The position numbers were made by a program, and so were the translations under genes. DNA of 64,000 bases, taken from contig NZ_CP139301.1 of NCBI RefSeq assembly GCF_034092395.1, positions 682,001 through 746,000 on the forward strand. The letters are read 5' to 3'. The notes below the pieces were generated by a model. That model ran no database searches, was not told the DNA's origin, and saw only the letters and a list, made by a program, of their open reading frames with translations. Shown here in pieces: positions 1 to 64,000 of this stretch; position 1 is the stretch's first letter, and each line of letters opens with the position of its first letter. The DNA is from Prochlorococcus sp. MIT 1307 (GTDB lineage: Bacteria > Cyanobacteriota > Cyanobacteriia > PCC-6307 > Cyanobiaceae).

Positions 1-1
1 C

Positions 2-1684
2 AGAAATATCATCAAAAACAATTTCGAAGGTTTCGGATTCAGTGATGCACTCCTAGAAACAATCAAATTGAAAGGTTACAAGGAACCTTCACCCATTCAA
101 AAGGCGGCTATACCTGAACTGATGCTAGGGCGAGATTTGGTAGGACAAGCCCAGACCGGGACAGGTAAAACTGCCGCTTTTGCTCTACCGCTAATAGAAC
201 GATTAAAGAAGGAACACAAACATCCTCAGATTCTAGTGCTCACACCTACTCGTGAGCTGGCTATGCAAGTTGCAGATTCTTTCCGAGCATATGCAGCAGG
301 TCATCCTCATCTGAAAATCTTGGCAGTTTACGGAGGTGCTGACTTCCGGTCTCAAATCAATACTCTTAAAAGGGGGGTAGACGTCATTGTTGGTACTCCT
401 GGTCGAGTAATGGACCACATGCGTCAAAAAACACTTACTACAGCTGACTTGGAATGTCTAGTCCTCGACGAAGCAGATGAGATGCTTCGAATGGGTTTTA
501 TAGATGATGTCGAATGGATACTTGATCAGTTGCCGAATAAGCGTCAACTTATTTTATTCTCTGCAACTATGCCTTCTGAGATAAGAAGGCTATCAAAACG
601 CTACCTTAATGAGCCTGCAGAAATCACCATCAAATCTTGCGCACAAGAAGCCCGGCTAATTAAGCAAAGCTTTATAACTGTCAAAAATACTCACAAGATT
701 GAAGCTGTCAAAAGAGTGCTTGAAGCGAGAAGTGGTCAAGGTGTAATCATTTTTGTACGCACAAAGATGATTACATTAAGTGTTGCCGAAGCACTGGAAG
801 CTTCTGGTCATGAAGTCGCTGTTCTTAATGGTGATGTCCCTCAAACCCAACGCGAAAGGACAGTTGAACGTCTACGAAATGGCAATATTAATATTCTTGT
901 CGCCACAGATGTAGCTGCTAGAGGCTTAGATGTTGAACGTGTCGGCCTTGTAGTTAACTACGACATGCCGTTCGATAGTGAAGCATATATTCACCGTATT
1001 GGTCGTACTGGAAGGGCTGGTAGGAATGGTGAGGCCATCCTTTTCGTAAATCCCAGGGAAAGACATTTCTTAAGCAACCTTGAAAGAGCGGTTGGTCAAC
1101 CTATTGAGCAGATGGCAATACCCAGCAATAATGATATTAATAAGAGCCGAATCGAAAGACTTCATGCACAGCTCTTAAAGGCTGCAAAGGAGGGTAGAGA
1201 TCACGACGAAGAAACAACCCTTTTTAATGAGCTAATTAAAAACGTAGGGGAAGAACTGAAGATAGATTCGGACAAAATTGCTCTTGCAGCAATAAGTCTT
1301 GCTGTTGGGCCTAATCCTTTACTAGTTCATGAAGATGAAGATTGGTTAAAACAATTTGCCCAAGGCAATCGCTCAGACGAGCGTCGAGAAAAGCGCAATC
1401 ACTCACGACGAAGAACTGATAGAGACACGCATCATTCTGACAACAACATGGAATCATTCCGAGTCGCTGTTGGTCATCGTGACAGAGTCAAACCTGGCAA
1501 TTTAGTTGGTGCTATAGCCAATGAGACTGGATTAAAAGGGCGAATGATTGGACGAATTCAAATTTTTCAATCTCATAGTTTAATAGACCTGCCAAAGGGT
1601 ATGCCAGAAGATATCTTCAAGGACTTAAAAAAACTTAGAGTCATGAACAGAGAGTTGCAGATAAGTCGAAACAGCCAACAATGA
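2..1684 (+). CDS. deaD: DEAD-box ATP-dependent RNA helicase, 5' end outside window
   Basis: RNA helicase of the DeaD/CsdA type, expected to unwind RNA during ribosome assembly, mRNA turnover and cold adaptation. The frame is already open at base 2, and the residues before the first in-window TTG (base 68) belong to the Q motif (GFSDALLETI then KEPSPIQ), so the gene starts upstream. Counted from base 68, Walker A AQTGTGKT is near residues 28-35, PTRELA 60-65, DEAD 134-137, followed by SAT, ARGLDV and HRIGRTGRAGR. The last 75 or so residues resemble the DbpA-type RNA-binding domain, and a charged Arg-rich stretch precedes it. Another RNA-binding gene follows 316 bases downstream. Function certain; exact orthology (deaD versus rhlE/crhR types) is inferred from the C-terminal domain. 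Confidence 0.93.
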   Translation, partial: RNIIKNNFEGFGFSDALLETIKLKGYKEPSPIQKAAIPELMLGRDLVGQAQTGTGKTAAFALPLIERLKKEHKHPQILVLTPTRELAMQVADSFRAYAAGHPHLKILAVYGGADFRSQINTLKRGVDVIVGTPGRVMDHMRQKTLTTADLECLVLDEADEMLRMGFIDDVEWILDQLPNKRQLILFSATMPSEIRRLSKRYLNEPAEITIKSCAQEARLIKQSFITVKNTHKIEAVKRVLEARSGQGVIIFVRTKMITLSVAEALEASGHEVAVLNGDVPQTQRERTVERLRNGNINILVATDVAARGLDVERVGLVVNYDMPFDSEAYIHRIGRTGRAGRNGEAILFVNPRERHFLSNLERAVGQPIEQMAIPSNNDINKSRIERLHAQLLKAAKEGRDHDEETTLFNELIKNVGEELKIDSDKIALAAISLAVGPNPLLVHEDEDWLKQFAQGNRSDERREKRNHSRRRTDRDTHHSDNNMESFRVAVGHRDRVKPGNLVGAIANETGLKGRMIGRIQIFQSHSLIDLPKGMPEDIFKDLKKLRVMNRELQISRNSQQ

Positions 1685-1877
1685 TTTATTGCTATTAACA
1701 AGATTGAGCTCCTACTCCTTACTTTCTTGAACAAAAGAAGCATTATCTATATGCAAAACAACCAAATTAGATCCTGTTTAAAGAGCCAATATCCTCAAAG
1801 AAACAAAATGTTCTTTTTGTTCATTAGTTGCTAGCTGTCACTTTTAAACCGGCTTCCCTGTAGTTTGGTAATGCATC

Positions 1878-1935
1878 AGCTTCAGCTAACAGGCTCCAAA
1901 CGGCTCGCTCCCAAAGCTTCAGCTTCCAGGCTCCA
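1878..1935 (+). repeat. Imperfect direct repeat in the leader of the RRM gene
   Basis: The 316-base gap 1685-2000 contains no convincing ORF. Within it two 21-base units lie in the same direction at 1878-1898 and 1915-1935. Each reads AGCTTCAGCT, three variable bases, then AGGCTCCA, so 18 of 21 positions match. The repeats sit 66-123 bases before the start codon of the RNA-binding protein gene and are richer in G+C than their surroundings. They may be RNA or DNA binding sites; this is inference. Confidence 0.6.
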
Positions 1936-2000
1936 GCATTCAAGGACTTTCCTTTTCGGACCAATGCTTCACTGATCACATCCCATCAGTCCCTTTAGGA

Positions 2001-2318
2001 ATGACCATTTACATAGGAAACCTGTCTTTCCAGGCAGAGCAGGAAGATTTAGTTGACCTCTTCAGCCAATATGGGGAAGTAAAAAAAGCCAGTCTTCCCC
2101 TAGATCGCGAAACTGGAAGAAAGCGAGGGTTTGCCTTCGTTGAGATGAGTCAAGATGCAGATGAGCAAAAAGCAATAGATGATCTTCAGGATGTCGAATG
2201 GATGGGTCGAATGATACGTGTAAATAAAGCTACACCTCGTGAAGGATCACGTGGTGGCGGTGGCGGTGGTGGTGGTGGACGTGGCGGTTATGGCGATAAT
2301 GGCAACAATCGCTGGTAA
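2001..2318 (+). CDS. Glycine-rich RRM RNA-binding protein (cyanobacterial Rbp family)
   Basis: Single-RRM RNA-binding protein of 105 residues. RNP2 (IYIGNL) is at residues 3-8 and RNP1 (KRGFAFVEM) near 41-49; the tail from about residue 82 is almost pure glycine with Arg, Tyr and Asn, encoded by a GGT/GGC tract. Cyanobacterial Rbp proteins of this build bind RNA and are commonly cold- or stress-induced; some guide photosynthetic mRNAs to thylakoids. The ATG follows an AGGA immediately, with no spacer, so a classical Shine-Dalgarno interaction is doubtful. It lies behind a DEAD-box helicase, a pairing that suggests RNA remodelling, and has a long leader with direct repeats and a double hairpin behind it, so it is probably its own transcription unit. 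Confidence 0.92.
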   Translation: MTIYIGNLSFQAEQEDLVDLFSQYGEVKKASLPLDRETGRKRGFAFVEMSQDADEQKAIDDLQDVEWMGRMIRVNKATPREGSRGGGGGGGGGRGGYGDNGNNRW

Positions 2319-2348
2319 TTCCCAAAATCCTTATCAACTGCGAACTGA

Positions 2349-2417
2349 GAACTGAGAGTTCATCCAAATGATGGTCTCTCAGTTCGCTCTAGGTTTTGTT
2401 CAATAGAGCAAAACCTA
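2349..2417 (+). terminator. Tandem hairpins behind the RRM gene
   Basis: First hairpin: 2349-2358 (GAACTGAGAG) pairs perfectly with 2376-2385 around a 17-base loop that can fold further (CATC/GATG). Second hairpin: 2390-2398 (TAGGTTTTG) pairs with 2409-2417 around a 10-base loop and is followed by TCTTTT. Together they look like the 3' end of the RRM mRNA. The rest of the 2319-2674 gap is AT-rich and shows no gene. Confidence 0.6.
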
Positions 2418-2674
2418 TCTTTTAAGATTTACTAGAATGTCTATTGGGATTAATTAGAGGCAATCGATTTCTTAAATAAAGAAAAAGGTCCCATCAAGCA
2501 TCCTTTAGTAGAAATATTATTCGGCTTATAAATTCGAAAATAACTTCTCAATTCCAAGCTCTCAAATTTCTATTCGCACTGTGAAAAAGTGTCATTATCC
2601 AATCGCCATTCTTACTTAAATTAATAGTCAAAAGAATTTCTTCAATTCTATAAAATGATCAATAGCAAAACTTA

Positions 2675-4474
2675 ATGACTATTCGAACACCATCATCAAA
2701 GAATCCGCTTCTTAGACTATTAAGCAATCTAAGGAGCTCTCGCCAACTAATTTTTGCAGCAACAACTTGTTCCATTTTAAACAAAATTTTAGACCTCGCT
2801 CCACCTGTTCTAATAGGACTTTCAGTCGATGTTGTCGTTCGCGAGCAAACCTCTTGGTTGGCTGGTCTAGGGTTTAAATCTGTTCCTAGTCAGCTAGGTA
2901 TTCTTGCTTTTATTTCCTTCTTAATATGGAGTGCGGAATCTTTATTTGAATACCTTTATGGTTTTCTTTGGCGTAACTTAGCTCAAACGACACAACACAC
3001 CCTAAGAATAAAAGCTTATAGCCACCTCCAAAAATTAGAGATGGCTTTTTTCGAAGGTGATAGTTCAGGGCGACTAATGACAGTTCTTAATGATGATATT
3101 AATCAACTAGAAAGATTCTTAGATCATGGTGCAAATCAAATCCTTCAATTAATAGTCACCGTTATAGTTGTCGGTGGAGCAATGGCAATTATTGCTCCAG
3201 GAGTTGCTTTTCTTTCATTCCTTCCCATCCCTTTTATTCTCTGGGGGTCAATTAATTTCCAAAAAAAACTAGCACCTAGGTATCGGGAGGTAAGAAATCG
3301 AGCAGGAGATATTGCAGCTCGGCTCAGCAACAATCTAGGTGGAATGCTCACTATTAAAAGCTTCACAACAGAGAGTTGGGAGTTAGAACGTATTAGAGAA
3401 GAAAGTGAGGCATACCGTAGAAGTAATCGCAAAGCAATAAAGCTTTCTGCCGCCTTCATACCTCTCATCCGTTTTGCAATACTTTTTGCATTTCTTTCAA
3501 TCCTAGTAATTGGAGGATTGCAAGCCTGGAGAGGAGAACTAGCAATAGGCACGTATAGTTTTCTAGTGTTTATTACCCAAAGGCTTCTTTGGCCACTTAC
3601 TACTCTAGGCAACACTCTTGACGAATACCAACGATCAATGGCTTCGACAAATAGGGTTTTAGATTTAATAGATACACCTATAACTATTTCAAGTGGATTG
3701 AAAAATATTCTGCCAAATGAAATAATTGGAACGATAGAGTTCAAAGAAGTTAATTTTAATTATAGTGATCGTTTAGTAATACTTGATAAGTTTAACTTAC
3801 AAATACCAGCAGGAAAAACAATTGGAATAGTAGGCCCAACTGGTTCAGGTAAGAGCACCCTAGTCAAACTTCTACTCAGACTGTATAAGTTAAATTCTGG
3901 CGAAATCAAACTTGATGGGCATCTAATTGAATCCCTTAATCTCAAAGATCTTCGTCGCTGTATTGCACTTGTTAGTCAAGATGTGTATCTCTTCCATGGA
4001 ACAATTGAAGAGAATATTGCCTATGGAAATAAAAATGTAAGTAAAGAAAAAATTATAAATGCAGCTAAATTAGCTGAGGCAGCAGAATTTATAGATTGTC
4101 TTCCAGAAAAGTACAAAACACTTGTAGGAGAAAGAGGGCAAAAGCTTTCAGGTGGTCAAAGACAAAGAATTGCTCTAGCAAGAGCAATTTTGAAGGATGC
4201 ACCAATTTTAATTTTAGATGAAGCCACTGCCGCCGTTGACAATGAAACTGAAGCCGCGATACAACGTTCTCTTGAAAAAATAACAAAGAATAGGACTACT
4301 ATTGTCATAGCTCATAGACTAAGTACTGTTAGGAATGCCGACAAAATTGTAGTTTTAGAAAAAGGAAAAGTCGTTGAAGTAGGAAGGCATGAAATGCTTT
4401 TAGATATGAATGGTTCATATGCAGACTTATGGAGGGTCCAGGCCGGATTACAAAGTAAAGATTTGCTCACTTAA
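2675..4474 (+). CDS. ABC exporter, fused permease-ATPase (MsbA/MdlB-like)
   Basis: Half-transporter of 599 residues that would act as a homodimer or heterodimer in the cytoplasmic membrane. The N-terminal half (about 1-330) is an ABC exporter membrane domain with several hydrophobic segments. The C-terminal half is the ATPase: Walker A GPTGSGKST near 386-394, Q-loop VSQDVYLF, signature LSGGQRQR, Walker B ILILDEATAAVD and H-loop IVIAHRLST. This domain order is typical of lipid, peptide or drug exporters (MsbA, LmrA); the substrate cannot be read from sequence. It stands alone on the plus strand and converges on the PsbP-like gene, so context gives no substrate hint. The ATG start has no strong ribosome binding site. 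Confidence 0.9.
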   Translation: MTIRTPSSKNPLLRLLSNLRSSRQLIFAATTCSILNKILDLAPPVLIGLSVDVVVREQTSWLAGLGFKSVPSQLGILAFISFLIWSAESLFEYLYGFLWRNLAQTTQHTLRIKAYSHLQKLEMAFFEGDSSGRLMTVLNDDINQLERFLDHGANQILQLIVTVIVVGGAMAIIAPGVAFLSFLPIPFILWGSINFQKKLAPRYREVRNRAGDIAARLSNNLGGMLTIKSFTTESWELERIREESEAYRRSNRKAIKLSAAFIPLIRFAILFAFLSILVIGGLQAWRGELAIGTYSFLVFITQRLLWPLTTLGNTLDEYQRSMASTNRVLDLIDTPITISSGLKNILPNEIIGTIEFKEVNFNYSDRLVILDKFNLQIPAGKTIGIVGPTGSGKSTLVKLLLRLYKLNSGEIKLDGHLIESLNLKDLRRCIALVSQDVYLFHGTIEENIAYGNKNVSKEKIINAAKLAEAAEFIDCLPEKYKTLVGERGQKLSGGQRQRIALARAILKDAPILILDEATAAVDNETEAAIQRSLEKITKNRTTIVIAHRLSTVRNADKIVVLEKGKVVEVGRHEMLLDMNGSYADLWRVQAGLQSKDLLT

Positions 4475-4574
4475 GCAAAATAAAATCCAACTAATTATTA
4501 GGTTGAGATGCAGAATAGACAATTTATTAACGGAATTTATTCTTACCAGGTTCCCTATTAAATACAATAGATAT

Positions 4575-5138
4575 TTAAATAAGAAATCTAAATGAAGTAA
4601 TAGAGCGTTCAAATATATTTCTGACTTTAGTCCACCTAATCTCATTGGTACTCGCTGCAAGAGTATATAAATATCCTCGATCAACAACAACTGTTGCAAG
4701 CTCATGCCTGTCTCGATCTTGAAGGTGGACAGAGTATTCCAAATCGTAAAAAGTGTGATCAAAGTCCTCACGCTTATTTGCTGCAACCAAATCAGCCTCT
4801 CTACCTGTTCCTTCAGGCGCAATCACTTCTAGCATTAATCTTTCTCCAACTGCTTCAGGACTGCCAAGTTCCTCTAGTTCGACATCCGCCCCTACTTCTG
4901 AAACAACCAAACTAAGAGTTTCATCACTATTGATGAGATCATGAAAAACCACTTTTGGACCTCCACTTACAGCAACTCTGGTCCATCCATTGGGATAAAG
5001 AAATCCATAGCGCCCATCTGTACTTTGAAAGGAATTAAAGCCTGAGGCCAGGTTCCCTCCTCCACAGGAAGTCAAAAAAACAACCAGCAAAAGAGTCACT
5101 CCCAAACTCATCCAAGAACGAAAGGTTCCTAACATCAT
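4575..5138 (-). CDS. psbP: PsbP-domain lipoprotein of photosystem II
   Basis: Cyanobacterial PsbP (CyanoP-like) protein of 187 residues. The first 26 residues form a lipoprotein signal peptide ending in a lipobox (LTSC), so the mature protein should be lipid-anchored on the lumenal face of the thylakoid. The PsbP fold follows: an F-x-S-x-DGRYGFLYP entry, GPKVVFHD and SETLSL-like strands, and a C-terminal strand with YTLAAST. CyanoP binds photosystem II assembly intermediates; in plants PsbP tunes calcium and chloride at the oxygen-evolving site. The gene is alone on the minus strand, convergent with the ABC exporter and divergent from recR. Confidence 0.9.
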   Translation of the reverse strand: MMLGTFRSWMSLGVTLLLVVFLTSCGGGNLASGFNSFQSTDGRYGFLYPNGWTRVAVSGGPKVVFHDLINSDETLSLVVSEVGADVELEELGSPEAVGERLMLEVIAPEGTGREADLVAANKREDFDHTFYDLEYSVHLQDRDRHELATVVVDRGYLYTLAASTNEIRWTKVRNIFERSITSFRFLI

Positions 5139-5254
5139 CAGCCAAATAGCTTTTTCTATTCTGCCGGAGTCTAGTAATTACTGTCAGAAGAATTGTGCAT
5201 CCACTATCTAATCAACCCAACACCGCTTAAATTCTGTCCACATGCAGCAAAACC

Positions 5255-5854
5255 CTGAGCGGATTTACGCGACCACTTGCTCGACTTATAGAGCAATTTG
5301 AACAGTTACCTGGGATTGGTTCAAGAACAGCCCAAAGGCTTGCTTTGTATTTATTGCGTCAACCTGAAGAAAAAATTCTTGCTTTTTCTAATGCCCTACT
5401 AAATGCTAAAAGCCAAGTTGGACAATGCCAAAAATGTTTCCATCTCAGTGCTGAGCCCGAATGTGAAATCTGTAGCAACATTGAAAGGAACAAAGATCAA
5501 CTTTGTGTAGTTGCTGAATCTCGTGATCTAATAGCGCTAGAACGAACACGAGAATACAAAGGGATCTATCACGTCCTAGGAGGACTAATCTCACCAATGG
5601 ATGGCATAGGGCCAGAAATATTGCATATATCAAGCCTAGTCAAAAGGGTCGATAAGAACGATATCAAAGAAGTTATTCTTGCGCTTACTCCTAGTGTCGA
5701 AGGTGATACAACAAGTCTATATCTAGCTCGCCTGCTAAGGCCTTTTACTAAAGTAAGTCGTATCGCCTACGGCCTTCCTATGGGGAGTGAGCTGGAATAC
5801 GCAGATGAAGTCACGCTAACACGTGCTCTTGAAGGTCGTAGGGCAATGGATTAA
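5255..5854 (+). CDS. recR: Recombination protein RecR, unusual start
   Basis: RecR, the clamp-like partner of RecF/RecO that loads RecA at gaps. A helix-hairpin-helix entry ([11 protein letters not shown]), a four-cysteine zinc site (CQKC...CEIC) and a Toprim domain ([13 protein letters not shown] through [11 protein letters not shown]) are all visible, and the tail ends as in RecR ([14 protein letters not shown]). Homologous protein sequence continues upstream of the first in-frame TTG (5345) to about base 5255 ([16 protein letters not shown]), yet no in-frame ATG, GTG or TTG exists there. The stop at 5228-5230 limits the options to CTG 5255, CTG 5234 or ATT 5231. CTG 5255 is chosen because it gives the usual N-terminus. 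lipA follows by 24 bases. Confidence 0.88.
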
Positions 5855-5878
5855 CAACCAATGTCACAATTAAATTAA

Positions 5879-6799
5879 ATGACTACTCAGAGTAGACAAT
5901 CTCAATTTAGCCGCATTCCTCCAAAGGAGCGGTTACCCAAATGGATCAAACCATCTATTGGAAGAGTCTCGGAATTAGAAAAAGTACAAGGCCTTGTCAA
6001 GAAATATCGTCTTAACACTATCTGCGAAGAAGGGCGTTGTCCTAATCGTGGAGAATGTTATGCAGCAGGCACAGCAACCTTTTTACTTGGAGGGTCGATC
6101 TGCACTAGAAGTTGTTCATTCTGTCAGGTCGATAAAGGGAGTCCTAATAAAAATATCGACTACTTAGAAGCTGAACGAATAGCAAATGCTGTTTTTCAGA
6201 TGGGTCTTCGTTATGTAGTCCTTACATCGGTTGCACGAGATGACTTATCTGATCATGGGGCAAGCCTCTTTTGCAAAACCATGAAGGAGATACGCAAACT
6301 AAATACTGAAATAGACATTGAAGTTTTAACACCCGATTTCTGGGGAGGTGGTGCTAACAAAACACACTCAATTAACAAGCAAAGAGAACGCCTAATGGAA
6401 GTGCTTCGGGCGAAGCCAGTATGTTTCAACCACAATCTGGAAACAGTTGAGCGGCTCCAAAAAGAAGTTAGGCGAGGAGCAACTTACACGAGGTCACTTG
6501 GTCTATTAAAAGCAGCGAGGGAGTTAGCACCAAACATCCCTACCAAATCTGGCCTAATGCTTGGGTTAGGAGAAACTAAAGAAGAAATAATAAAAACACT
6601 AGAAGACCTCAGGTCTGTGGATTGTCAATACCTAACTTTGGGGCAATATTTACGGCCTTCACTTGCGCATATTCCAGTAGCTCATTATTGGGAGCCCAAA
6701 GACTTCGTAGTTTTTGCCAGTGAAGCAAAGAAGCTAGGCTTCAAAAGAATAAATAGTGGACCATTGGTAAGAAGTAGTTATCACGCAGAAGAAAGCTAA
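5879..6799 (+). CDS. lipA: Lipoyl synthase, radical SAM
   Basis: Inserts two sulfurs into protein-bound octanoate to make the lipoyl cofactor of pyruvate dehydrogenase and glycine cleavage complexes. The 306-residue protein carries the auxiliary cluster cysteines in [12 protein letters not shown] (about 49-60), the radical-SAM CxxxCxxC in CTRSCSFC (about 75-82) and the C-terminal RSSYHAEE serine ligand motif, so all LipA hallmarks are present. ATG at 5879, 24 bases after recR, suggests co-transcription. Its stop overlaps the end of the minus-strand acetyltransferase by four bases (6796-6799), so the two transcripts converge. Confidence 0.96.
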
Positions 6800-7320
6800 A
6801 TACTCAACGCATCCGAATCAGAGGCTTTCCAAAGCCTAAGACTTTTATGGAGAACCTCTTTGCATTCTGCAGACATAAGGACTCCAGCCCCCCCCCAAAC
6901 CATCCTCAAGGGAAGATCCCTTGGAGAGGATCCAACTTCTCTAACCTTCTTAAATCCCCTCCTTAAAAAATAACGAACAAGGCGTAAGTGCTGATGTTCT
7001 TCATCACAAATAGCCAATAACCTAGCCTGTTTACAAGGTGTCTCTTCCAAAGCCCAAGCCATAGTCGCGGCCCAAATCAGATGTCCAACGCCCTCAGGTG
7101 CGTTGGAACTAACTCGCATAGTATCTAATTGCAATCCCTTTACTCCTCCATAAGCCCAAGCCTTCATTTCACCCAAAATCCGAACCTTGTTTGGATCTAA
7201 CTGATCGGCAACAACAAGCCTTAATAACCACAGATTGAATGGGCGTGTCACCTTAAGACGAAGCAAAAGTCCTGCTTCCAAGGCCTCTCTTCCTAACTCT
7301 GACACCACAGATAAGGTCAC
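6796..7320 (-). CDS. Putative GNAT-like acetyltransferase, conserved cyanobacterial protein
   Basis: A 174-residue protein with features recalling a GNAT acyltransferase: a central [10 protein letters not shown] helix, a strand [10 protein letters not shown], and [14 protein letters not shown] resembling the GNAT C-terminal GF segment. No catalytic residue can be named and substrate is unknown. It is the last gene of the minus-strand run lysA-cdaA-uppS-bioB-trhO and overlaps trhO by 4 bases, so it is probably translated with it. A run of nine G:C pairs (6888-6896) lies in the coding sequence at about residues 142-144 (Trp-Gly-Gly), which would shift frame if the run changed length. Family call is tentative. 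Confidence 0.7.
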
Positions 7321-8279
7321 AAGCTTTTTCTAGGAAATGTTTTTTGAGAGTTTTTAGATCTTTCATCAATCTGTCTTTGCCTCTCCGCAAAACGACCCCT
7401 GTCCTGATCTGTATATCGATCTTTACAGTGTGAGCATTGAACACCATGAATATAGGTTGAGGTCTGAAGTTCCTTTCGCGCCAAGGGCATTCCACAGGCA
7501 TGGCACATGGTGTGCTGCCCAGGCTGAAGCTTGTGATTCACCGCAACTCTTTTGTCAAAAACAAAACACTCCCCATCCCATAGGCTCTCTTCCTCAGGGA
7601 CTTCCTCCAGATATCTCAATATCCCTCCCTGGAGATGGTGCACATCTTTAAAACCCTTTTGGAGTAAATAAGAAGTTGCTTTCTCACAACGTATGCCTCC
7701 CGTACAAAACATAGCAATACGCTTTGGACCTCTTTGTTCGACAATCCAAGGCAAACTGGCATCTACCCAAGCAGGGAAGTCGCGAAAAGTATTAGTGTTG
7801 GGATTGATTGCACCCTGAAAGCTCCCAATCCCTATCTCATATTCATTGCGAGTGTCAATTACCAAAGTATCTGGATCACTAAGGTAGGTATTCCAGTTAA
7901 AAGGGTTTACATATGCGCCTACAGACTTAAGAGGATCTATCCCTGCTACACCCATAGTAACGATTTCAGACTTCCTACGCGCTTTGAAACGACGAAAAGC
8001 CTGAGTATCAGTCCAACTTACCTTGACTTCTAAGGTCATTCCGAAAACTGATTGCCGTAAATTCTCGAGCAAAGAAACAACCCCTTCGCTCGGTCCACAA
8101 ATAGTCCCATTTACTCCTTCTCCAGCCAGCAGAATTGTCCCTCGTACTTGCCCTTGAAGAGCATTCTTAGTAAGCTGAGTCAATAAAATATCAATTGTCT
8201 CCTCTTCTATAGGAATAAAGCAATAAAAAGCTGCAACTTGAAGTTTATCAGCAGGAAGAACTTCTTCGGGATTCTTCAT
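7317..8279 (-). CDS. trhO: tRNA uridine(34) hydroxylase, rhodanese family
   Basis: TrhO (YceA) uses oxygen to hydroxylate uridine 34 of certain tRNAs, giving ho5U. The 320-residue protein has the N-terminal UPF0176 ferredoxin-like domain ([13 protein letters not shown]), a rhodanese domain with the active cysteine in [11 protein letters not shown], and a C-terminal four-cysteine zinc-like module (CHACG...CSHCKD). Length fits the family. It overlaps bioB by four bases upstream and the acetyltransferase by four bases downstream, indicating translational coupling in one operon. Confidence 0.93.
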
Positions 8280-9277
8280 GAATTACTCAACTTCCAATTG
8301 GCCTTAACTCCAGCCTGAGATAGTAATTCTCGATCTGCTAAGACTTCTGGGTTGCTTGTTGTTAAAAGAGTATCGCCATAAAAAATCGAATCAGCTCCAG
8401 CCTGTAGGCAAAGTATCTGCCCTTCTCTACCTAACTGCTCACGTCCAGCGCTGAGACGAACACGGCTAAATGGCATCAAAATTCTTGCAGTGGCCACCAT
8501 CCGCACCATTTCCAAAGGATCCACTGCGGCAACATCCTCTAATTGAGTCCCTTCTACAGCGACCAAGGAGTTAATAGGAACACTCTCTGGATGAGGCGAC
8601 ATAGTGGCCAGAATCCTTAACAACGAAGCTCTATCCGCTATAGATTCACCCATTCCAATAATTCCTCCACAACAAATAGTGATACCAGCAGCACGAACTC
8701 GATGCAATGTTTCTAATCTTTCCTGATAAGTACGTGTGGTAATGATCTTCTCGTAGTGCTCTGGGCTTGTATCTAAATTGTGGTTATAAGCCGTCAAGCC
8801 GGCATCAGCCAAGCGGGATGCCTGCTCATTAGTAAGCATTCCAGCTGTTACACATGCCTCTAGGCCTAGCTCACGAACTCCACGTACCATCGCTAGCATT
8901 GATTCGAAGCTTTGCCCATCACGAATCTCACGCCAAGCCCATCCCATACAAAACCTGTCAGCACCTGCATCTCTTGCAGCTTTTGCACGATCTAGAACTG
9001 GCTGAACATCAAGATCTGGCTGACCTGAAACATCACTACTGTTATGAATAGATTGAGGACAATAAGCACAGTCCTCTTGACATCCGCCGGTTTTTACACT
9101 TAGGAGAGAAGCCAGTTGAACTTTATATCCAGGATTAGCCGTACGATGAACCAATTGGGCCTGCCATAGCAAATCCATAAGAGGTTGCTGAAGCAACTCT
9201 TTAACTTCATTCAAGGTCCAATCATGACGGAGGATTTGCTCCTCCGAAACGTAAGACTTGGCATCAAGCAGAGTCAT
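8276..9277 (-). CDS. bioB: Biotin synthase, radical SAM
   Basis: Converts dethiobiotin to biotin by radical sulfur insertion. The 333-residue protein has the radical-SAM cysteines in CQEDCAYC (about 65-72), the [2Fe-2S] cysteines in ACVTAG and [11 protein letters not shown], and the cluster-ligating arginine in SAGREQL. It sits 18 bases behind uppS and overlaps trhO by four bases, so it belongs to the minus-strand run. No other biotin gene is in the window. A second radical-SAM sulfur-insertion enzyme, lipA, lies 1.5 kb away on the other strand. Confidence 0.96.
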
Positions 9278-9295
9278 AAATAAGGAACTAAAGAA

Positions 9296-10093
9296 TCAAG
9301 GTTCAGAAAGAGCGGAAGGAACAGGGTCTAAACCACCAAAACGTCTATGTCTAGATTGATAGTCAGCCAGTGCTTCTCTTAGAGCTGTTGCATCAAAATC
9401 TGGCCACATGACATCACAAACATGGATTTCAGCGTAAGCCAATTGCCAAAGCAAAAAATTACTAACTCTCATCTCTCCACTAGTTCTAATTAACAAGTCT
9501 GGATCCACCTCATTAGCAGTAAAGAGTTCTGAAGCAAAAACTCTTTCATCTATCTTGGCAGGATCTAATTCACCCTTCACAGAACGTTCAGCAATTTTTT
9601 GAGCAGCAAGGACCAATTCACGTCTACCTCCATAATTTGTACAAACATTAAAATGTATACCAGTATTTCCTGCCGTAAGGTCCGTCGCTTCTTTAATCAA
9701 ATCTTGCAACCCATTTGGAAGAATATTTAGATCTCCAAGGAACCTAATTCGAACCTGCTCCCGCTGAAGTGATTCCAACTCACGCTGAAGAGCACGTTCA
9801 AAAAGTGTCATAAGGAAATTTACTTCTTCCCCTGGCCTGGCCCAATTCTCAGTTGAAAAGGCATAAACAGTCAAAACTCGAATACCCCAATCGCTACATA
9901 ATCTCAAGGTTCTCTTGAGCGATTCAACACCAGCTCTATGTCCCATAACCCTTGGAAGACCCTTCGCCTTGGCCCATCGACCATTTCCATCCATGATGAC
10001 AGCAACATGATTAGGAATTCGATGGGGATCCAGGCCAGTCGGGCAAGCACGAAGCTGTACCTTTTCTGTGTTAATAGCCGAAGAATGGCTCAC
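9296..10093 (-). CDS. uppS: Isoprenyl transferase / undecaprenyl diphosphate synthase
   Basis: Adds isopentenyl units in cis to farnesyl diphosphate to make the polyprenyl carrier for peptidoglycan and polysaccharide. Substrate-binding motifs are clear: IMDGNGRWA with the catalytic Asp (about 34-42), [17 protein letters not shown] and the C-terminal [11 protein letters not shown]...NFLLWQ. The 265-residue length is usual. It overlaps cdaA by four bases (10090-10093) and precedes bioB by 18 bases. The placement between lysA/cdaA and cofactor genes suggests shared transcription of cell-wall precursor functions. Confidence 0.95.
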
Positions 10094-10995
10094 TGAAGCG
10101 TCTCTTTGTTAGAGCTTTTATTAACAACGCTACTCCTGGGAGTTTTTTTTGCTTCCTTTGAGCTAACCATAACTTTAGATGTGTTGCCGCTACTAGCGAT
10201 TGCCTTGGCCCCAGATGCTCCCATAGAAGAACCTATTAGCTCTTTCAAAAGGTCCAATAATCTACTACTAGTAATGGGCCTCTCAAGTCTTCCCTGACTT
10301 GCAAGAGATAAAGTTCCTGTCTCTTCTGAGACCACAACACATATACAACGATCAAAACGTTCAGTTATACCCAAAGCAGCTAAATGTCTAGTTCCATAGC
10401 GACTTATGCCCTGACGAGATAAAGGCAAAATTACACCTGCAGAAATAATTCTGTTCCCTTTTACAAGAACAGCTCCATCATGCAGAGGAGTATCTGAAGC
10501 AAATAAATTCAACAACAATTCAGTTGATAACTGAGCATCAATGGGAACTCCAGGGTAAAGAAAATCTTCAGGGCGGAGATCACTTCCCATATCAACAACA
10601 ACCAATGCTCCTCTTCGGCTCTGCGAAAGACGGCCAGCGGCCTCAGAAAGGTGCACAATATTACTTTCATTCGCCCGGAACTCATTCTGAGGGTTACCCA
10701 ATAGAACTGCTAACCGGCCAGTACCGAGCAATTCCATTAAACGTCTCAATTCACCCTGCCAAAGGATTGCAAGAGAAAGAGAACATGCCAATACCAACGC
10801 ATCAACCAACTTTGAAGTTATTGGTAGATTCGCAAACCGCTGAACAAACCAAGCAAGAGAAACGAGGAATAAATATCCTCTGAGCAACCAAAGAGTTCTA
10901 GGCTCGTTAACTCTAGAGAAAAGCAAAAAACCCAAAGCAGATGCAAATAAAACATCTAGCAATAGGCGCGGATCTAAGAGACCCCATAAATTCAC
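10090..10995 (-). CDS. cdaA: Membrane-bound diadenylate cyclase (c-di-AMP synthase)
   Basis: Condenses two ATP into the second messenger c-di-AMP, which controls osmolyte/potassium balance and, in cyanobacteria, night survival through SbtB. Three hydrophobic segments occupy about residues 8-80, then the DAC domain: DGAVLV (173-178) is the catalytic motif, and VSEETGTLS follows. The second motif, normally RHR, reads RHL (203-205). The C-terminal 50 residues are a Ser/Lys-rich tail ([11 protein letters not shown]) with no fold visible. It overlaps uppS by 4 bases and sits 20 bases behind lysA, unlike the Firmicute cdaA-cdaR-glmM operon. A candidate partner phosphodiesterase is at 45118-47193. 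Confidence 0.92.
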
Positions 10996-11015
10996 TCTTA
11001 CCCCCCAACCTTCTA

Positions 11016-12383
11016 TTAGCCTAACGCTATCAAACGATCTGGGATGACGTCGTATTGCAAAAGATCTTCTGGCCTCTCCCTTCTTTGAACCAAATCAGCA
11101 TGCCCCTTGTTAACAATCACTGCTGCTGGCCGAGGAATTCTGTTGTAATTCGACCCCATAGAAGCGTTATAAGCTCCTGTGCCAAATACAGCCAAGACAT
11201 CACCAGTACTTGAAGAAGGGAAGTCAATATCTTTAAGCAAAATATCCCCAGATTCGCAATGCTTTCCGGCAATAGTAATTTTTTCCTGTGGTGGAGCAAA
11301 AGGGCGGCTCACAAGGCACGCTGAATAACAAGATTGATATGTGATTGGGCGTGGATTATCACTCATTCCCCCATCTACGGATATATAGGTCCTTATCCCA
11401 GGTATTTCCTTTCTTGCTCCAAGACGATAAAGAGTTAAACCAGCATTAGCAACTAGGGATCTTCCAGGCTCACATAACAATCTAGGAAGCCTAAGGTTTC
11501 TTGATTGGCAAGCCTCCTTAACTCCACTAGCAATCACTTTGACCCAGTCTTGTATAGAAGGTGGGTCATCTGTCTCCTTATATCTAATACCAAGGCCTCC
11601 TCCAACATTTAAATCTTCAACAGGGTGGCCAATTCGTCTTGCCAAAGCTAAAGCTTCTACCATTACTTCTGTTAAGTCATCATGAGGTTTTAATTCAAAA
11701 ATCTGAGAACCTATATGTGCATGTAATCCATTCAAGCTTGCCCATTTTGCCGCTTTTAATTGTACTAAAACTGATTCAAGTTGATCTGGGTCGAAACCAA
11801 ACTTGCTATCTAAATGTCCAGTTCTAATATATTCATGAGTATGACATTCAATTCCAGGAGTAAAGCGCAACATCAATTTTGCAGGAGGACTCTCTGAGGG
11901 AATTATTTCAGCTAGTCGATCAATATCATTCTGATTGTCAATAACAATAGTCACTCCATTGTGGTAAGCCAATAACAACTCTTGATCAGACTTATTGTTT
12001 CCATGAAGAACTATATTTTCACTAGCAACACCACCCTTGAAAGCAGTCAATAACTCTCCTTCAGAAACTGCATCAAGGCCTAAGCCTTCTGATGCAACTA
12101 AACAACTAATAGCCAAAGAGCTATTTGCCTTTGATGCATATAAGGCCAATGAAGGGCCAGGATAATATTTCTTTAGAGCCTCTCTATAAGCCTGGCATGC
12201 AATACGAATAGTTACTTCATCAAGAACATATAGTGGCGTTCCATATCGTTCAGCAAGACAATTAAGATTACATTCTCCTACCATCAAGCTTCCTTGATCA
12301 TCAATCTGACTAGTAATTGGAGCAAAGTTCTTATTAGGACTAAGTAAATCACGCCCAGACTCATATTGATTGCGATTAGCCAT
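11016..12383 (-). CDS. lysA: Diaminopimelate decarboxylase
   Basis: PLP enzyme that makes L-lysine from meso-diaminopimelate. Fold-III features are all present: the PLP lysine in YASKANSSLA, HGNNKSD, LHAHIGSQI, the phosphate-binding NVGGGLGI, CEPGRSLVA, and the second-subunit loop CESGDILLKD with the active cysteine, then GAYNASMGSNYN. Translation can also begin at a TTG eight codons upstream (12407); ATG 12383 is preferred but neither has a good Shine-Dalgarno sequence. First gene of the minus-strand run. It diverges from rimI across fewer than 70 bases, so the two promoters must overlap or be very compact. Confidence 0.95.
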   Translation of the reverse strand: MANRNQYESGRDLLSPNKNFAPITSQIDDQGSLMVGECNLNCLAERYGTPLYVLDEVTIRIACQAYREALKKYYPGPSLALYASKANSSLAISCLVASEGLGLDAVSEGELLTAFKGGVASENIVLHGNNKSDQELLLAYHNGVTIVIDNQNDIDRLAEIIPSESPPAKLMLRFTPGIECHTHEYIRTGHLDSKFGFDPDQLESVLVQLKAAKWASLNGLHAHIGSQIFELKPHDDLTEVMVEALALARRIGHPVEDLNVGGGLGIRYKETDDPPSIQDWVKVIASGVKEACQSRNLRLPRLLCEPGRSLVANAGLTLYRLGARKEIPGIRTYISVDGGMSDNPRPITYQSCYSACLVSRPFAPPQEKITIAGKHCESGDILLKDIDFPSSSTGDVLAVFGTGAYNASMGSNYNRIPRPAAVIVNKGHADLVQRRERPEDLLQYDVIPDRLIALG

Positions 12384-12448
12384 GGAGGAGGAGAGATTTT
12401 GAGACAAGAGGCAAGAGTTAAAGATCTAACACATTGAAAAGCTATTTC

Positions 12449-12922
12449 ATGAAAGAAAAATTTCTCAAATCAAAAAGCTCATCCTATGAAGTCATCTCAT
12501 TAAGCCTAAAGAATCTAAGTGCTTGCCTGAAACTAGATGAAATAGCACTCAAAGGGCTCTGGAGCAAAAAGCAATGGGAGAAAGAATTGGCTGACTCCAA
12601 AAGACTTTGCCTGGGAATTTTGGACTTTACAAATCTAATAGCTTTTGGTTGTGGCTGGGTAATAGTGGATGAGCTTCATTTAACTGCAATCGCTGTTCAT
12701 CCTAAATACCGCCAAAAAGGTCTTGGGAGAATAGTGTTAACACATCTATTTCAAGAAGCAATTCATAGAGGCTGTAATCGATCAACTTTAGAAGTAAGAA
12801 GTAATAACAACGCAGCTTTAGCTCTTTACAAAAGTTGCGGCTTCAAAACCGAAGGATATAGACAGAGTTACTACAAAAATGGCACCGATGCGCTTATTCA
12901 ATGGAGATCTTTGAATCCCTAG
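12449..12922 (+). CDS. rimI: Ribosomal-protein-alanine N-acetyltransferase (RimI-like GNAT)
   Basis: GNAT acetyltransferase expected to acetylate the N-terminal alanine of ribosomal protein S18 or similar targets. The acetyl-CoA motif A is clear (AIAVHPKYRQKGLGRIVL) and motif B follows (EVRSNNNAALALYKSCGFKTEGYRQ), both diagnostic of RimI. ATG 12449 is chosen over a TTG at 12434 because the family begins about here. It is divergent from lysA and is followed by about 200 bases without a gene before clpC. Confidence 0.85.
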   Translation: MKEKFLKSKSSSYEVISLSLKNLSACLKLDEIALKGLWSKKQWEKELADSKRLCLGILDFTNLIAFGCGWVIVDELHLTAIAVHPKYRQKGLGRIVLTHLFQEAIHRGCNRSTLEVRSNNNAALALYKSCGFKTEGYRQSYYKNGTDALIQWRSLNP

Positions 12923-13122
12923 ACAAATCCGAGAGAGATAACCTCCTTTAAGTTCGGATTACCGTCCTAAACACATATAATTAATAGTACTTTTTGCGGG
13001 TTCATTGTTAATTTTTAAGGAGCTTATAGCTGTTCAGGACTAGGGTGTGACCAAAAAGACATCACAACAACATTCACTCCTCAATCCTGATAAATTAGAG
13101 AAACTTGCAAGTGAGCTTGAAC

Positions 13123-15684
13123 ATGTTCGAGCGGTTTACCGAGAAAGCCATCAAGGTGATCATGCTGGCTCAGGAAGAAGCTCGACGTCTTGGACATAAT
13201 TTTGTTGGAACTGAACAAATCCTTTTAGGACTAATTGGCGAGGGTACAGGTGTAGCCGCAAAGGTTCTGAAGTCAATGGGGGTAAATCTTAAAGACGCAA
13301 GGATTGAAGTTGAAAAAATAATCGGTCGCGGGTCTGGTTTTGTTGCTGTAGAAATTCCCTTTACCCCTCGTGCCAAAAGAGTTCTTGAACTTTCCCTTGA
13401 AGAAGCACGTCAACTGGGTCATAACTACATAGGCACCGAACATCTGTTATTAGGACTTATAAGAGAAGGAGAAGGAGTAGCTGCGAGGGTTTTAGAAAAT
13501 CTTGGAGTAGACCTGACAAAAGTACGTACTCAAGTAATAAGGATGCTTGGTGAGACTGCTGAAGTTACTTCTGGAGGAGGGAGTGGGAAGGGGTCCTTAA
13601 AAACAGCAACACTTGATGAGTTCGGCACCAATTTGACAAAGCTCGCTAGTGAATCAAAACTCGATCCAGTTGTAGGAAGGCATGAGGAAATTGATAGAGT
13701 CATTCAAATTCTTGGAAGACGAACCAAAAACAACCCTGTTCTTATTGGAGAGCCAGGAGTAGGTAAAACGGCGATTGCCGAAGGCTTAGCTCAACGAATA
13801 CAGCAAGGTGATATCCCAGATATCCTTGAAGAGAAAAGGGTTTTAACTCTTGATATTGGCCTATTAGTTGCTGGAACCAAATACCGCGGAGAATTCGAAG
13901 AAAGACTAAAAAAAATTATGGAAGAGATTAAAACCGCAGGAAATGTGATCTTAGTAATAGATGAAGTTCATACTCTTATCGGAGCAGGTGCTGCAGAGGG
14001 GGCTATCGATGCTGCGAATATTCTCAAACCTGCCCTTGCACGCGGAGAACTTCAATGTATTGGTGCAACAACTCTTGATGAATATAGAAAACATATAGAA
14101 AGAGATGCTGCGTTAGAAAGACGATTCCAACCTGTAATGGTAGGAGAGCCATCTATAGAAGATACTATTGAAATACTGCGTGGGCTTAGAGAAAGATATG
14201 AGCAACATCACAGATTAAAAATCACTGATCAAGCACTTGAGGCTGCCGCCAATCTAGGAGATAGATATATTTCTGACCGTTTCTTACCTGATAAGGCAAT
14301 AGACCTTATTGACGAAGCAGGAAGCAGAGTACGTCTCCTCAATTCAAAGCTACCTCCAGAGGCAAAGGAAGTAGACAAGGAACTACGAAAAATCCAAAAA
14401 GACAAAGAGGAGGCAGTTAGAGATCAAAACTTTACACAAGCTGGTGAATTACGGGAGCAAGAAGTTGCTCTCAGAGAAAAAATAAGAACCCTATTGCAAA
14501 ATAACCGACAAGATGTAAAAACACCAACAGAAAATAATTCCAATAATAAACCAATTAATCAAGTTGATCTAGAGAGCAAAGATTTAACAGAATCTGTAAA
14601 AGAAGCTTTAACAAGCCCAAAAGTCAATGAAGAAGACATTGCACATATTGTTGCTTCCTGGACAGGAGTCCCTGTCCAAAAGCTAACCGAGAGTGAGTCA
14701 GTAAAACTATTAAATATGGAAGATACACTTCATCAAAGGTTGATTGGCCAAGATGAAGCAGTAAAGGCAGTATCTAAGGCGATTAGAAGAGCAAGAGTAG
14801 GCCTTAAAAATCCAAACAGGCCCATTGCTAGCTTCATTTTCTCTGGGCCTACAGGAGTAGGCAAGACCGAATTAACGAAAGCATTAGCGACCTATTTCTT
14901 TGGTAGTGAGGAAGCAATGATTCGCCTAGATATGTCTGAATTTATGGAGCGTCATACAGTTAGTAAATTAATAGGTTCACCACCTGGCTATGTAGGGTTT
15001 AATGAAGGAGGCCAACTAACTGAAGCTGTAAGAAGAAGACCATATACTGTTGTTCTTTTTGATGAGATAGAAAAAGCTCACCCAGATGTATTCAATTTAT
15101 TACTACAACTATTAGAAGATGGAAGACTTACTGATTCAAAAGGTAGAACAGTTGACTTCAAGAATACTCTAATAATAATGACTTCTAATATCGGGTCAAA
15201 AGTAATCGAAAAAGGTGGGGGTGGGCTTGGATTCGAATTTTCTGGTGAGAGTGCAGAAGATAGTCAATACAATAGAATCCGCTCTCTCGTAAATGAAGAG
15301 CTTAAGCAATACTTCAGGCCAGAGTTTCTCAATCGTCTAGACGAAATAATTGTCTTCCGTCAGTTAACTCGTGATGAAGTAAAAGATATTGCCGAAATAA
15401 TGCTAAAAGAAGTATTCCAAAGAATTGAAGACAAAGGTATTACTCTCTCTGTTTCAAATGCCTTCAAAGAGAGACTTGTTGAAGAAGGCTACAATCCTTC
15501 TTATGGGGCAAGGCCACTTAGACGTGCTGTCATGCGACTACTTGAAGATAGTCTTGCTGAAGAAGTTCTATCAGGACGAATAAAAGATGGTGATAATGCA
15601 GAAGTAGATATAGACGAGAACAAGCAAATTGTTGTAAAACATTTAGATGCAAAAGCCCCTGAACTAGCAGGAGCAGGTGTTTAA
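13123..15684 (+). CDS. clpC: ATP-dependent Clp protease ATPase subunit ClpC
   Basis: HSP100 unfoldase that feeds substrates to ClpP. At 853 residues it has two N-domain repeats ([12 protein letters not shown] and [12 protein letters not shown]), AAA1 with Walker A GEPGVGKT and [12 protein letters not shown], a coiled middle domain (about 400-480, rich in Glu/Lys), and AAA2 with [11 protein letters not shown] and [18 protein letters not shown] near the end is the ClpP-docking loop type. ATG 13123 begins [11 protein letters not shown] as in other ClpC; a longer reading from a TTG at 13105 is less likely. The 200-base upstream gap probably holds its promoter. The GldA-like gene follows by 29 bases. 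Confidence 0.97.
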
Positions 15685-15713
15685 AGGCATTGAGAAAACC
15701 GATCTCAATAAAC

Positions 15714-16850
15714 ATGGATATTGCATCCTGCTCTCACTCAATTTCACCGGCTAAAGTTATTCGGGGTGAGAATGCATGGGGAATAGGCAAAAAAATCATC
15801 CCCTCTATATGTAATGCTCCAATATTAATTGGAAGAAGTAAAGCAACTTTAAATATCAGGAATATTCTATTATTTGACCTTCGCGAACTAGGCTTAGAAG
15901 TTCTCTCTGTTGAATTAAATTTTGATTGTTGTGAATTAGATTTAAGTCGCTTAAAAGAACTCGCAACAAGTAATAGTTGTGATGCAGTTATTACCGCTGG
16001 AGGTGGGAAAGTCCTAGACGCAGGTAAACTTTTAGCCAATAGACTTTCTCTCCCCTGTATCACTATCCCAACTAGTGCCGCCACATGTGCTGGATGGACG
16101 GCTTTATCAAATATCTATTCAAAAGAAGGGGCATTTATCAAAGATGAAAGCCTTAGATCTTGTCCTGAACTATTAATTTTTGACCATAGTTTCGTAAGAC
16201 AAGCTCCTCCTCGGACATTAGCAAGCGGAATAGCTGATGGACTTGCAAAATGGTATGAAGCCTCAACTACAAGTGTTTCCAGCAACGATGGCTTAGTTCA
16301 ACAAGCAGTGCAAATGGCAAGGGTTTTAAGAGATCAATTATTCATAGATGGATATGAGGCATTTCAAAACCCCAATAGCGATGCTTGGGTCAGAGTCGCA
16401 GAGGGATGCGCTCTTACTGCAGGCTTAATAGGAGGAATTGGGGGTTCAAAATGTAGGACTGCAGCAGCACATGCATTACATAATGGCTTAACTCAATTAA
16501 AATCTACCGACAAATTTCTACATGGTGAAGTCGTTTGTTTTGGAATAATAGTACAACTTCACCTTGAAGAAAGGCATAAAGAAAATCAACTAGCAAAACA
16601 GGCCAGGAAGCAGCTTATTCAGTTTCTTGAAAAGCTTAATCTGCCTACAAGTCTTGATGAACTAAGATTAAGTAATGTTTGTTTTAAACAGATAGAAGAA
16701 GCCTGTATCTTCGCTTGTAAAGATGGGTCTGATATCCATAAACTTCCATTTAAAGTCAACAAAGAAATGCTTTTAGAAGCACTGAATGCTACAAACGGTC
16801 AAAGAATAATACCTAAAAGACAAAAATCTCACAAAAATAAAGCAAATTGA
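15714..16850 (+). CDS. Iron/zinc-containing alcohol dehydrogenase, glycerol dehydrogenase-like
   Basis: NAD-dependent polyol dehydrogenase of the GldA branch of the iron-ADH family. A nucleotide-binding stretch (AVITAGGGKVLDAGKLLAN), ITIPTSAATCAGWT, and the likely metal ligands Asp in SGIADGLAKW, His in AHALHNGLTQ and His in LHGEVVCFG are all visible. Substrate is not certain: glycerol, glycerol-1-phosphate or another polyol. An in-frame TTG at 15690 could add eight residues. The gene follows clpC by 29 bases, and its TGA overlaps the TTG start of the next gene, so clpC and the next three genes look co-transcribed. Confidence 0.85.
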   Translation: MDIASCSHSISPAKVIRGENAWGIGKKIIPSICNAPILIGRSKATLNIRNILLFDLRELGLEVLSVELNFDCCELDLSRLKELATSNSCDAVITAGGGKVLDAGKLLANRLSLPCITIPTSAATCAGWTALSNIYSKEGAFIKDESLRSCPELLIFDHSFVRQAPPRTLASGIADGLAKWYEASTTSVSSNDGLVQQAVQMARVLRDQLFIDGYEAFQNPNSDAWVRVAEGCALTAGLIGGIGGSKCRTAAAHALHNGLTQLKSTDKFLHGEVVCFGIIVQLHLEERHKENQLAKQARKQLIQFLEKLNLPTSLDELRLSNVCFKQIEEACIFACKDGSDIHKLPFKVNKEMLLEALNATNGQRIIPKRQKSHKNKAN

Positions 16851-17770
16851 TTCCTAATCAAAAACCAAAATTTAACTTAGGAAGCGATTCAAAACCAGAA
16901 AAGCTTTTAAATACTCTAAAGGATCAATTATTAGACCCATTAGCAAAAGAACTAGCCAACACAGTTCAATGGAAATTTCTACGGGGGGTTTCTCAGCACA
17001 ACTCTGATTTATACCCAATTGCTATTACAGGAAAAGGTTCACCCATACTTCTTCTACATGGCTTTGACAGTAGCTTCCTTGAATTTCGCCGAATAGTCCC
17101 TTTGTTAAAAAACCATCATCAATTACTTATTCCAGATCTTTATGGGTTTGGCTTCTGCCCTCGCCCCCATAATGTTAAATATGGGCCAAATTCATTAATA
17201 TCCCACATAGAAGCCTTTTTAAACCTGCTAGCAAAAGATAGTCCCATAGGTTTAATTGGTGCTTCCATGGGGGGAGCTTTAGCTATCGAGATTGCAAGGC
17301 GAAACCATAAGAAAGTCAATCGTTTGTTATTACTTTCTCCCGCTGGCTTGACAGGTCGTCCTATGCCTGTTCCTCGCCCACTGGATCAACTTGGAGTTTG
17401 GTTCTTAAGTCAAAAGTTTGTAAGGAAGAGTTTATGCAGACAAGCCTTTGCTCATCCAAACCTGAGCGTAGGTCTTCCTGAAGAACAAATTGCCTCATTG
17501 CATCTAAGTGTTCCTGGATGGGGAAGATCTCTAGCAGCATTTGCAAGAAGTGGAGGCATCGCTAATTACGGAAGCCCATTACCGAATCAACCGATAAATG
17601 TTCTTTGGGGAGCAAAAGACAACATCCTTAATGAGACTCAAAAGAAAGAATGTATAGCCTTATTAGGAAAACACTTAGAAGAACTTAAAGAGTGTGGCCA
17701 TCTTCCACATTTAGACCTCCCCAAGGTAGTAGCAGATCGCTGGTTAAGCAGTTCAAATAATGAGCAATAA
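16847..17770 (+). CDS. Alpha/beta-hydrolase fold protein
   Basis: A 307-residue alpha/beta hydrolase. The oxyanion entry LLLHGFDSS (about 66-74), the nucleophile elbow GASMGGAL with serine near 140, an acid strand (NVLWGAKDNI) and the final histidine (ECGHLPHLD) make a complete triad, so it is likely an active esterase, lipase or C-C hydrolase. The substrate is unknown. It starts at a TTG overlapping the TGA of the GldA-like gene (16847-16850) and runs 11 bases into the DUF2993 gene, both signs of translational coupling. Confidence 0.85.
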   Translation: MIPNQKPKFNLGSDSKPEKLLNTLKDQLLDPLAKELANTVQWKFLRGVSQHNSDLYPIAITGKGSPILLLHGFDSSFLEFRRIVPLLKNHHQLLIPDLYGFGFCPRPHNVKYGPNSLISHIEAFLNLLAKDSPIGLIGASMGGALAIEIARRNHKKVNRLLLLSPAGLTGRPMPVPRPLDQLGVWFLSQKFVRKSLCRQAFAHPNLSVGLPEEQIASLHLSVPGWGRSLAAFARSGGIANYGSPLPNQPINVLWGAKDNILNETQKKECIALLGKHLEELKECGHLPHLDLPKVVADRWLSSSNNEQ

Positions 17771-18404
17771 GCCATTATCAAAAAAAGGGCCGCTTATACA
17801 AATTATCGAATCTGGGCTTGAAATCTGGGTACGTACTCAATGCCAGTCTATTGGCAAAATAAAGATTGAAATAAATGCATCAGCATTAGAATTACTGACC
17901 GGAAGATTTTCTGGAGCAAAAATCAAAGCTAATGATGTCATCTTTAAAGGACTACCATTTTATGAAGTGAGCTTAACTAGCAATTCACTTCACCTTCAAA
18001 TTGACCTTTCTAATAAAAAGCAGAAAGTTAGTCTAAAAGATATATTTGAGGTTCAAGGTAGAATTTCTTTAGAGAGTCAAAGTCTCAATAAAATAATCTT
18101 TTCAAAACAATGGAGCTGGATTGGGGATTGGCTAGCTAAAAATCTTTTAGAAGTTACTAAATTAGAAGCCTTATCAATTAAAGGAAATTCAATTGAAGCA
18201 AAAAGTACAGGGAAAGACCCAGTTATAAACTCTAACAATGTTGAATTTTTGGAAGTAGAGGCAAATTCAGGCACATTAATATTCAAAAATAAAAGCAAAG
18301 ATATAAGTAAACTATTACCAATGGATCCGTCGATTTTTATTGATAGTGCAACTCTTGAAGACGAAAAGCTGCATTTAACTGGATATTCAAAGATAAAGCC
18401 GTAA
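17760..18404 (+). CDS. DUF2993 (LmeA-type) protein
   Basis: A 214-residue protein of the DUF2993 family. It shows the family opening of a beta-rich lipid-binding fold: VRTQCQSIGKIKIEINASAL, then LLTGRFSGAKIKANDVIFKGL and YEVSLTSNSLHLQIDL. Family members in actinobacteria (LmeA) bind phospholipids or act on phosphatidylinositol mannosides; a cyanobacterial role has not been established to my knowledge. There is no signal peptide. It overlaps the alpha/beta hydrolase by 11 bases and ends six bases before the convergent cdsA, suggesting an envelope or lipid task shared with the hydrolase. Confidence 0.8.
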   Translation: MSNKPLSKKGPLIQIIESGLEIWVRTQCQSIGKIKIEINASALELLTGRFSGAKIKANDVIFKGLPFYEVSLTSNSLHLQIDLSNKKQKVSLKDIFEVQGRISLESQSLNKIIFSKQWSWIGDWLAKNLLEVTKLEALSIKGNSIEAKSTGKDPVINSNNVEFLEVEANSGTLIFKNKSKDISKLLPMDPSIFIDSATLEDEKLHLTGYSKIKP

Positions 18405-18410
18405 TTGCAA

Positions 18411-19301
18411 CTACCTATTCAAGAATGGCATTAAAAGTATTACCACATAATAAACAACTGCAGGAGTAAAAAGATAGCTATCAATCCTGTCAAGAATTCC
18501 TCCATGACCTGGCAAAACATCGCCGGAATCTTTTAAGCCTGCATTTCGTTTCATCATTGATTCTGTCAGGTCACCAACTAAAGCAAATAAAGCAACAAAA
18601 GCTCCAAGAAAACCACCAATTAAAAAACCCAACTTCAATTTAAATAATTCTCCAGATATAGCTCCTATTGCCATGGCACATAAAAAACCACCTATTGCTC
18701 CCTCAACAGTTTTACCAGGAGAGATGGGAGACAAAGAATGACGACCAAAGCTGAGGCCAAAAAAATACGAACCAATATCAGCTGCAACAATCATCAAACA
18801 GGCCATGAAAGTAATGACCATCCCAAAAGATGCAAAGGCTGGCCAATCAAGAGGCAGTAAGTGCAAGCCTTGCTTAAATTCAATCCCACTCAAACTCCTC
18901 AGTTTCAGCCAATGACTAGGTAAAAACCCCAAATAAAACAGTCCAAAAATTGATGCTGCTATATCAGCAATTGAGCCAGTAACAGGCTGAAGCAATAGCC
19001 AGCCACAAATTGCTGCCCCAGAAAGTGGCAATACTGCTGAAGTCAATTCCCCAGAAAGGACTCCATTAACACCACATTGAGTACTAATCAGTAGAAGATG
19101 ACAAGCAACCAGAGTAGTTTTAGTGGCTGGGCGAATCCCAGTAAATTGAGCCATTCGGAAGAACTCCAAAAGAGCAAGATGCACTATCACACCCAGAGCA
19201 AGGGTGAACCACCAACCTCCTAGACCTACAACCAGAATTCCAAATACTCCGGCCCAAAGACCACTAAGGAATCGATTCCGGAAAAAAACTGAACCCATCA
19301 A
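18411..19301 (-). CDS. cdsA: Phosphatidate cytidylyltransferase
   Basis: Makes CDP-diacylglycerol from phosphatidate and CTP, the precursor of phosphatidylglycerol needed by thylakoids. The protein has 296 residues and about eight hydrophobic segments. The C-terminal CDP-DAG signature is intact: SPGKTVEGAIGG then GDLTESMMKRNAGLKDSG...GHGGILDRIDS. Its start MMGSV allows two adjacent ATGs. It converges on the DUF2993 gene with six bases between. Upstream, 19302-19522 is a 221-base gap with no gene seen and should hold its promoter. Confidence 0.95.
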   Translation of the reverse strand: MMGSVFFRNRFLSGLWAGVFGILVVGLGGWWFTLALGVIVHLALLEFFRMAQFTGIRPATKTTLVACHLLLISTQCGVNGVLSGELTSAVLPLSGAAICGWLLLQPVTGSIADIAASIFGLFYLGFLPSHWLKLRSLSGIEFKQGLHLLPLDWPAFASFGMVITFMACLMIVAADIGSYFFGLSFGRHSLSPISPGKTVEGAIGGFLCAMAIGAISGELFKLKLGFLIGGFLGAFVALFALVGDLTESMMKRNAGLKDSGDVLPGHGGILDRIDSYLFTPAVVYYVVILLMPFLNR

Positions 19302-19522
19302 AATCCAAAATCAAGCCAACTCAACAAAGCACTACCAAGCAATTGTTTTGCGAGTAAACATTTTAGGAATAGCACTCTATTGATTTAATTCAAAGCAAGG
19401 CTTTTCGGCAAGTCTTTTAAAGATTTAAAGAAAATTCCTCTTCTCATCAAGAAAAACTGACCGGTATTTTTTTCGTTCAAAACTTTCAAAAACTATGTTA
19501 TCAATATTCAATAATGTAAGGC

Positions 19523-20923
19523 TTACTGATTTACCACCCTCAAATGAGAAGGAATCTGATCCGGCCATAAGCTCCTTTGTTGAAGAAGCCATTTCACTCC
19601 AGCTTTCTCTAAGGATTCCCCTGGAATCAATATTGGAATTCCAGGTGGATAAGGACAAATCATTTCAGCTGCCACCCGTCCAACAGCTTCGTTTAAAGGA
19701 ACGGTATGAGACTTAGATCGCCAAGCGAAAGCACAACTCATCATTGGCGTCATCAATAGTGGAACTGGAGGAGCAACAAAAGCAGGTAAAGGTTTGCGAT
19801 CCGGGTGTGAAGCTAAAAGAGCATTCCAATTTCTCTTAAAACGTCTTGCTAGCCCTTTTTGAGGCGCAAACCCAAGGCAAAGTGTCAAGCAACCTGGCTC
19901 AGGCAGCTCTCCTACTATTCCGTGTTGAATTAACCAATTATCTGCATCGAAACCACTTATACCCTTAGAGGCAGAATGAACAATTAAACGCAAAGGGTCC
20001 TGATTAAGTAGCAACGGGACGCCCATATTTCTTAATTGGGTCGATATCTGTCTCGCCTCATTAATGCGTGTTATTAATTTGCTTTGGCCTGATTTAGTCT
20101 TCCATTCACTTAACGCAGATTCACAAGAGGCTAGTAATAGAGCACTTGGACTAGAGGTCTGAAGCCAACTGACACTTCTTTCGACTGCTATAGGGTCCAC
20201 TCGATCTCCCTGCAACCAAAGAACAGCAGTTTGAACAAGACCTGCTGCTGACTTATGTAATGAATGAACTACTAAATCAGCACCTGCTGATAACCCTGAG
20301 GCAGGCAAATCCATATCAACTCTGCTCGCAAAATGAGCGCCATGCGCCTCATCAACCAAAACTGGCCAACCCCGCTCATGAAAAATCTTTACCAAAGATG
20401 TGAGATCACCTGTATAGCCGTGATAAGTAGGGTTTATCAAAACTGTTGCTGCAATATCAACTTCACTTAGCGGAAGTGCATTCAAAACTTTTTGAATCCA
20501 AAAAGCATCAGATGTTCCAAAATGACCTCGATCAGCCATAAATGGAACGTCATATAAAACGGGCTGTAACTCAGAGATTGCACATGCCTGAATAAGACTG
20601 CGATGAATATTGCGAGGCATCAAAACAGCCTGGCCAGGTCTGGTAATTGATAAAAGTGCCGCTTGCAAAAGCCCTGTTGCACCATTAACCCCATACCAAC
20701 ACCTCTTAGCTCCAACGCCACATGCTGAGCGTTCCTGACTTGCAGCAACTGCTCCGTTAGAAATAAGAGGCCCACCTAAATCTGGGAGTTCAGGTAAATC
20801 CCATAAACCTGCACGTTTTCCAAGGAGTTTCTTTATTTCCGTCGGTAAAGCAACTCCTCTCCCATGAGCAGGCAGGAAAAGACTCTTGCCTCGATTAAAA
20901 GTTAGTAATGAAGCAATTCCCAT
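19523..20923 (-). CDS. Orn/Lys/Arg decarboxylase family PLP enzyme
   Basis: Fold-I PLP decarboxylase in the short form (466 residues) seen in cyanobacteria and Bacillus SpeA/YaaO, lacking the long C-terminal part of the E. coli enzymes. The PLP site is clear: LVDEAHGAHF and the Schiff-base lysine in VVHSLHKSAAGLVQ. A substrate of arginine (agmatine and polyamine synthesis), lysine or ornithine fits; the sequence does not decide. The C-terminal CPYPPGIPILIPGE stretch is typical of the family. It diverges from the ABC1 kinase gene over about 50 bases, so promoters are compact. Confidence 0.88.
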   Translation of the reverse strand: MGIASLLTFNRGKSLFLPAHGRGVALPTEIKKLLGKRAGLWDLPELPDLGGPLISNGAVAASQERSACGVGAKRCWYGVNGATGLLQAALLSITRPGQAVLMPRNIHRSLIQACAISELQPVLYDVPFMADRGHFGTSDAFWIQKVLNALPLSEVDIAATVLINPTYHGYTGDLTSLVKIFHERGWPVLVDEAHGAHFASRVDMDLPASGLSAGADLVVHSLHKSAAGLVQTAVLWLQGDRVDPIAVERSVSWLQTSSPSALLLASCESALSEWKTKSGQSKLITRINEARQISTQLRNMGVPLLLNQDPLRLIVHSASKGISGFDADNWLIQHGIVGELPEPGCLTLCLGFAPQKGLARRFKRNWNALLASHPDRKPLPAFVAPPVPLLMTPMMSCAFAWRSKSHTVPLNEAVGRVAAEMICPYPPGIPILIPGESLEKAGVKWLLQQRSLWPDQIPSHLRVVNQ

Positions 20924-20971
20924 AGATTTATATTCTGCTTTCTAAAGTCTGGATAACAACGTGTAGGTCTA

Positions 20972-22666
20972 TTGGAAGTGTTCGATGCTCCCTCTAATAA
21001 TGCATCTGGGATACCAGCATTACGCTATGACCCTGAGCGTGACCTGGCTTGGTTATTGGTAAGACCCTGGATATGGATCCCACGAATTTTTGAAATAATC
21101 ACCTCATTATCCATCCTCACAATCAGGATGCTATTACAAGGATCAAGTAATAACGAAAAAGTCCATCAGAGCCTCGCAAGAAACCTTCTAGAAACTCTTA
21201 CAAACTTAGGACCTTGCTTCATAAAAGTTGGTCAAGCATTATCAACACGTCCCGACTTGGTAAGGCGTGACTGGCTTGAAGAGCTAACTAATCTTCAAGA
21301 TAACCTTCCACCTTTTGAACATCACAAAGCTCTCAAAACTATTCAAGAAGAACTTGGCGCTCCAGCAAAACAAATCTTTGAAGAGTTCCCTGATCATCCT
21401 ATTGCCTCTGCAAGTCTAGGCCAGGTATACAAGGCAAGACTTCAGGCTGATTATTGGGTAGCAGTAAAAATACAACGACCTAATCTACCATTTATATTAA
21501 GGCGTGATTTAGTCATAATAAAATTACTTGGCATAGTTACATCTCCAATTCTCCCCTTAAATCTGGGCTTCAGTCTAAGCGAGATAATTGATGAGTTTGG
21601 TAAAACACTTTTTGAAGAGATTGATTATGAGTTAGAAGCAAGTAATGCTGAAAGATTCTCAAACTTATTTAGTAAAAATCCAACTATATATGTGCCGAGA
21701 GTGGAACGTCTTGTCTCATCCAGAAAAGTTCTTACAACTAGCTGGGTAGAAGGTACCAAATTAAAAGATAGTCAAGAACTTAGAGCAATTGGTTTAGATC
21801 CATCTGCACTAATTAAAACAGCAGTAATAAGTGGAATTCAACAATTACTAGAATTTGGATACTTTCATGCTGATCCTCATCCAGGAAATATCTTTGCTTT
21901 AGAAGGCAAAACTTCTGATCTTGGTCATATGGCATATATAGACTTTGGAATGATGGACTCAATCTCTAATGAGGATAGAGTTACACTTACAAAGGCTATT
22001 GTGCATCTAATCAATAGTGATTTTAATCTTCTTGCAAAAGCTTTTCAAAAACTAGGTTTCTTAAGTGCTGAAGAAAGTCTTGATGTGATCAGCCCTGTCC
22101 TAAAAGAGGTATTAGGAGAAGCACTTGATGAAGAAGTAGCAAATTTCAACTTCAAAGCCATAACAGATAAGTTTTCAGAATTAATGTTTGATTATCCTTT
22201 TAGAGTCCCTGCACGCTTTGCCTTGATAATTCGTGCAGTTGTAAGCCAAGAGGGTCTTGCATTAAAGTTAGATCCAAATTTCAAAATAATTGCTGTTGCA
22301 TACCCATATGTTGCTAGAAGGTTGCTTTCTGGCGAAACTAAGGAGATGCTAGATATTCTTCTAGATGTAATCTTCGATAAAAAAGGTGGAATACGCCTAG
22401 ATCGAATAGAAAATCTTTTAGATGTACTAACAAACGATTCAAGTGCGTCAGACTCAACACTATTACCTGTAGCTGGAGCCGGCCTTAAGCTCCTACTAAG
22501 CCCAGATGGTTCTATGCTAAGAAGAAACTTATTAATGACAATGATTAAGGATGAAAGATTAAATACTAGTGACATCAAAGGATTATTAAAATTACTAAGG
22601 AGTAAGTTCAAGACAAAAGAAATTGCTGAGGATTTAATTAGATATCTAAATCCACTTGCTGCCTAG
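20972..22666 (+). CDS. ABC1/UbiB (AarF) atypical kinase
   Basis: ADCK/UbiB-type protein of 564 residues. The KxGQ motif is IKVGQALSTRPDL (about 87-99), followed by the A-rich loop ASASLGQVYKARL, the VAIK-like lysine AVKIQRP, HADPHPGNIF as catalytic loop, and YIDFGMMD as the metal-binding DFG. Such proteins support prenyl-quinone synthesis (plastoquinone, tocopherol), lipid handling and photosystem stability, and plastids hold many. Hydrophobic residues near the end may anchor it to membranes. It starts at TTG 20972; GTG 20978 is an alternative. Divergent from the decarboxylase gene. Confidence 0.9.
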   Translation: MEVFDAPSNNASGIPALRYDPERDLAWLLVRPWIWIPRIFEIITSLSILTIRMLLQGSSNNEKVHQSLARNLLETLTNLGPCFIKVGQALSTRPDLVRRDWLEELTNLQDNLPPFEHHKALKTIQEELGAPAKQIFEEFPDHPIASASLGQVYKARLQADYWVAVKIQRPNLPFILRRDLVIIKLLGIVTSPILPLNLGFSLSEIIDEFGKTLFEEIDYELEASNAERFSNLFSKNPTIYVPRVERLVSSRKVLTTSWVEGTKLKDSQELRAIGLDPSALIKTAVISGIQQLLEFGYFHADPHPGNIFALEGKTSDLGHMAYIDFGMMDSISNEDRVTLTKAIVHLINSDFNLLAKAFQKLGFLSAEESLDVISPVLKEVLGEALDEEVANFNFKAITDKFSELMFDYPFRVPARFALIIRAVVSQEGLALKLDPNFKIIAVAYPYVARRLLSGETKEMLDILLDVIFDKKGGIRLDRIENLLDVLTNDSSASDSTLLPVAGAGLKLLLSPDGSMLRRNLLMTMIKDERLNTSDIKGLLKLLRSKFKTKEIAEDLIRYLNPLAA

Positions 22667-22777
22667 ATTCTAATTAAAAAGCACATTCAATTCTAAATAA
22701 ATGTTCAATAACTTCATCTTCAATCTTGTCTAGGAATCATAACCTTAAAAGTCAAATCATAAGGGACATAATACAAA

Positions 22778-23818
22778 TCAAGTCCTCAAATATTCCTTCA
22801 ACTCTTTAGGAGAACTTCTCATAAGAGCAAGACCATCTCTCTCTAAGCGGCGAGCACGATCACGACTCATCCCTAAATCCTTCGCGATTCCAGTCAAGCT
22901 CATCGGTGCCTCTCCATCTATGCCATAACGCATCCTCAAAACTCGAGACTGCAATTCCGGTAACTGCTCAAGCAATGTTTCCAAATCACCTTTCATGCAT
23001 TCACTCTCAATTTGCTCACTTGGCACATCTTTTCCAGCAGAAAGCAAATCAAGCAGCTCAGTTTCATCCCCATCCCCCACACTCATCTGCAAACTCATTG
23101 GTTGACGTGCACTACACATCAACTCTTTGACATCTTCTTCGGGAAGCTCTACAAACTCAGCCAGTTCAGTCAAAGTTGGTGTTCGAGCCATTTGTTGACT
23201 CAATTCACGCTGACCCTTCTTCAACTTGTTGAGCATTTCAGTGATATGGATAGGCAAACGAATCGTTCTGCTCTTCTCTGAAATCGCACGAGTTATCCCC
23301 TGTCGTATCCACCAATAGGCATAAGTAGAGAATTTGTACCCACGCGTCGGATCAAATTTCTCAACTCCTCGAACCAATCCAATAGTTCCCTCCTGGATTA
23401 GATCCAAGAGCTCCATGTTCCGCTTTGTGTACTTCTTAGCAACACTGACCACCAATCGCAAATTGGCCGCAACCATGCGCTCTTTTGCACGCTGACCATT
23501 CTTTAACTTCTTTTTCAACTGTAAAAGAGTTAATCCAGCAGCCACTGCAAGGGCATCCTGACTAGGCTTATCACCTAAATCGGCCTGAAGTTCAGCTTCT
23601 AGAAGCTCCAGAGACATCAACTCCTGCACTTGTCGCCCCAATGTGATCTCTTGCTCATGAGTAAGCAATGGCACACGACCAATATCACGTAAATAAGAAC
23701 GGACCAGGTCAACTTCTACTGGGGAGGAAAAGGTCACAGGCAATATCGAAACCCCTTTGTTTCCTAATCTATCATTGCTCCTGATGTAGCAAAATCTTGC
23801 TTCGCTAAGAGTATTCAT
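22778..23818 (-). CDS. Group 2 RNA polymerase sigma factor (RpoD-like)
   Basis: Non-essential primary-type sigma factor of 346 residues with no region 1.1. Region 1.2 (DLVRSYLRDIGRVPLLTHEQE) begins near residue 36, region 2 carries LDLIQEGTIGLVRGVEKFDP and YAYWWIRQGITRAI, region 3 lies near 210-250, and region 4.2 is RDRARRLERDGLALMR. Region 4.2 differs from the usual RERVRQIE helix of RpoD, so its -35 preference may differ. Cyanobacterial group 2 sigmas mediate light, nitrogen and circadian responses; which one this is cannot be read. It is convergent with the ABC1 kinase and divergent from the pseudouridine synthase gene. Confidence 0.93.
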   Translation of the reverse strand: MNTLSEARFCYIRSNDRLGNKGVSILPVTFSSPVEVDLVRSYLRDIGRVPLLTHEQEITLGRQVQELMSLELLEAELQADLGDKPSQDALAVAAGLTLLQLKKKLKNGQRAKERMVAANLRLVVSVAKKYTKRNMELLDLIQEGTIGLVRGVEKFDPTRGYKFSTYAYWWIRQGITRAISEKSRTIRLPIHITEMLNKLKKGQRELSQQMARTPTLTELAEFVELPEEDVKELMCSARQPMSLQMSVGDGDETELLDLLSAGKDVPSEQIESECMKGDLETLLEQLPELQSRVLRMRYGIDGEAPMSLTGIAKDLGMSRDRARRLERDGLALMRSSPKELKEYLRT

Positions 23819-23932
23819 GAAATATTAACTTTTAGTATTCAGGCAATAATCCAATCATTTGATTTATAATAAAGTCATATCTCATATCATTCAAAAGAAA
23901 CAGCCTCTAAATATAAGAAAGTAAAAATTAAG

Positions 23933-24670
23933 ATGCCCAAACTAAGACTACAAAAAATTCTTTCCGAAGCTGGTATATGCTCCAGGCGCAAAGCGGAAGC
24001 CCTTTTAAGTCAAAATCGTGTAATAATTAATGGTAAAACAGCTCAACCAGGAGACAAGGCAGATCCAAAATTAGACATTATTTTTGTTGATAACTTACAA
24101 GTAATTAACAGGACTGAGTATAAAGTAATCCTTCTAAATAAGCCTATAGGGGTAATAAGTACATGCAGTGATCCACGCGGCAGGACAACAGTTTTAGACC
24201 TCATTCCAGAAAAATTTCGCAAAGGGCTTCATAATGTCGGGCGTTTAGATTTAAGCAGCAGAGGGGCAATACTCCTTACCAATGATGGAGATCTAACCCT
24301 TCAATTAACCCACCCTCGTTATTTACATACAAAAACATATAACGTATGGGTAGAAGGAGTACCTTCCAATAAAGCCATAAAAGAATGGGAGAATGGTTTA
24401 ATTTTAGACGGAAAGTTAACAATGAATGCATCAGTTAAACTATTAAAATGTGAACCACATAAAAGCTTACTTAAAATTATTTTAAAAGAAGGGAGAAAAA
24501 GGCAAATACGCAGGATAGCAACCATACTAGGACACCCAGTAATTGATCTCCAACGCACTGCAATTGGATCTATTAAATTAAATAATTTACATGAAGGAGA
24601 TTGGCGAAAGTTAAAACCAGAAGAGTGCAAGCTACTAAAAAAAACATCAATAAGTAAATATTCCGTTTAA
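23933..24670 (+). CDS. RsuA/RluB-family rRNA pseudouridine synthase
   Basis: Isomerises a specific uridine in rRNA to pseudouridine. The N-terminal S4 domain (RLQKILSEAGICSRRKAEALL, split by RVIINGKTAQPGDKAD) binds RNA. The catalytic aspartate lies in GRLDLSSRG, followed by LTNDGDLTLQLTHP and a C-terminal RKRQIRR motif. At 245 residues it matches the RluB/RsuA families; which rRNA site it modifies is not decided. Its stop shares bases with the ATG of the next gene (TAATGG), so the two are coupled. Confidence 0.9.
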   Translation: MPKLRLQKILSEAGICSRRKAEALLSQNRVIINGKTAQPGDKADPKLDIIFVDNLQVINRTEYKVILLNKPIGVISTCSDPRGRTTVLDLIPEKFRKGLHNVGRLDLSSRGAILLTNDGDLTLQLTHPRYLHTKTYNVWVEGVPSNKAIKEWENGLILDGKLTMNASVKLLKCEPHKSLLKIILKEGRKRQIRRIATILGHPVIDLQRTAIGSIKLNNLHEGDWRKLKPEECKLLKKTSISKYSV

Positions 24671-25587
24671 TGGCGCTAAAAATTCCTTGGATGACTCCCA
24701 AAAAATCTAAAGACAAACCCCTGACTATTAAAAAAAGTCCAAAGCAATTTTTTCTAGAAGCTGCACAACTGTTAAAGGAACGAAGAGAAGAATATGGGAT
24801 CAGCAGAAATGATCTTGCAAGAAAGACAAGAATTACACCCTATATATTAGAAGCAATAGAAAAAGGATATGTCAAGAAATTACCTGAAGCAGCATATCTG
24901 TATTCAATGCTGACAGTTCTTGAAATTGAGCTTAATTTAGAAAGGAAAAGTCTTGATGGGATACTTAAATTAAGCAAAATTCCAATAAATGGGCCAAATT
25001 CAAACAAAATCAGCTCAGAGAAACATATCTTTAGGACATTGCAAGGTGTACTTATATATATATCTTTAATGCTTTGTAGCATATTTGGGTTAAATTATCA
25101 ACAAAGGCAATTGGCAAAGCTAAATAGTCAGACATTTCTCCCTATTCCTTCAAATATCGAAAGAAAGTTAATAGTCAACGACTTAATGAAGAAGCAAAAA
25201 GATAATACAAAAGAAGCTGAAGAGAAGATTATTACCATGCAATATTATCCAATTTGGGTAGATATTTTACTAAGTAAGTTCAAAAAGCAAGGTCATTTTG
25301 AATGGCTTGAGCTAGAAATTAGTAATCCAAGTAAAGTTTCAATCAAAAGTGGGGGGAGGCATCAATCTGATTTCAAGAAAGTGCGGGGAAAACTTAAATT
25401 AAAGTTACTAGAACCTGTAATCGTTAATATTCAGCCGCCGCTCACTAAGGAGGACAAAATCATTTGGAGAGGAAAAAATTATATAGATTTTAAGCCGAGG
25501 AATAGTTCCTATAGATTCACTCAAGAATCGAACAATCCAATCGCACCTTCTAATGATCGTCCCGATAAGATCCCTCGTTCTCCATAA
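24670..25587 (+). CDS. RodZ-like helix-turn-helix membrane protein
   Basis: A 305-residue protein with a RodZ-type cytoplasmic HTH domain (about 30-95: FFLEAAQLLKERREEYGISR, then NDLARKTRITPYILEAIEKG), a single membrane segment near 118-135 (VLIYISLMLCSIFGL), and a beta-rich outer domain (about 190-280) like the DUF4115 part of RodZ. RodZ links MreB to peptidoglycan synthesis in rod-shaped cells; Prochlorococcus cells are near-spherical, so a shape role is only a guess. It is coupled to the pseudouridine synthase upstream. Its last 67 bases overlap the end of malQ on the other strand. Confidence 0.8.
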   Translation: MALKIPWMTPKKSKDKPLTIKKSPKQFFLEAAQLLKERREEYGISRNDLARKTRITPYILEAIEKGYVKKLPEAAYLYSMLTVLEIELNLERKSLDGILKLSKIPINGPNSNKISSEKHIFRTLQGVLIYISLMLCSIFGLNYQQRQLAKLNSQTFLPIPSNIERKLIVNDLMKKQKDNTKEAEEKIITMQYYPIWVDILLSKFKKQGHFEWLELEISNPSKVSIKSGGRHQSDFKKVRGKLKLKLLEPVIVNIQPPLTKEDKIIWRGKNYIDFKPRNSSYRFTQESNNPIAPSNDRPDKIPRSP

Positions 25588-27068
25588 TCTTTTAATGCTT
25601 TGAGAAGATGAGAGTCAAGAGTTGTTAGTCGCCAATTCCAATTATTTTCTATGGTGCCAGGAGTATTAAAGCGAGCTTTATTGTCTAAAGAAAGTAAATC
25701 CTGTAATGGCGCTACTACAAGTCTTGCATCAGTTTTCAAGCCCATTTCAATTAATTTCCATCCAGGGGAATCAATACTCCTTGTAGAGCGCTGATTAATT
25801 CGATCTTTAGTTTCTATATCAAGAGAATCCCACCAACCCAACGTTGTGGGATTGTCATGAGTACCTGTATAGACAACCCAAGCATTTCCTTGAATATTCT
25901 CAGGCAAATAAGGGTTATTGGCGTCACCATTAAACCCAAATTGGAGGATTTTCATTCCTGGCAACCCGAATTCATCCCTCAGCTCTTCTACCTCTGAAGT
26001 AATCACACCAAGATCTTCTGCTACTAAAGGAAGAGTGCCACCACAATCATTCCTCAATAAACGAAGCAAATCAGAACCTGGAGATGGCTTCCAAAAGCCA
26101 TCTACTGCTGTTGTTTTGTTTCCTGGAACTGCCCAATACGACTCAAGAGCACGAAAATGGTCAAGTCTTAGCAAATCCACCTGCTGGAGATGTCTCGAGA
26201 ATCTCTTTCTCCACCAATAAAAATGGGTTGCACGATGCTGACTCCATTTATAAACGGGTGTTCCCCATAGTTGCCCAGTAGCCGAAAAGTAATCTGGTGG
26301 GACTCCACTCTGATGTTCTAATTCACCACTAGGAAGAATAGAAAAAAGGGAACGCTTACTCCAAACATCCGCACTATCTCTAGATACATAAAAAGGCAAA
26401 TCACCAAATAGTAAAACTCCTAACTCACTGGCTAATTTCCTGAGAGCATTCCATTGACGATCAAGATGCCATTGCAACAAACGATGTTCTAATAAACTTT
26501 TTTTATGCTCTCTTTTCCAACAAGATAAGGAAATTGGGTTTCGAAGAGCAAGTGGTTTAGGCCATTTCCACCAAGGAAGGCCTTCAAATTGTCTACGAAT
26601 TTCCATAAAAACAACATGATCTTCAAGCCAAAATTGCTTTTGACACCAAAGATTGAAGTCTCTATGAATATCTGAAGCTTGATTTGGCCATTCTTCTCTT
26701 AATATTTGCCCCAACTTTTCACTTCTTTCCTGTGCCAAACTGAAGTTCACCGAAATCTTGTGCAAATGCTTGGAGCCAGGCAGGTCTTGAATAACTGAAG
26801 AAGATAAAAATCCGTCTTTTACAAGATCTTTAGCGTCAAGGAAACAAGGGTTAAGTGCAAAGCTCGAAGGAGAACTATAAGGAGAACCAGTTGAATCACA
26901 TGGAGCTAGAGGTAAAAACTGCCAAACGCCAATACCATTAATTGCTAATGCCTTTATCCACTCTCTAGCAGGAGAACCAAAACTTCCAAATGCAGGACTC
27001 AAAGGCAATGCTGAAGGGTGAAGCAAAACGCCTATTGATCGCCCTAACTCTTGACTTGAGCAGTACAT
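25521..27068 (-). CDS. malQ: 4-alpha-glucanotransferase (amylomaltase, GH77)
   Basis: Disproportionates malto-oligosaccharides during glycogen turnover. At 515 residues it is a full GH77: DSTGSPYSSPSSFALNP near the start, GDLPFYVSRDSADVW, the nucleophile in RLDHFRALESYW, the acid/base in VAEDLGVITSEVEEL, and the third carboxylate region YTGTHDNPTTLGW. It is convergent and overlaps the RodZ-like gene by 67 bases. A GH57 enzyme at 50441-52009 is a likely pathway partner. Upstream, 27069-27466 shows no gene I can support. Confidence 0.96.
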   Translation of the reverse strand: MYCSSQELGRSIGVLLHPSALPLSPAFGSFGSPAREWIKALAINGIGVWQFLPLAPCDSTGSPYSSPSSFALNPCFLDAKDLVKDGFLSSSVIQDLPGSKHLHKISVNFSLAQERSEKLGQILREEWPNQASDIHRDFNLWCQKQFWLEDHVVFMEIRRQFEGLPWWKWPKPLALRNPISLSCWKREHKKSLLEHRLLQWHLDRQWNALRKLASELGVLLFGDLPFYVSRDSADVWSKRSLFSILPSGELEHQSGVPPDYFSATGQLWGTPVYKWSQHRATHFYWWRKRFSRHLQQVDLLRLDHFRALESYWAVPGNKTTAVDGFWKPSPGSDLLRLLRNDCGGTLPLVAEDLGVITSEVEELRDEFGLPGMKILQFGFNGDANNPYLPENIQGNAWVVYTGTHDNPTTLGWWDSLDIETKDRINQRSTRSIDSPGWKLIEMGLKTDARLVVAPLQDLLSLDNKARFNTPGTIENNWNWRLTTLDSHLLKALKDYGERGILSGRSLEGAIGLFDS

Positions 27069-27466
27069 CAGTTAGGTAGGAAGGAATAGAAAGTCAACAA
27101 AATCAATCCCATCTTTTGAAAAGGCACAGTCACTGAAGATATTCACCTTCCTTTTACAAAGGAATAATCATCAAATCAAAGCTCAGAGGAGATTAGATTT
27201 TGATAATATATTCTAAATACATCTACTTAACACTAATAACCCATATCTTCTTTTCAGAACCAATGATAAATGTTTTCTGAAGCAAACAAGGCATTGGAAG
27301 CCGCCCATGGCAAAGGGAAAATATAGCAATGCAGTTATGCTCTATAAGCTCAGAAAGTACATGTTGTCAAAGATCTATCTAAAGAATTACTCTATGGTAA
27401 AAGGACTTGCAACCTCACCACTCTTCAATATCAAGAAGAAACGAAAATAACCCAACACAAAGGCTA

Positions 27467-27679
27467 ATGCCAAAAAAAATTGACTATCAAAAAAAGTCTA
27501 AAGTCTTTTTTAATTGTCTTATAGGAAACTATCCTGGTAGAGCATTGCATCGGATAGGGACAGCATTAGTAGGAATCTGGCTGACAAGTTTAATGATAAA
27601 TCTAATTTGGCCTATGCCGGATCAAAGTACTCTTAGGAAGTCTTTAGAAAAGTCTATTGATGAGAATATATTAAAATAA
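27467..27679 (+). CDS. Small single-span membrane protein, unknown function
   Basis: A 70-residue protein not assigned to a family. A basic, Lys-rich start (MPKKIDYQKKSK) is followed by a hydrophobic stretch GTALVGIWLTSLMINLIWP (about 36-54) and an acidic, Lys-containing tail. Positive-inside logic puts the N-terminus in the cytoplasm. The ORF also runs upstream to a TTG at 27407 (20 more residues), but ATG 27467 is more natural. It lies alone between malQ and an unknown gene. The 398-base gap before it (27069-27466) is AT-rich with one weak hairpin (27253-27281). Reality of the gene is likely but not certain. Confidence 0.55.
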   Translation: MPKKIDYQKKSKVFFNCLIGNYPGRALHRIGTALVGIWLTSLMINLIWPMPDQSTLRKSLEKSIDENILK

Positions 27680-27799
27680 ACCTAAAAAGTATTTGGCAAG
27701 TAATCACTTGCAAGTTAATTCAAACTAAAAAATGAAAATCAAAATTTCAAGAAGTTAATATTTAAGCAGCAACTAGTTCCTAATTAATCAACCAAATCT

Positions 27800-28339
27800 C
27801 TATTTAAAACTAAGATTTAGCATGCGTTGGCGCAAGCGAAAAACAACCTCTTCGACCTTGATTTCTTGATCTTTACCACTATTATCATTACTAAGTAATT
27901 TATTCCCCTCACTGCCTGGAATCAGTCCACACCAAGGAAGTCCATCTAATTTTCTATGCAAAGGGGTCCAAACACCTCCGACTTGAATAATTCCAAGCAA
28001 AGGAACAGACAAAACTTGACAAAGAGCCACATAAGCAGAGGCGCAACCAGTCATCTCTCCAGAAGAATCAGAGGATGCCATCAAGATTGTTGGTTCCCTC
28101 CAAGCTGCAAGAGCCTCTAACCAACTACCCCTATAACAATAATTAATAGCTGGATCTCCCAAAACCTGCACTAACCCATTCTCTTTAGATAAAGAAGCAA
28201 GGACCTCTCTTGGGTCATCAGCGCATGAATATTCAAGCAATTCTCCTCCCCAGACACTAGATAGTGCAGTAGATCCTGACCTCATTTCATCATCAGACAA
28301 ATGGCCAGCACCAACTAAAAATGCCCTCTTACAAACCAT
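27800..28339 (-). CDS. Conserved picocyanobacterial protein of unknown function
   Basis: A 179-residue protein I cannot assign to a named family. The middle looks like an alternating beta/alpha fold: LVQVLGDPAINYC, TILMASSDSSGEMTGCASAYVALC, VPLLGIIQVGGVWTPLHR. No membrane segment or signal peptide is visible. The Asp-Ser-Ser-Gly and GGVW segments recall nucleotide- or sugar-binding loops, which is not enough to name a function. It is divergent from prs with about 70 bases between starts. Its codon use looks like that of its neighbours, so it is probably native. Confidence 0.75.
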   Translation of the reverse strand: MVCKRAFLVGAGHLSDDEMRSGSTALSSVWGGELLEYSCADDPREVLASLSKENGLVQVLGDPAINYCYRGSWLEALAAWREPTILMASSDSSGEMTGCASAYVALCQVLSVPLLGIIQVGGVWTPLHRKLDGLPWCGLIPGSEGNKLLSNDNSGKDQEIKVEEVVFRLRQRMLNLSFK

Positions 28340-28408
28340 ACTCAGACAATAGACATATAAAGAATATTGGAGAGGTGCCTACACAGCATTACGATCGGAG
28401 TACAGCAG

Positions 28409-29422
28409 ATGTTGCTTGCGAGCACCGTGACAAGTTTTCAGACAGCAGCTCGCTCTGAACAAGAGAACGTTTCTCTTGATACATCAAGACTTCGCTTATT
28501 CAGTGGCACCTCAAATCCTGATCTTGCTAAAGAGATCGCCAAATATCTCGGGATTTCAGATGGGCCACTTGTCTGCAAAAGATTTGCAGACGGTGAACTC
28601 TATGTGCAAATCCAACAATCAATAAGAGGCTGCGATGTCTTTCTAATACAACCCACATGTGCTCCCGTAAATGACAACCTCATGGAGCTAATGATTATGG
28701 TTGATGCATGTAAACGTGCATCTGCAAGACAAATTACTGCTGTAATTCCCTACTACGGATATGCAAGAGCTGATAGAAAAACAGCAGGTCGCGAATCAAT
28801 AACAGCAAAATTAACTGCAAACTTACTTGTCAAATCTGGCGTGGACAGAGTGTTGGCGATGGACCTTCATTCAGCTCAAATACAAGGGTATTTCGATATT
28901 CCATGTGACCACATATATGGCTCGCCTGTTCTGGTGGGCTACCTTTCCAAGCAAAAGCTTGGCGAAATAGTAGTTGTTTCACCAGACGTAGGAGGAGTTG
29001 CAAGAGCAAGAGCATTTGCCAAGCAAATGAAAGATGCTCCATTAGCGATCATTGATAAACGTCGATCAGCACATAATGTTTCAAAAAGTCTTACTGTTAT
29101 TGGTGATGTCTCTGGAAAAACAGCAATACTTATTGATGACATGATTGATACTGGTGGCACCATTTGTGCTGGTGCAGAATTGCTAAGAAAAGAGGGTGCA
29201 AAACGAGTTATTGCCTGTGCTTCTCACGCAGTATTTTCTCCTCCTGCATTAGAGAGGTTGACTTCTAAAGGGTTATTTGAGCAGGTGATTGTGACTAATA
29301 GTATTCCTGTTGAAAATGTGGATAATTTTTCACAGCTAAAGATCTTATCCGTGGCAAATATGCTAGGAGAAGCGATTTGGAGAGTTCATGCAGAGAGCTC
29401 AATAAGTTCAATGTTCCGTTAG
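28409..29422 (+). CDS. prs: Ribose-phosphate pyrophosphokinase
   Basis: Makes PRPP from ribose-5-phosphate and ATP for nucleotide, histidine, tryptophan and NAD synthesis. Motifs are complete: ADGELYVQIQ, PYYGYARADRK, MDLHSAQIQGYFDIP with the catalytic His, VVSPDVGGVARARAFAK, and the PRPP loop LIDDMIDTGGTICAG. The ATG at 28409 is chosen; a TTG at 28367 would add 14 residues. The first 25 or so residues after the ATG precede the conserved core (LRLFSGTSNPDLA). Single gene, divergent from the unknown gene upstream. Confidence 0.97.
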   Translation: MLLASTVTSFQTAARSEQENVSLDTSRLRLFSGTSNPDLAKEIAKYLGISDGPLVCKRFADGELYVQIQQSIRGCDVFLIQPTCAPVNDNLMELMIMVDACKRASARQITAVIPYYGYARADRKTAGRESITAKLTANLLVKSGVDRVLAMDLHSAQIQGYFDIPCDHIYGSPVLVGYLSKQKLGEIVVVSPDVGGVARARAFAKQMKDAPLAIIDKRRSAHNVSKSLTVIGDVSGKTAILIDDMIDTGGTICAGAELLRKEGAKRVIACASHAVFSPPALERLTSKGLFEQVIVTNSIPVENVDNFSQLKILSVANMLGEAIWRVHAESSISSMFR

Positions 29423-29511
29423 TTAACGTCTAAATTGATTCAGAACTTACAAAGTTTTTTTTCTCATAAAGCCCAACCAATCAAAGGAAATAAAGGTTTA
29501 TTAAATAAAAC

Positions 29512-32133
29512 TTAGGCTGATAATATCAATTCAATTACTTCTCGCGTATTGGAGGATAGATCACATTCCGAAAGTTTAAGAAGAACATTAGACATTGCTT
29601 CACTATGAACAGGCAAATAACTTTTCCAACGACTAAATACCTTTGCCATTCGTGATGCAGTAATTGGATTTCGTTGATCAAGTTCAATAATCTGATCGGC
29701 CATAAACTCATAACCACTGCCATCAATGGCATGAAAAAGTTTTGTATTAGCTGCAAGCCCTCCTAAGACAGCTCTTACTGCATTTGGAGCCATTCGATCA
29801 AAGCGAGGGTGTTCTAATAATTCCCGAACGCGCTCAAGACCATCTTTTCTGGGTGTAGAAGCCTCCAGAGCAAACCATGCATCAAGAATGACAGGGCGAT
29901 CTTTCCATCGCTCATAGAACTCGCTCATGGCCATTTCACGTTCTTTACAATCAATGGGCTTTAGAGCAGTAAGAGCTGCTTTGGCCAAAGTCATTGAATT
30001 TCCACCAACTGCCTTCTTGGCATCAATTAGTACCTCAGCATCACCTCCAGCAGCCAACCAGCTCCAAACAATGGAGGTTATTTTGCGAGCACCCATACCT
30101 TCGGGCCATTCAAGCAAGGAGGCAGGTCTAATTGTTATTAACAAAGACTTTAAAACCGGTAAAAGTGTCCTTCCAAATAAGGACTGCAAAAACAATCGAC
30201 CCTCACAAAGACCAATTGGGTCTACAAACTCCTGATAAAGCTCTAATTCAGACGAGCCAGGAAGATTTATCAAAGTTGAAAGGACCTCAGCATCTTCCTC
30301 CCCAAGTGTCTTGATCAAATATGAAAAGGTTTCAATTAAACCCGCTTCTAATTGAATATCAGGATTACCAGTACCTCTTGAGGTCAAAGCCCTTCGCATC
30401 AAATCTTGTCCTGCATTCCATCTAGAAAATGGATCATCATCAAATTTAAAAAGGTGAAACAGCTCATCTATAGAAACATCAGAATGCCATCTAACTGGAG
30501 CAGAAAAGCCTCTAAAAAGAGATACCGTTGGAACCTTTTTTTCTTTAGGAAGTTCTTCGATAATAAAATCTTGCTGATTCTGCTCAAGAATTAATAGTCT
30601 CTCTCTGCCTTGTCTACCTTCAGATGAAACTAAGGCAATTAGAATAGGAATAACTAAGGGGTTTTTATTATTCCCATTAATTTCAAAAGACCTATTTTGT
30701 TTAGTTTTAAGAGTTAGAGTTCCAACTTCAGGATCCCATTTACGAGTGATTTCTACATAAGGAGTTCCAGGCTGGAAATACCATTGATAAAATTGTTTAT
30801 GGTCAAAGTAAAGAGAACAATCATCATCACTCGAACCTTCTATTATTGATTCAATAAAATCCTCAGTAGTAGCAGCACAACCATCAAACCTTTTAACATA
30901 AGTTTTCATACCTTTCATAAAGGATTTCTTACCTAAGAGCGTATAAAGCATACGAATTAACTCTGCACCTTTCTCATAAATAGTTGTCGTATAGAAATTG
31001 TCTATAGCTAAATATTCACTAGGCTTTACAGCATGAGCAGTAGGTCCGGAATCTTCAAGAAATTGTGTATTTCGAAGGAAAGATACATCTTCTATACGCT
31101 TTGTTGAAGCCGAATGTAAATCAGCAGTAAAAGACTGATCCCTAAAAACTGTTAGGCCTTCTTTCAAAGAAAGTTGGAACCAGTCCCTACAGGTAATACG
31201 ATTACCAGTCCAATTATGAAAGTATTCGTGAGCTATAACACCTTCTATTCTTTGAAGTTCATCATCACTGGCAATATTTGAATCGGCTAAAACTAATTTA
31301 GAGTTAAAGATATTAAGACCTTTATTCTCCATTGCACCCATATTAAAATGCCTAACAGCCACTATGTTGTACTCATCTAAGTCATACTCAAAGCTATAAA
31401 CTTCTTCATCCCATTTCATTGCTCTCTTTAACGAGTCAATAGCATGAGAAGTAAAGGGCTCATCACCAGATTCTACATACAAGTTTATAGATACTTCACG
31501 CCCCGAAGATCTAGAGTAAGAATCTTTTATTTGCACTAAATCCCCTGCTACTAATGCAAATAGATAAGAAGGCTTAGGGTTAGGATCATCCCATATTACT
31601 TCATGACGTTCTTTATTTAATGAGAGCTTGGATGAAGTAATTTGATTACCATTAGACAATAATATAGGGTATTTCTTAAAATCAGCCTCAACTCTTACTC
31701 GATACTTGCTAAGAACATCTGGACGGTCCGGGTGAAAGCAAATTCGTCTAAACCCTTCAGCTTCACATTGAGTTGTCAACAAAGAACCACTTAAGTAAAG
31801 CCCCTCTAAAGAAGTATTGTTATATGGGTCAATTCTGGTAACTATCTTTAGATCAAAGGAGGCTGGTGGTGGATGCTTAATTATCAGTTTACTGCTAGAA
31901 ATAACATATTCATGCTCCATCAAAAGCCTTCCTTCAATACTCAAGTGTTCCAAGGCTAAGTTTTCACCTTGAAGAATTAAAGGAGTGTCCCCTTTGTCTG
32001 GCAAAGGCTCTACATGAATACAAGAAGTAACGCGTACATATTCTTGATGAATAGAAAAATCCAGGTAAATAAATGGCAAGAAGAATGGATAAGGCTTGTA
32101 ATCAGAAAGCTTGACTAAATTCTTATTTACCAT
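29512..32133 (-). CDS. pepN: Aminopeptidase N (M1 zinc metallopeptidase)
   Basis: Removes N-terminal residues from peptides in the cytoplasm. At 873 residues it matches E. coli PepN. The exopeptidase motif GAMENKG and the zinc site HEYFHNWTGNR followed 18 residues later by the Glu of LKEGLTVF are intact, and the domain order (beta saddle, thermolysin-like, beta sandwich, helical C-terminal bowl) is visible. The ATG at 32133 has a weak ribosome binding site. Convergent with prs across an 89-base gap; the 121-base upstream gap to the lipoprotein gene shows no gene. Confidence 0.96.
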   Translation of the reverse strand: MVNKNLVKLSDYKPYPFFLPFIYLDFSIHQEYVRVTSCIHVEPLPDKGDTPLILQGENLALEHLSIEGRLLMEHEYVISSSKLIIKHPPPASFDLKIVTRIDPYNNTSLEGLYLSGSLLTTQCEAEGFRRICFHPDRPDVLSKYRVRVEADFKKYPILLSNGNQITSSKLSLNKERHEVIWDDPNPKPSYLFALVAGDLVQIKDSYSRSSGREVSINLYVESGDEPFTSHAIDSLKRAMKWDEEVYSFEYDLDEYNIVAVRHFNMGAMENKGLNIFNSKLVLADSNIASDDELQRIEGVIAHEYFHNWTGNRITCRDWFQLSLKEGLTVFRDQSFTADLHSASTKRIEDVSFLRNTQFLEDSGPTAHAVKPSEYLAIDNFYTTTIYEKGAELIRMLYTLLGKKSFMKGMKTYVKRFDGCAATTEDFIESIIEGSSDDDCSLYFDHKQFYQWYFQPGTPYVEITRKWDPEVGTLTLKTKQNRSFEINGNNKNPLVIPILIALVSSEGRQGRERLLILEQNQQDFIIEELPKEKKVPTVSLFRGFSAPVRWHSDVSIDELFHLFKFDDDPFSRWNAGQDLMRRALTSRGTGNPDIQLEAGLIETFSYLIKTLGEEDAEVLSTLINLPGSSELELYQEFVDPIGLCEGRLFLQSLFGRTLLPVLKSLLITIRPASLLEWPEGMGARKITSIVWSWLAAGGDAEVLIDAKKAVGGNSMTLAKAALTALKPIDCKEREMAMSEFYERWKDRPVILDAWFALEASTPRKDGLERVRELLEHPRFDRMAPNAVRAVLGGLAANTKLFHAIDGSGYEFMADQIIELDQRNPITASRMAKVFSRWKSYLPVHSEAMSNVLLKLSECDLSSNTREVIELILSA

Positions 32134-32254
32134 TAGGAGTTAGTTGTAATTCAAACCTATTAAAAGGAAATAAGTTTCATAAATATTTCATGCAAAATAA
32201 ATAAGCTAATCATGCATCATCATAGTTGAATTCATAATCTTTTAAAAATAAGAA

Positions 32255-32701
32255 TTATTTTTTCTGTTTTTCTATAGCCTCCTGAACTTTTGTTTTAACA
32301 TCTTCTGGGACTTCATTTGGACAATATTGCAAAGCTCCAGTGATTACCTGAAACTCAGCTCCGGCAAAAAGCTGTTTATTTGTTAGTTTTTTGTCTCCAG
32401 CAGAAGCGACAACACCACCATGCCTTCCATTGAGGACTTGAGCATAAGTTGATGCAGCAATGCCAACAGCCTTAGGGAATTCAACTCCAGCAGCTCGCGC
32501 ATTACAAAGGTAAGAAGCTCCCATCCCCCTATATAGGTAAACATCCTCATCAGAAGCAGGCGCTTGCTTATTCGTTGCATCCTTAGAGGGATCCAACCTT
32601 CCACGTGGAGGGTTGGATCCCTTACAACCTATAAGCACCATTGGCAGGAGCAGCATGGGCATCACTAGAGCTTTGATTAGACGACGCGAGTGAATTGGCA
32701 A
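32255..32701 (-). CDS. Small lipoprotein, conserved in picocyanobacteria
   Basis: A 148-residue protein with a lipoprotein signal: basic start (SRRLIK), hydrophobic core LVMPMLLLPMVL and lipobox LIGC at about residues 23-26. A short Pro/Asp/Lys linker follows, then a compact domain with two cysteines (YLCNARAAGV and ALQYCPNEV) that may form a disulfide. The family and function are not known to me. Start is TTG 32701; in-frame ATGs downstream (PMLLL) would cut the signal. The region upstream, 32702-33444, has no gene. Confidence 0.75.
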   Translation of the reverse strand: MPIHSRRLIKALVMPMLLLPMVLIGCKGSNPPRGRLDPSKDATNKQAPASDEDVYLYRGMGASYLCNARAAGVEFPKAVGIAASTYAQVLNGRHGGVVASAGDKKLTNKQLFAGAEFQVITGALQYCPNEVPEDVKTKVQEAIEKQKK

Positions 32702-33444
32702 CGGATTAACTCTGAATGTTCAAAATTGGAGCTATAAAGTCCAATTCTTAATGCTCATAATAATTACATGTTTTGAGTCAAAGGTCTATAAGTCTCTATT
32801 GAATAAGGGGGTTCACTAAAAGCCTTTTTTCTTAGCAAGTTAAAGATTGCTTTTAATGGTTCACTTAACAAGGTCGACTTAGCACTATTTTTAGAAGGAA
32901 GTCTCACCTTAGAGCAAAGGTAAAAATACCGAGATTATGGTTTTAGTTACATTTTTACAAAGCTAGTAATTCATGTAGATCATTAACCTGCAGAAATAGT
33001 TTAAAGACAAGAGTTATTAATAAGTTAACAGTAAAAGAATTAAGTGGAAAGAGCCATCTGTTTAATCACACAAATAGCTCCTGAAGCATCATAACTTCAG
33101 GAGAGCACAAAAACCTTAATGAAGAAAGACTTTCAATTCTTGATAGTAGAAAAACGACTCCAAACAGCAAATCCTATCAAAACCATCCTTATTTACGATA
33201 ATTCCACTAAGTAGTAATAGGAATAATCTTTAAATCAGACCATATGCCTAAAAAGTTGATATAGAGATCAATTCATCGGCCATCGATCCTTTCAAAAAAC
33301 CTTGAACTATCAAGGCTGTCAAATTGGAGGCAGAAAGATCATATACTTAGCGAGCAAAAAACAGTTCAAAAACTTGTTAGCTGTTCTGCGAGTTTCCGCA
33401 AAACCTAATAATGTGTCCCACAGCATTATTAGAGGCTCCAGGCT
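32702..33444. other. 743-base gene-free stretch before sasA
   Basis: Longest non-coding stretch in the window. I see no ORF over 31 codons that looks real. It holds one 9-base-pair hairpin at 33078-33103 (CTCCTGAAG pairing with CTTCAGGAG around 8 bases), with no T-run behind it, and a second at 33405-33432 just before sasA. Part of it must be the sasA promoter and leader, and a small RNA is possible; I cannot confirm a transcript. Confidence 0.6.
33405..33432 (+). promoter_or_regulatory. Hairpin 12 bases before the sasA start
   Basis: CTAATAATG (33405-33413) pairs perfectly with CATTATTAG (33424-33432) around the loop TGTCCCACAG. It ends 12 bases before the GTG start of sasA, over the expected ribosome-binding region, so it could affect translation or be an operator-like palindrome in DNA. 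Function is inference. Confidence 0.5.
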
Positions 33445-34590
33445 GTGAATGGGGTCGATCTCAAAAAAAAACAAGAGCTACAGCTTTTACTAGTAGCAGG
33501 TCGCAAGCACCTTTCAAGGGGCGACCTTAGATCCCTTATTCAATACCTGGAAAAAGAAGACTTCGGATTCAAAGTCACTCTTCAGTTATCTGATCCCAGC
33601 GAGCATCCTGAACTTCTTGAACTACATAGATTAATCGCAATACCTGCTCTAATCAAACTTTCCCCTGCCCCAAAACAAATTTTTGCAGGTAGCAGTATTT
33701 TTCAACAGTTGAGAAGCTGGCTTCCTAGATGGCAACAGGAAGGTTTTGTAAGCGGCTTAGGCCTAAGTCTAAAGCCAACAGATCTCGATAGCAGCCGCAC
33801 TCAGCGAGAATTACTCCTTGAAGATGAATTGTTAGTTTTAAGGCAGGAGAATGAAACACTTATAAATCGCATCGACTCTCAAGAAAGATTACTAAGGATG
33901 GTTGCTCATGAATTAAGAACACCTTTAACGGCAGCAGCCCTAGCAGTCCAAAGTCAAAAGCTTGGACAAATCGATATCAATAAATTTCAAGATGTAATCA
34001 AAAGACGCCTAGAAGAAATTGAATTGTTGTCTAAAGATCTCTTAGAGGTTGGGAGCACTAGATGGGAAGCACTCTTTAATCCTCAACGAGTAGATCTAGC
34101 CAATGTCTCAGCAGAAGCAATTCTTGAACTTGAAAAGCATTGGCTAAGAAGAGGGATTGGGGTTATTACTGATATTCCTTCAGACCTTCCAAAAGTATTT
34201 GCAGATCAAAGACGCATGAGGCAGGTTTTGCTCAATCTCATTGAAAACGCATTGAAATATTCAGAAAAGGGTGGAAAGATTTCGATAACAATGCTGCACC
34301 GTACAAATCAATGGGTACAAGTCAGCGTTTGTGATAGTGGTCCAGGCATTCCTGAAGAGGAACAACAGCGAATATTCTTAGATCGAGTCCGCTTACCTCA
34401 GACATCAAATAGGACATCTGGCTTTGGCATTGGACTTTCAGTGTGTCGTCGCATTGTCGAAGTTCATGGTGGAAGAATCTGGGTGATCTCTGAACCAGAC
34501 AAAGGATCTTGTTTCTACTTCACTGTTCCTGTATGGCAAGGACAAGAGAAGAATGAGGGAGCCTTGACGGAGGGTGAGGCTGGCCCGTAG
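33445..34590 (+). CDS. sasA: Circadian output histidine kinase SasA
   Basis: Sensor kinase that reads the Kai clock and phosphorylates RpaA. Residues 10-95 are the KaiB-like thioredoxin-fold sensor ([10 protein letters not shown] through [10 protein letters not shown]), then a coiled coil, then the kinase: H-box [10 protein letters not shown] with His155, N-box [11 protein letters not shown]1 [11 protein letters not shown] and G2 [11 protein letters not shown]. At 381 residues the length is usual for SasA. Start is GTG 33445, preceded by a hairpin. No kai gene is in the window. A tRNA-Glu gene follows 44 bases behind, with a hairpin between. Confidence 0.95.
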
Positions 34591-34599
34591 CTTGCCAAT

Positions 34600-34628
34600 G
34601 TGACCTTAGGCACTAAGCAAAAGGTCAC
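34600..34628 (+). terminator. Hairpin between sasA and tRNA-Glu
   Basis: GTGACCTT (34600-34607) pairs perfectly with AAGGTCAC (34621-34628) around a 13-base loop. It lies 10 bases after the sasA stop and six bases before the tRNA. No T-run follows, so it may be a processing or stability element for a joint transcript rather than a true terminator. Confidence 0.45.
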
Positions 34629-34634
34629 GGCCTC

Positions 34635-34707
34635 GCCCCCATCGTCTAGAGGCCTAGGACACCTCCCTTTCACGGAGGCGACAGGGGTTCGAATCCCCTT
34701 GGGGGTA
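34635..34707 (+). tRNA. tRNA-Glu (anticodon TTC)
   Basis: A 73-base cloverleaf. The acceptor stem GCCCCCA pairs with TGGGGGT (one G-T), followed by discriminator A. The anticodon stem CCTCC/GGAGG flanks loop CTTTCAC, with anticodon TTC at 34669-34671. The T arm GGGGTTCGAATCCCC is perfect. CCA is not encoded. In cyanobacteria tRNA-Glu is also the first substrate for chlorophyll and heme synthesis through glutamyl-tRNA reductase. Confidence 0.97.
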
Positions 34708-34839
34708 TAACAATGACCAAGGTTTGATTAGATTTAAATTTGTTGATTAATAGAGTTTTGACATTACATTTTCTTTTTTGAAATCTCACAAGAAGAGTTT
34801 TGGAAATATTTAGTAGTCATCAAGTCAACCTATCTGTAT

Positions 34840-35475
34840 TTATTTTCTCTTCAATGCAGCTTGTTCAACAGCCAACAAATTAGTCTTTAGATCTCCTCTA
34901 AGCCGCTGCTCAATAAGTGCTACAGGCATACCAAGACAGCCCTGAACAGTTAACTCATATAACAAGCAGGTTCCATTGTTTTCTTTAAGTTGTTTCATCT
35001 TCCATAAGCCTTCAAAACGCCTAAAGTCGCCTTTAATCAGATGAAAACTTAATACCCCCAAATCACGATTCTCAATTAACTCTAACTGGACCTGGGCGGA
35101 GAAGCGAAGACCCATCAACTTTTGAGCTCCCACTTGAGCTAGATGTACACGATTTGCATCACGAGAAATAACCTTACTACTAACTAGGTTTGGAATATGA
35201 TTACTCAAATTATCGTAATCAGTAAGAATATTCCAAATCGAATCAATAGAAATAGGGGTCCGAAGCAAAGCAGCCAGTCTTCTTGTTCCGTTAGGGAGCC
35301 TTTCCATCGTCTGCTCGATGGTCTGGTGCATTATCCCCTTTGATTCCAATGGCAAAAATTGCTTTGAACCAGAAGGCCTCTGAAGTCCCTTAAGAGATTC
35401 CAACTGGAACGAAAAGAGAAATAACAGTAGAAGACTATATAAAAATTTATGCCAACAGGCCATCCTGCAGACCAT
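34840..35475 (-). CDS. SRPBCC/cyclase-dehydrase family protein with signal peptide
   Basis: A 211-residue protein. The first 30 residues are a hydrophobic signal or anchor (FLYSLLLLFLFSFQL). The remainder is a START-like (polyketide cyclase/Coq10) fold: IDSIWNILTDYDNLSNHIPN, then QVQLELIENRDLG, LSFHLIKGDFRRFEGLW and a final long helix (VALIEQRLRGDLKTN). These folds bind lipids, quinones or isoprenoids; no ligand is proven here. Cyanobacterial genomes encode several such proteins. Between the tRNA-Glu and petH, divergent from petH. Confidence 0.82.
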   Translation of the reverse strand: MVCRMACWHKFLYSLLLLFLFSFQLESLKGLQRPSGSKQFLPLESKGIMHQTIEQTMERLPNGTRRLAALLRTPISIDSIWNILTDYDNLSNHIPNLVSSKVISRDANRVHLAQVGAQKLMGLRFSAQVQLELIENRDLGVLSFHLIKGDFRRFEGLWKMKQLKENNGTCLLYELTVQGCLGMPVALIEQRLRGDLKTNLLAVEQAALKRK

Positions 35476-35531
35476 TACATGAGCTGTGCCAATCCCAAAA
35501 CGTGTCCTCTTTTACTAGCCAAAACAACTAA

Positions 35532-36632
<1,101 letters not shown>

Positions 36633-36653
36633 AAAGCACACAATCTTCTAACT

Positions 36654-36717
36654 TCTAAAACCTATCAAAAAAAAGCTAGCCCATATGGGCTAGCTTTTTT
36701 TTGATAGGTTTTAGAAA
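36654..36717. terminator. 64-base perfect palindrome, likely bidirectional terminator
   Basis: Every base from 36654 to 36717 pairs with its mirror about the centre between 36685 and 36686. The core is GCTAGCCC-AT-AT-GGGCTAGC with eight A on the left and eight T on the right, continued by CCTATC/GATAGG arms. As RNA it makes a GC-rich stem followed by a T-run in either direction, the form of a factor-independent terminator. It starts 21 bases after the petH stop. Confidence 0.9.
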
Positions 36718-36825
36718 TCATTCAACAAACTTTTTGGGCATCCGACAACAAAGTATGGCGAGATTCCTAAGACCACTTTGAATTTAGTTAATAATTTTTA
36801 AACCAACCCAGGAAGTCTGTGTCCA

Positions 36826-38349
36826 ATGAGCACGCCGACCATAAATCCACTTAGGGTTGGACTACGCCAAGAGCGAGTTATAACTCCACAATGTCTAGTG
36901 ATCTTTGGCGCAAGTGGAGATCTAACTCATCGCAAACTTATTCCAGCTCTTTTCCAGCTTTTTTTACAACGACGTTTGCCAAGTGATTTTGCAATCATTG
37001 GATGTGCTCGACGTCCATGGAGTGATGACGAATTTCGTGAAAGAATGGCTCAAGCTTTAAAGAGAGAAACTAAAAACAATACAAAAGGAGTCACACAATT
37101 TCTGGAATACCTTTTCTATGAATCTGTTGATCTTCAACAGCCTGAAGACTTAATCAAACTAGGGAAAAGGTTAGAAGAAATTGATCGAATCAAGGCTACT
37201 CATAGCAATCGAACCTTTTATCTCTCTGTCTCTCCAAAATTCTATGGAAGTGGTTGCCAAGCTTTAGCCCGTGCAGGCCTATTAAACGATCCAAAACGTA
37301 GTCGATTAGTTATCGAAAAACCATTTGGGCGTGATTACGGGAGCGCTCAAGCCCTTAATCAAATTGTGCAAAGCTCTTGCCAAGAAAGCCAAGTTTTCCG
37401 AATCGATCATTATCTCGGCAAAGAAACTGTTCAAAACATACTGGTAATGAGATTTGCCAACGCCATATTCGAACCAATATGGAATAGAAATTATATTTCA
37501 AGCGTTCAAATTACTGCTGCAGAAACAGTTGGGGTTGAAGAGCGCGCAGGTTACTACGAAAGCTCTGGCGCACTTCGAGACATGGTACAAAACCATCTCA
37601 CACAGATGCTTGCAATAACAGCAATGGAACCTCCTGGACACTTTGATCCAGAAGCTATCAGAAACGAAAAAGCAAAAGTTCTTCAAGCCGCTCATCTTGC
37701 CAATGAACTTGAACCATGGAAATGTTGCGTTCGAGGGCAATATGAAAAAGGTGGGAGTAGGTCTAAGCCATTAATTGGATACAGAGATGAGCCAGGAGTT
37801 AATCCCACTAGCACCACAGAAACATATGTCGCAACAAAGCTGTTCATTGACAATTGGAGGTGGCAAGGGGTGCCTTTCTACCTAAGGACTGGAAAACGGC
37901 TGGCGAAACGATTAAGTGAAGTTGTGCTTACTTTCAGAGAAGCACCTGTTCATCTCTTCGACGCAGCAGGAGGTAGTCCAACTTCCAACCAATTAATCCT
38001 AAGAATTCAACCCGATGAAGGAGCTGAATTTCGATTTGAAGTTAAATCCCCAGGCTCCGGTATGCGGAGTCGTCCGGTAGAAATGGAGTTTTCCTATGAA
38101 GAGTCTTTTGGAGAACCCTCAGACGAAGGTTATGTGAGACTTTTGGCTGATGCCATGCTTGGTGATCCAACACTATTTACTCGCAATGATGAAGTAGAAG
38201 CAGCCTGGCGCTTATATACCCCACTATTAGAGCTAATTGAAGATAGGCCTTGGCAATTGCCTACTTACCCATATGAATCAAGAACCTGGGGGCCGGCTGA
38301 ATCTGATGCTCTTCTAAGCAAAGATGAACTTCTTTGGCGACGTCCATAA
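36826..38349 (+). CDS. zwf: Glucose-6-phosphate 1-dehydrogenase
   Basis: First enzyme of the oxidative pentose phosphate path, making NADPH in the dark. A 507-residue enzyme with the coenzyme-binding FGASGDLTHRKL near the N-terminus, the substrate motif RIDHYLGKETVQN, and the usual family end. Cyanobacterial G6PDH is redox-controlled by thioredoxin through OpcA, which is encoded next. ATG 36826 is preceded by about 190 bases from petH that include the palindrome, so zwf must have its own promoter. opcA starts 37 bases after it. Confidence 0.97.
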   Translation: MSTPTINPLRVGLRQERVITPQCLVIFGASGDLTHRKLIPALFQLFLQRRLPSDFAIIGCARRPWSDDEFRERMAQALKRETKNNTKGVTQFLEYLFYESVDLQQPEDLIKLGKRLEEIDRIKATHSNRTFYLSVSPKFYGSGCQALARAGLLNDPKRSRLVIEKPFGRDYGSAQALNQIVQSSCQESQVFRIDHYLGKETVQNILVMRFANAIFEPIWNRNYISSVQITAAETVGVEERAGYYESSGALRDMVQNHLTQMLAITAMEPPGHFDPEAIRNEKAKVLQAAHLANELEPWKCCVRGQYEKGGSRSKPLIGYRDEPGVNPTSTTETYVATKLFIDNWRWQGVPFYLRTGKRLAKRLSEVVLTFREAPVHLFDAAGGSPTSNQLILRIQPDEGAEFRFEVKSPGSGMRSRPVEMEFSYEESFGEPSDEGYVRLLADAMLGDPTLFTRNDEVEAAWRLYTPLLELIEDRPWQLPTYPYESRTWGPAESDALLSKDELLWRRP

Positions 38350-38386
38350 CTACTGAATTTCCAAATCTTCGAATTGACACAGATCA

Positions 38387-39712
38387 ATGTCTCCACAACT
38401 CACACTTCATACCCCTCTCCAAATCCCTCCTTCAGAGATTCCAAGTTATTTAAAACAACTTTGGTCTAAGGAGCAACTTGATAGTTCAGGTGCAACAACT
38501 TTTTGTTTACTTGTCTGGCAACCGGCTTGGATTGAGCAAGAACTTGTGCGGACAGGAAAAATAAAAGGTCCCATAGTGGGGAATCAACGCAGAGAACTGA
38601 TCGAAGCAGCTCGCACAGTTGTTTTGGACAGTGATTTACCTCATTGCACTCCTCCATTAGACAAAAGTGTCGCGACCTCTCTTTCTACATTCATCAACAA
38701 AGAACAAGAGGCGGAAGATCTCAGAGGGCAGTATGTAGACGTTGCTATTAGTGCCCTCAATCCAAGACGCCTAATAACCCTCGCACCAACTCTTAAAAAA
38801 GGTCATCCACTTGAGACATTGGTCGCTGCTTATTGCCCCTTACTCGACGAAAACAATCTAAATGCTGCCTGCGGAGACGTAGTGGTATTACGAGGTGATC
38901 AACAATCACTTAACAAAGGACTAAAAATTTTAAAAGATCTATTACCCAACGAACTGCCCTCATGGCTTTGGTGGAATGGCAACCTCGATGAGGCTCCTGA
39001 ACTTCTTCATCAATTAGCCATCCCTAAGCGAAGGCTAATTATTGACACTGCACTTGGAGAACCAATCCAATGCCTTGAACTTCTAACAAGCAGAATTTCT
39101 TCAGGTCAATCAATAAATGACCTTAATTGGTTACGGCTTAGAAACTGGAGAGAAACCTTGGCAATGGTATTTGATCCGCCTAATAGAAGAGATGCACTTA
39201 ACCACGTGATTAGGCTTGATATAGATATCGAGGGTAATCATCCTGTCCAAGGACTTTTACTTGCTGCTTGGATTGCCGAGAGGCTCAATTGGGAGCTGAA
39301 AAGTGCAAATTCACAAAATGGAGAAATTATTAAAGCAAGCTTCCAACGTGTAGATGGAGAAATTGTTCAGTTATGCCTCATCCCTTTACCAGTTGGGACT
39401 CCAAGCATTCACCCTGGTCAATTAGTAGGGATAAGGTTAATCTGCGAACCAAAAAAAGAGCCTCAAAAAGCAACTTGTGTAATTCTTGCTTCAGAATCAG
39501 GTGAATGCATGAGGCTAGAAGCTGGGGGAATGGCAAGTATGGAACTTTTAGAAGAAGTAGTACCCATCCAAAGTAATTCTGTCGAGATGGATGTAGCACG
39601 CCTTCTTAGCAGTAGTCGAGATAGTAATAGCCCTCTACTTTCTGCCGCCGCACCAATAGCATCCAAACTGCTCAATTTGGTTCTAGCTGAGAAAGAAAGC
39701 TTCTCAAACTAA
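38387..39712 (+). CDS. opcA: OpcA, allosteric activator of glucose-6-phosphate dehydrogenase
   Basis: OpcA binds and activates G6PDH and is a thioredoxin target in cyanobacteria. The 441-residue protein shows the OpcA pattern: GPIVGNQRRELIEAARTVVL early, LPNELPSWLWWNGNLDEAPE in the middle, DLNWLRLRNWRETLAMVFDP, and a C-terminal substrate-like domain with LLLAAWIAERLNW. The zwf-opcA order is the cyanobacterial norm. ATG 38387, 37 bases after zwf, suggests one transcript; cobB follows 12 bases after it and may join it. Confidence 0.95.
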   Translation: MSPQLTLHTPLQIPPSEIPSYLKQLWSKEQLDSSGATTFCLLVWQPAWIEQELVRTGKIKGPIVGNQRRELIEAARTVVLDSDLPHCTPPLDKSVATSLSTFINKEQEAEDLRGQYVDVAISALNPRRLITLAPTLKKGHPLETLVAAYCPLLDENNLNAACGDVVVLRGDQQSLNKGLKILKDLLPNELPSWLWWNGNLDEAPELLHQLAIPKRRLIIDTALGEPIQCLELLTSRISSGQSINDLNWLRLRNWRETLAMVFDPPNRRDALNHVIRLDIDIEGNHPVQGLLLAAWIAERLNWELKSANSQNGEIIKASFQRVDGEIVQLCLIPLPVGTPSIHPGQLVGIRLICEPKKEPQKATCVILASESGECMRLEAGGMASMELLEEVVPIQSNSVEMDVARLLSSSRDSNSPLLSAAAPIASKLLNLVLAEKESFSN

Positions 39713-39724
39713 AAACAAATCCAC

Positions 39725-41152
39725 ATGGCATTTGTGATTGCAGCTCCAGCAAGTGGAAATGGTAAAACTTTATTAGGAATTGTTCTTGCTGCTTGGGCAA
39801 GAAAAAGATCACTAAAGCTACAAACATTCAAAGTAGGGCCTGATTATCTAGACCCACAGCAACTAAGCGTTGTTTCTAAAAGACCCTGCCATAATTTAGA
39901 TCTTATCCTTTGTGGCTCTAAATGGGTTACCGATAGTTTTTACAACTTTGGAGGGTCTGCTGATCTAGCACTAGTAGAAGGAGTAATGGGACTATTCGAT
40001 GGTGTAGGGACTTCAAGCGAGGGAAGCACTGCTGCTTTAGCTCGTTGCTTACAACTGCCAATTGTTCTTGTAGTTGATGCAAGAGGACAAGCAGCTTCAC
40101 TGGCTGCACTTGTTAAAGGATTTCGAGACCAAGATCCTGAGCTTGAACTTGCTGGAGTAGTCCTCAATCACATCAACACTGCCCGCCACAAAGCCTTGTT
40201 AACAGAGGTCTTAGAAAGTATCAACGTGAAATTGCTGGGATGCCTACCAAGTGACTCCAAACTCAAACTAACTAGGAGGCATCTAGGCCTAGTGCCTGCT
40301 CATGAAATTCAAAACATTCAACACAAGGTAGAAGATTGGGCCGCCATAGCAGAATCGCATCTCAATTTAAAATCCTTCAGAGCTCTTCTCCAACCACCTA
40401 AACCAAAACAAAACCTAAATAGCCAACTAATTACATTAGAAAGTACAAAAACACACTTACAACCTTCTCCTATTGCAGTAGCAGAGGATAAGGCCTTTCA
40501 CTTTCGCTATCCAGAGACAAAAGAAAGCCTAGAAAGTTTGGGCATGCCATGCATTACTTGGCAGCCAATTGCAAACGAACCAATTCCAAAAGAAGCAAAA
40601 GGTTTAATTATTCCTGGTGGTTTTCCAGAGCAATATGCAGAGCAATTAAGTACTTGTACAGAGAGCATTAACAGCCTTAGAAGCTTTTGCAGTCAATATC
40701 CGACTTATGCCGAATGTGGCGGCATGCTTCTACTGGGGAAAACACTTACGGACTTAAAAGGGAAAACCCATCAAATGGCAGGATTACTGCCTTTCGATGC
40801 AAAGAAAGGTCCTCTAAAAGTTGGGTATAGAAATATAAGTTGCAGAAGAGATGGTCTAGTTACAAGGGCAGGTGAAAAGTTGATCGGTCATGAATTCCAC
40901 CATTGGAAATTAAACATTAATCATGAAACAAATATTTCAGATGCAGTTATAAGCACTAATGCCAAAGAGAAGGATTTCCATGCTCTATGGAATATAAAGG
41001 GCTGGGGAATAGAAGAAATAGAAGAAGGTTGGGGAAACAAATTGATACATGCAAGCTGGATTCATCTTCATTGGCCGAGTGCATCAAAAACAATGCAATA
41101 CTGGAAAAATGCTGTAGAGAGAAACAAAACAAAGGGGAATGTGTCAATGTAA
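39725..41152 (+). CDS. cobB: Cobyrinic acid a,c-diamide synthase
   Basis: Amidates the a and c side chains of cobyrinate with glutamine and ATP in cobamide synthesis (pseudocobalamin in picocyanobacteria). The N-terminal half is a dethiobiotin-synthetase-like P-loop domain (ASGNGKTLLGIVLAAW, VGPDYLDPQQL, VEGVMGLFDG); the C-terminal half is a class I glutaminase with the cysteine in YAECGGMLLLG and a histidine in GHEFHHWKL. At 475 residues it is full length. Start ATG 39725, 12 bases after opcA. Convergent with the helicase gene downstream. Confidence 0.93.
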   Translation: MAFVIAAPASGNGKTLLGIVLAAWARKRSLKLQTFKVGPDYLDPQQLSVVSKRPCHNLDLILCGSKWVTDSFYNFGGSADLALVEGVMGLFDGVGTSSEGSTAALARCLQLPIVLVVDARGQAASLAALVKGFRDQDPELELAGVVLNHINTARHKALLTEVLESINVKLLGCLPSDSKLKLTRRHLGLVPAHEIQNIQHKVEDWAAIAESHLNLKSFRALLQPPKPKQNLNSQLITLESTKTHLQPSPIAVAEDKAFHFRYPETKESLESLGMPCITWQPIANEPIPKEAKGLIIPGGFPEQYAEQLSTCTESINSLRSFCSQYPTYAECGGMLLLGKTLTDLKGKTHQMAGLLPFDAKKGPLKVGYRNISCRRDGLVTRAGEKLIGHEFHHWKLNINHETNISDAVISTNAKEKDFHALWNIKGWGIEEIEEGWGNKLIHASWIHLHWPSASKTMQYWKNAVERNKTKGNVSM

Positions 41153-41218
41153 ATAGGATTTTTTGATATATTTCATCAATTAAAGTTGTAGTTTATTTAC
41201 TGATCATCTTCGAAAAAA

Positions 41219-42691
41219 TCAATTTTCCAAACTGGTTCTTAATTGATCCTCCCAAAGAGTCTTTTTTGAGTTATCCCTCTGGCTACCAACTATCCAAACA
41301 CTATTCTTTGCCCTACTGACAGCTACATATACAAGCTGTCTCCGTAGAGTTAAATCTTTTGGCCAGAAAACATCCGAAGCAACAAAAACTTCTTCAAAAG
41401 TACTTCCTTGACTTCTATGAACAGTTAAAACCGCAGCGGGCCCTAAAGATGCAAACGCATCTCTAATAAGAAAGAACTGTCGCCACAGCATTCGACCATC
41501 CTTTTTACCCGCTTCCTTCGCTCGATTACGCAACCTCTGCAAAGTGTTGTCAAGAAGCTTTCTTGCATTTGATCCAACTGGCGGAGCCAGTCGCAAAGAA
41601 AGCTCTAACGCCCCAGAAACAACATTAACCATTAGCGTCTCAATTTTTGGTGCTTTCCCATCTCCTAGTTCAGCCAACCCAAAGGCTGCAAGGTCACAAC
41701 TTTCCGGAGTGACATCTCTAACCACTAGCTCCCTGTTGGAACCAATAACCATATCTGGCTCTTCTCCAGTCTCAGCCCCATCCAATGAAGCAGGAGCCAT
41801 AACAGCGGTACGACTAATCAGAACCTCTCCAGGCAGTACAGGTAGCTGTTCTGCCATCTCCCCATGAATTGCCTTGCGCACATGAGGAACCAGCCTCTCC
41901 AAAGTGCGATTTGTATAACAAAGGATTCTTGCAGCATCAGGGGTTCCTTCTTCAGCCGCTGCCCTTAATGCTGACCTTGCCCTTCCCAGCCAACTAGTCT
42001 CATCTACGCATGCAACCAATCCTTTTTTGTTTTGGATCAAAGGCAAACAAGGGGGAAAGTCACATGGCAGACGACCATCTCTAAGACAACTCGCTAACTG
42101 CAAAACAGGTCCCTGATGCCTGACAACTTGATTTAATTGAGCCTGAGATGCTCTCTTCATAGAAAAAACTGGGCTTACAGGTTCCCCTATTGGTGGCAAT
42201 TGGGCAGGGTCTCCAACAAATACAAGGCGCGTACTAAAAGAATGAGCACATTGAAGAACTATTCGTAAAAGATTACTGTCAACCATCGAAGCTTCATCAA
42301 TGAGTACTAACCCAAGTTCCTCCAAAGAATTAGTTGTTTGATCTGTTTGCTCACAGAGTTCAATATCACCCTTACGTTTTAACTTTAGACGAAGCAATCT
42401 ATGAATCGTCGAAGGATACCAAGTAGGCCTTATTCCTTCAATCTCTAATGTTTGCCTTAAAACTCCGACAGCCTTATGAGTAGGAGCTACAACTGTCCAA
42501 CACAAACCCTCAGCTTCAACTTTTCTCAGAAATCTCATTGAGAGAAAAGTCTTACCACTTCCAGCGTAACCACTTAGAACAAATGGCTTGTCGACTTGAT
42601 CTCCATCCAACCATGCGCTAAATGAATCAAAGGCTTGTTTTTGATCAACAGTTAATTCCTTAAGAACTCGTCCAGAATTATTTCTAGTCAA
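41219..42691 (-). CDS. Superfamily 1 helicase, Dda/RecD2-like
   Basis: A 490-residue SF1B helicase without RecD N-terminal domains. Walker A is VLSGYAGSGKTFL (about 38-50), then VVAPTHKAVGVLRQ, Walker B LVLIDEASMVD, VFVGDPAQLPPIGE, VRHQ, the C-terminal UvrD-type VLTVHRSQGSTFEEV and YVAVSRAK. It resembles phage T4 Dda or the helicase core of RecD2, so a role in replication restart or branch unwinding is likely; the true partner is not known. Overlaps the DUF212 gene by four bases, so it ends the folD-crtE-DUF212-helicase run. Confidence 0.88.
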   Translation of the reverse strand: MTRNNSGRVLKELTVDQKQAFDSFSAWLDGDQVDKPFVLSGYAGSGKTFLSMRFLRKVEAEGLCWTVVAPTHKAVGVLRQTLEIEGIRPTWYPSTIHRLLRLKLKRKGDIELCEQTDQTTNSLEELGLVLIDEASMVDSNLLRIVLQCAHSFSTRLVFVGDPAQLPPIGEPVSPVFSMKRASQAQLNQVVRHQGPVLQLASCLRDGRLPCDFPPCLPLIQNKKGLVACVDETSWLGRARSALRAAAEEGTPDAARILCYTNRTLERLVPHVRKAIHGEMAEQLPVLPGEVLISRTAVMAPASLDGAETGEEPDMVIGSNRELVVRDVTPESCDLAAFGLAELGDGKAPKIETLMVNVVSGALELSLRLAPPVGSNARKLLDNTLQRLRNRAKEAGKKDGRMLWRQFFLIRDAFASLGPAAVLTVHRSQGSTFEEVFVASDVFWPKDLTLRRQLVYVAVSRAKNSVWIVGSQRDNSKKTLWEDQLRTSLEN

Positions 42692-43197
42692 CCCACTAAC
42701 AAACCAAAGGTTTGAAATAAATGAAGTGGAGATCCCAGAAAAAATATGCCAGGCAATGAAACTGCTGGTCCTATCAAGCTGCCAACAAAAACCTCACGCC
42801 GAGTATGACCCAAACTTTCTTTTAAAGGGCTCGCAGGGGGCGAAGGCCAATTCGAAGCTGGCAACTCATTCACTCTTTCTGCAGTTAACCCAGCAGCTCT
42901 TCGAATTCCACTGGCGTCATACATAACAACAAAAGCCAACGTAGCTGCAATAGCAAAAGCGGGGTGGTCAAATCCAAGTTCTAAGCCAACACCTGATGCC
43001 GTCCCAGTAACAAATGCAGAATGACTGGACGGCATTCCCCCTGTTTCAAGAAGAACAGAAGGTCGCCATCGTCGATGCTGAACAAATTCAACAAATAATT
43101 TAGAGGCCTGAGCAATGCCACAAGCCAAAAGTCCCCACGCAAGGACCGCGTTATTAAATAGCTGCAATAACGCTGGAAGAGAAGAAGTGTGATTCAT
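42688..43197 (-). CDS. Divergent PAP2-type membrane protein (DUF212)
   Basis: A 169-residue protein of the family often named acid phosphatase/vanadium-dependent haloperoxidase related. It has four or so membrane segments, the signature [13 protein letters not shown] (about 53-65) that resembles the PAP2 phosphatase PSGHS, and [13 protein letters not shown]. It may dephosphorylate a prenyl or lipid phosphate, which would fit the neighbouring prenyl diphosphate synthase, but this is inference. Four-base overlaps on both sides (crtE upstream, helicase downstream) show tight coupling. Confidence 0.88.
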
Positions 43198-44093
43198 CTA
43201 TCGCGATTTGTTATGTAATCAGCCAAAGCTAAAAGTGGAGCCGAATTTTTATTCCATGGCTTGAGCGCAGCTTTTGCTTCAATAACTAGATCATTAGCCC
43301 GTTTCCTCGATTCGTCCAATCCAAGCAACTTTGGATAAGTAGTTTTATCGGCAACCAAATCTTTCCCAGCGGTCTTCCCAAGTACATCACTACTAGCCGT
43401 GACATCAAGGACATCATCAATTATCTGAAAAGCCAGGCCTATGCCCTTTGCATAAATGCAAAGGGCATCTAAAAGGTCAGCTGATGCACCTGCAATTAAT
43501 GCACCTGATACAACACATGCCTTAAGTAAAGCGCCTGTCTTATGAAGATGAATAAATTCCAAAGTTTCAAGATCAACTGCCTTCCCTTCACATTCCAGAT
43601 CAACCACTTGACCTCCAACTAGCCCTGGAGCCCCAGCCAACAAAGAAAGCTCTCCAACAACCTTCAATAATCTTTCGACTGGTACTCCAGGGCTGCGAAG
43701 TGCAACCATTTCGAAAGAGCGTGTAAGCAATGCATCTCCAGCAAGAATCGCTACTGCATCTCCATACACCTTGTGATTTGTTGGACGTCCTCGGCGTAAG
43801 TCATCGTTATCCATGGCTGGTAAATCATCATGGATTAATGACATGGTATGAATCATCTCAAGAGCCACAGCTGTAGGAAGGGCCAACACAGAATCACCAC
43901 CTGCAAATTCGCAGGCAGCTAAACAAAGGATTGGGCGAAGCCTCTTACCTCCTGCAAGAAGTGAATATCGCATCGCTTCACGTAATTGCTCTGGTCGCTC
44001 TGGCCCAAGAGAAGCATCTAAAGCCGCTTCCACACTTTTTCTGTGCTTAATGAGATAGCTGGAAAAATCGAAGGTTGAAATGTCCTCTCCCAC
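43194..44093 (-). CDS. crtE: Geranylgeranyl diphosphate synthase
   Basis: All-trans prenyl diphosphate synthase supplying carotenoids, phytol, plastoquinone and tocopherol. The first aspartate-rich motif is [17 protein letters not shown] (about 87-103), the second [13 protein letters not shown]. Small residues before the first motif favour a C20 product, as expected of CrtE in cyanobacteria. Length 299 is usual. It is 45 bases behind folD and overlaps DUF212 by four bases. The window also holds lycopene cyclase, further along the same pathway. Confidence 0.94.
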
Positions 44094-44138
44094 AATTAAA
44101 ACAATCTTGCTATATGGATTCTCTCAGGATTAACAGTT

Positions 44139-45047
44139 TCATGGAAGCAAATCACCAAGGTTGAAGGACAAACCGCAATGCTGCTGCCATCTGCTCACCG
44201 TATTAACTAGCAACATTGCCACTGTCATAGGCCCTACACCTCCAGGAACAGGCGTTATAGCAGCCACTTTCGATGCAACTTCATTGAAACAAACATCTCC
44301 ACAAAGCTTCGGCTTTTGGGGCTGTTCTTCTAAACCAACACAAGGAAGTCGGTGAATGCCAACATCAATTACAACAGCATTTGATCGAACATGATCTCTT
44401 CCAATGATTTGAGGTCGACCTGCCGCTACCACCAACAATTCAGCCTGTCTAGTCAAATCAATCAAGTCTTTAGTCTTTGAATGTGCAACTGTCACAGTGG
44501 CATTAGCAGATTGAAGCATTAGTGCCATTGGCTGACCAACAAGGATGCTGCGCCCTACCACAACTGCTCTTTTCCCCTCCACCGAAATCCCGTTAGTAGA
44601 GAGCAACGCCATAATGCCCGCAGGAGTACAAGAGCGAGGTCCTGATTCTCCTTTTAACAATTTCCCAAGATTCAAAGTATGCAATCCATCAGCATCTTTT
44701 TCAGGGTCAATACTCATCAATAAAGAAGTCGAATCAATTCCTGCAGGCAAGGGCAATTGAACAAGAATGCCATCAACTTTTTCATTGGCATTTAAAGCTT
44801 GAATTTTTTGAATTACTTCTGGCAATGGGGTTGTTGATGGCAAATGCGTTCCAAAACTTGCCACCCCAATGCGAGCACAAGCCTTTTCTTTGTTAGAAAC
44901 ATAAACACCACTAGCCGGATCTTCTCCAACACGAATTACTGCCAATCCAGGAGGGCGTCCTGCTTTAGAAAGACCTGACGCTATTTCGAACTGAAGACGA
45001 TCCTCCAATTCCTTCGCAAGCTTCCTACCGTCAAGCTTTAAAGACAT
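44139..45047 (-). CDS. folD: Methylenetetrahydrofolate dehydrogenase / cyclohydrolase
   Basis: Bifunctional one-carbon enzyme converting 5,10-methylene-THF to 10-formyl-THF. Catalytic region [14 protein letters not shown] with the key Lys, [24 protein letters not shown], the NADP site [16 protein letters not shown] and the C-terminal [16 protein letters not shown] are all present in 302 residues. It is the first gene of a minus-strand run and is divergent from the 7TM-HD gene by 70 bases. Confidence 0.97.
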
Positions 45048-45117
45048 TCAGATACACAATGCTTACTGCAGCATTGATTAAATAGATAGCTAACGTTATC
45101 GTCACATACCTGATTTT

Positions 45118-47193
45118 GTGGCCAGAATTCCAAGTCTGAATAGTCTCTGGCGAAGCTGGGTTCGCAGCGAGTCACCAAGACGATCATTAATTCGCTGGTC
45201 TGGAGCGGATAAAGCTTGTTTAATGGGAGTATGTTTTGCAGTTGCTCTTCTATCAAGCTGGCATTTACTTCAAGTCCCTGACTTTACCCCTGGCATGCCT
45301 GCTCCCCGCAATGAGGTTGCCCCAAAAGACGCAGAAGTCCCTTTCAGAGAAACCAAACAACAAAAAGGGGCTGAGCGATTACAAGATACAATCTTTGTAC
45401 AGGTAATTGATAAGAATCAATCCACTATTCTTAAAGAATCGCTAAAGAAAAAGCTGGATAAAATAGAACTATTAGCTAATAACAGTGATCCAGATAGAAT
45501 TGCCCCTGTTAATATAAGTGGGATAGAAGAAAAATGGCTTCTTAAAAGTTCCAAATCAAGAAGAAAAGAATGGAAAAAAGAAGTCGAGCTGGCAGCTAAT
45601 AGAATGCTAAAGCAAGGACTTGTAAATACAATTGGCTTTGAAGAGCTTCGCGAGGCAGCATCTCTTCAATTAGAGCAATTAGGCAAAAAAGAAAGTCCAT
45701 CTCGCAGTCTAGGAAGCAAATTACTTGCCCGAACCTTTCATCGCAACTCGAATCTACGTCAAGATCGTTCTCTACAGGGTCTTTTAGAAGACACTATCAA
45801 TAAACAAACTCCCCCTATAAAAGTCAAAAAAGGTGATTACATTACTCGCAAAGGTGAACTGATTAATTCCCAGGATTATTTCGTCCTAAACCATTTCAAT
45901 CTTGTTCCAAAGAGTCCCAGGTTTATTCCTTTCATAGGAACTTTCGGAGAAGCGCTTGCCAGCTGTGGTGTTTTACTCCTAATTATGAGAAGAGAAAAGC
46001 CACGACTCCAAGCCAGGCATGGGCTTCTTGCATTGGGATTAATGCTAACCGCCCAAATAAGTAAGGTCTGGTTTGGTACAGCTTTAAGCCCTCTTGCTGT
46101 TCTGGTTCCACCAACACTGTTACTTTCTCAAGGCCTTGGAGCTACAAGCGCTATTGCTTGGCTAGCAGTTGGAAGCCTCCTATGGCAAATACCTGCAAAT
46201 GGAGTTGATGAAAGCAGATTAATGGTTGCTTGTGCAGTTTCTGCAGTAGTTGCTTTTCAAGGTGGACGGATGAGAAGTAGAGCTCAATTGCTCCAAATGG
46301 CTTTTTTACTGCCATTTGGAGCTTTATTGGGTGAATGGTTTTTCCTTAGAGGGGGAGAAATACCCAACTCTTCTGACGAATTGGTCTATGAGGCCCTGGT
46401 CTTAGGTGGATTATTAATGCTGGCAATTTTATTAATTCCTATATTAGAAACCACCTTCGGCCTCATAACAAAGGCTCGATTGATGGAGTTAGCGGATCAA
46501 GAGCGCCCTTTATTGCGAAGACTTTCTTCTGAAGCGCCAGGTACTTTCGAGCACACGTTGATGATCTGTGGATTAGCAGAAGAAGGTGCTAGAAGAATAG
46601 GAGCAGATGTTGATTTAATTCGAACAGGTTCCCTCTACCACGATGTCGGAAAGCTTCATGCCCCTGAATGGTTTATAGAGAATCAAACCGACGAAGTTAA
46701 TCCACATGATCAACTAAATGACCCTTACGCAAGTGCAAATATTTTGCAGGCTCATGTAGATGAAGGGCTCAAACTCGCACGCAGGCATGGACTACCAGGA
46801 CCTATTGCTGACTTCATACCCGAACATCAGGGGACATTAAAAATGGGTTATTTCCTACACCAAGCAAGAAAAAAAGATTCAACCGTGACTGAAAGTCGAT
46901 TTCGCTATCAAGGACCTATCCCTAGTTGTAGAGAGACCGCAATCCTTATGCTTGCAGATGGATGCGAAGCAGCTCTTAGGTCACTTGACCCTAAAACCAC
47001 AAATGAGGAGGCCTCCCTAACGGTAAGAAAAATTGTTGAGTCTCGCCAACTTGATGGACAGCTCAAAGAAAGCAGCCTAACTAGAGCTGAAGTTGAAATC
47101 GTAATTCAAGCTTTTGTAAATGTTTGGAGAAGAATGCGACATCGACGAATTCCATACCCAATTCCATCTACAAAGCAATCATTTACTGCCTAA
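45118..47193 (+). CDS. 7TM-HD membrane phosphodiesterase, PgpH-like c-di-AMP hydrolase candidate
   Basis: A 691-residue protein with the PgpH/YqfF plan: one N-terminal membrane segment, an extracytoplasmic 7TMR-HDED domain (about 55-265), seven membrane segments (about 270-450), then a cytosolic HD domain. HD residues are visible: FEHTLMICGLAEEGARR, LYHDVGKLHAPEWF, a later His in LQAHVDEG, PEHQGT and LADGCEAAL. Firmicute PgpH hydrolyses c-di-AMP; its usual tandem histidines HHGT read HQGT here. The GTG 45118 start is divergent from folD. Together with cdaA in this window it may close a c-di-AMP cycle; cyanobacterial activity is inferred. Confidence 0.88.
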   Translation: MARIPSLNSLWRSWVRSESPRRSLIRWSGADKACLMGVCFAVALLSSWHLLQVPDFTPGMPAPRNEVAPKDAEVPFRETKQQKGAERLQDTIFVQVIDKNQSTILKESLKKKLDKIELLANNSDPDRIAPVNISGIEEKWLLKSSKSRRKEWKKEVELAANRMLKQGLVNTIGFEELREAASLQLEQLGKKESPSRSLGSKLLARTFHRNSNLRQDRSLQGLLEDTINKQTPPIKVKKGDYITRKGELINSQDYFVLNHFNLVPKSPRFIPFIGTFGEALASCGVLLLIMRREKPRLQARHGLLALGLMLTAQISKVWFGTALSPLAVLVPPTLLLSQGLGATSAIAWLAVGSLLWQIPANGVDESRLMVACAVSAVVAFQGGRMRSRAQLLQMAFLLPFGALLGEWFFLRGGEIPNSSDELVYEALVLGGLLMLAILLIPILETTFGLITKARLMELADQERPLLRRLSSEAPGTFEHTLMICGLAEEGARRIGADVDLIRTGSLYHDVGKLHAPEWFIENQTDEVNPHDQLNDPYASANILQAHVDEGLKLARRHGLPGPIADFIPEHQGTLKMGYFLHQARKKDSTVTESRFRYQGPIPSCRETAILMLADGCEAALRSLDPKTTNEEASLTVRKIVESRQLDGQLKESSLTRAEVEIVIQAFVNVWRRMRHRRIPYPIPSTKQSFTA

Positions 47194-47282
47194 AATAAAA
47201 CACCAAAAATCAAGAATCAAGCAAAATAATATCAACTGGGTTGCTCTTTATTAATTTAATTGCGAAGCTTTCATCAATAATT

Positions 47283-47675
47283 TCAAAATCTTATTCCTTT
47301 CCTATGAGCTGGTCTGCACCAATAAATCAATGCAAGTAAATTTAAAATTGCTATCAAAAAGGATAATCCACTCAAGCCAAAAATATCTCCTTCTCTAACA
47401 AGTCTGACAATTCCATAAGGCAATGTTCCTGAAAGAGTCATAGACAGTGCAACTATTGCCAATATCACTCCCCATTTACGTTGAGCGAGAAGTCCTGCTG
47501 CAGCAACAATGCCAACAATTGCAGCAGGCCAAGCAAGGCTTATCGCCAAAATAAAGTTGACTAATGGCAAGTCTGGATTACTAAACGCAACTAAGCCAAT
47601 ACAAGGCAGAACAGCAACATTGGCAATTAAACCTATCCATGTAAGAATCCAATAGCCAGGCAACTCATTTCTCAT
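47283..47675 (-). CDS. Small four-helix membrane protein, unknown function
   Basis: A 130-residue integral membrane protein with four hydrophobic segments (about 8-28, 36-63, 70-88 and 97-120) and short loops, ending in a basic tail (CRPAHRKGIRF). No motif identifies a family; it resembles small conserved cyanobacterial membrane proteins. The end is convergent with the 7TM-HD gene across 89 bases. The three minus-strand genes behind leuA (80, 102 and 130 residues) may be read together. Confidence 0.7.
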   Translation of the reverse strand: MRNELPGYWILTWIGLIANVAVLPCIGLVAFSNPDLPLVNFILAISLAWPAAIVGIVAAAGLLAQRKWGVILAIVALSMTLSGTLPYGIVRLVREGDIFGLSGLSFLIAILNLLALIYWCRPAHRKGIRF

Positions 47676-47782
47676 TACTTCGTTTATTGCTCCTTACAAA
47701 ATAAACAAGTGCATGAATGGCATTAAAGAATTAAAAACTTTTCTCGCAATACCTTAAAGCAAATCTAGATACAAACAACTTG

Positions 47783-48091
47783 TCAGCCTTCAGAATTAAG
47801 AGCAAATTTAATACTTGGTACTTTCTCCCGAAATGACTGTTTACGATCTATACGAGTATTTACTTTCAAAGTTGTATAAATACGAGCTGCGCCTTTTTTA
47901 TGAACAGCTTCATGGCAAGCTCGTATACATGCAAAAACCTCGTCCCAATCACCTTCAATGGCTGTACCATTGGGGCCAACCTCATAATCAAGTCCTGTTT
48001 TTTCAATAACATTTTTACAAGCAGCGATATAAGACGAAAGAGATAGGCCCACTCCTAGTGGCACTACGCAAAGATCAACACTTACCCACAT
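47783..48091 (-). CDS. Thiamine-binding MTH1187/YqgV family protein
   Basis: A 102-residue protein of the DUF77 family, ferredoxin-like fold, forming tetramers that bind thiamine or a related ligand. Signs are the start VSVDLCVVPLGVGLSLSSYI, the YEVGPNGTAIEGDWDEVF segment with Gly-Thr-Ala, and the helix CIRACHEAVHKKGAARIYTTLK. Biological role is unclear; thiamine sensing or transport support is proposed for relatives. It is 25 bases behind the 80-residue gene. Confidence 0.85.
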   Translation of the reverse strand: MWVSVDLCVVPLGVGLSLSSYIAACKNVIEKTGLDYEVGPNGTAIEGDWDEVFACIRACHEAVHKKGAARIYTTLKVNTRIDRKQSFREKVPSIKFALNSEG

Positions 48092-48116
48092 TAGATTTCA
48101 ATCAAAGGTAAATTCT

Positions 48117-48359
48117 TCAAAAAGTGATACCTGACCGCAAACAGTTAATTGGATAACCAACGGTTCTCCAGGCGCCACTTCGGGTCATTACTTCAACGCC
48201 AATGGCTTTCTTTCCTATAGGGCAATTAAGTCCCTGTCCATTGCACCAATCTTGCGCTGCACTTGTTGCAGCCTCAATTGATTCATAAGGCGCATCCAAC
48301 ACAGGATGAGGACCTCCATCTAATCCAGCTAGGCGGTAAAGCCTTCGATAAAGAGCCAT
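48117..48359 (-). CDS. Conserved small picocyanobacterial protein
   Basis: An 80-residue protein with no family I recognise. It opens LYRRLYRLAGLDG and continues with HPVLDAPYESIEAATSAAQDW, then a two-cysteine segment (CNGQGLNCPIG) and GVEVMTRSGAWRTVGYP. The layout recalls small cyanobacterial proteins with a helix followed by a beta hairpin. No signal peptide or membrane helix is seen. It is about 100 bases behind leuA and 25 bases ahead of the thiamine-binding protein. Confidence 0.7.
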   Translation of the reverse strand: MALYRRLYRLAGLDGGPHPVLDAPYESIEAATSAAQDWCNGQGLNCPIGKKAIGVEVMTRSGAWRTVGYPINCLRSGITF

Positions 48360-48457
48360 AAATGTATGTTCGCTTGTTCAACCGTCACTCATACTCTCAT
48401 AGCCATATAAAGCCTGACAAGAAAAAAAACACTCATTAGCCTTATAAAATCATTTGA

Positions 48458-50080
48458 TCAAATCCTTGGCAAAGGGTCTGGACCTATTGCATCTAGCTGA
48501 GGATGAAGAGAAGTACTCCCTTCGTTAGAAACAAGCCTATTTAGTGCATTGACATAAGCCTGAGCTGCAGCCACCACTACATCAGTATCTGCAGAGTGTC
48601 CTGAATAGAGCTTGCCATTACGACGCAATCGAATCGTCACCTCTCCCATTGCATCTATCCCTTCGGTGACAGATTTAACGGAAAACTCAATTAATTCATT
48701 GGACTCTCCTATTAGAGCGTCCAATGCTCTGCAAACAGCATCCACAGGACCAGTTCCCACAGCAGAGCTTGTATCTTCTTTCCCATCTTGATCGGCAAGA
48801 GTAATTGTTGCAGTTGGCTTAAGAGTGCTCCCACAACTAACTTGAACAAGACGTAATAGAAAACGCGCTTCTGGCTGTTGAACCTGTTCGCTTACTATCG
48901 CTTCAAGATCTCTATCAGTAATATCTCTCTTTCGATCAGCTAAATCCTTAAATCGAGCAAAAGCTTCATTAAGATCCTCTCTATTAAGGTCATAGCCTAA
49001 CTCTTCTAGTCGTGCTCTTACTGCACTTCTCCCACTGAGCTTTCCTAGAGAAATCCTATTGTCTGTAAGTCCAACCGTACGAGCATCAACTATTTCATAA
49101 GTAAGTCGATTTTTCAGAACACCATCCTGATGGATGCCTGACTCATGGGCAAAAGCATTCGCACCAACTATTGCCTTATTTGGTTGAACAACCATCCCCG
49201 TTAGGTTTGAAACCAATCGAGAGGTCTTAGTAATTTCTTCAGTGCGCACAGCTGTAAGCGGAGTTGGACTATCAATATCCCTACCAAAGAATGGATTAAA
49301 GTAACGACGTCGAACATGCAACCCCATAACTAATTCTTCTAAAGCAGCATTCCCGGCTCTTTCTCCTATTCCATTAATAGTGCATTCAAGTTGTCTTGCA
49401 CCATTTTTTACAGCTTCAAGAAAATTAGCAACAGCAAGACCTAAGTCATTATGTCCGTGAACAGATAAAATTGCCTCATCAATATTAGATACATTGCGAT
49501 TTATTCCAGCAATTAATTCACCAAACTCAGACGGAGTTGTATAGCCAACAGTATCAGGAATATTTATTGTTCCTGCACCAGAAGCAATTGCAAGCTCTAT
49601 AACCTCATAGAGAAATTCTGGATCACTCCTTGCAGCATCCTCGCATGAAAATTCAATATCATCTACCAAAGAACGTGCATAACAAACCATGTCAGGAACT
49701 ATTCCAAGGACTTCAGCCCGTGACTTTCGCAGTTTGTGCTCAAGGTGAATATCACTTGTAGCTATGAAAGTATGAATACGTCTTCTTGGCGCAGGAGATA
49801 CTGCATCAAAACAAGCTTTAATATCAGAGCGAGATGCTCGTGCTAGCCCACAAATAACTGGGCCTTCTTCTCCTCCAACTTGCTGTGCAATCCGCTGAAC
49901 GGCAGCAAAGTCTCCTTGACTAGCGAAAGGAAATCCAGCTTCAATTACATCAACTCCAAGCCGTGCTAATTGCTGAGCAATTGCAAGTTTCTCTTCCAGA
50001 TTGAGACTTGCTCCTGGTGATTGCTCACCATCTCTGAGGGTAGTGTCGAAAATTAAAACGCGTCCTGGATCCTTAGCCAT
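48458..50080 (-). CDS. leuA: 2-isopropylmalate synthase
   Basis: Condenses acetyl-CoA with 2-ketoisovalerate in the first step of leucine synthesis. The catalytic start [28 protein letters not shown] metal-binding histidines, [13 protein letters not shown] and the C-terminal leucine-sensing domain (about 390-540) are present, so it should be feedback-inhibited. The start is ATG 50080: an AAGGAGG sits five bases upstream, the strongest Shine-Dalgarno sequence I noticed. A TTG-type extension to 50107 is less likely. Divergent from the GH57 gene over 360 bases. Confidence 0.96.
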
Positions 50081-50440
50081 ATATACCTCCTTAGAGGAAT
50101 TAGTCACTAGGACTAAACTGTATATATTCTAATTGACAATTGAATAAATATTTAAAAGCAAAACTGAAAACAAAATACATTCACTAAATCTCAATAGAAA
50201 TAATCAAGGGCATAAGGAAATTAGATTATGCCACTGGCTCATATCCCCTTCCAAGACAGGAAATTTTCCTAATCGAAAAAAGTAATATGTTAATTATAAG
50301 AAGTAAGAAATAAATCAATTTGTGGCAGCCTCTGAGGCTCAAACCCTTCCAAATCCTTTCTCTAACAATCACCAATTTCTATAGACACTCTATTAGGGGG
50401 GGGGAAAGCATTCTAAATTCGATCAATTGGTGATCTGAAT
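50081..50440. other. Divergent leuA/GH57 intergenic region
   Basis: No gene is seen in 360 bases. It holds a hairpin at 50209-50232 (GGCATAA pairing with TTATGCC around 10 bases), a 13-base odd palindrome at 50327-50339 (AGCCTC-T-GAGGCT) that could be an operator, and a run of nine G at 50396-50404, 36 bases before the GH57 start. It must hold both promoters; no clear -35/-10 pair is assigned. Confidence 0.5.
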
Positions 50441-52009
50441 TTGGCCGCTGGCGCACTAGCCCTGGTTCTACATGCTCACCTTCCTTACGTGAGGACGGAA
50501 ATACCAGGGTCCTTGGAAGAAGACTGGTTCTTCCAAGCCCTAATGGAGTGTTATCTACCATTAATTCAAACACTTGAAGTTGCTGCATCTTCAAGCGAAC
50601 AAATACCAAGAGCCACTGTGGGACTTTCTCCAACCCTGCTGGCGCTTCTTCAAGATGAGGAACTTAAGCAACGATTCCCAACATGGCTCAAAGTCAGGAT
50701 TGATCTTTTAAAGGATGTTCCAAGTAATCAACGAAATGCTGCGAGGTCACTAGCAAAAAAAATAAATAATCAACTAATTCATTGGCAGGAATGTGATGGA
50801 GATGTAATTGGTCGTTTTGCGGCTCTGCAATCTTCAGGAGTCTTGGATCTGCTCACATGTGCTGCAACTCATGGATACCTCCCTTTACTGAGAGAGAACC
50901 CCGAGGCTGTAAATGGTCAATTAAAAACAGCAGTAAAGGAACATCATCGACTATTTGGTGTCAATCCACTAGGTATATGGCTACCTGAATGCGCTTACTA
51001 TGAAGGGTTGGACAAAATAATGCTAAGTGCTGGACTTCGTTATGCGGTTCTAGACGGCCATGGACTACTACATGCCAATCCAAGACCGAGGTATGGACTA
51101 TATGCCCCAATATGCAGCAAAAATGGAGTAGCTTTCTTTGGAAGAGATAGTGAAGCTACACTTCCAGTCTGGTCAGCAAGGGATGGATATCCAGGGGACC
51201 CTGAATATCGAGAATTTCACAGAGATGTTGGGTGGGATTTACCAATAAAAAAACTCAAGTGCCTCGGATTAAAAGAGCCCAGACCACTAGGGCTCAAGTT
51301 GCACAAAGTAACTGATCTAAAAATAGCTTTGGATAAGAAAAAAATTTACGAGCCAGAGTTGGCAGCTGAACGAATCAAAAAGCATGCAAAGCATTATCTA
51401 CAAGGACGTCGGAACCAACTAGATAAGCTTGAGGCCCAAATGGAAATCAAACCTTTACTTGTTGCTCCATTTGATGCAGAACTTTTTGGCCACTGGTGGT
51501 TCGAAGGACCTGCTTTCTTGGCTGAACTATTTCTACAGGCAAAGAAAGAGAACATACTTTTCACTCGGTTAAGAGATGTGCTCTCTGAAGCCCAAGCACT
51601 TCAACTTTGCGATCCTTGTCCTTCAAGTTGGGGAAAGGGTGGTTACCACGACTACTGGCTAAATGAAAGTAATGCATGGATTATTCCTGAATGGAGCAAA
51701 GCCGCAAATGCCATGATTCAACATTGCTCCAGACAAAATAAAGGAGGCAAAGTCAACAAGATGCTCCTTAAACAAGCAGCAAGAGAACTACTTTTATCAC
51801 AATCATCCGATTGGAGTTTCATTATTCGAGCAGGAACCACGACAGATCTTGCTAAAGCCCGCATTAACCTTCATCTAACTCGCTTTTGGGCATTAATTCG
51901 TGTAATTGATGGAGAAGAAAAGCTTACAAAACGCCTACTCAAGGAGATTGAAACACAAGATCAGATCTTTCCACTAATCGATATAAACGACTGGTGCAAG
52001 TTTAACTAA
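50441..52009 (+). CDS. Glycoside hydrolase family 57 enzyme, putative glucan branching enzyme
   Basis: A 522-residue GH57 (DUF1957-type) protein. The first strand LVLHAHLPYVR, the substrate loop GIWLPECAYYEG with a likely catalytic Glu, and APFDAELFGHWWFEGPAFL with a likely catalytic Asp are classic. The C-terminal helical domain (about 400-520) is the type found with 1,4-alpha-glucan branching enzymes. Exact activity, branching enzyme or another glucanotransferase, is not decided. It starts at TTG 50441. Its last eight bases overlap the lycopene cyclase gene on the other strand. Confidence 0.88.
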   Translation: MAAGALALVLHAHLPYVRTEIPGSLEEDWFFQALMECYLPLIQTLEVAASSSEQIPRATVGLSPTLLALLQDEELKQRFPTWLKVRIDLLKDVPSNQRNAARSLAKKINNQLIHWQECDGDVIGRFAALQSSGVLDLLTCAATHGYLPLLRENPEAVNGQLKTAVKEHHRLFGVNPLGIWLPECAYYEGLDKIMLSAGLRYAVLDGHGLLHANPRPRYGLYAPICSKNGVAFFGRDSEATLPVWSARDGYPGDPEYREFHRDVGWDLPIKKLKCLGLKEPRPLGLKLHKVTDLKIALDKKKIYEPELAAERIKKHAKHYLQGRRNQLDKLEAQMEIKPLLVAPFDAELFGHWWFEGPAFLAELFLQAKKENILFTRLRDVLSEAQALQLCDPCPSSWGKGGYHDYWLNESNAWIIPEWSKAANAMIQHCSRQNKGGKVNKMLLKQAARELLLSQSSDWSFIIRAGTTTDLAKARINLHLTRFWALIRVIDGEEKLTKRLLKEIETQDQIFPLIDINDWCKFN

Positions 52010-53234
52010 TAGGTTTCGATGCCCCAAAAATCATTCCAATTCTCACCTTCCATGGAGACATCGCAAAAAGCCTCAACATAACAATCAAAAGATGAGTTAA
52101 TGGAAGCGTATTGGCTAGGAAACCTGACCAATCTTCTCTAGGAAGTCTGAAAAAAGTTCCAAAAAAGCTTCGCAAGCGAGTTTCATCAAAGCTCATTAAC
52201 CTTGACAAACCAAATTGATACAAACGATGTCTCTGTACAAGCTCAGGAGTCCACAAGACCTGCCATCCCCTTTTAGCTAAATCTTCTGAATTCAATGCAG
52301 GCTCAATAGCAATTGCCTTTGCTAAATGTTTAGCCAAAGTTGGAGCTCTTCGAAGTAATGCGCCGACCATATAACCAGACGCAGGATGGACCATGCTTGC
52401 CGATCCTCCAAAAGCAAGAAGTGATTGATTCCTGTCAGGCAAAGGCAAGTTCATAGGGAACAAACAATTTTCTTCATGTAGAACTTCTTGAATCTCAATA
52501 CCTCGTTTTTGTAAGCGTGCATAAAGCCTTTCTTTAAGCTTGTTCCAAGAAAGTGGCGGAGCACATGCAAGTGAAGTTTCCTCTACAAAAAAAACACCTT
52601 CGCCAAAATCCATTGCATATAAAAAAGACGGAGGCTCTTCTAATTCAGCCTTCGTAAGGTGATCAGGACGAAAATCCATCAACACAAATTGTCCACTTTC
52701 AACTGGAGGGGAACTAAATCGACCTACTACGCCATAAGCAGCTTGCTGCGCAACTGGGCCATGATTCGGTCTACGTACAAATGAACTTCTATGGCCACTT
52801 GCATCAATAACGACCCTTGCGCGATATGTATTACCAGATCTACAACAAACTTCAGTATTAGCTCCTAAGAAATTAATTCTTTCAGCAGTCTCCACAAGCC
52901 AATTAATATCCCCACATTTCAAAAGCAATGCTCTTTGTAATGCAGCTTGATCAAACAAGCCATAGTCAAAATGGTGTTGAACAGGAGCTAAACCATCTTC
53001 ATCAACTCCATTACCAAAAAAACTTACAGTATTGGACCAGCGATGGCCCAATAATGAAGCCATTCCTAAAGACTCAACTTCTTCAGCCCAAATCCCATAG
53101 GTATTAGGCCAGGGGCGATTAGGAGCATGTGATGCAAGTGCTTGGACCTCTAATCCTTGCTGGACCAACTCAGCAACAATGCAGAGAGCCGCGGGACCAG
53201 CCCCCAAAACCAAAACATCGGCACACTTTGTCAA
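52002..53234 (-). CDS. Lycopene cyclase (CrtL family)
   Basis: FAD/NAD-dependent cyclase that turns lycopene into beta- or epsilon-ringed carotenes. The dinucleotide site VLVLGAGPAALCIVAEL is near the N-terminus, then PNTYGIWAEE, VIDASGHRSSF, FLYAMDFGEGVFFVEETSLACAP and GGSASMVHPASGYMVG, the CrtL pattern. Prochlorococcus has two such cyclases (beta and a bifunctional epsilon type); this one next to gyrA may be the epsilon/second copy, but I cannot decide from sequence alone. 410 residues. gyrA ends two bases upstream, so the genes probably share a transcript. Confidence 0.9.
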   Translation of the reverse strand: MTKCADVLVLGAGPAALCIVAELVQQGLEVQALASHAPNRPWPNTYGIWAEEVESLGMASLLGHRWSNTVSFFGNGVDEDGLAPVQHHFDYGLFDQAALQRALLLKCGDINWLVETAERINFLGANTEVCCRSGNTYRARVVIDASGHRSSFVRRPNHGPVAQQAAYGVVGRFSSPPVESGQFVLMDFRPDHLTKAELEEPPSFLYAMDFGEGVFFVEETSLACAPPLSWNKLKERLYARLQKRGIEIQEVLHEENCLFPMNLPLPDRNQSLLAFGGSASMVHPASGYMVGALLRRAPTLAKHLAKAIAIEPALNSEDLAKRGWQVLWTPELVQRHRLYQFGLSRLMSFDETRLRSFFGTFFRLPREDWSGFLANTLPLTHLLIVMLRLFAMSPWKVRIGMIFGASKPIS

Positions 53235-53236
53235 CT

Positions 53237-55864
53237 TCAGAGAGGAGTCGCTTCGTTAAGTTCAGAAGTGTCATCTGAACTTGGAGTTTCAGCTTGAAGA
53301 GCCTGTTCTTCAGGTTCTGGCGGAACCAAAACAACTTCAGAGAGTTGATCCCCAGAATCAAGGCGTTGAAGCCTAACTCCTGTTGCAGCTCTAGATTGTT
53401 GAGGAATCTTGTCTGCGCTCGTACGCACAATTACACCCCGCTCACTCACAAGCAACAGCTCTTCTCCGTATCCCAAAACTCTTAACCCCACCAACTCATC
53501 CCCCTCTCTCCTAAATTTCATAGCCCGCAAGCCCATACCTGCCCGTTTCTGTAATCGAAATTGCGTCACTGGAACCCTCTTACCCAATCCAGTCGCTGAA
53601 GCAACTAAAACCCATGGTCCCTCCGTCACTGCAGAGGACTCGACTCCATCATCTACATCCTCTTCAAAACTACTTGCAACCTGATCAGCCAATTCTTTCG
53701 GCAAAACATCCATACTTACTAATGAGTCGCCACTTCTCAAGTTCATAGATCTGACCCCACGAGCAGTTCTACCAAGTGGTCTCAGCTCATTATCATTTAT
53801 TCGGAAGTGAATTGTCATTCCAGTTCTAGAAGCAATCAAAACACTGTCACCAGAAGCAGCCAATCTCACCCAAGTAAGAGCATCTCCCTCTTCCAATCCA
53901 ATAGCAATTAATCCATTAGAGCGAATTTTGCTAAAAGCGGATACAGATGTCCTTTTTATAAAGCCACCCTTAGTAAGCATCAACAGATGAGATTCATCAT
54001 CAAAAGAAGAAACAGACAAAAGAGAAGTGATTGCCTCTTCACGAGGGATGGGCAAAAGCTGCACTACAGGAGTCCCCTTTGCCGCTCTACTGCATTGCGG
54101 GACTCGGTAAGTAGGCAATGCGTAAGCAACCCCTCTATCACTGAAAAGAAGAAGAGTATCGTGATCATTACAACTGATAAAAAGCCTTACCGCTTCCTCT
54201 CCTTGACTACGTGTACCTGCCTTACCTCTGGTGCCCCGGCTAGTTGACTCAAACTCACTAACAGGCATTCGCTTTAGATAGCCTGTCTCAGTTAGTAAAA
54301 CTACTGATCGCTCATTAGCAATAAGGTCTATATCCTCAAGTCCACCCCCTAAATCAAGTATTTCAGTAAGTCTAGGTGTCGCATAACGTTCCTTTAACTT
54401 AGACAATTCATCAGTGATAATTGAAAGAACACGATCTCTACGATCTAAAATATCCTTAAAGTCTGCAATTTTATCGACTAAATCTTCATGCTCAAGCCTG
54501 ATTTTATCAGCTTCTAATGCTGTCAGCCTCCTCAATTGCATCTGCAAAATTGCATCAGCTTGAATCTCAGTAAGCCCATGAAGATCTTGTAATTGCTTTT
54601 TCGCAGTTGCAGAGTCTGAAGCTGCTCTAATTAATGCAATAATCGGGTCCAGCTTATCTAAAGCGAGTAGAAGTCCTAAGAGTATATGATCTCTTTCTTC
54701 TGCTTTGCGTAAAAAATAACGAGTACGTTTCTCGATAGTTTCTATTCTAAAGTCTAAAAAAACTTGCAGAGTCTTACGCAATGTAAGTAGTACAGGCTCT
54801 CCATTTACCAATGAAAGCATGTTAGCACTAAAATTACTCTGTAAGGGAGTAAGTTTAAATAGATTATTTAAGACAACTTGAGGGTATGAGTCACGTCTTA
54901 ATTCAACAACTACCCTCATTCCATCACGGTCACTTTCATCTCTTATATCTGAAATACCATCTAATTTCTTATCATTTACCATGTCAGCAATTCTCTCAAT
55001 AAGAGCCGCCTTATTTGTTTGATAAGGAAGTTGAGTGATAATTACAGCGTCTCTATCAGGACGACCTGGTGACTCAATGGTCTCAATCTCAGCAACTCCC
55101 CGCATAGTTACAGAACCTCTTCCCGAAAGATATGTTTCGCGTATACCATTTCTACCTAAGATTTGACCGCCAGTAGGAAAATCTGGACCTGTAATTATTT
55201 GCATCAAGCCTTGATCATTTAAGTCTGGGTTCGATATCAAAGCTTTCAGGCCATCAATTAATTCACCAAGATTATGTGGAGGAATATTTGTAGCCATTCC
55301 TACGGCTATCCCTGAAGAACCATTTAGTAATAACTGTGGAATTCGTGCAGGCATGACTGTTGGCTCTTGTTGTGAACCATCAAAATTGTCAGCGAACTCA
55401 ACAGTCTCCGCCTCAATATCCTCAAGCAAACTGTCAGTAGTTAGAGCTTGCAGTCGTGATTCCGTATACCTCATGGCAGCAGGCGGATCATTATCGACCG
55501 AGCCAAAATTCCCATGACCATCAATCAAAGGCATTCTCATTGAGAAGTCCTGGGCCATCCGAACCAAGGCGTCATAAACAGCTGTATCGCCATGAGGGTG
55601 ATACTTACCAAGCACTTCACCAACTACACGTGCACACTTCCTATAAGGCCTATCACTGGTCAAACCTAGTTCATACATTGCATAAAGAATTCGCCTATGG
55701 ACGGGCTTAAGGCCATCCCGCGCATCAGGCAAAGCTCGTCCGACAATCACACTCATTGCGTACTCCAAGTAGGAGCGCGACATTTCATTGCGAAGGTCTG
55801 TCTGGATGATCCGATCGTCGGACTCGCCGGGAGCGCCGCTTCCAGGTCCCACAGGATCAGACAT
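53237..55864 (-). CDS. gyrA: DNA gyrase subunit A
   Basis: Introduces negative supercoils with GyrB. The catalytic Tyr lies in [11 protein letters not shown] (about residue 127), the quinolone-region [13 protein letters not shown] is intact, and the [17 protein letters not shown] and NLRSGDSL C-terminal beta-pinwheel repeats are visible, with an acidic tail. ATG 55864 (MSDPVGPGS) is preferred over an in-frame TTG-like start six codons upstream at 55882. 875 residues. The CAAD gene diverges over about 150 bases. lycopene cyclase follows by two bases. Confidence 0.97.
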
Positions 55865-56015
55865 ATAAGAGCCACTTACCAAGTATTAGGTTATCTCGGT
55901 ATCTGTTGAGTTGCTGAAAGAACCAAAGAAAAATTGCCTTATTTATTTCTCAACACAGCCAACTTCCCAGAACTGAGATGCCTCTTAAAATTAAAAATCA
56001 GGATTGAAGTGAGCG

Positions 56016-56549
56016 ATGAGCTCTGTTAAGAGATCCAATTCGCGAAACAAAAAGGATTTCCCATCTCACACAGAGAACACTTCAGAAATTGGACTTTCCA
56101 ACTCAAAAAGGTCTTCAACTTCTGACAAACCAGACCAATATCAAAACCCTGCAGACGCAAATGAAGTTTTAGCAATTGAAAAATCAGCAGCCTCCTCAGA
56201 AATTCAATCAGGGTTCGACATTGGAAACGAATTAGAAAGCCTTCTAAGTAAATTAAGGGGATGGATAGGTCTCAAAACGAATTCCAAAGAGTTCGATCTC
56301 TTTTTAGACCCTTCTCTTGTTTTATTAGGTTTGATAGCTCTTTTGGTTTTTTTTAAGGCTTACACTGGTGTTTTGGAAAGTTTCGAGAAAATTCCTTTAG
56401 CACCAAGTTTTTGCCAAGTTTTAGGGACTATCTGGTTAACAAAGTTTTCAATAAAGCGCCTACTACGCAAGCAAGAGCGTCAACAATTTCTCCTTAAGGC
56501 AAAAAAACGCTGGCAAACCTTCTCAGGCCAAAACGAAAAAAACTCCTAA
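56016..56549 (+). CDS. CAAD-domain / CURT1-like thylakoid protein
   Basis: A 177-residue protein. About 85 residues of polar, Ser/Asn/Lys-rich N-terminus precede the CAAD module: an amphipathic helix (ELESLLSKLRGWIG), two hydrophobic segments (LVLLGLIALLVFFKAYT and the one near PLAPSFCQVLGTIWL) and a basic closing helix (KRLLRKQERQQFLLKAKKRW). CAAD domains anchor some cyanobacterial aminoacyl-tRNA synthetases in thylakoid membranes, and related CURT1 proteins bend thylakoids. As no synthetase is fused here, a membrane-curvature role is the better guess. Divergent from gyrA, 78 bases before guaB. Confidence 0.85.
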   Translation: MSSVKRSNSRNKKDFPSHTENTSEIGLSNSKRSSTSDKPDQYQNPADANEVLAIEKSAASSEIQSGFDIGNELESLLSKLRGWIGLKTNSKEFDLFLDPSLVLLGLIALLVFFKAYTGVLESFEKIPLAPSFCQVLGTIWLTKFSIKRLLRKQERQQFLLKAKKRWQTFSGQNEKNS

Positions 56550-56626
56550 ATTCATCCTCTAATCACAACAAAACAAACTTTTAGCGTTCAAGTTGGTAAC
56601 TTGGCGAAACTGTATTAAAGCCTGCG

Positions 56627-57790
56627 GTGAATATTCAAATAGGAAGGAACAAAAGTATTCGTCGCGCCTACGGCATCGACGAAATTGCCCTGGTACCAGG
56701 CAGTCGCACGGTTGATCCAGAAATCACCGAAACCAACTGGAAGCTTGGAGGAATTGAATTAGAAATCCCAATCATTGCAAGTGCTATGGATGGTGTAGTG
56801 GACGTTGAAATGGCTGCCGCACTTTCTAAGCTTGGCTCTCTTGGAGTACTAAATCTTGAAGGAGTCCAAACCCGATACGAGGACCCATTACCTTTACTCA
56901 AAAAAATCTCATCTATTAGCAAGGATGAATTCGTCCCATTAATGCAGGAGATCTACAGCCAGCCAATACAAAAAAGTCTTATATCAAAACGAATTCAAGA
57001 GATCAAGGAAAAGGGAGGGATTGCCGCTGTAAGTGGAACACCATGGGCTGCAATGAATTTCAAAGAAACTATTACGAAAGCAGGAGCAGAGATTTTCTTC
57101 GTACAAGCCACCGTTGTGTCTACACAACATATTGGCCCCGAAGGCAAAAAAAGTCTTGACTTGGAAGAGCTCTGTAAAAGCATTGGCATTCCAGTTGTCA
57201 TTGGAAACTGTGTGACTTATGAAGTTGCTCTGCAATTGATGCGAGCAGGAGCTGAAGGAATAATGGTTGGGATAGGTCCTGGGGCCGCCTGCACCTCTAG
57301 AGGAGTTCTAGGCGTTGGAATACCTCAAGCCACTGCTGTAGCAGATTGTTCAGCGGCTCGTGATGATTACGAAAATGAAAGCGGTAGATACGTACCAATA
57401 ATTGCTGATGGAGGAATCATCACAGGAGGTGATATATGCAAATGCCTTGCATGTGGCGCTGATGCCGTAATGATTGGATCACCTATAGCGAGAGCTTCAG
57501 AAGCCCCTGGGAGAGGCTTTCATTGGGGTATGGCAACGCCAAGTCCTGTTCTTCCTAGGGGCACAAGAATCAAAGTAGGCTCCACTGGAAGCTTAGAAAG
57601 AATTCTTCGTGGCCCAGCTCTTCTTGACGATGGCACACACAACCTCCTAGGCGCGATAAAAACTTCTATGGGCACTCTTGGCGCCCGCACAATCAAAGAA
57701 ATGCAACAAGTTGAAGTAGTTGTTGCTCCATCACTTCTTACTGAAGGCAAGGTTTATCAAAAAGCACAACAATTAGGCATGGGGAAATAA
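56627..57790 (+). CDS. guaB: GuaB3-family IMP dehydrogenase-related protein
   Basis: A 387-residue IMPDH/GMPR barrel without CBS domains, the GuaB3 type. Barrel features: ELEIPIIASAMDGVVDVE near 45-62, the active cysteine loop GIGPGAACTSRGVLG, PIIADGGIITGGD and GADAVMIGSPIARA. GuaB3 of cyanobacteria is reported to make XMP from IMP, so it belongs to guanine nucleotide synthesis. Start is GTG 56627. The small RNA Yfr1 and then trxA follow, the order kept in many picocyanobacteria. Confidence 0.92.
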   Translation: MNIQIGRNKSIRRAYGIDEIALVPGSRTVDPEITETNWKLGGIELEIPIIASAMDGVVDVEMAAALSKLGSLGVLNLEGVQTRYEDPLPLLKKISSISKDEFVPLMQEIYSQPIQKSLISKRIQEIKEKGGIAAVSGTPWAAMNFKETITKAGAEIFFVQATVVSTQHIGPEGKKSLDLEELCKSIGIPVVIGNCVTYEVALQLMRAGAEGIMVGIGPGAACTSRGVLGVGIPQATAVADCSAARDDYENESGRYVPIIADGGIITGGDICKCLACGADAVMIGSPIARASEAPGRGFHWGMATPSPVLPRGTRIKVGSTGSLERILRGPALLDDGTHNLLGAIKTSMGTLGARTIKEMQQVEVVVAPSLLTEGKVYQKAQQLGMGK

Positions 57791-57841
57791 ATGCTCAGCC
57801 AAACAGCGGCAAGAAATTTTAGAAGTCAAAAGCAATCGCTG

Positions 57842-57847
57842 TATCAT
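57842..57847 (+). promoter_or_regulatory. -10 element of the Yfr1 promoter
   Basis: TATCAT lies six bases before the likely 5' end of Yfr1 (about 57854). It resembles TATAAT. A -35 box is not clear, as is common in these genomes. The start site is inferred from the first stem of the RNA. Confidence 0.6.
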
Positions 57848-57853
57848 TGACAT

Positions 57854-57911
57854 GTGAGGGCTTCGGCCCACACACTCCTCACACCACCTGCCCGACGCGC
57901 TCGGGCTTTTT
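57854..57911 (+). ncRNA. yfr1: Yfr1 small regulatory RNA
   Basis: Cyanobacterial trans-acting sRNA known from between guaB and trxA. About 58 bases: a 5' stem (GTG-A-GGGC and GCCC-A-CAC around TTCG-like loop), then the single-stranded signature ACTCCTCACAC at 57874-57884, then a terminator stem GCCCGA/TCGGGC with a T-run ending near 57911. In Prochlorococcus MED4 Yfr1 is reported to pair through this core with mRNAs of outer-membrane proteins. All three parts match, and so does the genomic place. Ends are approximate. Confidence 0.95.
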
Positions 57912-58017
57912 GTATTTGTATTACACGACCGTCACATTTCACACCACTTCAGGGCACCCATCCTCTACTAACTAGGGGCGGTTGCTACATTTCCACGAGA
58001 TAGATGTCTGTAAAGGA

Positions 58018-58341
58018 ATGTCCAGCGCTGCTGCAGTCACTGATTCTTCTTTCGAACAAGAGGTACTCCAAAGTGATGTACCTGTATTAGTTGATTTCTG
58101 GGCTCCCTGGTGTGGACCATGCAGGATGGTTGCCCCCATCGTGGAAGAAATTTCCAAAGAATTTGAGGGGAAAATAAAAGTCTTTAAACTCAATACTGAC
58201 GAGAATCCCAATGTGGCAAGCCAATACGGCATCCGCAGTATCCCCACACTGATGGTTTTCAAGGGTGGGCAAAAAGTTGACACTGTTGTTGGTGCTGTTC
58301 CAAAAGCCACACTTTCAGGGACAATTTCAAAATACCTTTAA
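58018..58341 (+). CDS. trxA: Thioredoxin, m-type
   Basis: Disulfide reductase of 107 residues linking photosynthetic electrons to enzymes such as those of the Calvin cycle and OpcA/G6PDH. Active site WCGPC with the usual [11 protein letters not shown] context near residues 30-40, cis-proline loop [10 protein letters not shown], ending at KYL. The ATG at 58018 follows an AAAGGA; an upstream reading from 57982 (12 more residues) is less likely because Yfr1 and its leader lie there. Downstream hairpin at 58351-58385. Confidence 0.97.
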
Positions 58342-58350
58342 ACTCAGCTC

Positions 58351-58385
58351 AAATTTCATTCAAAGAAATCTCTCGGATGAAATTT
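58351..58385 (+). terminator. Candidate terminator hairpin behind trxA
   Basis: AAATTTCAT (58351-58359) pairs perfectly with ATGAAATTT (58377-58385) around 17 bases. The stem is AT-rich and the following bases (TCCTTTAAAAG) form only a weak T-run, so a termination role is uncertain. It ends 27 bases before the hisH start. Confidence 0.4.
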
Positions 58386-58412
58386 TCCTTTAAAAGACTG
58401 CAAATCAACTAA

Positions 58413-59054
58413 GTGCTAACTCGCCTTGGCCTTATCGATTACGGCATGGGGAACCTGCACTCAGTCCAGAAGGCCTTTCAACGACTTGAATTAACTTTAA
58501 AGGTAGTTCGAAGTCCAGAAGAACTTTCAGATGTTGATGCTCTAGTCCTGCCAGGTGTTGGTTCCTTTGATCCTGCAATGGATCAATTAAACCAAACAAA
58601 ATTAATCCCACACTTAAGATTATGGGTCGAAGAAAATAAACCCCTTTTAGGTATTTGTCTCGGTCTACAATTACTTTTTGAATCCAGTGATGAGGGAGAT
58701 CAAGCAGGGTTAGGACTACTTAAAGGCCACGTTAGTAAATTACCCTCAAACCAAGGGGAAAGAGTTCCTCATATGGGATGGTCTCTGCTAAATCAACAAA
58801 AAAGTTGCCCATTACTTAATACAAAAGAACGAAATAATTGGATGTATTTTGTCCACTCATACTCTGCTATTCCTAAAGACAAGTCTGATTTAGCAGCAAC
58901 AACCCAATTTGGGGAAAGTAATGTAACAGCAATTGTTTGGAAAGGTAGGTTGGGTGCATGTCAATTTCATCCAGAAAAATCCGCAAGGTCTGGACAAAAT
59001 TTATTAAAGAAATGGGTTAAATGGCTAGAGGTTGGAGCCCCCTCTTTCAAGTGA
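58413..59054 (+). CDS. hisH: Imidazole glycerol phosphate synthase, glutaminase subunit
   Basis: Supplies ammonia from glutamine to HisF in histidine synthesis. A 213-residue class I glutaminase: YGMGNLHSVQKAF at the N-terminus, oxyanion LPGVGSFD, catalytic Cys in LGICLGLQLLFE (about residue 80), and His/Glu in CQFHPEKS (about 191-195). Start GTG 58413. Its TGA (59052-59054) overlaps a GTG that begins rsmD, so translation is coupled. No other his gene is here, as is common in scattered cyanobacterial pathways. Confidence 0.95.
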   Translation: MLTRLGLIDYGMGNLHSVQKAFQRLELTLKVVRSPEELSDVDALVLPGVGSFDPAMDQLNQTKLIPHLRLWVEENKPLLGICLGLQLLFESSDEGDQAGLGLLKGHVSKLPSNQGERVPHMGWSLLNQQKSCPLLNTKERNNWMYFVHSYSAIPKDKSDLAATTQFGESNVTAIVWKGRLGACQFHPEKSARSGQNLLKKWVKWLEVGAPSFK

Positions 59055-59689
59055 AAAGTCAACTGAGACTCTTAGGGGGCAGAAAACTTCAATGTCCAGA
59101 AGGTTTATCAACAAGGCCAACTACATCAAAAGTAAGAGAATCTGTAATGAACATCATTGGTGCAAAAATTAAAAATTGTAATTGGCTAGACCTATTTAGT
59201 GGAAGTGGAGTTATGGGTTGCGAAGCTCTTCAAAGGGGAGCAAATAAAGTTCTAGCTATTGAACAAAACAAAAAAGCAGCAAGAGTTTGTAAATCTAATC
59301 TGCTTTTAATTGCAAGTGCCCAAAATCAATCATCTGATATAGAGGTTAGTTGTAGCGGAGTCATCAACCACTTACAGAAAGGATACAAAGACTACCTAAA
59401 ATTTAAAAAGGAAAAATATCTCTTCGACCTTGTTTATTTAGACCCTCCCTATGGCTCTAAAATTTATCCGTCAGTGCTAAGGGAGCTTTTAGAAAACAAT
59501 TGGGTCAAAAAAAGCGCATTAGTAATTTGTGAACATGCTTCATCAATAGGCCTAGATGTGCCTCATCCATGGATTGAAGAAGATAGAAGAATCTATGGAA
59601 GCAGTGCCTTGTTGATTCTCAGCCCCCCATCGACCCATCTCGTCGATACTGATTCCATGCTGAAACGAAGAGGCCCAGAATGGTTATAG
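59051..59689 (+). CDS. rsmD: 16S rRNA guanine(966)-N2 methyltransferase
   Basis: Rossmann SAM methyltransferase that methylates G966 in small-subunit rRNA. Family opening [14 protein letters not shown] and [16 protein letters not shown]-binding [17 protein letters not shown], then LDPPYGS as the catalytic (N/D)PPY. GTG 59051 overlapping the hisH stop (GTGA) is chosen because the family starts near this residue; ATG 59021 would add 10 residues and a 34-base overlap. Its last 71 bases are antisense to petG. About 212 residues. Confidence 0.92.
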
Positions 59690-59732
59690 GGACTAAGCCC
59701 ATAACAATTCCAAGAAGCAGTGGTTCAATCAT
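59619..59732 (-). CDS. petG: Cytochrome b6f complex subunit PetG
   Basis: A 37-residue membrane subunit of cytochrome b6f. It begins [10 protein letters not shown], continues [12 protein letters not shown], and ends with [12 protein letters not shown], matching picocyanobacterial PetG almost residue for residue. One helix spans residues 4-24 or so. ATG at 59732, stop at 59619-59621. Its last 71 bases lie within the rsmD coding region on the opposite strand, and it diverges from cytM. PetG helps stabilise the complex. The gene is easily missed by length filters. Confidence 0.93.
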
Positions 59733-59788
59733 TTACTCGCATTAGCTAAAACTATTAAGCACAATTGTTTCATGAATCAGAAGTCTCT

Positions 59789-60184
59789 GTGACGGATCCG
59801 TCATCAACTGCTGCCAGCCAAAAAGAAAACGACATCAGATCTATGCTTAAAAAAGGCATATCAATCTGCCTCGGGATAGCTTCACTAGTTGTTGGGTTAT
59901 GGCTTTTTGGAATATTTGACAGTGACCCATACGTAAAGACCACTCTTGCGCTTCAAGGATCCATGGAGACAGGTGAAAAGCTCTTTAGAGTCAATTGTGT
60001 AGGTTGCCATGGCATCTCCGCTCAAGGGCTGTTAGGACCAGACCTCCATGAAGTCAGCTTGCATTTAAGTGAAAAGGAAATAATCAACCAAGTCATACAA
60101 GGAAAAACTCCCCCAATGCCACGCTTCCAAATGGAACCTCAACAAATGTCAGACTTATTGGTTTATTTACACTCTCTTAATTAA
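59789..60184 (+). CDS. cytM: Cytochrome c, CytM type
   Basis: Class I c-type cytochrome. A membrane segment (SICLGIASLVVGLWLFGIF, about 24-42) acts as signal anchor, the heme site is CVGCH (about 71-75), and the axial methionine is in PPMPRFQMEP. CytM represses or modulates photosynthetic carbon fixation and respiration during heterotrophic or stress growth in Synechocystis. GTG 59789 is chosen as start; the reading frame extends upstream to TTG 59765. It diverges from petG, which encodes a partner complex of the same electron chain. Confidence 0.9.
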   Translation: MTDPSSTAASQKENDIRSMLKKGISICLGIASLVVGLWLFGIFDSDPYVKTTLALQGSMETGEKLFRVNCVGCHGISAQGLLGPDLHEVSLHLSEKEIINQVIQGKTPPMPRFQMEPQQMSDLLVYLHSLN

Positions 60185-60186
60185 CA

Positions 60187-60939
60187 GTGAGGGGTAGGGA
60201 GGTGCGGCAAGAAACAAAAATAATTCTTGTAGAGCCTTCTGGGCCTTTAAATATAGGCAGTGTGGCTAGACTCTGTGAAAATTTTGGCATAAAAGAGCTA
60301 CGATTAGTAGCCCCTAGATGTAACTCTAAAGATAAAGAAGCCATCAAGATGGCCGTCAGAGGAAGAAGATTACTTGAAAATGCACCAACGTATTCTTGCC
60401 TTCTCGATGCAATATCAGATTGCCAGCGTGTAATTGCTACATGTGGCCGAATTGATCATGGATCAATACCATTATGCCCTCCAGAAGAAGCTCTTACCTG
60501 GGGTCTGGATACAAGAGATGAATCTCCTATTGCTTTAGTTTTCGGGAGAGAAGACCGAGGTCTCACTAATAAAGAACTACAGCTTGCCCAAAAAGTATTA
60601 ACACTAAAAACCATAACTAACTATCAATCAATCAATCTCTCTCATGCAGTAGCAATTGTTCTACATGAATTAGAACGGATTGAGGCAAAAAGCTTAATTC
60701 CCGAAACAAAAAAAGTACACTTTAATGACCCTGCATACCCTATAGAAATATATAATTGTCTAAATGATGCAGAAGCCCTTCTACTTGAAATTGGATTTTT
60801 ATATGAACATACAGCAAAAGCTCGTATGTCAAAAATAAGTGCATTGCTTCAAAGAGCTGAGGTTCGACCAGAAGAGATTGCTTTAATCAGAGGTATTTTT
60901 CGGCAAATGCGCTGGGCCATGAGAAATCGAAACTCGTAG
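60187..60939 (+). CDS. trmJ: tRNA/rRNA 2'-O-methyltransferase, SpoU/TrmJ family
   Basis: SPOUT methyltransferase of 250 residues, close to TrmJ which 2'-O-methylates position 32 of tRNAs. Visible: ILVEPSGPLNIGSVARLCENFG at the N-terminus, LRLVAPRC, ALVFGREDRGLTNKEL as the SAM-binding knot, and NLSHAVAIVLHEL as motif 3, plus a helical tail. The start is uncertain: GTG 60187 or GTG 60202, which follows GGGAGG. It lies two bases behind cytM; the serine hydrolase follows by 30 bases. Confidence 0.88.
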   Translation: MRGREVRQETKIILVEPSGPLNIGSVARLCENFGIKELRLVAPRCNSKDKEAIKMAVRGRRLLENAPTYSCLLDAISDCQRVIATCGRIDHGSIPLCPPEEALTWGLDTRDESPIALVFGREDRGLTNKELQLAQKVLTLKTITNYQSINLSHAVAIVLHELERIEAKSLIPETKKVHFNDPAYPIEIYNCLNDAEALLLEIGFLYEHTAKARMSKISALLQRAEVRPEEIALIRGIFRQMRWAMRNRNS

Positions 60940-60969
60940 CCTCAGTCGAACTAAACATCTTTAAAACAC

Positions 60970-62091
60970 TTGAAAAGAAATCGCGCCTCACGAAAAGACT
61001 CAACATTCACTCGCCCCTTAAAGCTTTGTACCCAACTAGCCTTATTGGGCCTAGGGCTTGGTGTAATAGTCGGCTCTACAATAAGGACTATTGCACTTCA
61101 AGAGAAAGATAGCCAATTAATTTCATTAAGCTGGTTTTCACGTAATCAGATATCTTTTCCATCAATTTTTAAATTCGAAGCTATTAATTCTCAAACAAGA
61201 GAAAAGAAAATCTTAAAACCAAATCCGTCCCTAAGAAAAACAGAAATAAGCTCTTTAAGTCAGCGGTGGAGAAAACTTGCCAGCAGTGAAAGAGATCTAG
61301 AGGCCAGCGGATTCATAATTTTTCTAGATGATAAAAGATTTGCACAGCTATCACCTAATACAGAACTTCCTGCAGCCAGCACAATCAAGATACCGATTTT
61401 ACTTGTAGCCCTAAAAATGATTGATAAAGGTCAATTAAATTGGAATGAAAAATTGGAATTAAACAAAAGTGTGCTTGGAAGTGGCGCAGGATGGATGGCA
61501 TACCAACCCCTTGGGAAATTTTTTCCAATACATGAAGTTGCAACTGAAATGATTAGAGTTAGCGACAACACAGCCACAAATCTTCTCATTCAACGAATCG
61601 GTGGCATTCAAATTCTTAATCAGCAGTTCAACGAGTTAGGGCTTTATTCAACTGAGGTAAAGAACTTGCTCCCAGACTTAGAAGGAACAAATACTACTAG
61701 CGTCAAAGATCTAACACGCGCACTCGCGATCGTTGATGGAGGGGAGGTTCTGAAACCACGAACACGTGATTTATTTAGAGAAGTCATGGGTACATCTAGA
61801 ACTAACCAATTACTTCCAGGAGGTCTTCTAAGGGGGCTAGGAATTGAGAAAAAAGAAATTGACTACCAACTACTACTAAAGGGTTATAGGGTCTACAACA
61901 AAACAGGTGATATCGGAATCACATACGCAGATGCAGGTCTAATCCAAATGCCTGACACCTCCAGAGCTGTCGCAGGGTTCATTGTCAAAGGACCTTTCAA
62001 TGACCCCCGGTCTCCAGAACTGATTAGGAAAATGGCAGCAGCAATGGTCCCTTTCCTTAACGGAAAAAGCTCAAAGACAATACAGGACTAA
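60970..62091 (+). CDS. Class A beta-lactamase-like serine hydrolase
   Basis: A 373-residue membrane-anchored or exported protein: basic start, hydrophobic segment LALLGLGLGVIVGSTI (about 23-38), a linker to about 95, then a beta-lactamase/PBP-type domain with STIK (137-140), SDN (198-200) and KTG (about 318-320). The glutamate of the class A omega loop is not clearly matched (DLEGTN), so a peptidoglycan-related or esterase role may be more likely than antibiotic resistance. Start TTG 60970. Nothing adjacent suggests a resistance locus. Confidence 0.85.
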   Translation: MKRNRASRKDSTFTRPLKLCTQLALLGLGLGVIVGSTIRTIALQEKDSQLISLSWFSRNQISFPSIFKFEAINSQTREKKILKPNPSLRKTEISSLSQRWRKLASSERDLEASGFIIFLDDKRFAQLSPNTELPAASTIKIPILLVALKMIDKGQLNWNEKLELNKSVLGSGAGWMAYQPLGKFFPIHEVATEMIRVSDNTATNLLIQRIGGIQILNQQFNELGLYSTEVKNLLPDLEGTNTTSVKDLTRALAIVDGGEVLKPRTRDLFREVMGTSRTNQLLPGGLLRGLGIEKKEIDYQLLLKGYRVYNKTGDIGITYADAGLIQMPDTSRAVAGFIVKGPFNDPRSPELIRKMAAAMVPFLNGKSSKTIQD

Positions 62092-62462
62092 CTTCTTCCC
62101 TTCATTGAATCCCTTGGCCACTGTGATCAAAGTTCTCCCACCAGGGAGTAGTTACTTCATTCCATTAAGAGAATGGGGATATATCAGTTTATGAAAAGCT
62201 TTAACCAATTACCACAAAAATAAAATTTCAGAGGGAATGGTCTCTTGCAATCAGAGTAATAATGATCCTTTAAAAAACCAAAAGTGACTCCAGCAACAGA
62301 GATATTAGGAGCCACTGGCGAACTTATGTCTTACCATAAAACCAGAAAAAAATTTTTCATTGAGACACTAATCCCATTAACTTTGCCAAGCAAATTCCAT
62401 TTTTTGATAGCTCTAAAAACTCTTCTTATGAAACAATCCAAAACAACATCTAAATTCAACTC
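62092..62462. other. Gap before chlI, no supported gene
   Basis: This 371-base stretch has no gene I can support. A 60-codon frame at 62284-62466 overlaps the chlI start by four bases but resembles no known protein and is rich in Lys, Thr and Phe. A short stem (CCATT/AATGG at about 62162-62176) is too weak to call. The promoter and leader of chlI should be here. Confidence 0.55.
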
Positions 62463-63551
62463 GTGAGTTCACCCACGAAGCGCAGGGACTTTCCCTTCAC
62501 TGCAGTGATTGGGCAAGAAGAGATGAAGCTGGCCCTTCTGCTCAATGTCATAGATCCCCGGATTGGGGGGGTAATGATCATGGGAGATCGTGGTACCGGA
62601 AAATCAACAACAATCCGTGCACTAGCAGACTTACTCCCAGACCTTGATGTAGTAGCTGGAGACCCATATAACAGCTCCCCAATTGATCCAGACCTTCAAA
62701 GCAGTGAAGTTCGCGAGCTTATAGAAAATGGTGAAAGTCCTACCACTGAAGAGAAGCAAGTCCCAATGGTTGATTTACCACTTGGTGCGACTGAGGATCG
62801 TCTTTGTGGAACTATTGACATCGAAAAAGCCTTGAGCGATGGAGTAAGAGCCTTTGAACCAGGACTACTAGCCAAAGCAAATAGAGGATTGCTTTACGTT
62901 GATGAAGTCAACCTTCTTGATGATCATCTTGTAGATGTTCTACTAGATTCTGCTGCTTCTGGATGGAATACTGTTGAGCGAGAGGGTATTTCAGTAAGGC
63001 ATCCAGCAAGGTTTGTACTTATTGGCTCTGGGAACCCTGAGGAAGGAGAGCTTCGCCCTCAACTACTAGACCGTTTTGGGATGAGCGTCGAAGTTCGAAC
63101 CGTTAGGAATCCTGAACTAAGAGTTCAAGTTGTAGACCAGCGCACAGCCTTTGATAGTGATCCAGACTCCTTTGCTATAGCAACTAAAGAGAAGCAAGAT
63201 GCACTACAAAAGAAGGTGGTTGCAGCACAAGAAATCCTCCAAGAAGTCAATATTGACGATGATCTACGCCTACGAATATCTGCAGTATGTGGAGAGTTAG
63301 ATGTAGATGGACTACGTGGAGATATTGTCACAAATAGAGCTGCTAGAGCATTAGCAGCATTTGAGAATAGGAAAGAAGTCTCTGAAGAAGATGTCGCGCG
63401 AGTAATTTCATGCTCTTTAAGACATAGACTTCGAAAAGACCCTTTAGAGCAAGTTGATTCAGGGGATCGAGTAATTAAAGCGTTTTGTAAGATCTTCGAA
63501 AGAAACGAAGACACTAATCCGAATGAGTTCGAACTTGCTCTAGCGGAGTAA
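62463..63551 (+). CDS. chlI: Magnesium chelatase ATPase subunit I
   Basis: AAA+ subunit that, with ChlD and ChlH, inserts magnesium into protoporphyrin IX, the first step committed to chlorophyll. Walker [16 protein letters not shown] (about 40-54), the AAA+ insert [21 protein letters not shown], Walker [14 protein letters not shown], sensor 1 [20 protein letters not shown] and the C-terminal helical lid [10 protein letters not shown] are all present in 362 residues. GTG 62463 start. ruvC begins three bases after its stop, so they likely share a transcript. Confidence 0.97.
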
Positions 63552-63554
63552 GCA

Positions 63555-64000
63555 TTGCGTATCCTCGGTATAGATCCAGGACTTGCAAGAGTTGGCTATG
63601 GAATAGTCGAAGCAAGTGTGAATAAAAAACAAATGTTGGATTGCGGAATTATATCTACTAATCCTCAACAAACAGAAGGAGAAAGGATGGTTGAAATAGC
63701 GCATGACCTTAGAAAACTAATACGTAAATGGGAACCATCATTAGCTGTTGTAGAAAAATTCTTCTTCTATCGTTCAAGTACAACTATTAGTGTTGTGCAA
63801 GCAAGAGGTGTGGTAATTATGACTCTCACACGATTTCAAATTCCCATTTTGGAATTTCCTCCAATGCAAATTAAACTTGCTGTTGCAGGATCAGGCAAAG
63901 CCAATAAAGATGATGTATTAATTGCAGTCATGCGTGAACTCAATTTAATTAAGCCACCTCGTCCCGATGATGCAGCGGATGCTTTAGCAATAGCTCTTAC
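63555..64000 (+). CDS. ruvC: Holliday junction endonuclease RuvC, 3' end outside window
   Basis: Resolvase that cuts Holliday junctions during recombination repair. Translation from TTG 63555 gives [29 protein letters not shown] and [13 protein letters not shown], covering the first Asp (D7), the Glu and the closing Asp pair of the RuvC active site. About 148 residues are seen, and the frame is open at 64000, so the stop lies beyond the window. Three bases behind chlI. With recR this is the second recombination gene in the window. Confidence 0.95.

Follow-up and report, generated by a model that had tools for sequence, protein, structure and literature searches.

Why should the space between petH and zwf carry a perfect palindrome of 64 nt, and how could such a structure have arisen? 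The window, which is the whole 64-kb stretch of DNA analysed, represents bases 682001-746000 of a genome that consists of a single contig of 2,032,419 bases. The palindrome is probably an intrinsic terminator of petH whose arms have been lengthened by template switching during replication.

The palindrome and its surroundings

The features of interest are the following (positions in the window).

35577..36632, plus strand: petH (ferredoxin--NADP reductase), ORF of 351 aa, by family model and Pfam domains
36653..36716, no strand: perfect palindrome, 64 nt, 32-nt arms, 0 mismatches, no spacer
36653..36666, no strand: left 14-nt extension, outside the A-tract
36667..36674, no strand: A8 tract, a T-tract in the minus-strand reading
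36675..36694, no strand: putative terminator core, 8-bp stem GCTAGCCC/GGGCTAGC with ATAT loop
36695..36702, no strand: T8 tract, the U-tract for petH transcripts
36703..36716, no strand: right 14-nt extension, outside the T-tract
36826..38349, plus strand: zwf (glucose-6-phosphate dehydrogenase), ORF of 507 aa, by TIGR00871 and Pfam domains

The original prediction described a 64-base palindrome with perfect, spacer-free 32-base arms, situated between the plus-strand genes petH and zwf. The symmetry and the placement are as described, but the position given, 36654-36717, is one base too high: the string found there is not its own reverse complement, and that at 36653-36716 is. Family models support both gene names. 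The best model for the petH ORF is the cyanobacterial ferredoxin--NADP reductase PetH (553 bits, E 3.1e-166, under the model cut-off of 600), with profile positions 93-411 of 411 covered; the zwf ORF scores 616.5 against TIGR00871, above the cut-off of 400.6, and Pfam domains are consistent with both assignments. By zwf, Prochlorococcus single-cell genomes are the nearest named records; Synechococcus and other picocyanobacteria rank lower (best 80 of 570). The palindrome starts 20 nt past the petH stop and ends 109 nt ahead of the zwf ATG.

Could the symmetry be accidental? From base composition, about 1e-14 palindromes with 32-nt arms are expected per 64 kb. The runner-up perfect arm within the window is 13 nt (spacer 0-12), and the longest arm in shuffled DNA is 12 nt (single-base shuffles of 20-kb stretches, 20 per genome, six genomes). 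A chance origin of the 64-nt palindrome is excluded.

Read outward from its centre, the palindrome consists of the ATAT loop, 8 pairs, the A8/T8 tracts and 14 further pairs. Read in either direction, the inner part has the features of a textbook intrinsic terminator: the stem is rich in G+C (6 of the 8 bp are G-C) with a short loop, the T8 at 36695-36702 directly abuts it, and the whole is found at a gene end, just past the petH stop. As RNA, the core with six U has a predicted fold of -16.0 kcal/mol, and the whole 64-mer one of -46.7 kcal/mol. A simple consensus scan with stem and loop limits, which is not a defining test, returned 0 sites in 36500-36900. Anatomy and place together make it likely that the palindrome functions as the petH terminator. 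The 8-bp G+C-rich hairpin would form once RNA polymerase exits petH, and the adjoining U8 tract would release the transcript; the symmetry would suffice for termination in both directions, ahead of the zwf upstream region. Because a polymerase stopping in T8 would leave the outer right arm untranscribed, the outer pairs should not help termination. With 14 pairs past the T-tract, pairing does extend far beyond what a terminator needs, which had been singled out as unusual from the outset. The palindrome thus looks like an ordinary type of terminator, uncommon in its overlong perfect arms, and not like a new kind of element.

The petH-zwf slot in related genomes

Is the region past petH a place where terminators are usually found? 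The petH-zwf slot was read at 110 loci, with petH ends located by a C-terminal motif and not by annotation. Four loci without a recognisable petH end were dropped, and merging of identical slots left 104 and then 103. A hairpin (arm of at least 6, a minimum of 4 G or C in each arm, centre in the first 110 nt) is present in 51 of 104 slots, this genome included, with a median start of 30 nt past the stop; 53 of the 104 have no hairpin under the same rule. A run of at least four T lies in the right arm or the next 8 nt in 41 of the 51, a count made without a shuffled control. Terminators of petH thus tend to sit in this slot, though they are not detectable in every relative.

Long perfect arms are rarer. 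A perfect arm of at least 10 nt was found in 16 of the 103 slots, whereas the 20 shuffled sets yielded 0-2 apiece; arms of at least 15 nt occur in six distinct slots of the 103, the palindrome's own included. Arm lengths in these six are 32 nt (this genome), 28 (L047), 23 (L030), 16 (L044), 15 (L020) and 15 (L027), and their sequence letters are unrelated. In the remaining 97 slots the perfect arm is 11 nt at most.

The nearest relative that has the slot, G004, carries a zwf that is 89% identical. No comparable hairpin was found after its petH (best arm 8, at 64 nt), so the petH terminator is not conserved. Spacing is nearly the same in the sister genomes: the distance between the petH stop and the TTGG of the element upstream of zwf is 101 nt in this genome, against 100 nt in G004 and 106 nt in G001. 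Across the 104 slots the element was found 21 times, 51-125 nt past the stop, with 14 of these distances falling between 93 and 111 nt; this spread, together with the poor alignment among the slots of relatives, limits the argument from spacing.

Noncoding sequence upstream of zwf, at 36731-36786 (TTTTTGGGCATCCGA..ACAAA..ATGGCGAGAT..CTTTGAATTTA), is well matched in the sister genomes G004 and G001; over 61 aligned slots the match is weak, and strongest at TTTTG. This sequence is perhaps a zwf promoter or operator.

Long perfect hairpins and the origin of the outer arms

Are palindromes of this length routine in the genome? Perfect hairpins with a spacer up to 20 were counted in 464 kb (23%) of this genome, G000, and in 400-kb samples of five others. 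Each line below gives the perfect hairpins with arms of at least 12/16/20 nt, then the pairs past the A/T tract in terminator-like hairpins where there are such values, and then the repeats with arms of at least 18 nt and 0/1/2/3 mismatches.

G000: hairpins 25/8/3; pairs past tract 19, 14, 5, 4; repeats 4/4/2/1
G010: hairpins 26/11/8; pairs past tract 6, 5, 3, 3, 2, four 0; repeats 8/5/1/1
G017: hairpins 11/2/1; pairs past tract 4, 2, 0; repeats 1/1/0/0
G016: hairpins 6/2/0; pairs past tract 0, 0; repeats none
G031: hairpins 8/1/0; repeats 0/0/1/0
G024: hairpins 14/0/0; repeats 0/0/3/0

Shuffles gave 0-2 perfect hairpins per genome, none above 12. Two hairpins in the sample of this genome have 32-nt arms, and the same two hold its extremes past the tract: 19 pairs at L142:1721-1790 and 14 in the palindrome. 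The original prediction held that equally long palindromes, if common as terminators, would make this one routine. One other gene-end hairpin with 32-nt arms does exist, but it is the only one in 464 kb; equally long hairpins are uncommon in the sample, yet the palindrome is not alone. Of the 11 perfect hairpins with arms of at least 15 nt in the sample of this genome, six sit at the 3' end of a mechanically called ORF or close to it, and five elsewhere.

Two further observations can be added. The G010 sample (L166-L185) has the most long perfect hairpins among the six genomes. A spacer-free perfect palindrome of 44 nt, at L137:11611-11654, lies within a mechanically called ORF of 653 aa, near the ORF start.

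The second 32-nt-arm hairpin offers a hint of how such arms may be formed.

L142:1721-1790 (G000:C1:1701721-1701790): second perfect hairpin, 32-nt arms, 6-nt loop, 19 pairs beyond the tract

It has the design of the petH-zwf palindrome, and a minus-strand ORF of 230 aa has its 3' end 7 nt away. The orthologous G001 site retains the inner stem (AAAAAAGGCGA...TCGCC), but as a short stem with a one-sided tract and no outer pairing. Copying of one flank onto the other by fold-back could have produced the difference. A 25-nt insertion was rejected on the distance from stem to gene end, 32 nt in G000 vs 33 in G001. Tests for the template arm gave p 0.2 and 0.85 at this locus, where G000 and G001 are strongly divergent. 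In the petH-zwf slot, neither arm's match to the G004 or G001 slot stands out (81 to 336 of 500 shuffles were as good).

How, then, would the outer arms have originated? A replicating strand would fold back at an existing hairpin, and one flank would then be copied onto the other (template switching, or 'quasipalindrome correction'), with longer and perfect arms as the product. Perfect pairing beyond functional need is a mark of such a process, and the palindrome has 14 extra pairs of this kind; template switching is the most likely origin of these pairs and the best inference from the data. The mismatch counts, made with a scoring that disfavours mismatches and so favours perfect repeats, fit template switching in G000 and G010; the other genomes have too few repeats or depart from this pattern. 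In three of the six, perfect repeats are not the leading class: the single repeat of G031 and the three of G024 all have two mismatches, and G016 has none.

Did loss of SbcCD, a nuclease that cleaves palindromes, allow long palindromes to persist? This was rejected: an SbcD match is absent in both G010 and G024, yet the former has 11 perfect hairpins with arms of at least 16 nt per 400 kb and the latter 0, which argues that SbcD bears no relation to long palindromes. In G000, SbcC-like and partial SbcD-like matches stand side by side at G000:C1:160027-161466, in frames of 905 and 417 aa and below curated cut-offs. The SbcD-like match covers 84 of 252 positions (49.3 bits vs a cut-off of 77.65), and the weak SbcC-like match that adjoins it scores 17.5 bits.

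A broader proposal is rather doubtful. Some lineages of the family, such as G000 and G010, might undergo unusually high rates of fold-back template switching, which would repeatedly rebuild terminators, that of petH-zwf included, into long perfect palindromes that extend beyond the T-tract, with gene-end hairpins turning over whole. If the lineage difference holds in whole genomes, the building and renewal of terminators by template switching becomes measurable. The palindrome alone is a minor oddity that would gain modestly in interest should the lineage effect prove real. It nonetheless illustrates cleanly how a probable RNA hairpin can exceed, in length and in perfection, what its function requires, and many marine cyanobacteria can be compared at this site.

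Alternative explanations and known systems

Could the long outer stem itself be under selection? In read-through transcripts the arms would pair over about 30 bp, and this duplex might be cut by RNase III or another nuclease, separating the petH and zwf mRNAs, or might shield an RNA end. The predicted fold of the whole 64-mer and the recurrence of arms of at least 15 nt in six of the 103 slots speak for this, but the short perfect arms (11 nt or less) of the other 97 and the lack of such a hairpin in G004 make it unlikely. A role at the DNA level between petH and the zwf promoter, as a cruciform or as a palindromic protein-binding site, has a low probability. Cruciform formation is physically possible given the perfect, spacer-free symmetry, and an 18-nt outer arm pattern has 17 further places in the genome at 3 mismatches vs 0 for a backward control. 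With 0-2 mismatches, however, the two arms are the only places in the whole genome; the 464-kb sample has 3 matches besides both arms, where 200 shuffled patterns average 1.1, which leaves little or no excess; and in other lineages the slot letters are unrelated. Slightly less probable still is an artefact of assembly or amplification. Fold-back chimaeras occur in single-cell assemblies, and several relatives are assemblies of that kind, but the window belongs to a single-contig genome rated as 100% complete and 0.19% contaminated, the sequence continues into the zwf upstream region common to G004 and G001, and a second hairpin of the same design is present elsewhere in the genome.

The least probable explanation is that the palindrome is a relic of a mobile or duplicated element, as the original prediction suggested; nothing else speaks for it. 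The genome-wide search for the arm sequence that had been proposed found no second copy in the 2.03-Mb single-contig genome (best other match 17 nt, E 0.098, with the site and its reverse reading excluded), which speaks against a repeated element. Insertion of a mobile element is unlikely because a second copy is absent and spacing is near-constant in G004 and G001. Phage records have no match to the 241-nt region at E 1e-5, and a phage origin was rejected on that ground. A known RNA family was rejected as well: 24 Rfam hits were obtained (E up to 5), none at gathering score (best 47.2 bits vs 90, E 7e-8). MicroRNA models account for 14 of these, and 23 of the 24 overlap the palindrome, a pattern that a long hairpin would give.

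Among the papers listed, from a literature collection with few subscription journals, no title dealt with long perfect palindromes at terminators of Prochlorococcus. The palindrome resembles bidirectional intrinsic (Rho-independent) terminators in its G+C-rich stem, short loop, A-tract before and T-tract after, and in its position just past a stop codon; it differs from them in pairing 14 nt past the tracts without a mismatch. With quasipalindrome correction and template-switch hairpins it shares perfect arms far over expectation, and at the L142 locus the sister genome has a short one-sided stem; unlike them, it has no direct ancestor-descendant pair that could be found. New perfect RNA stems are attributed to template switching in the available text of PMC8794818, where stem extension is recognised by an insertion in one half; no such insertion is seen at the palindrome. 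According to the accessible portion of PMC6060812, which cites van Noort et al. 2003 on this point, mutation appears to carry imperfect repeats towards perfect ones; the same text describes Escherichia coli as poor in arms of at least 13 nt (spacers up to 8), from which an arm of 32 nt sets the palindrome apart. In gene-end position, however, it is like the perfect inverted repeats of that E. coli map and of the 118,019-genome survey (PMC13155455), both of which, in the parts available, find inverted repeats enriched past gene ends and tied to termination.
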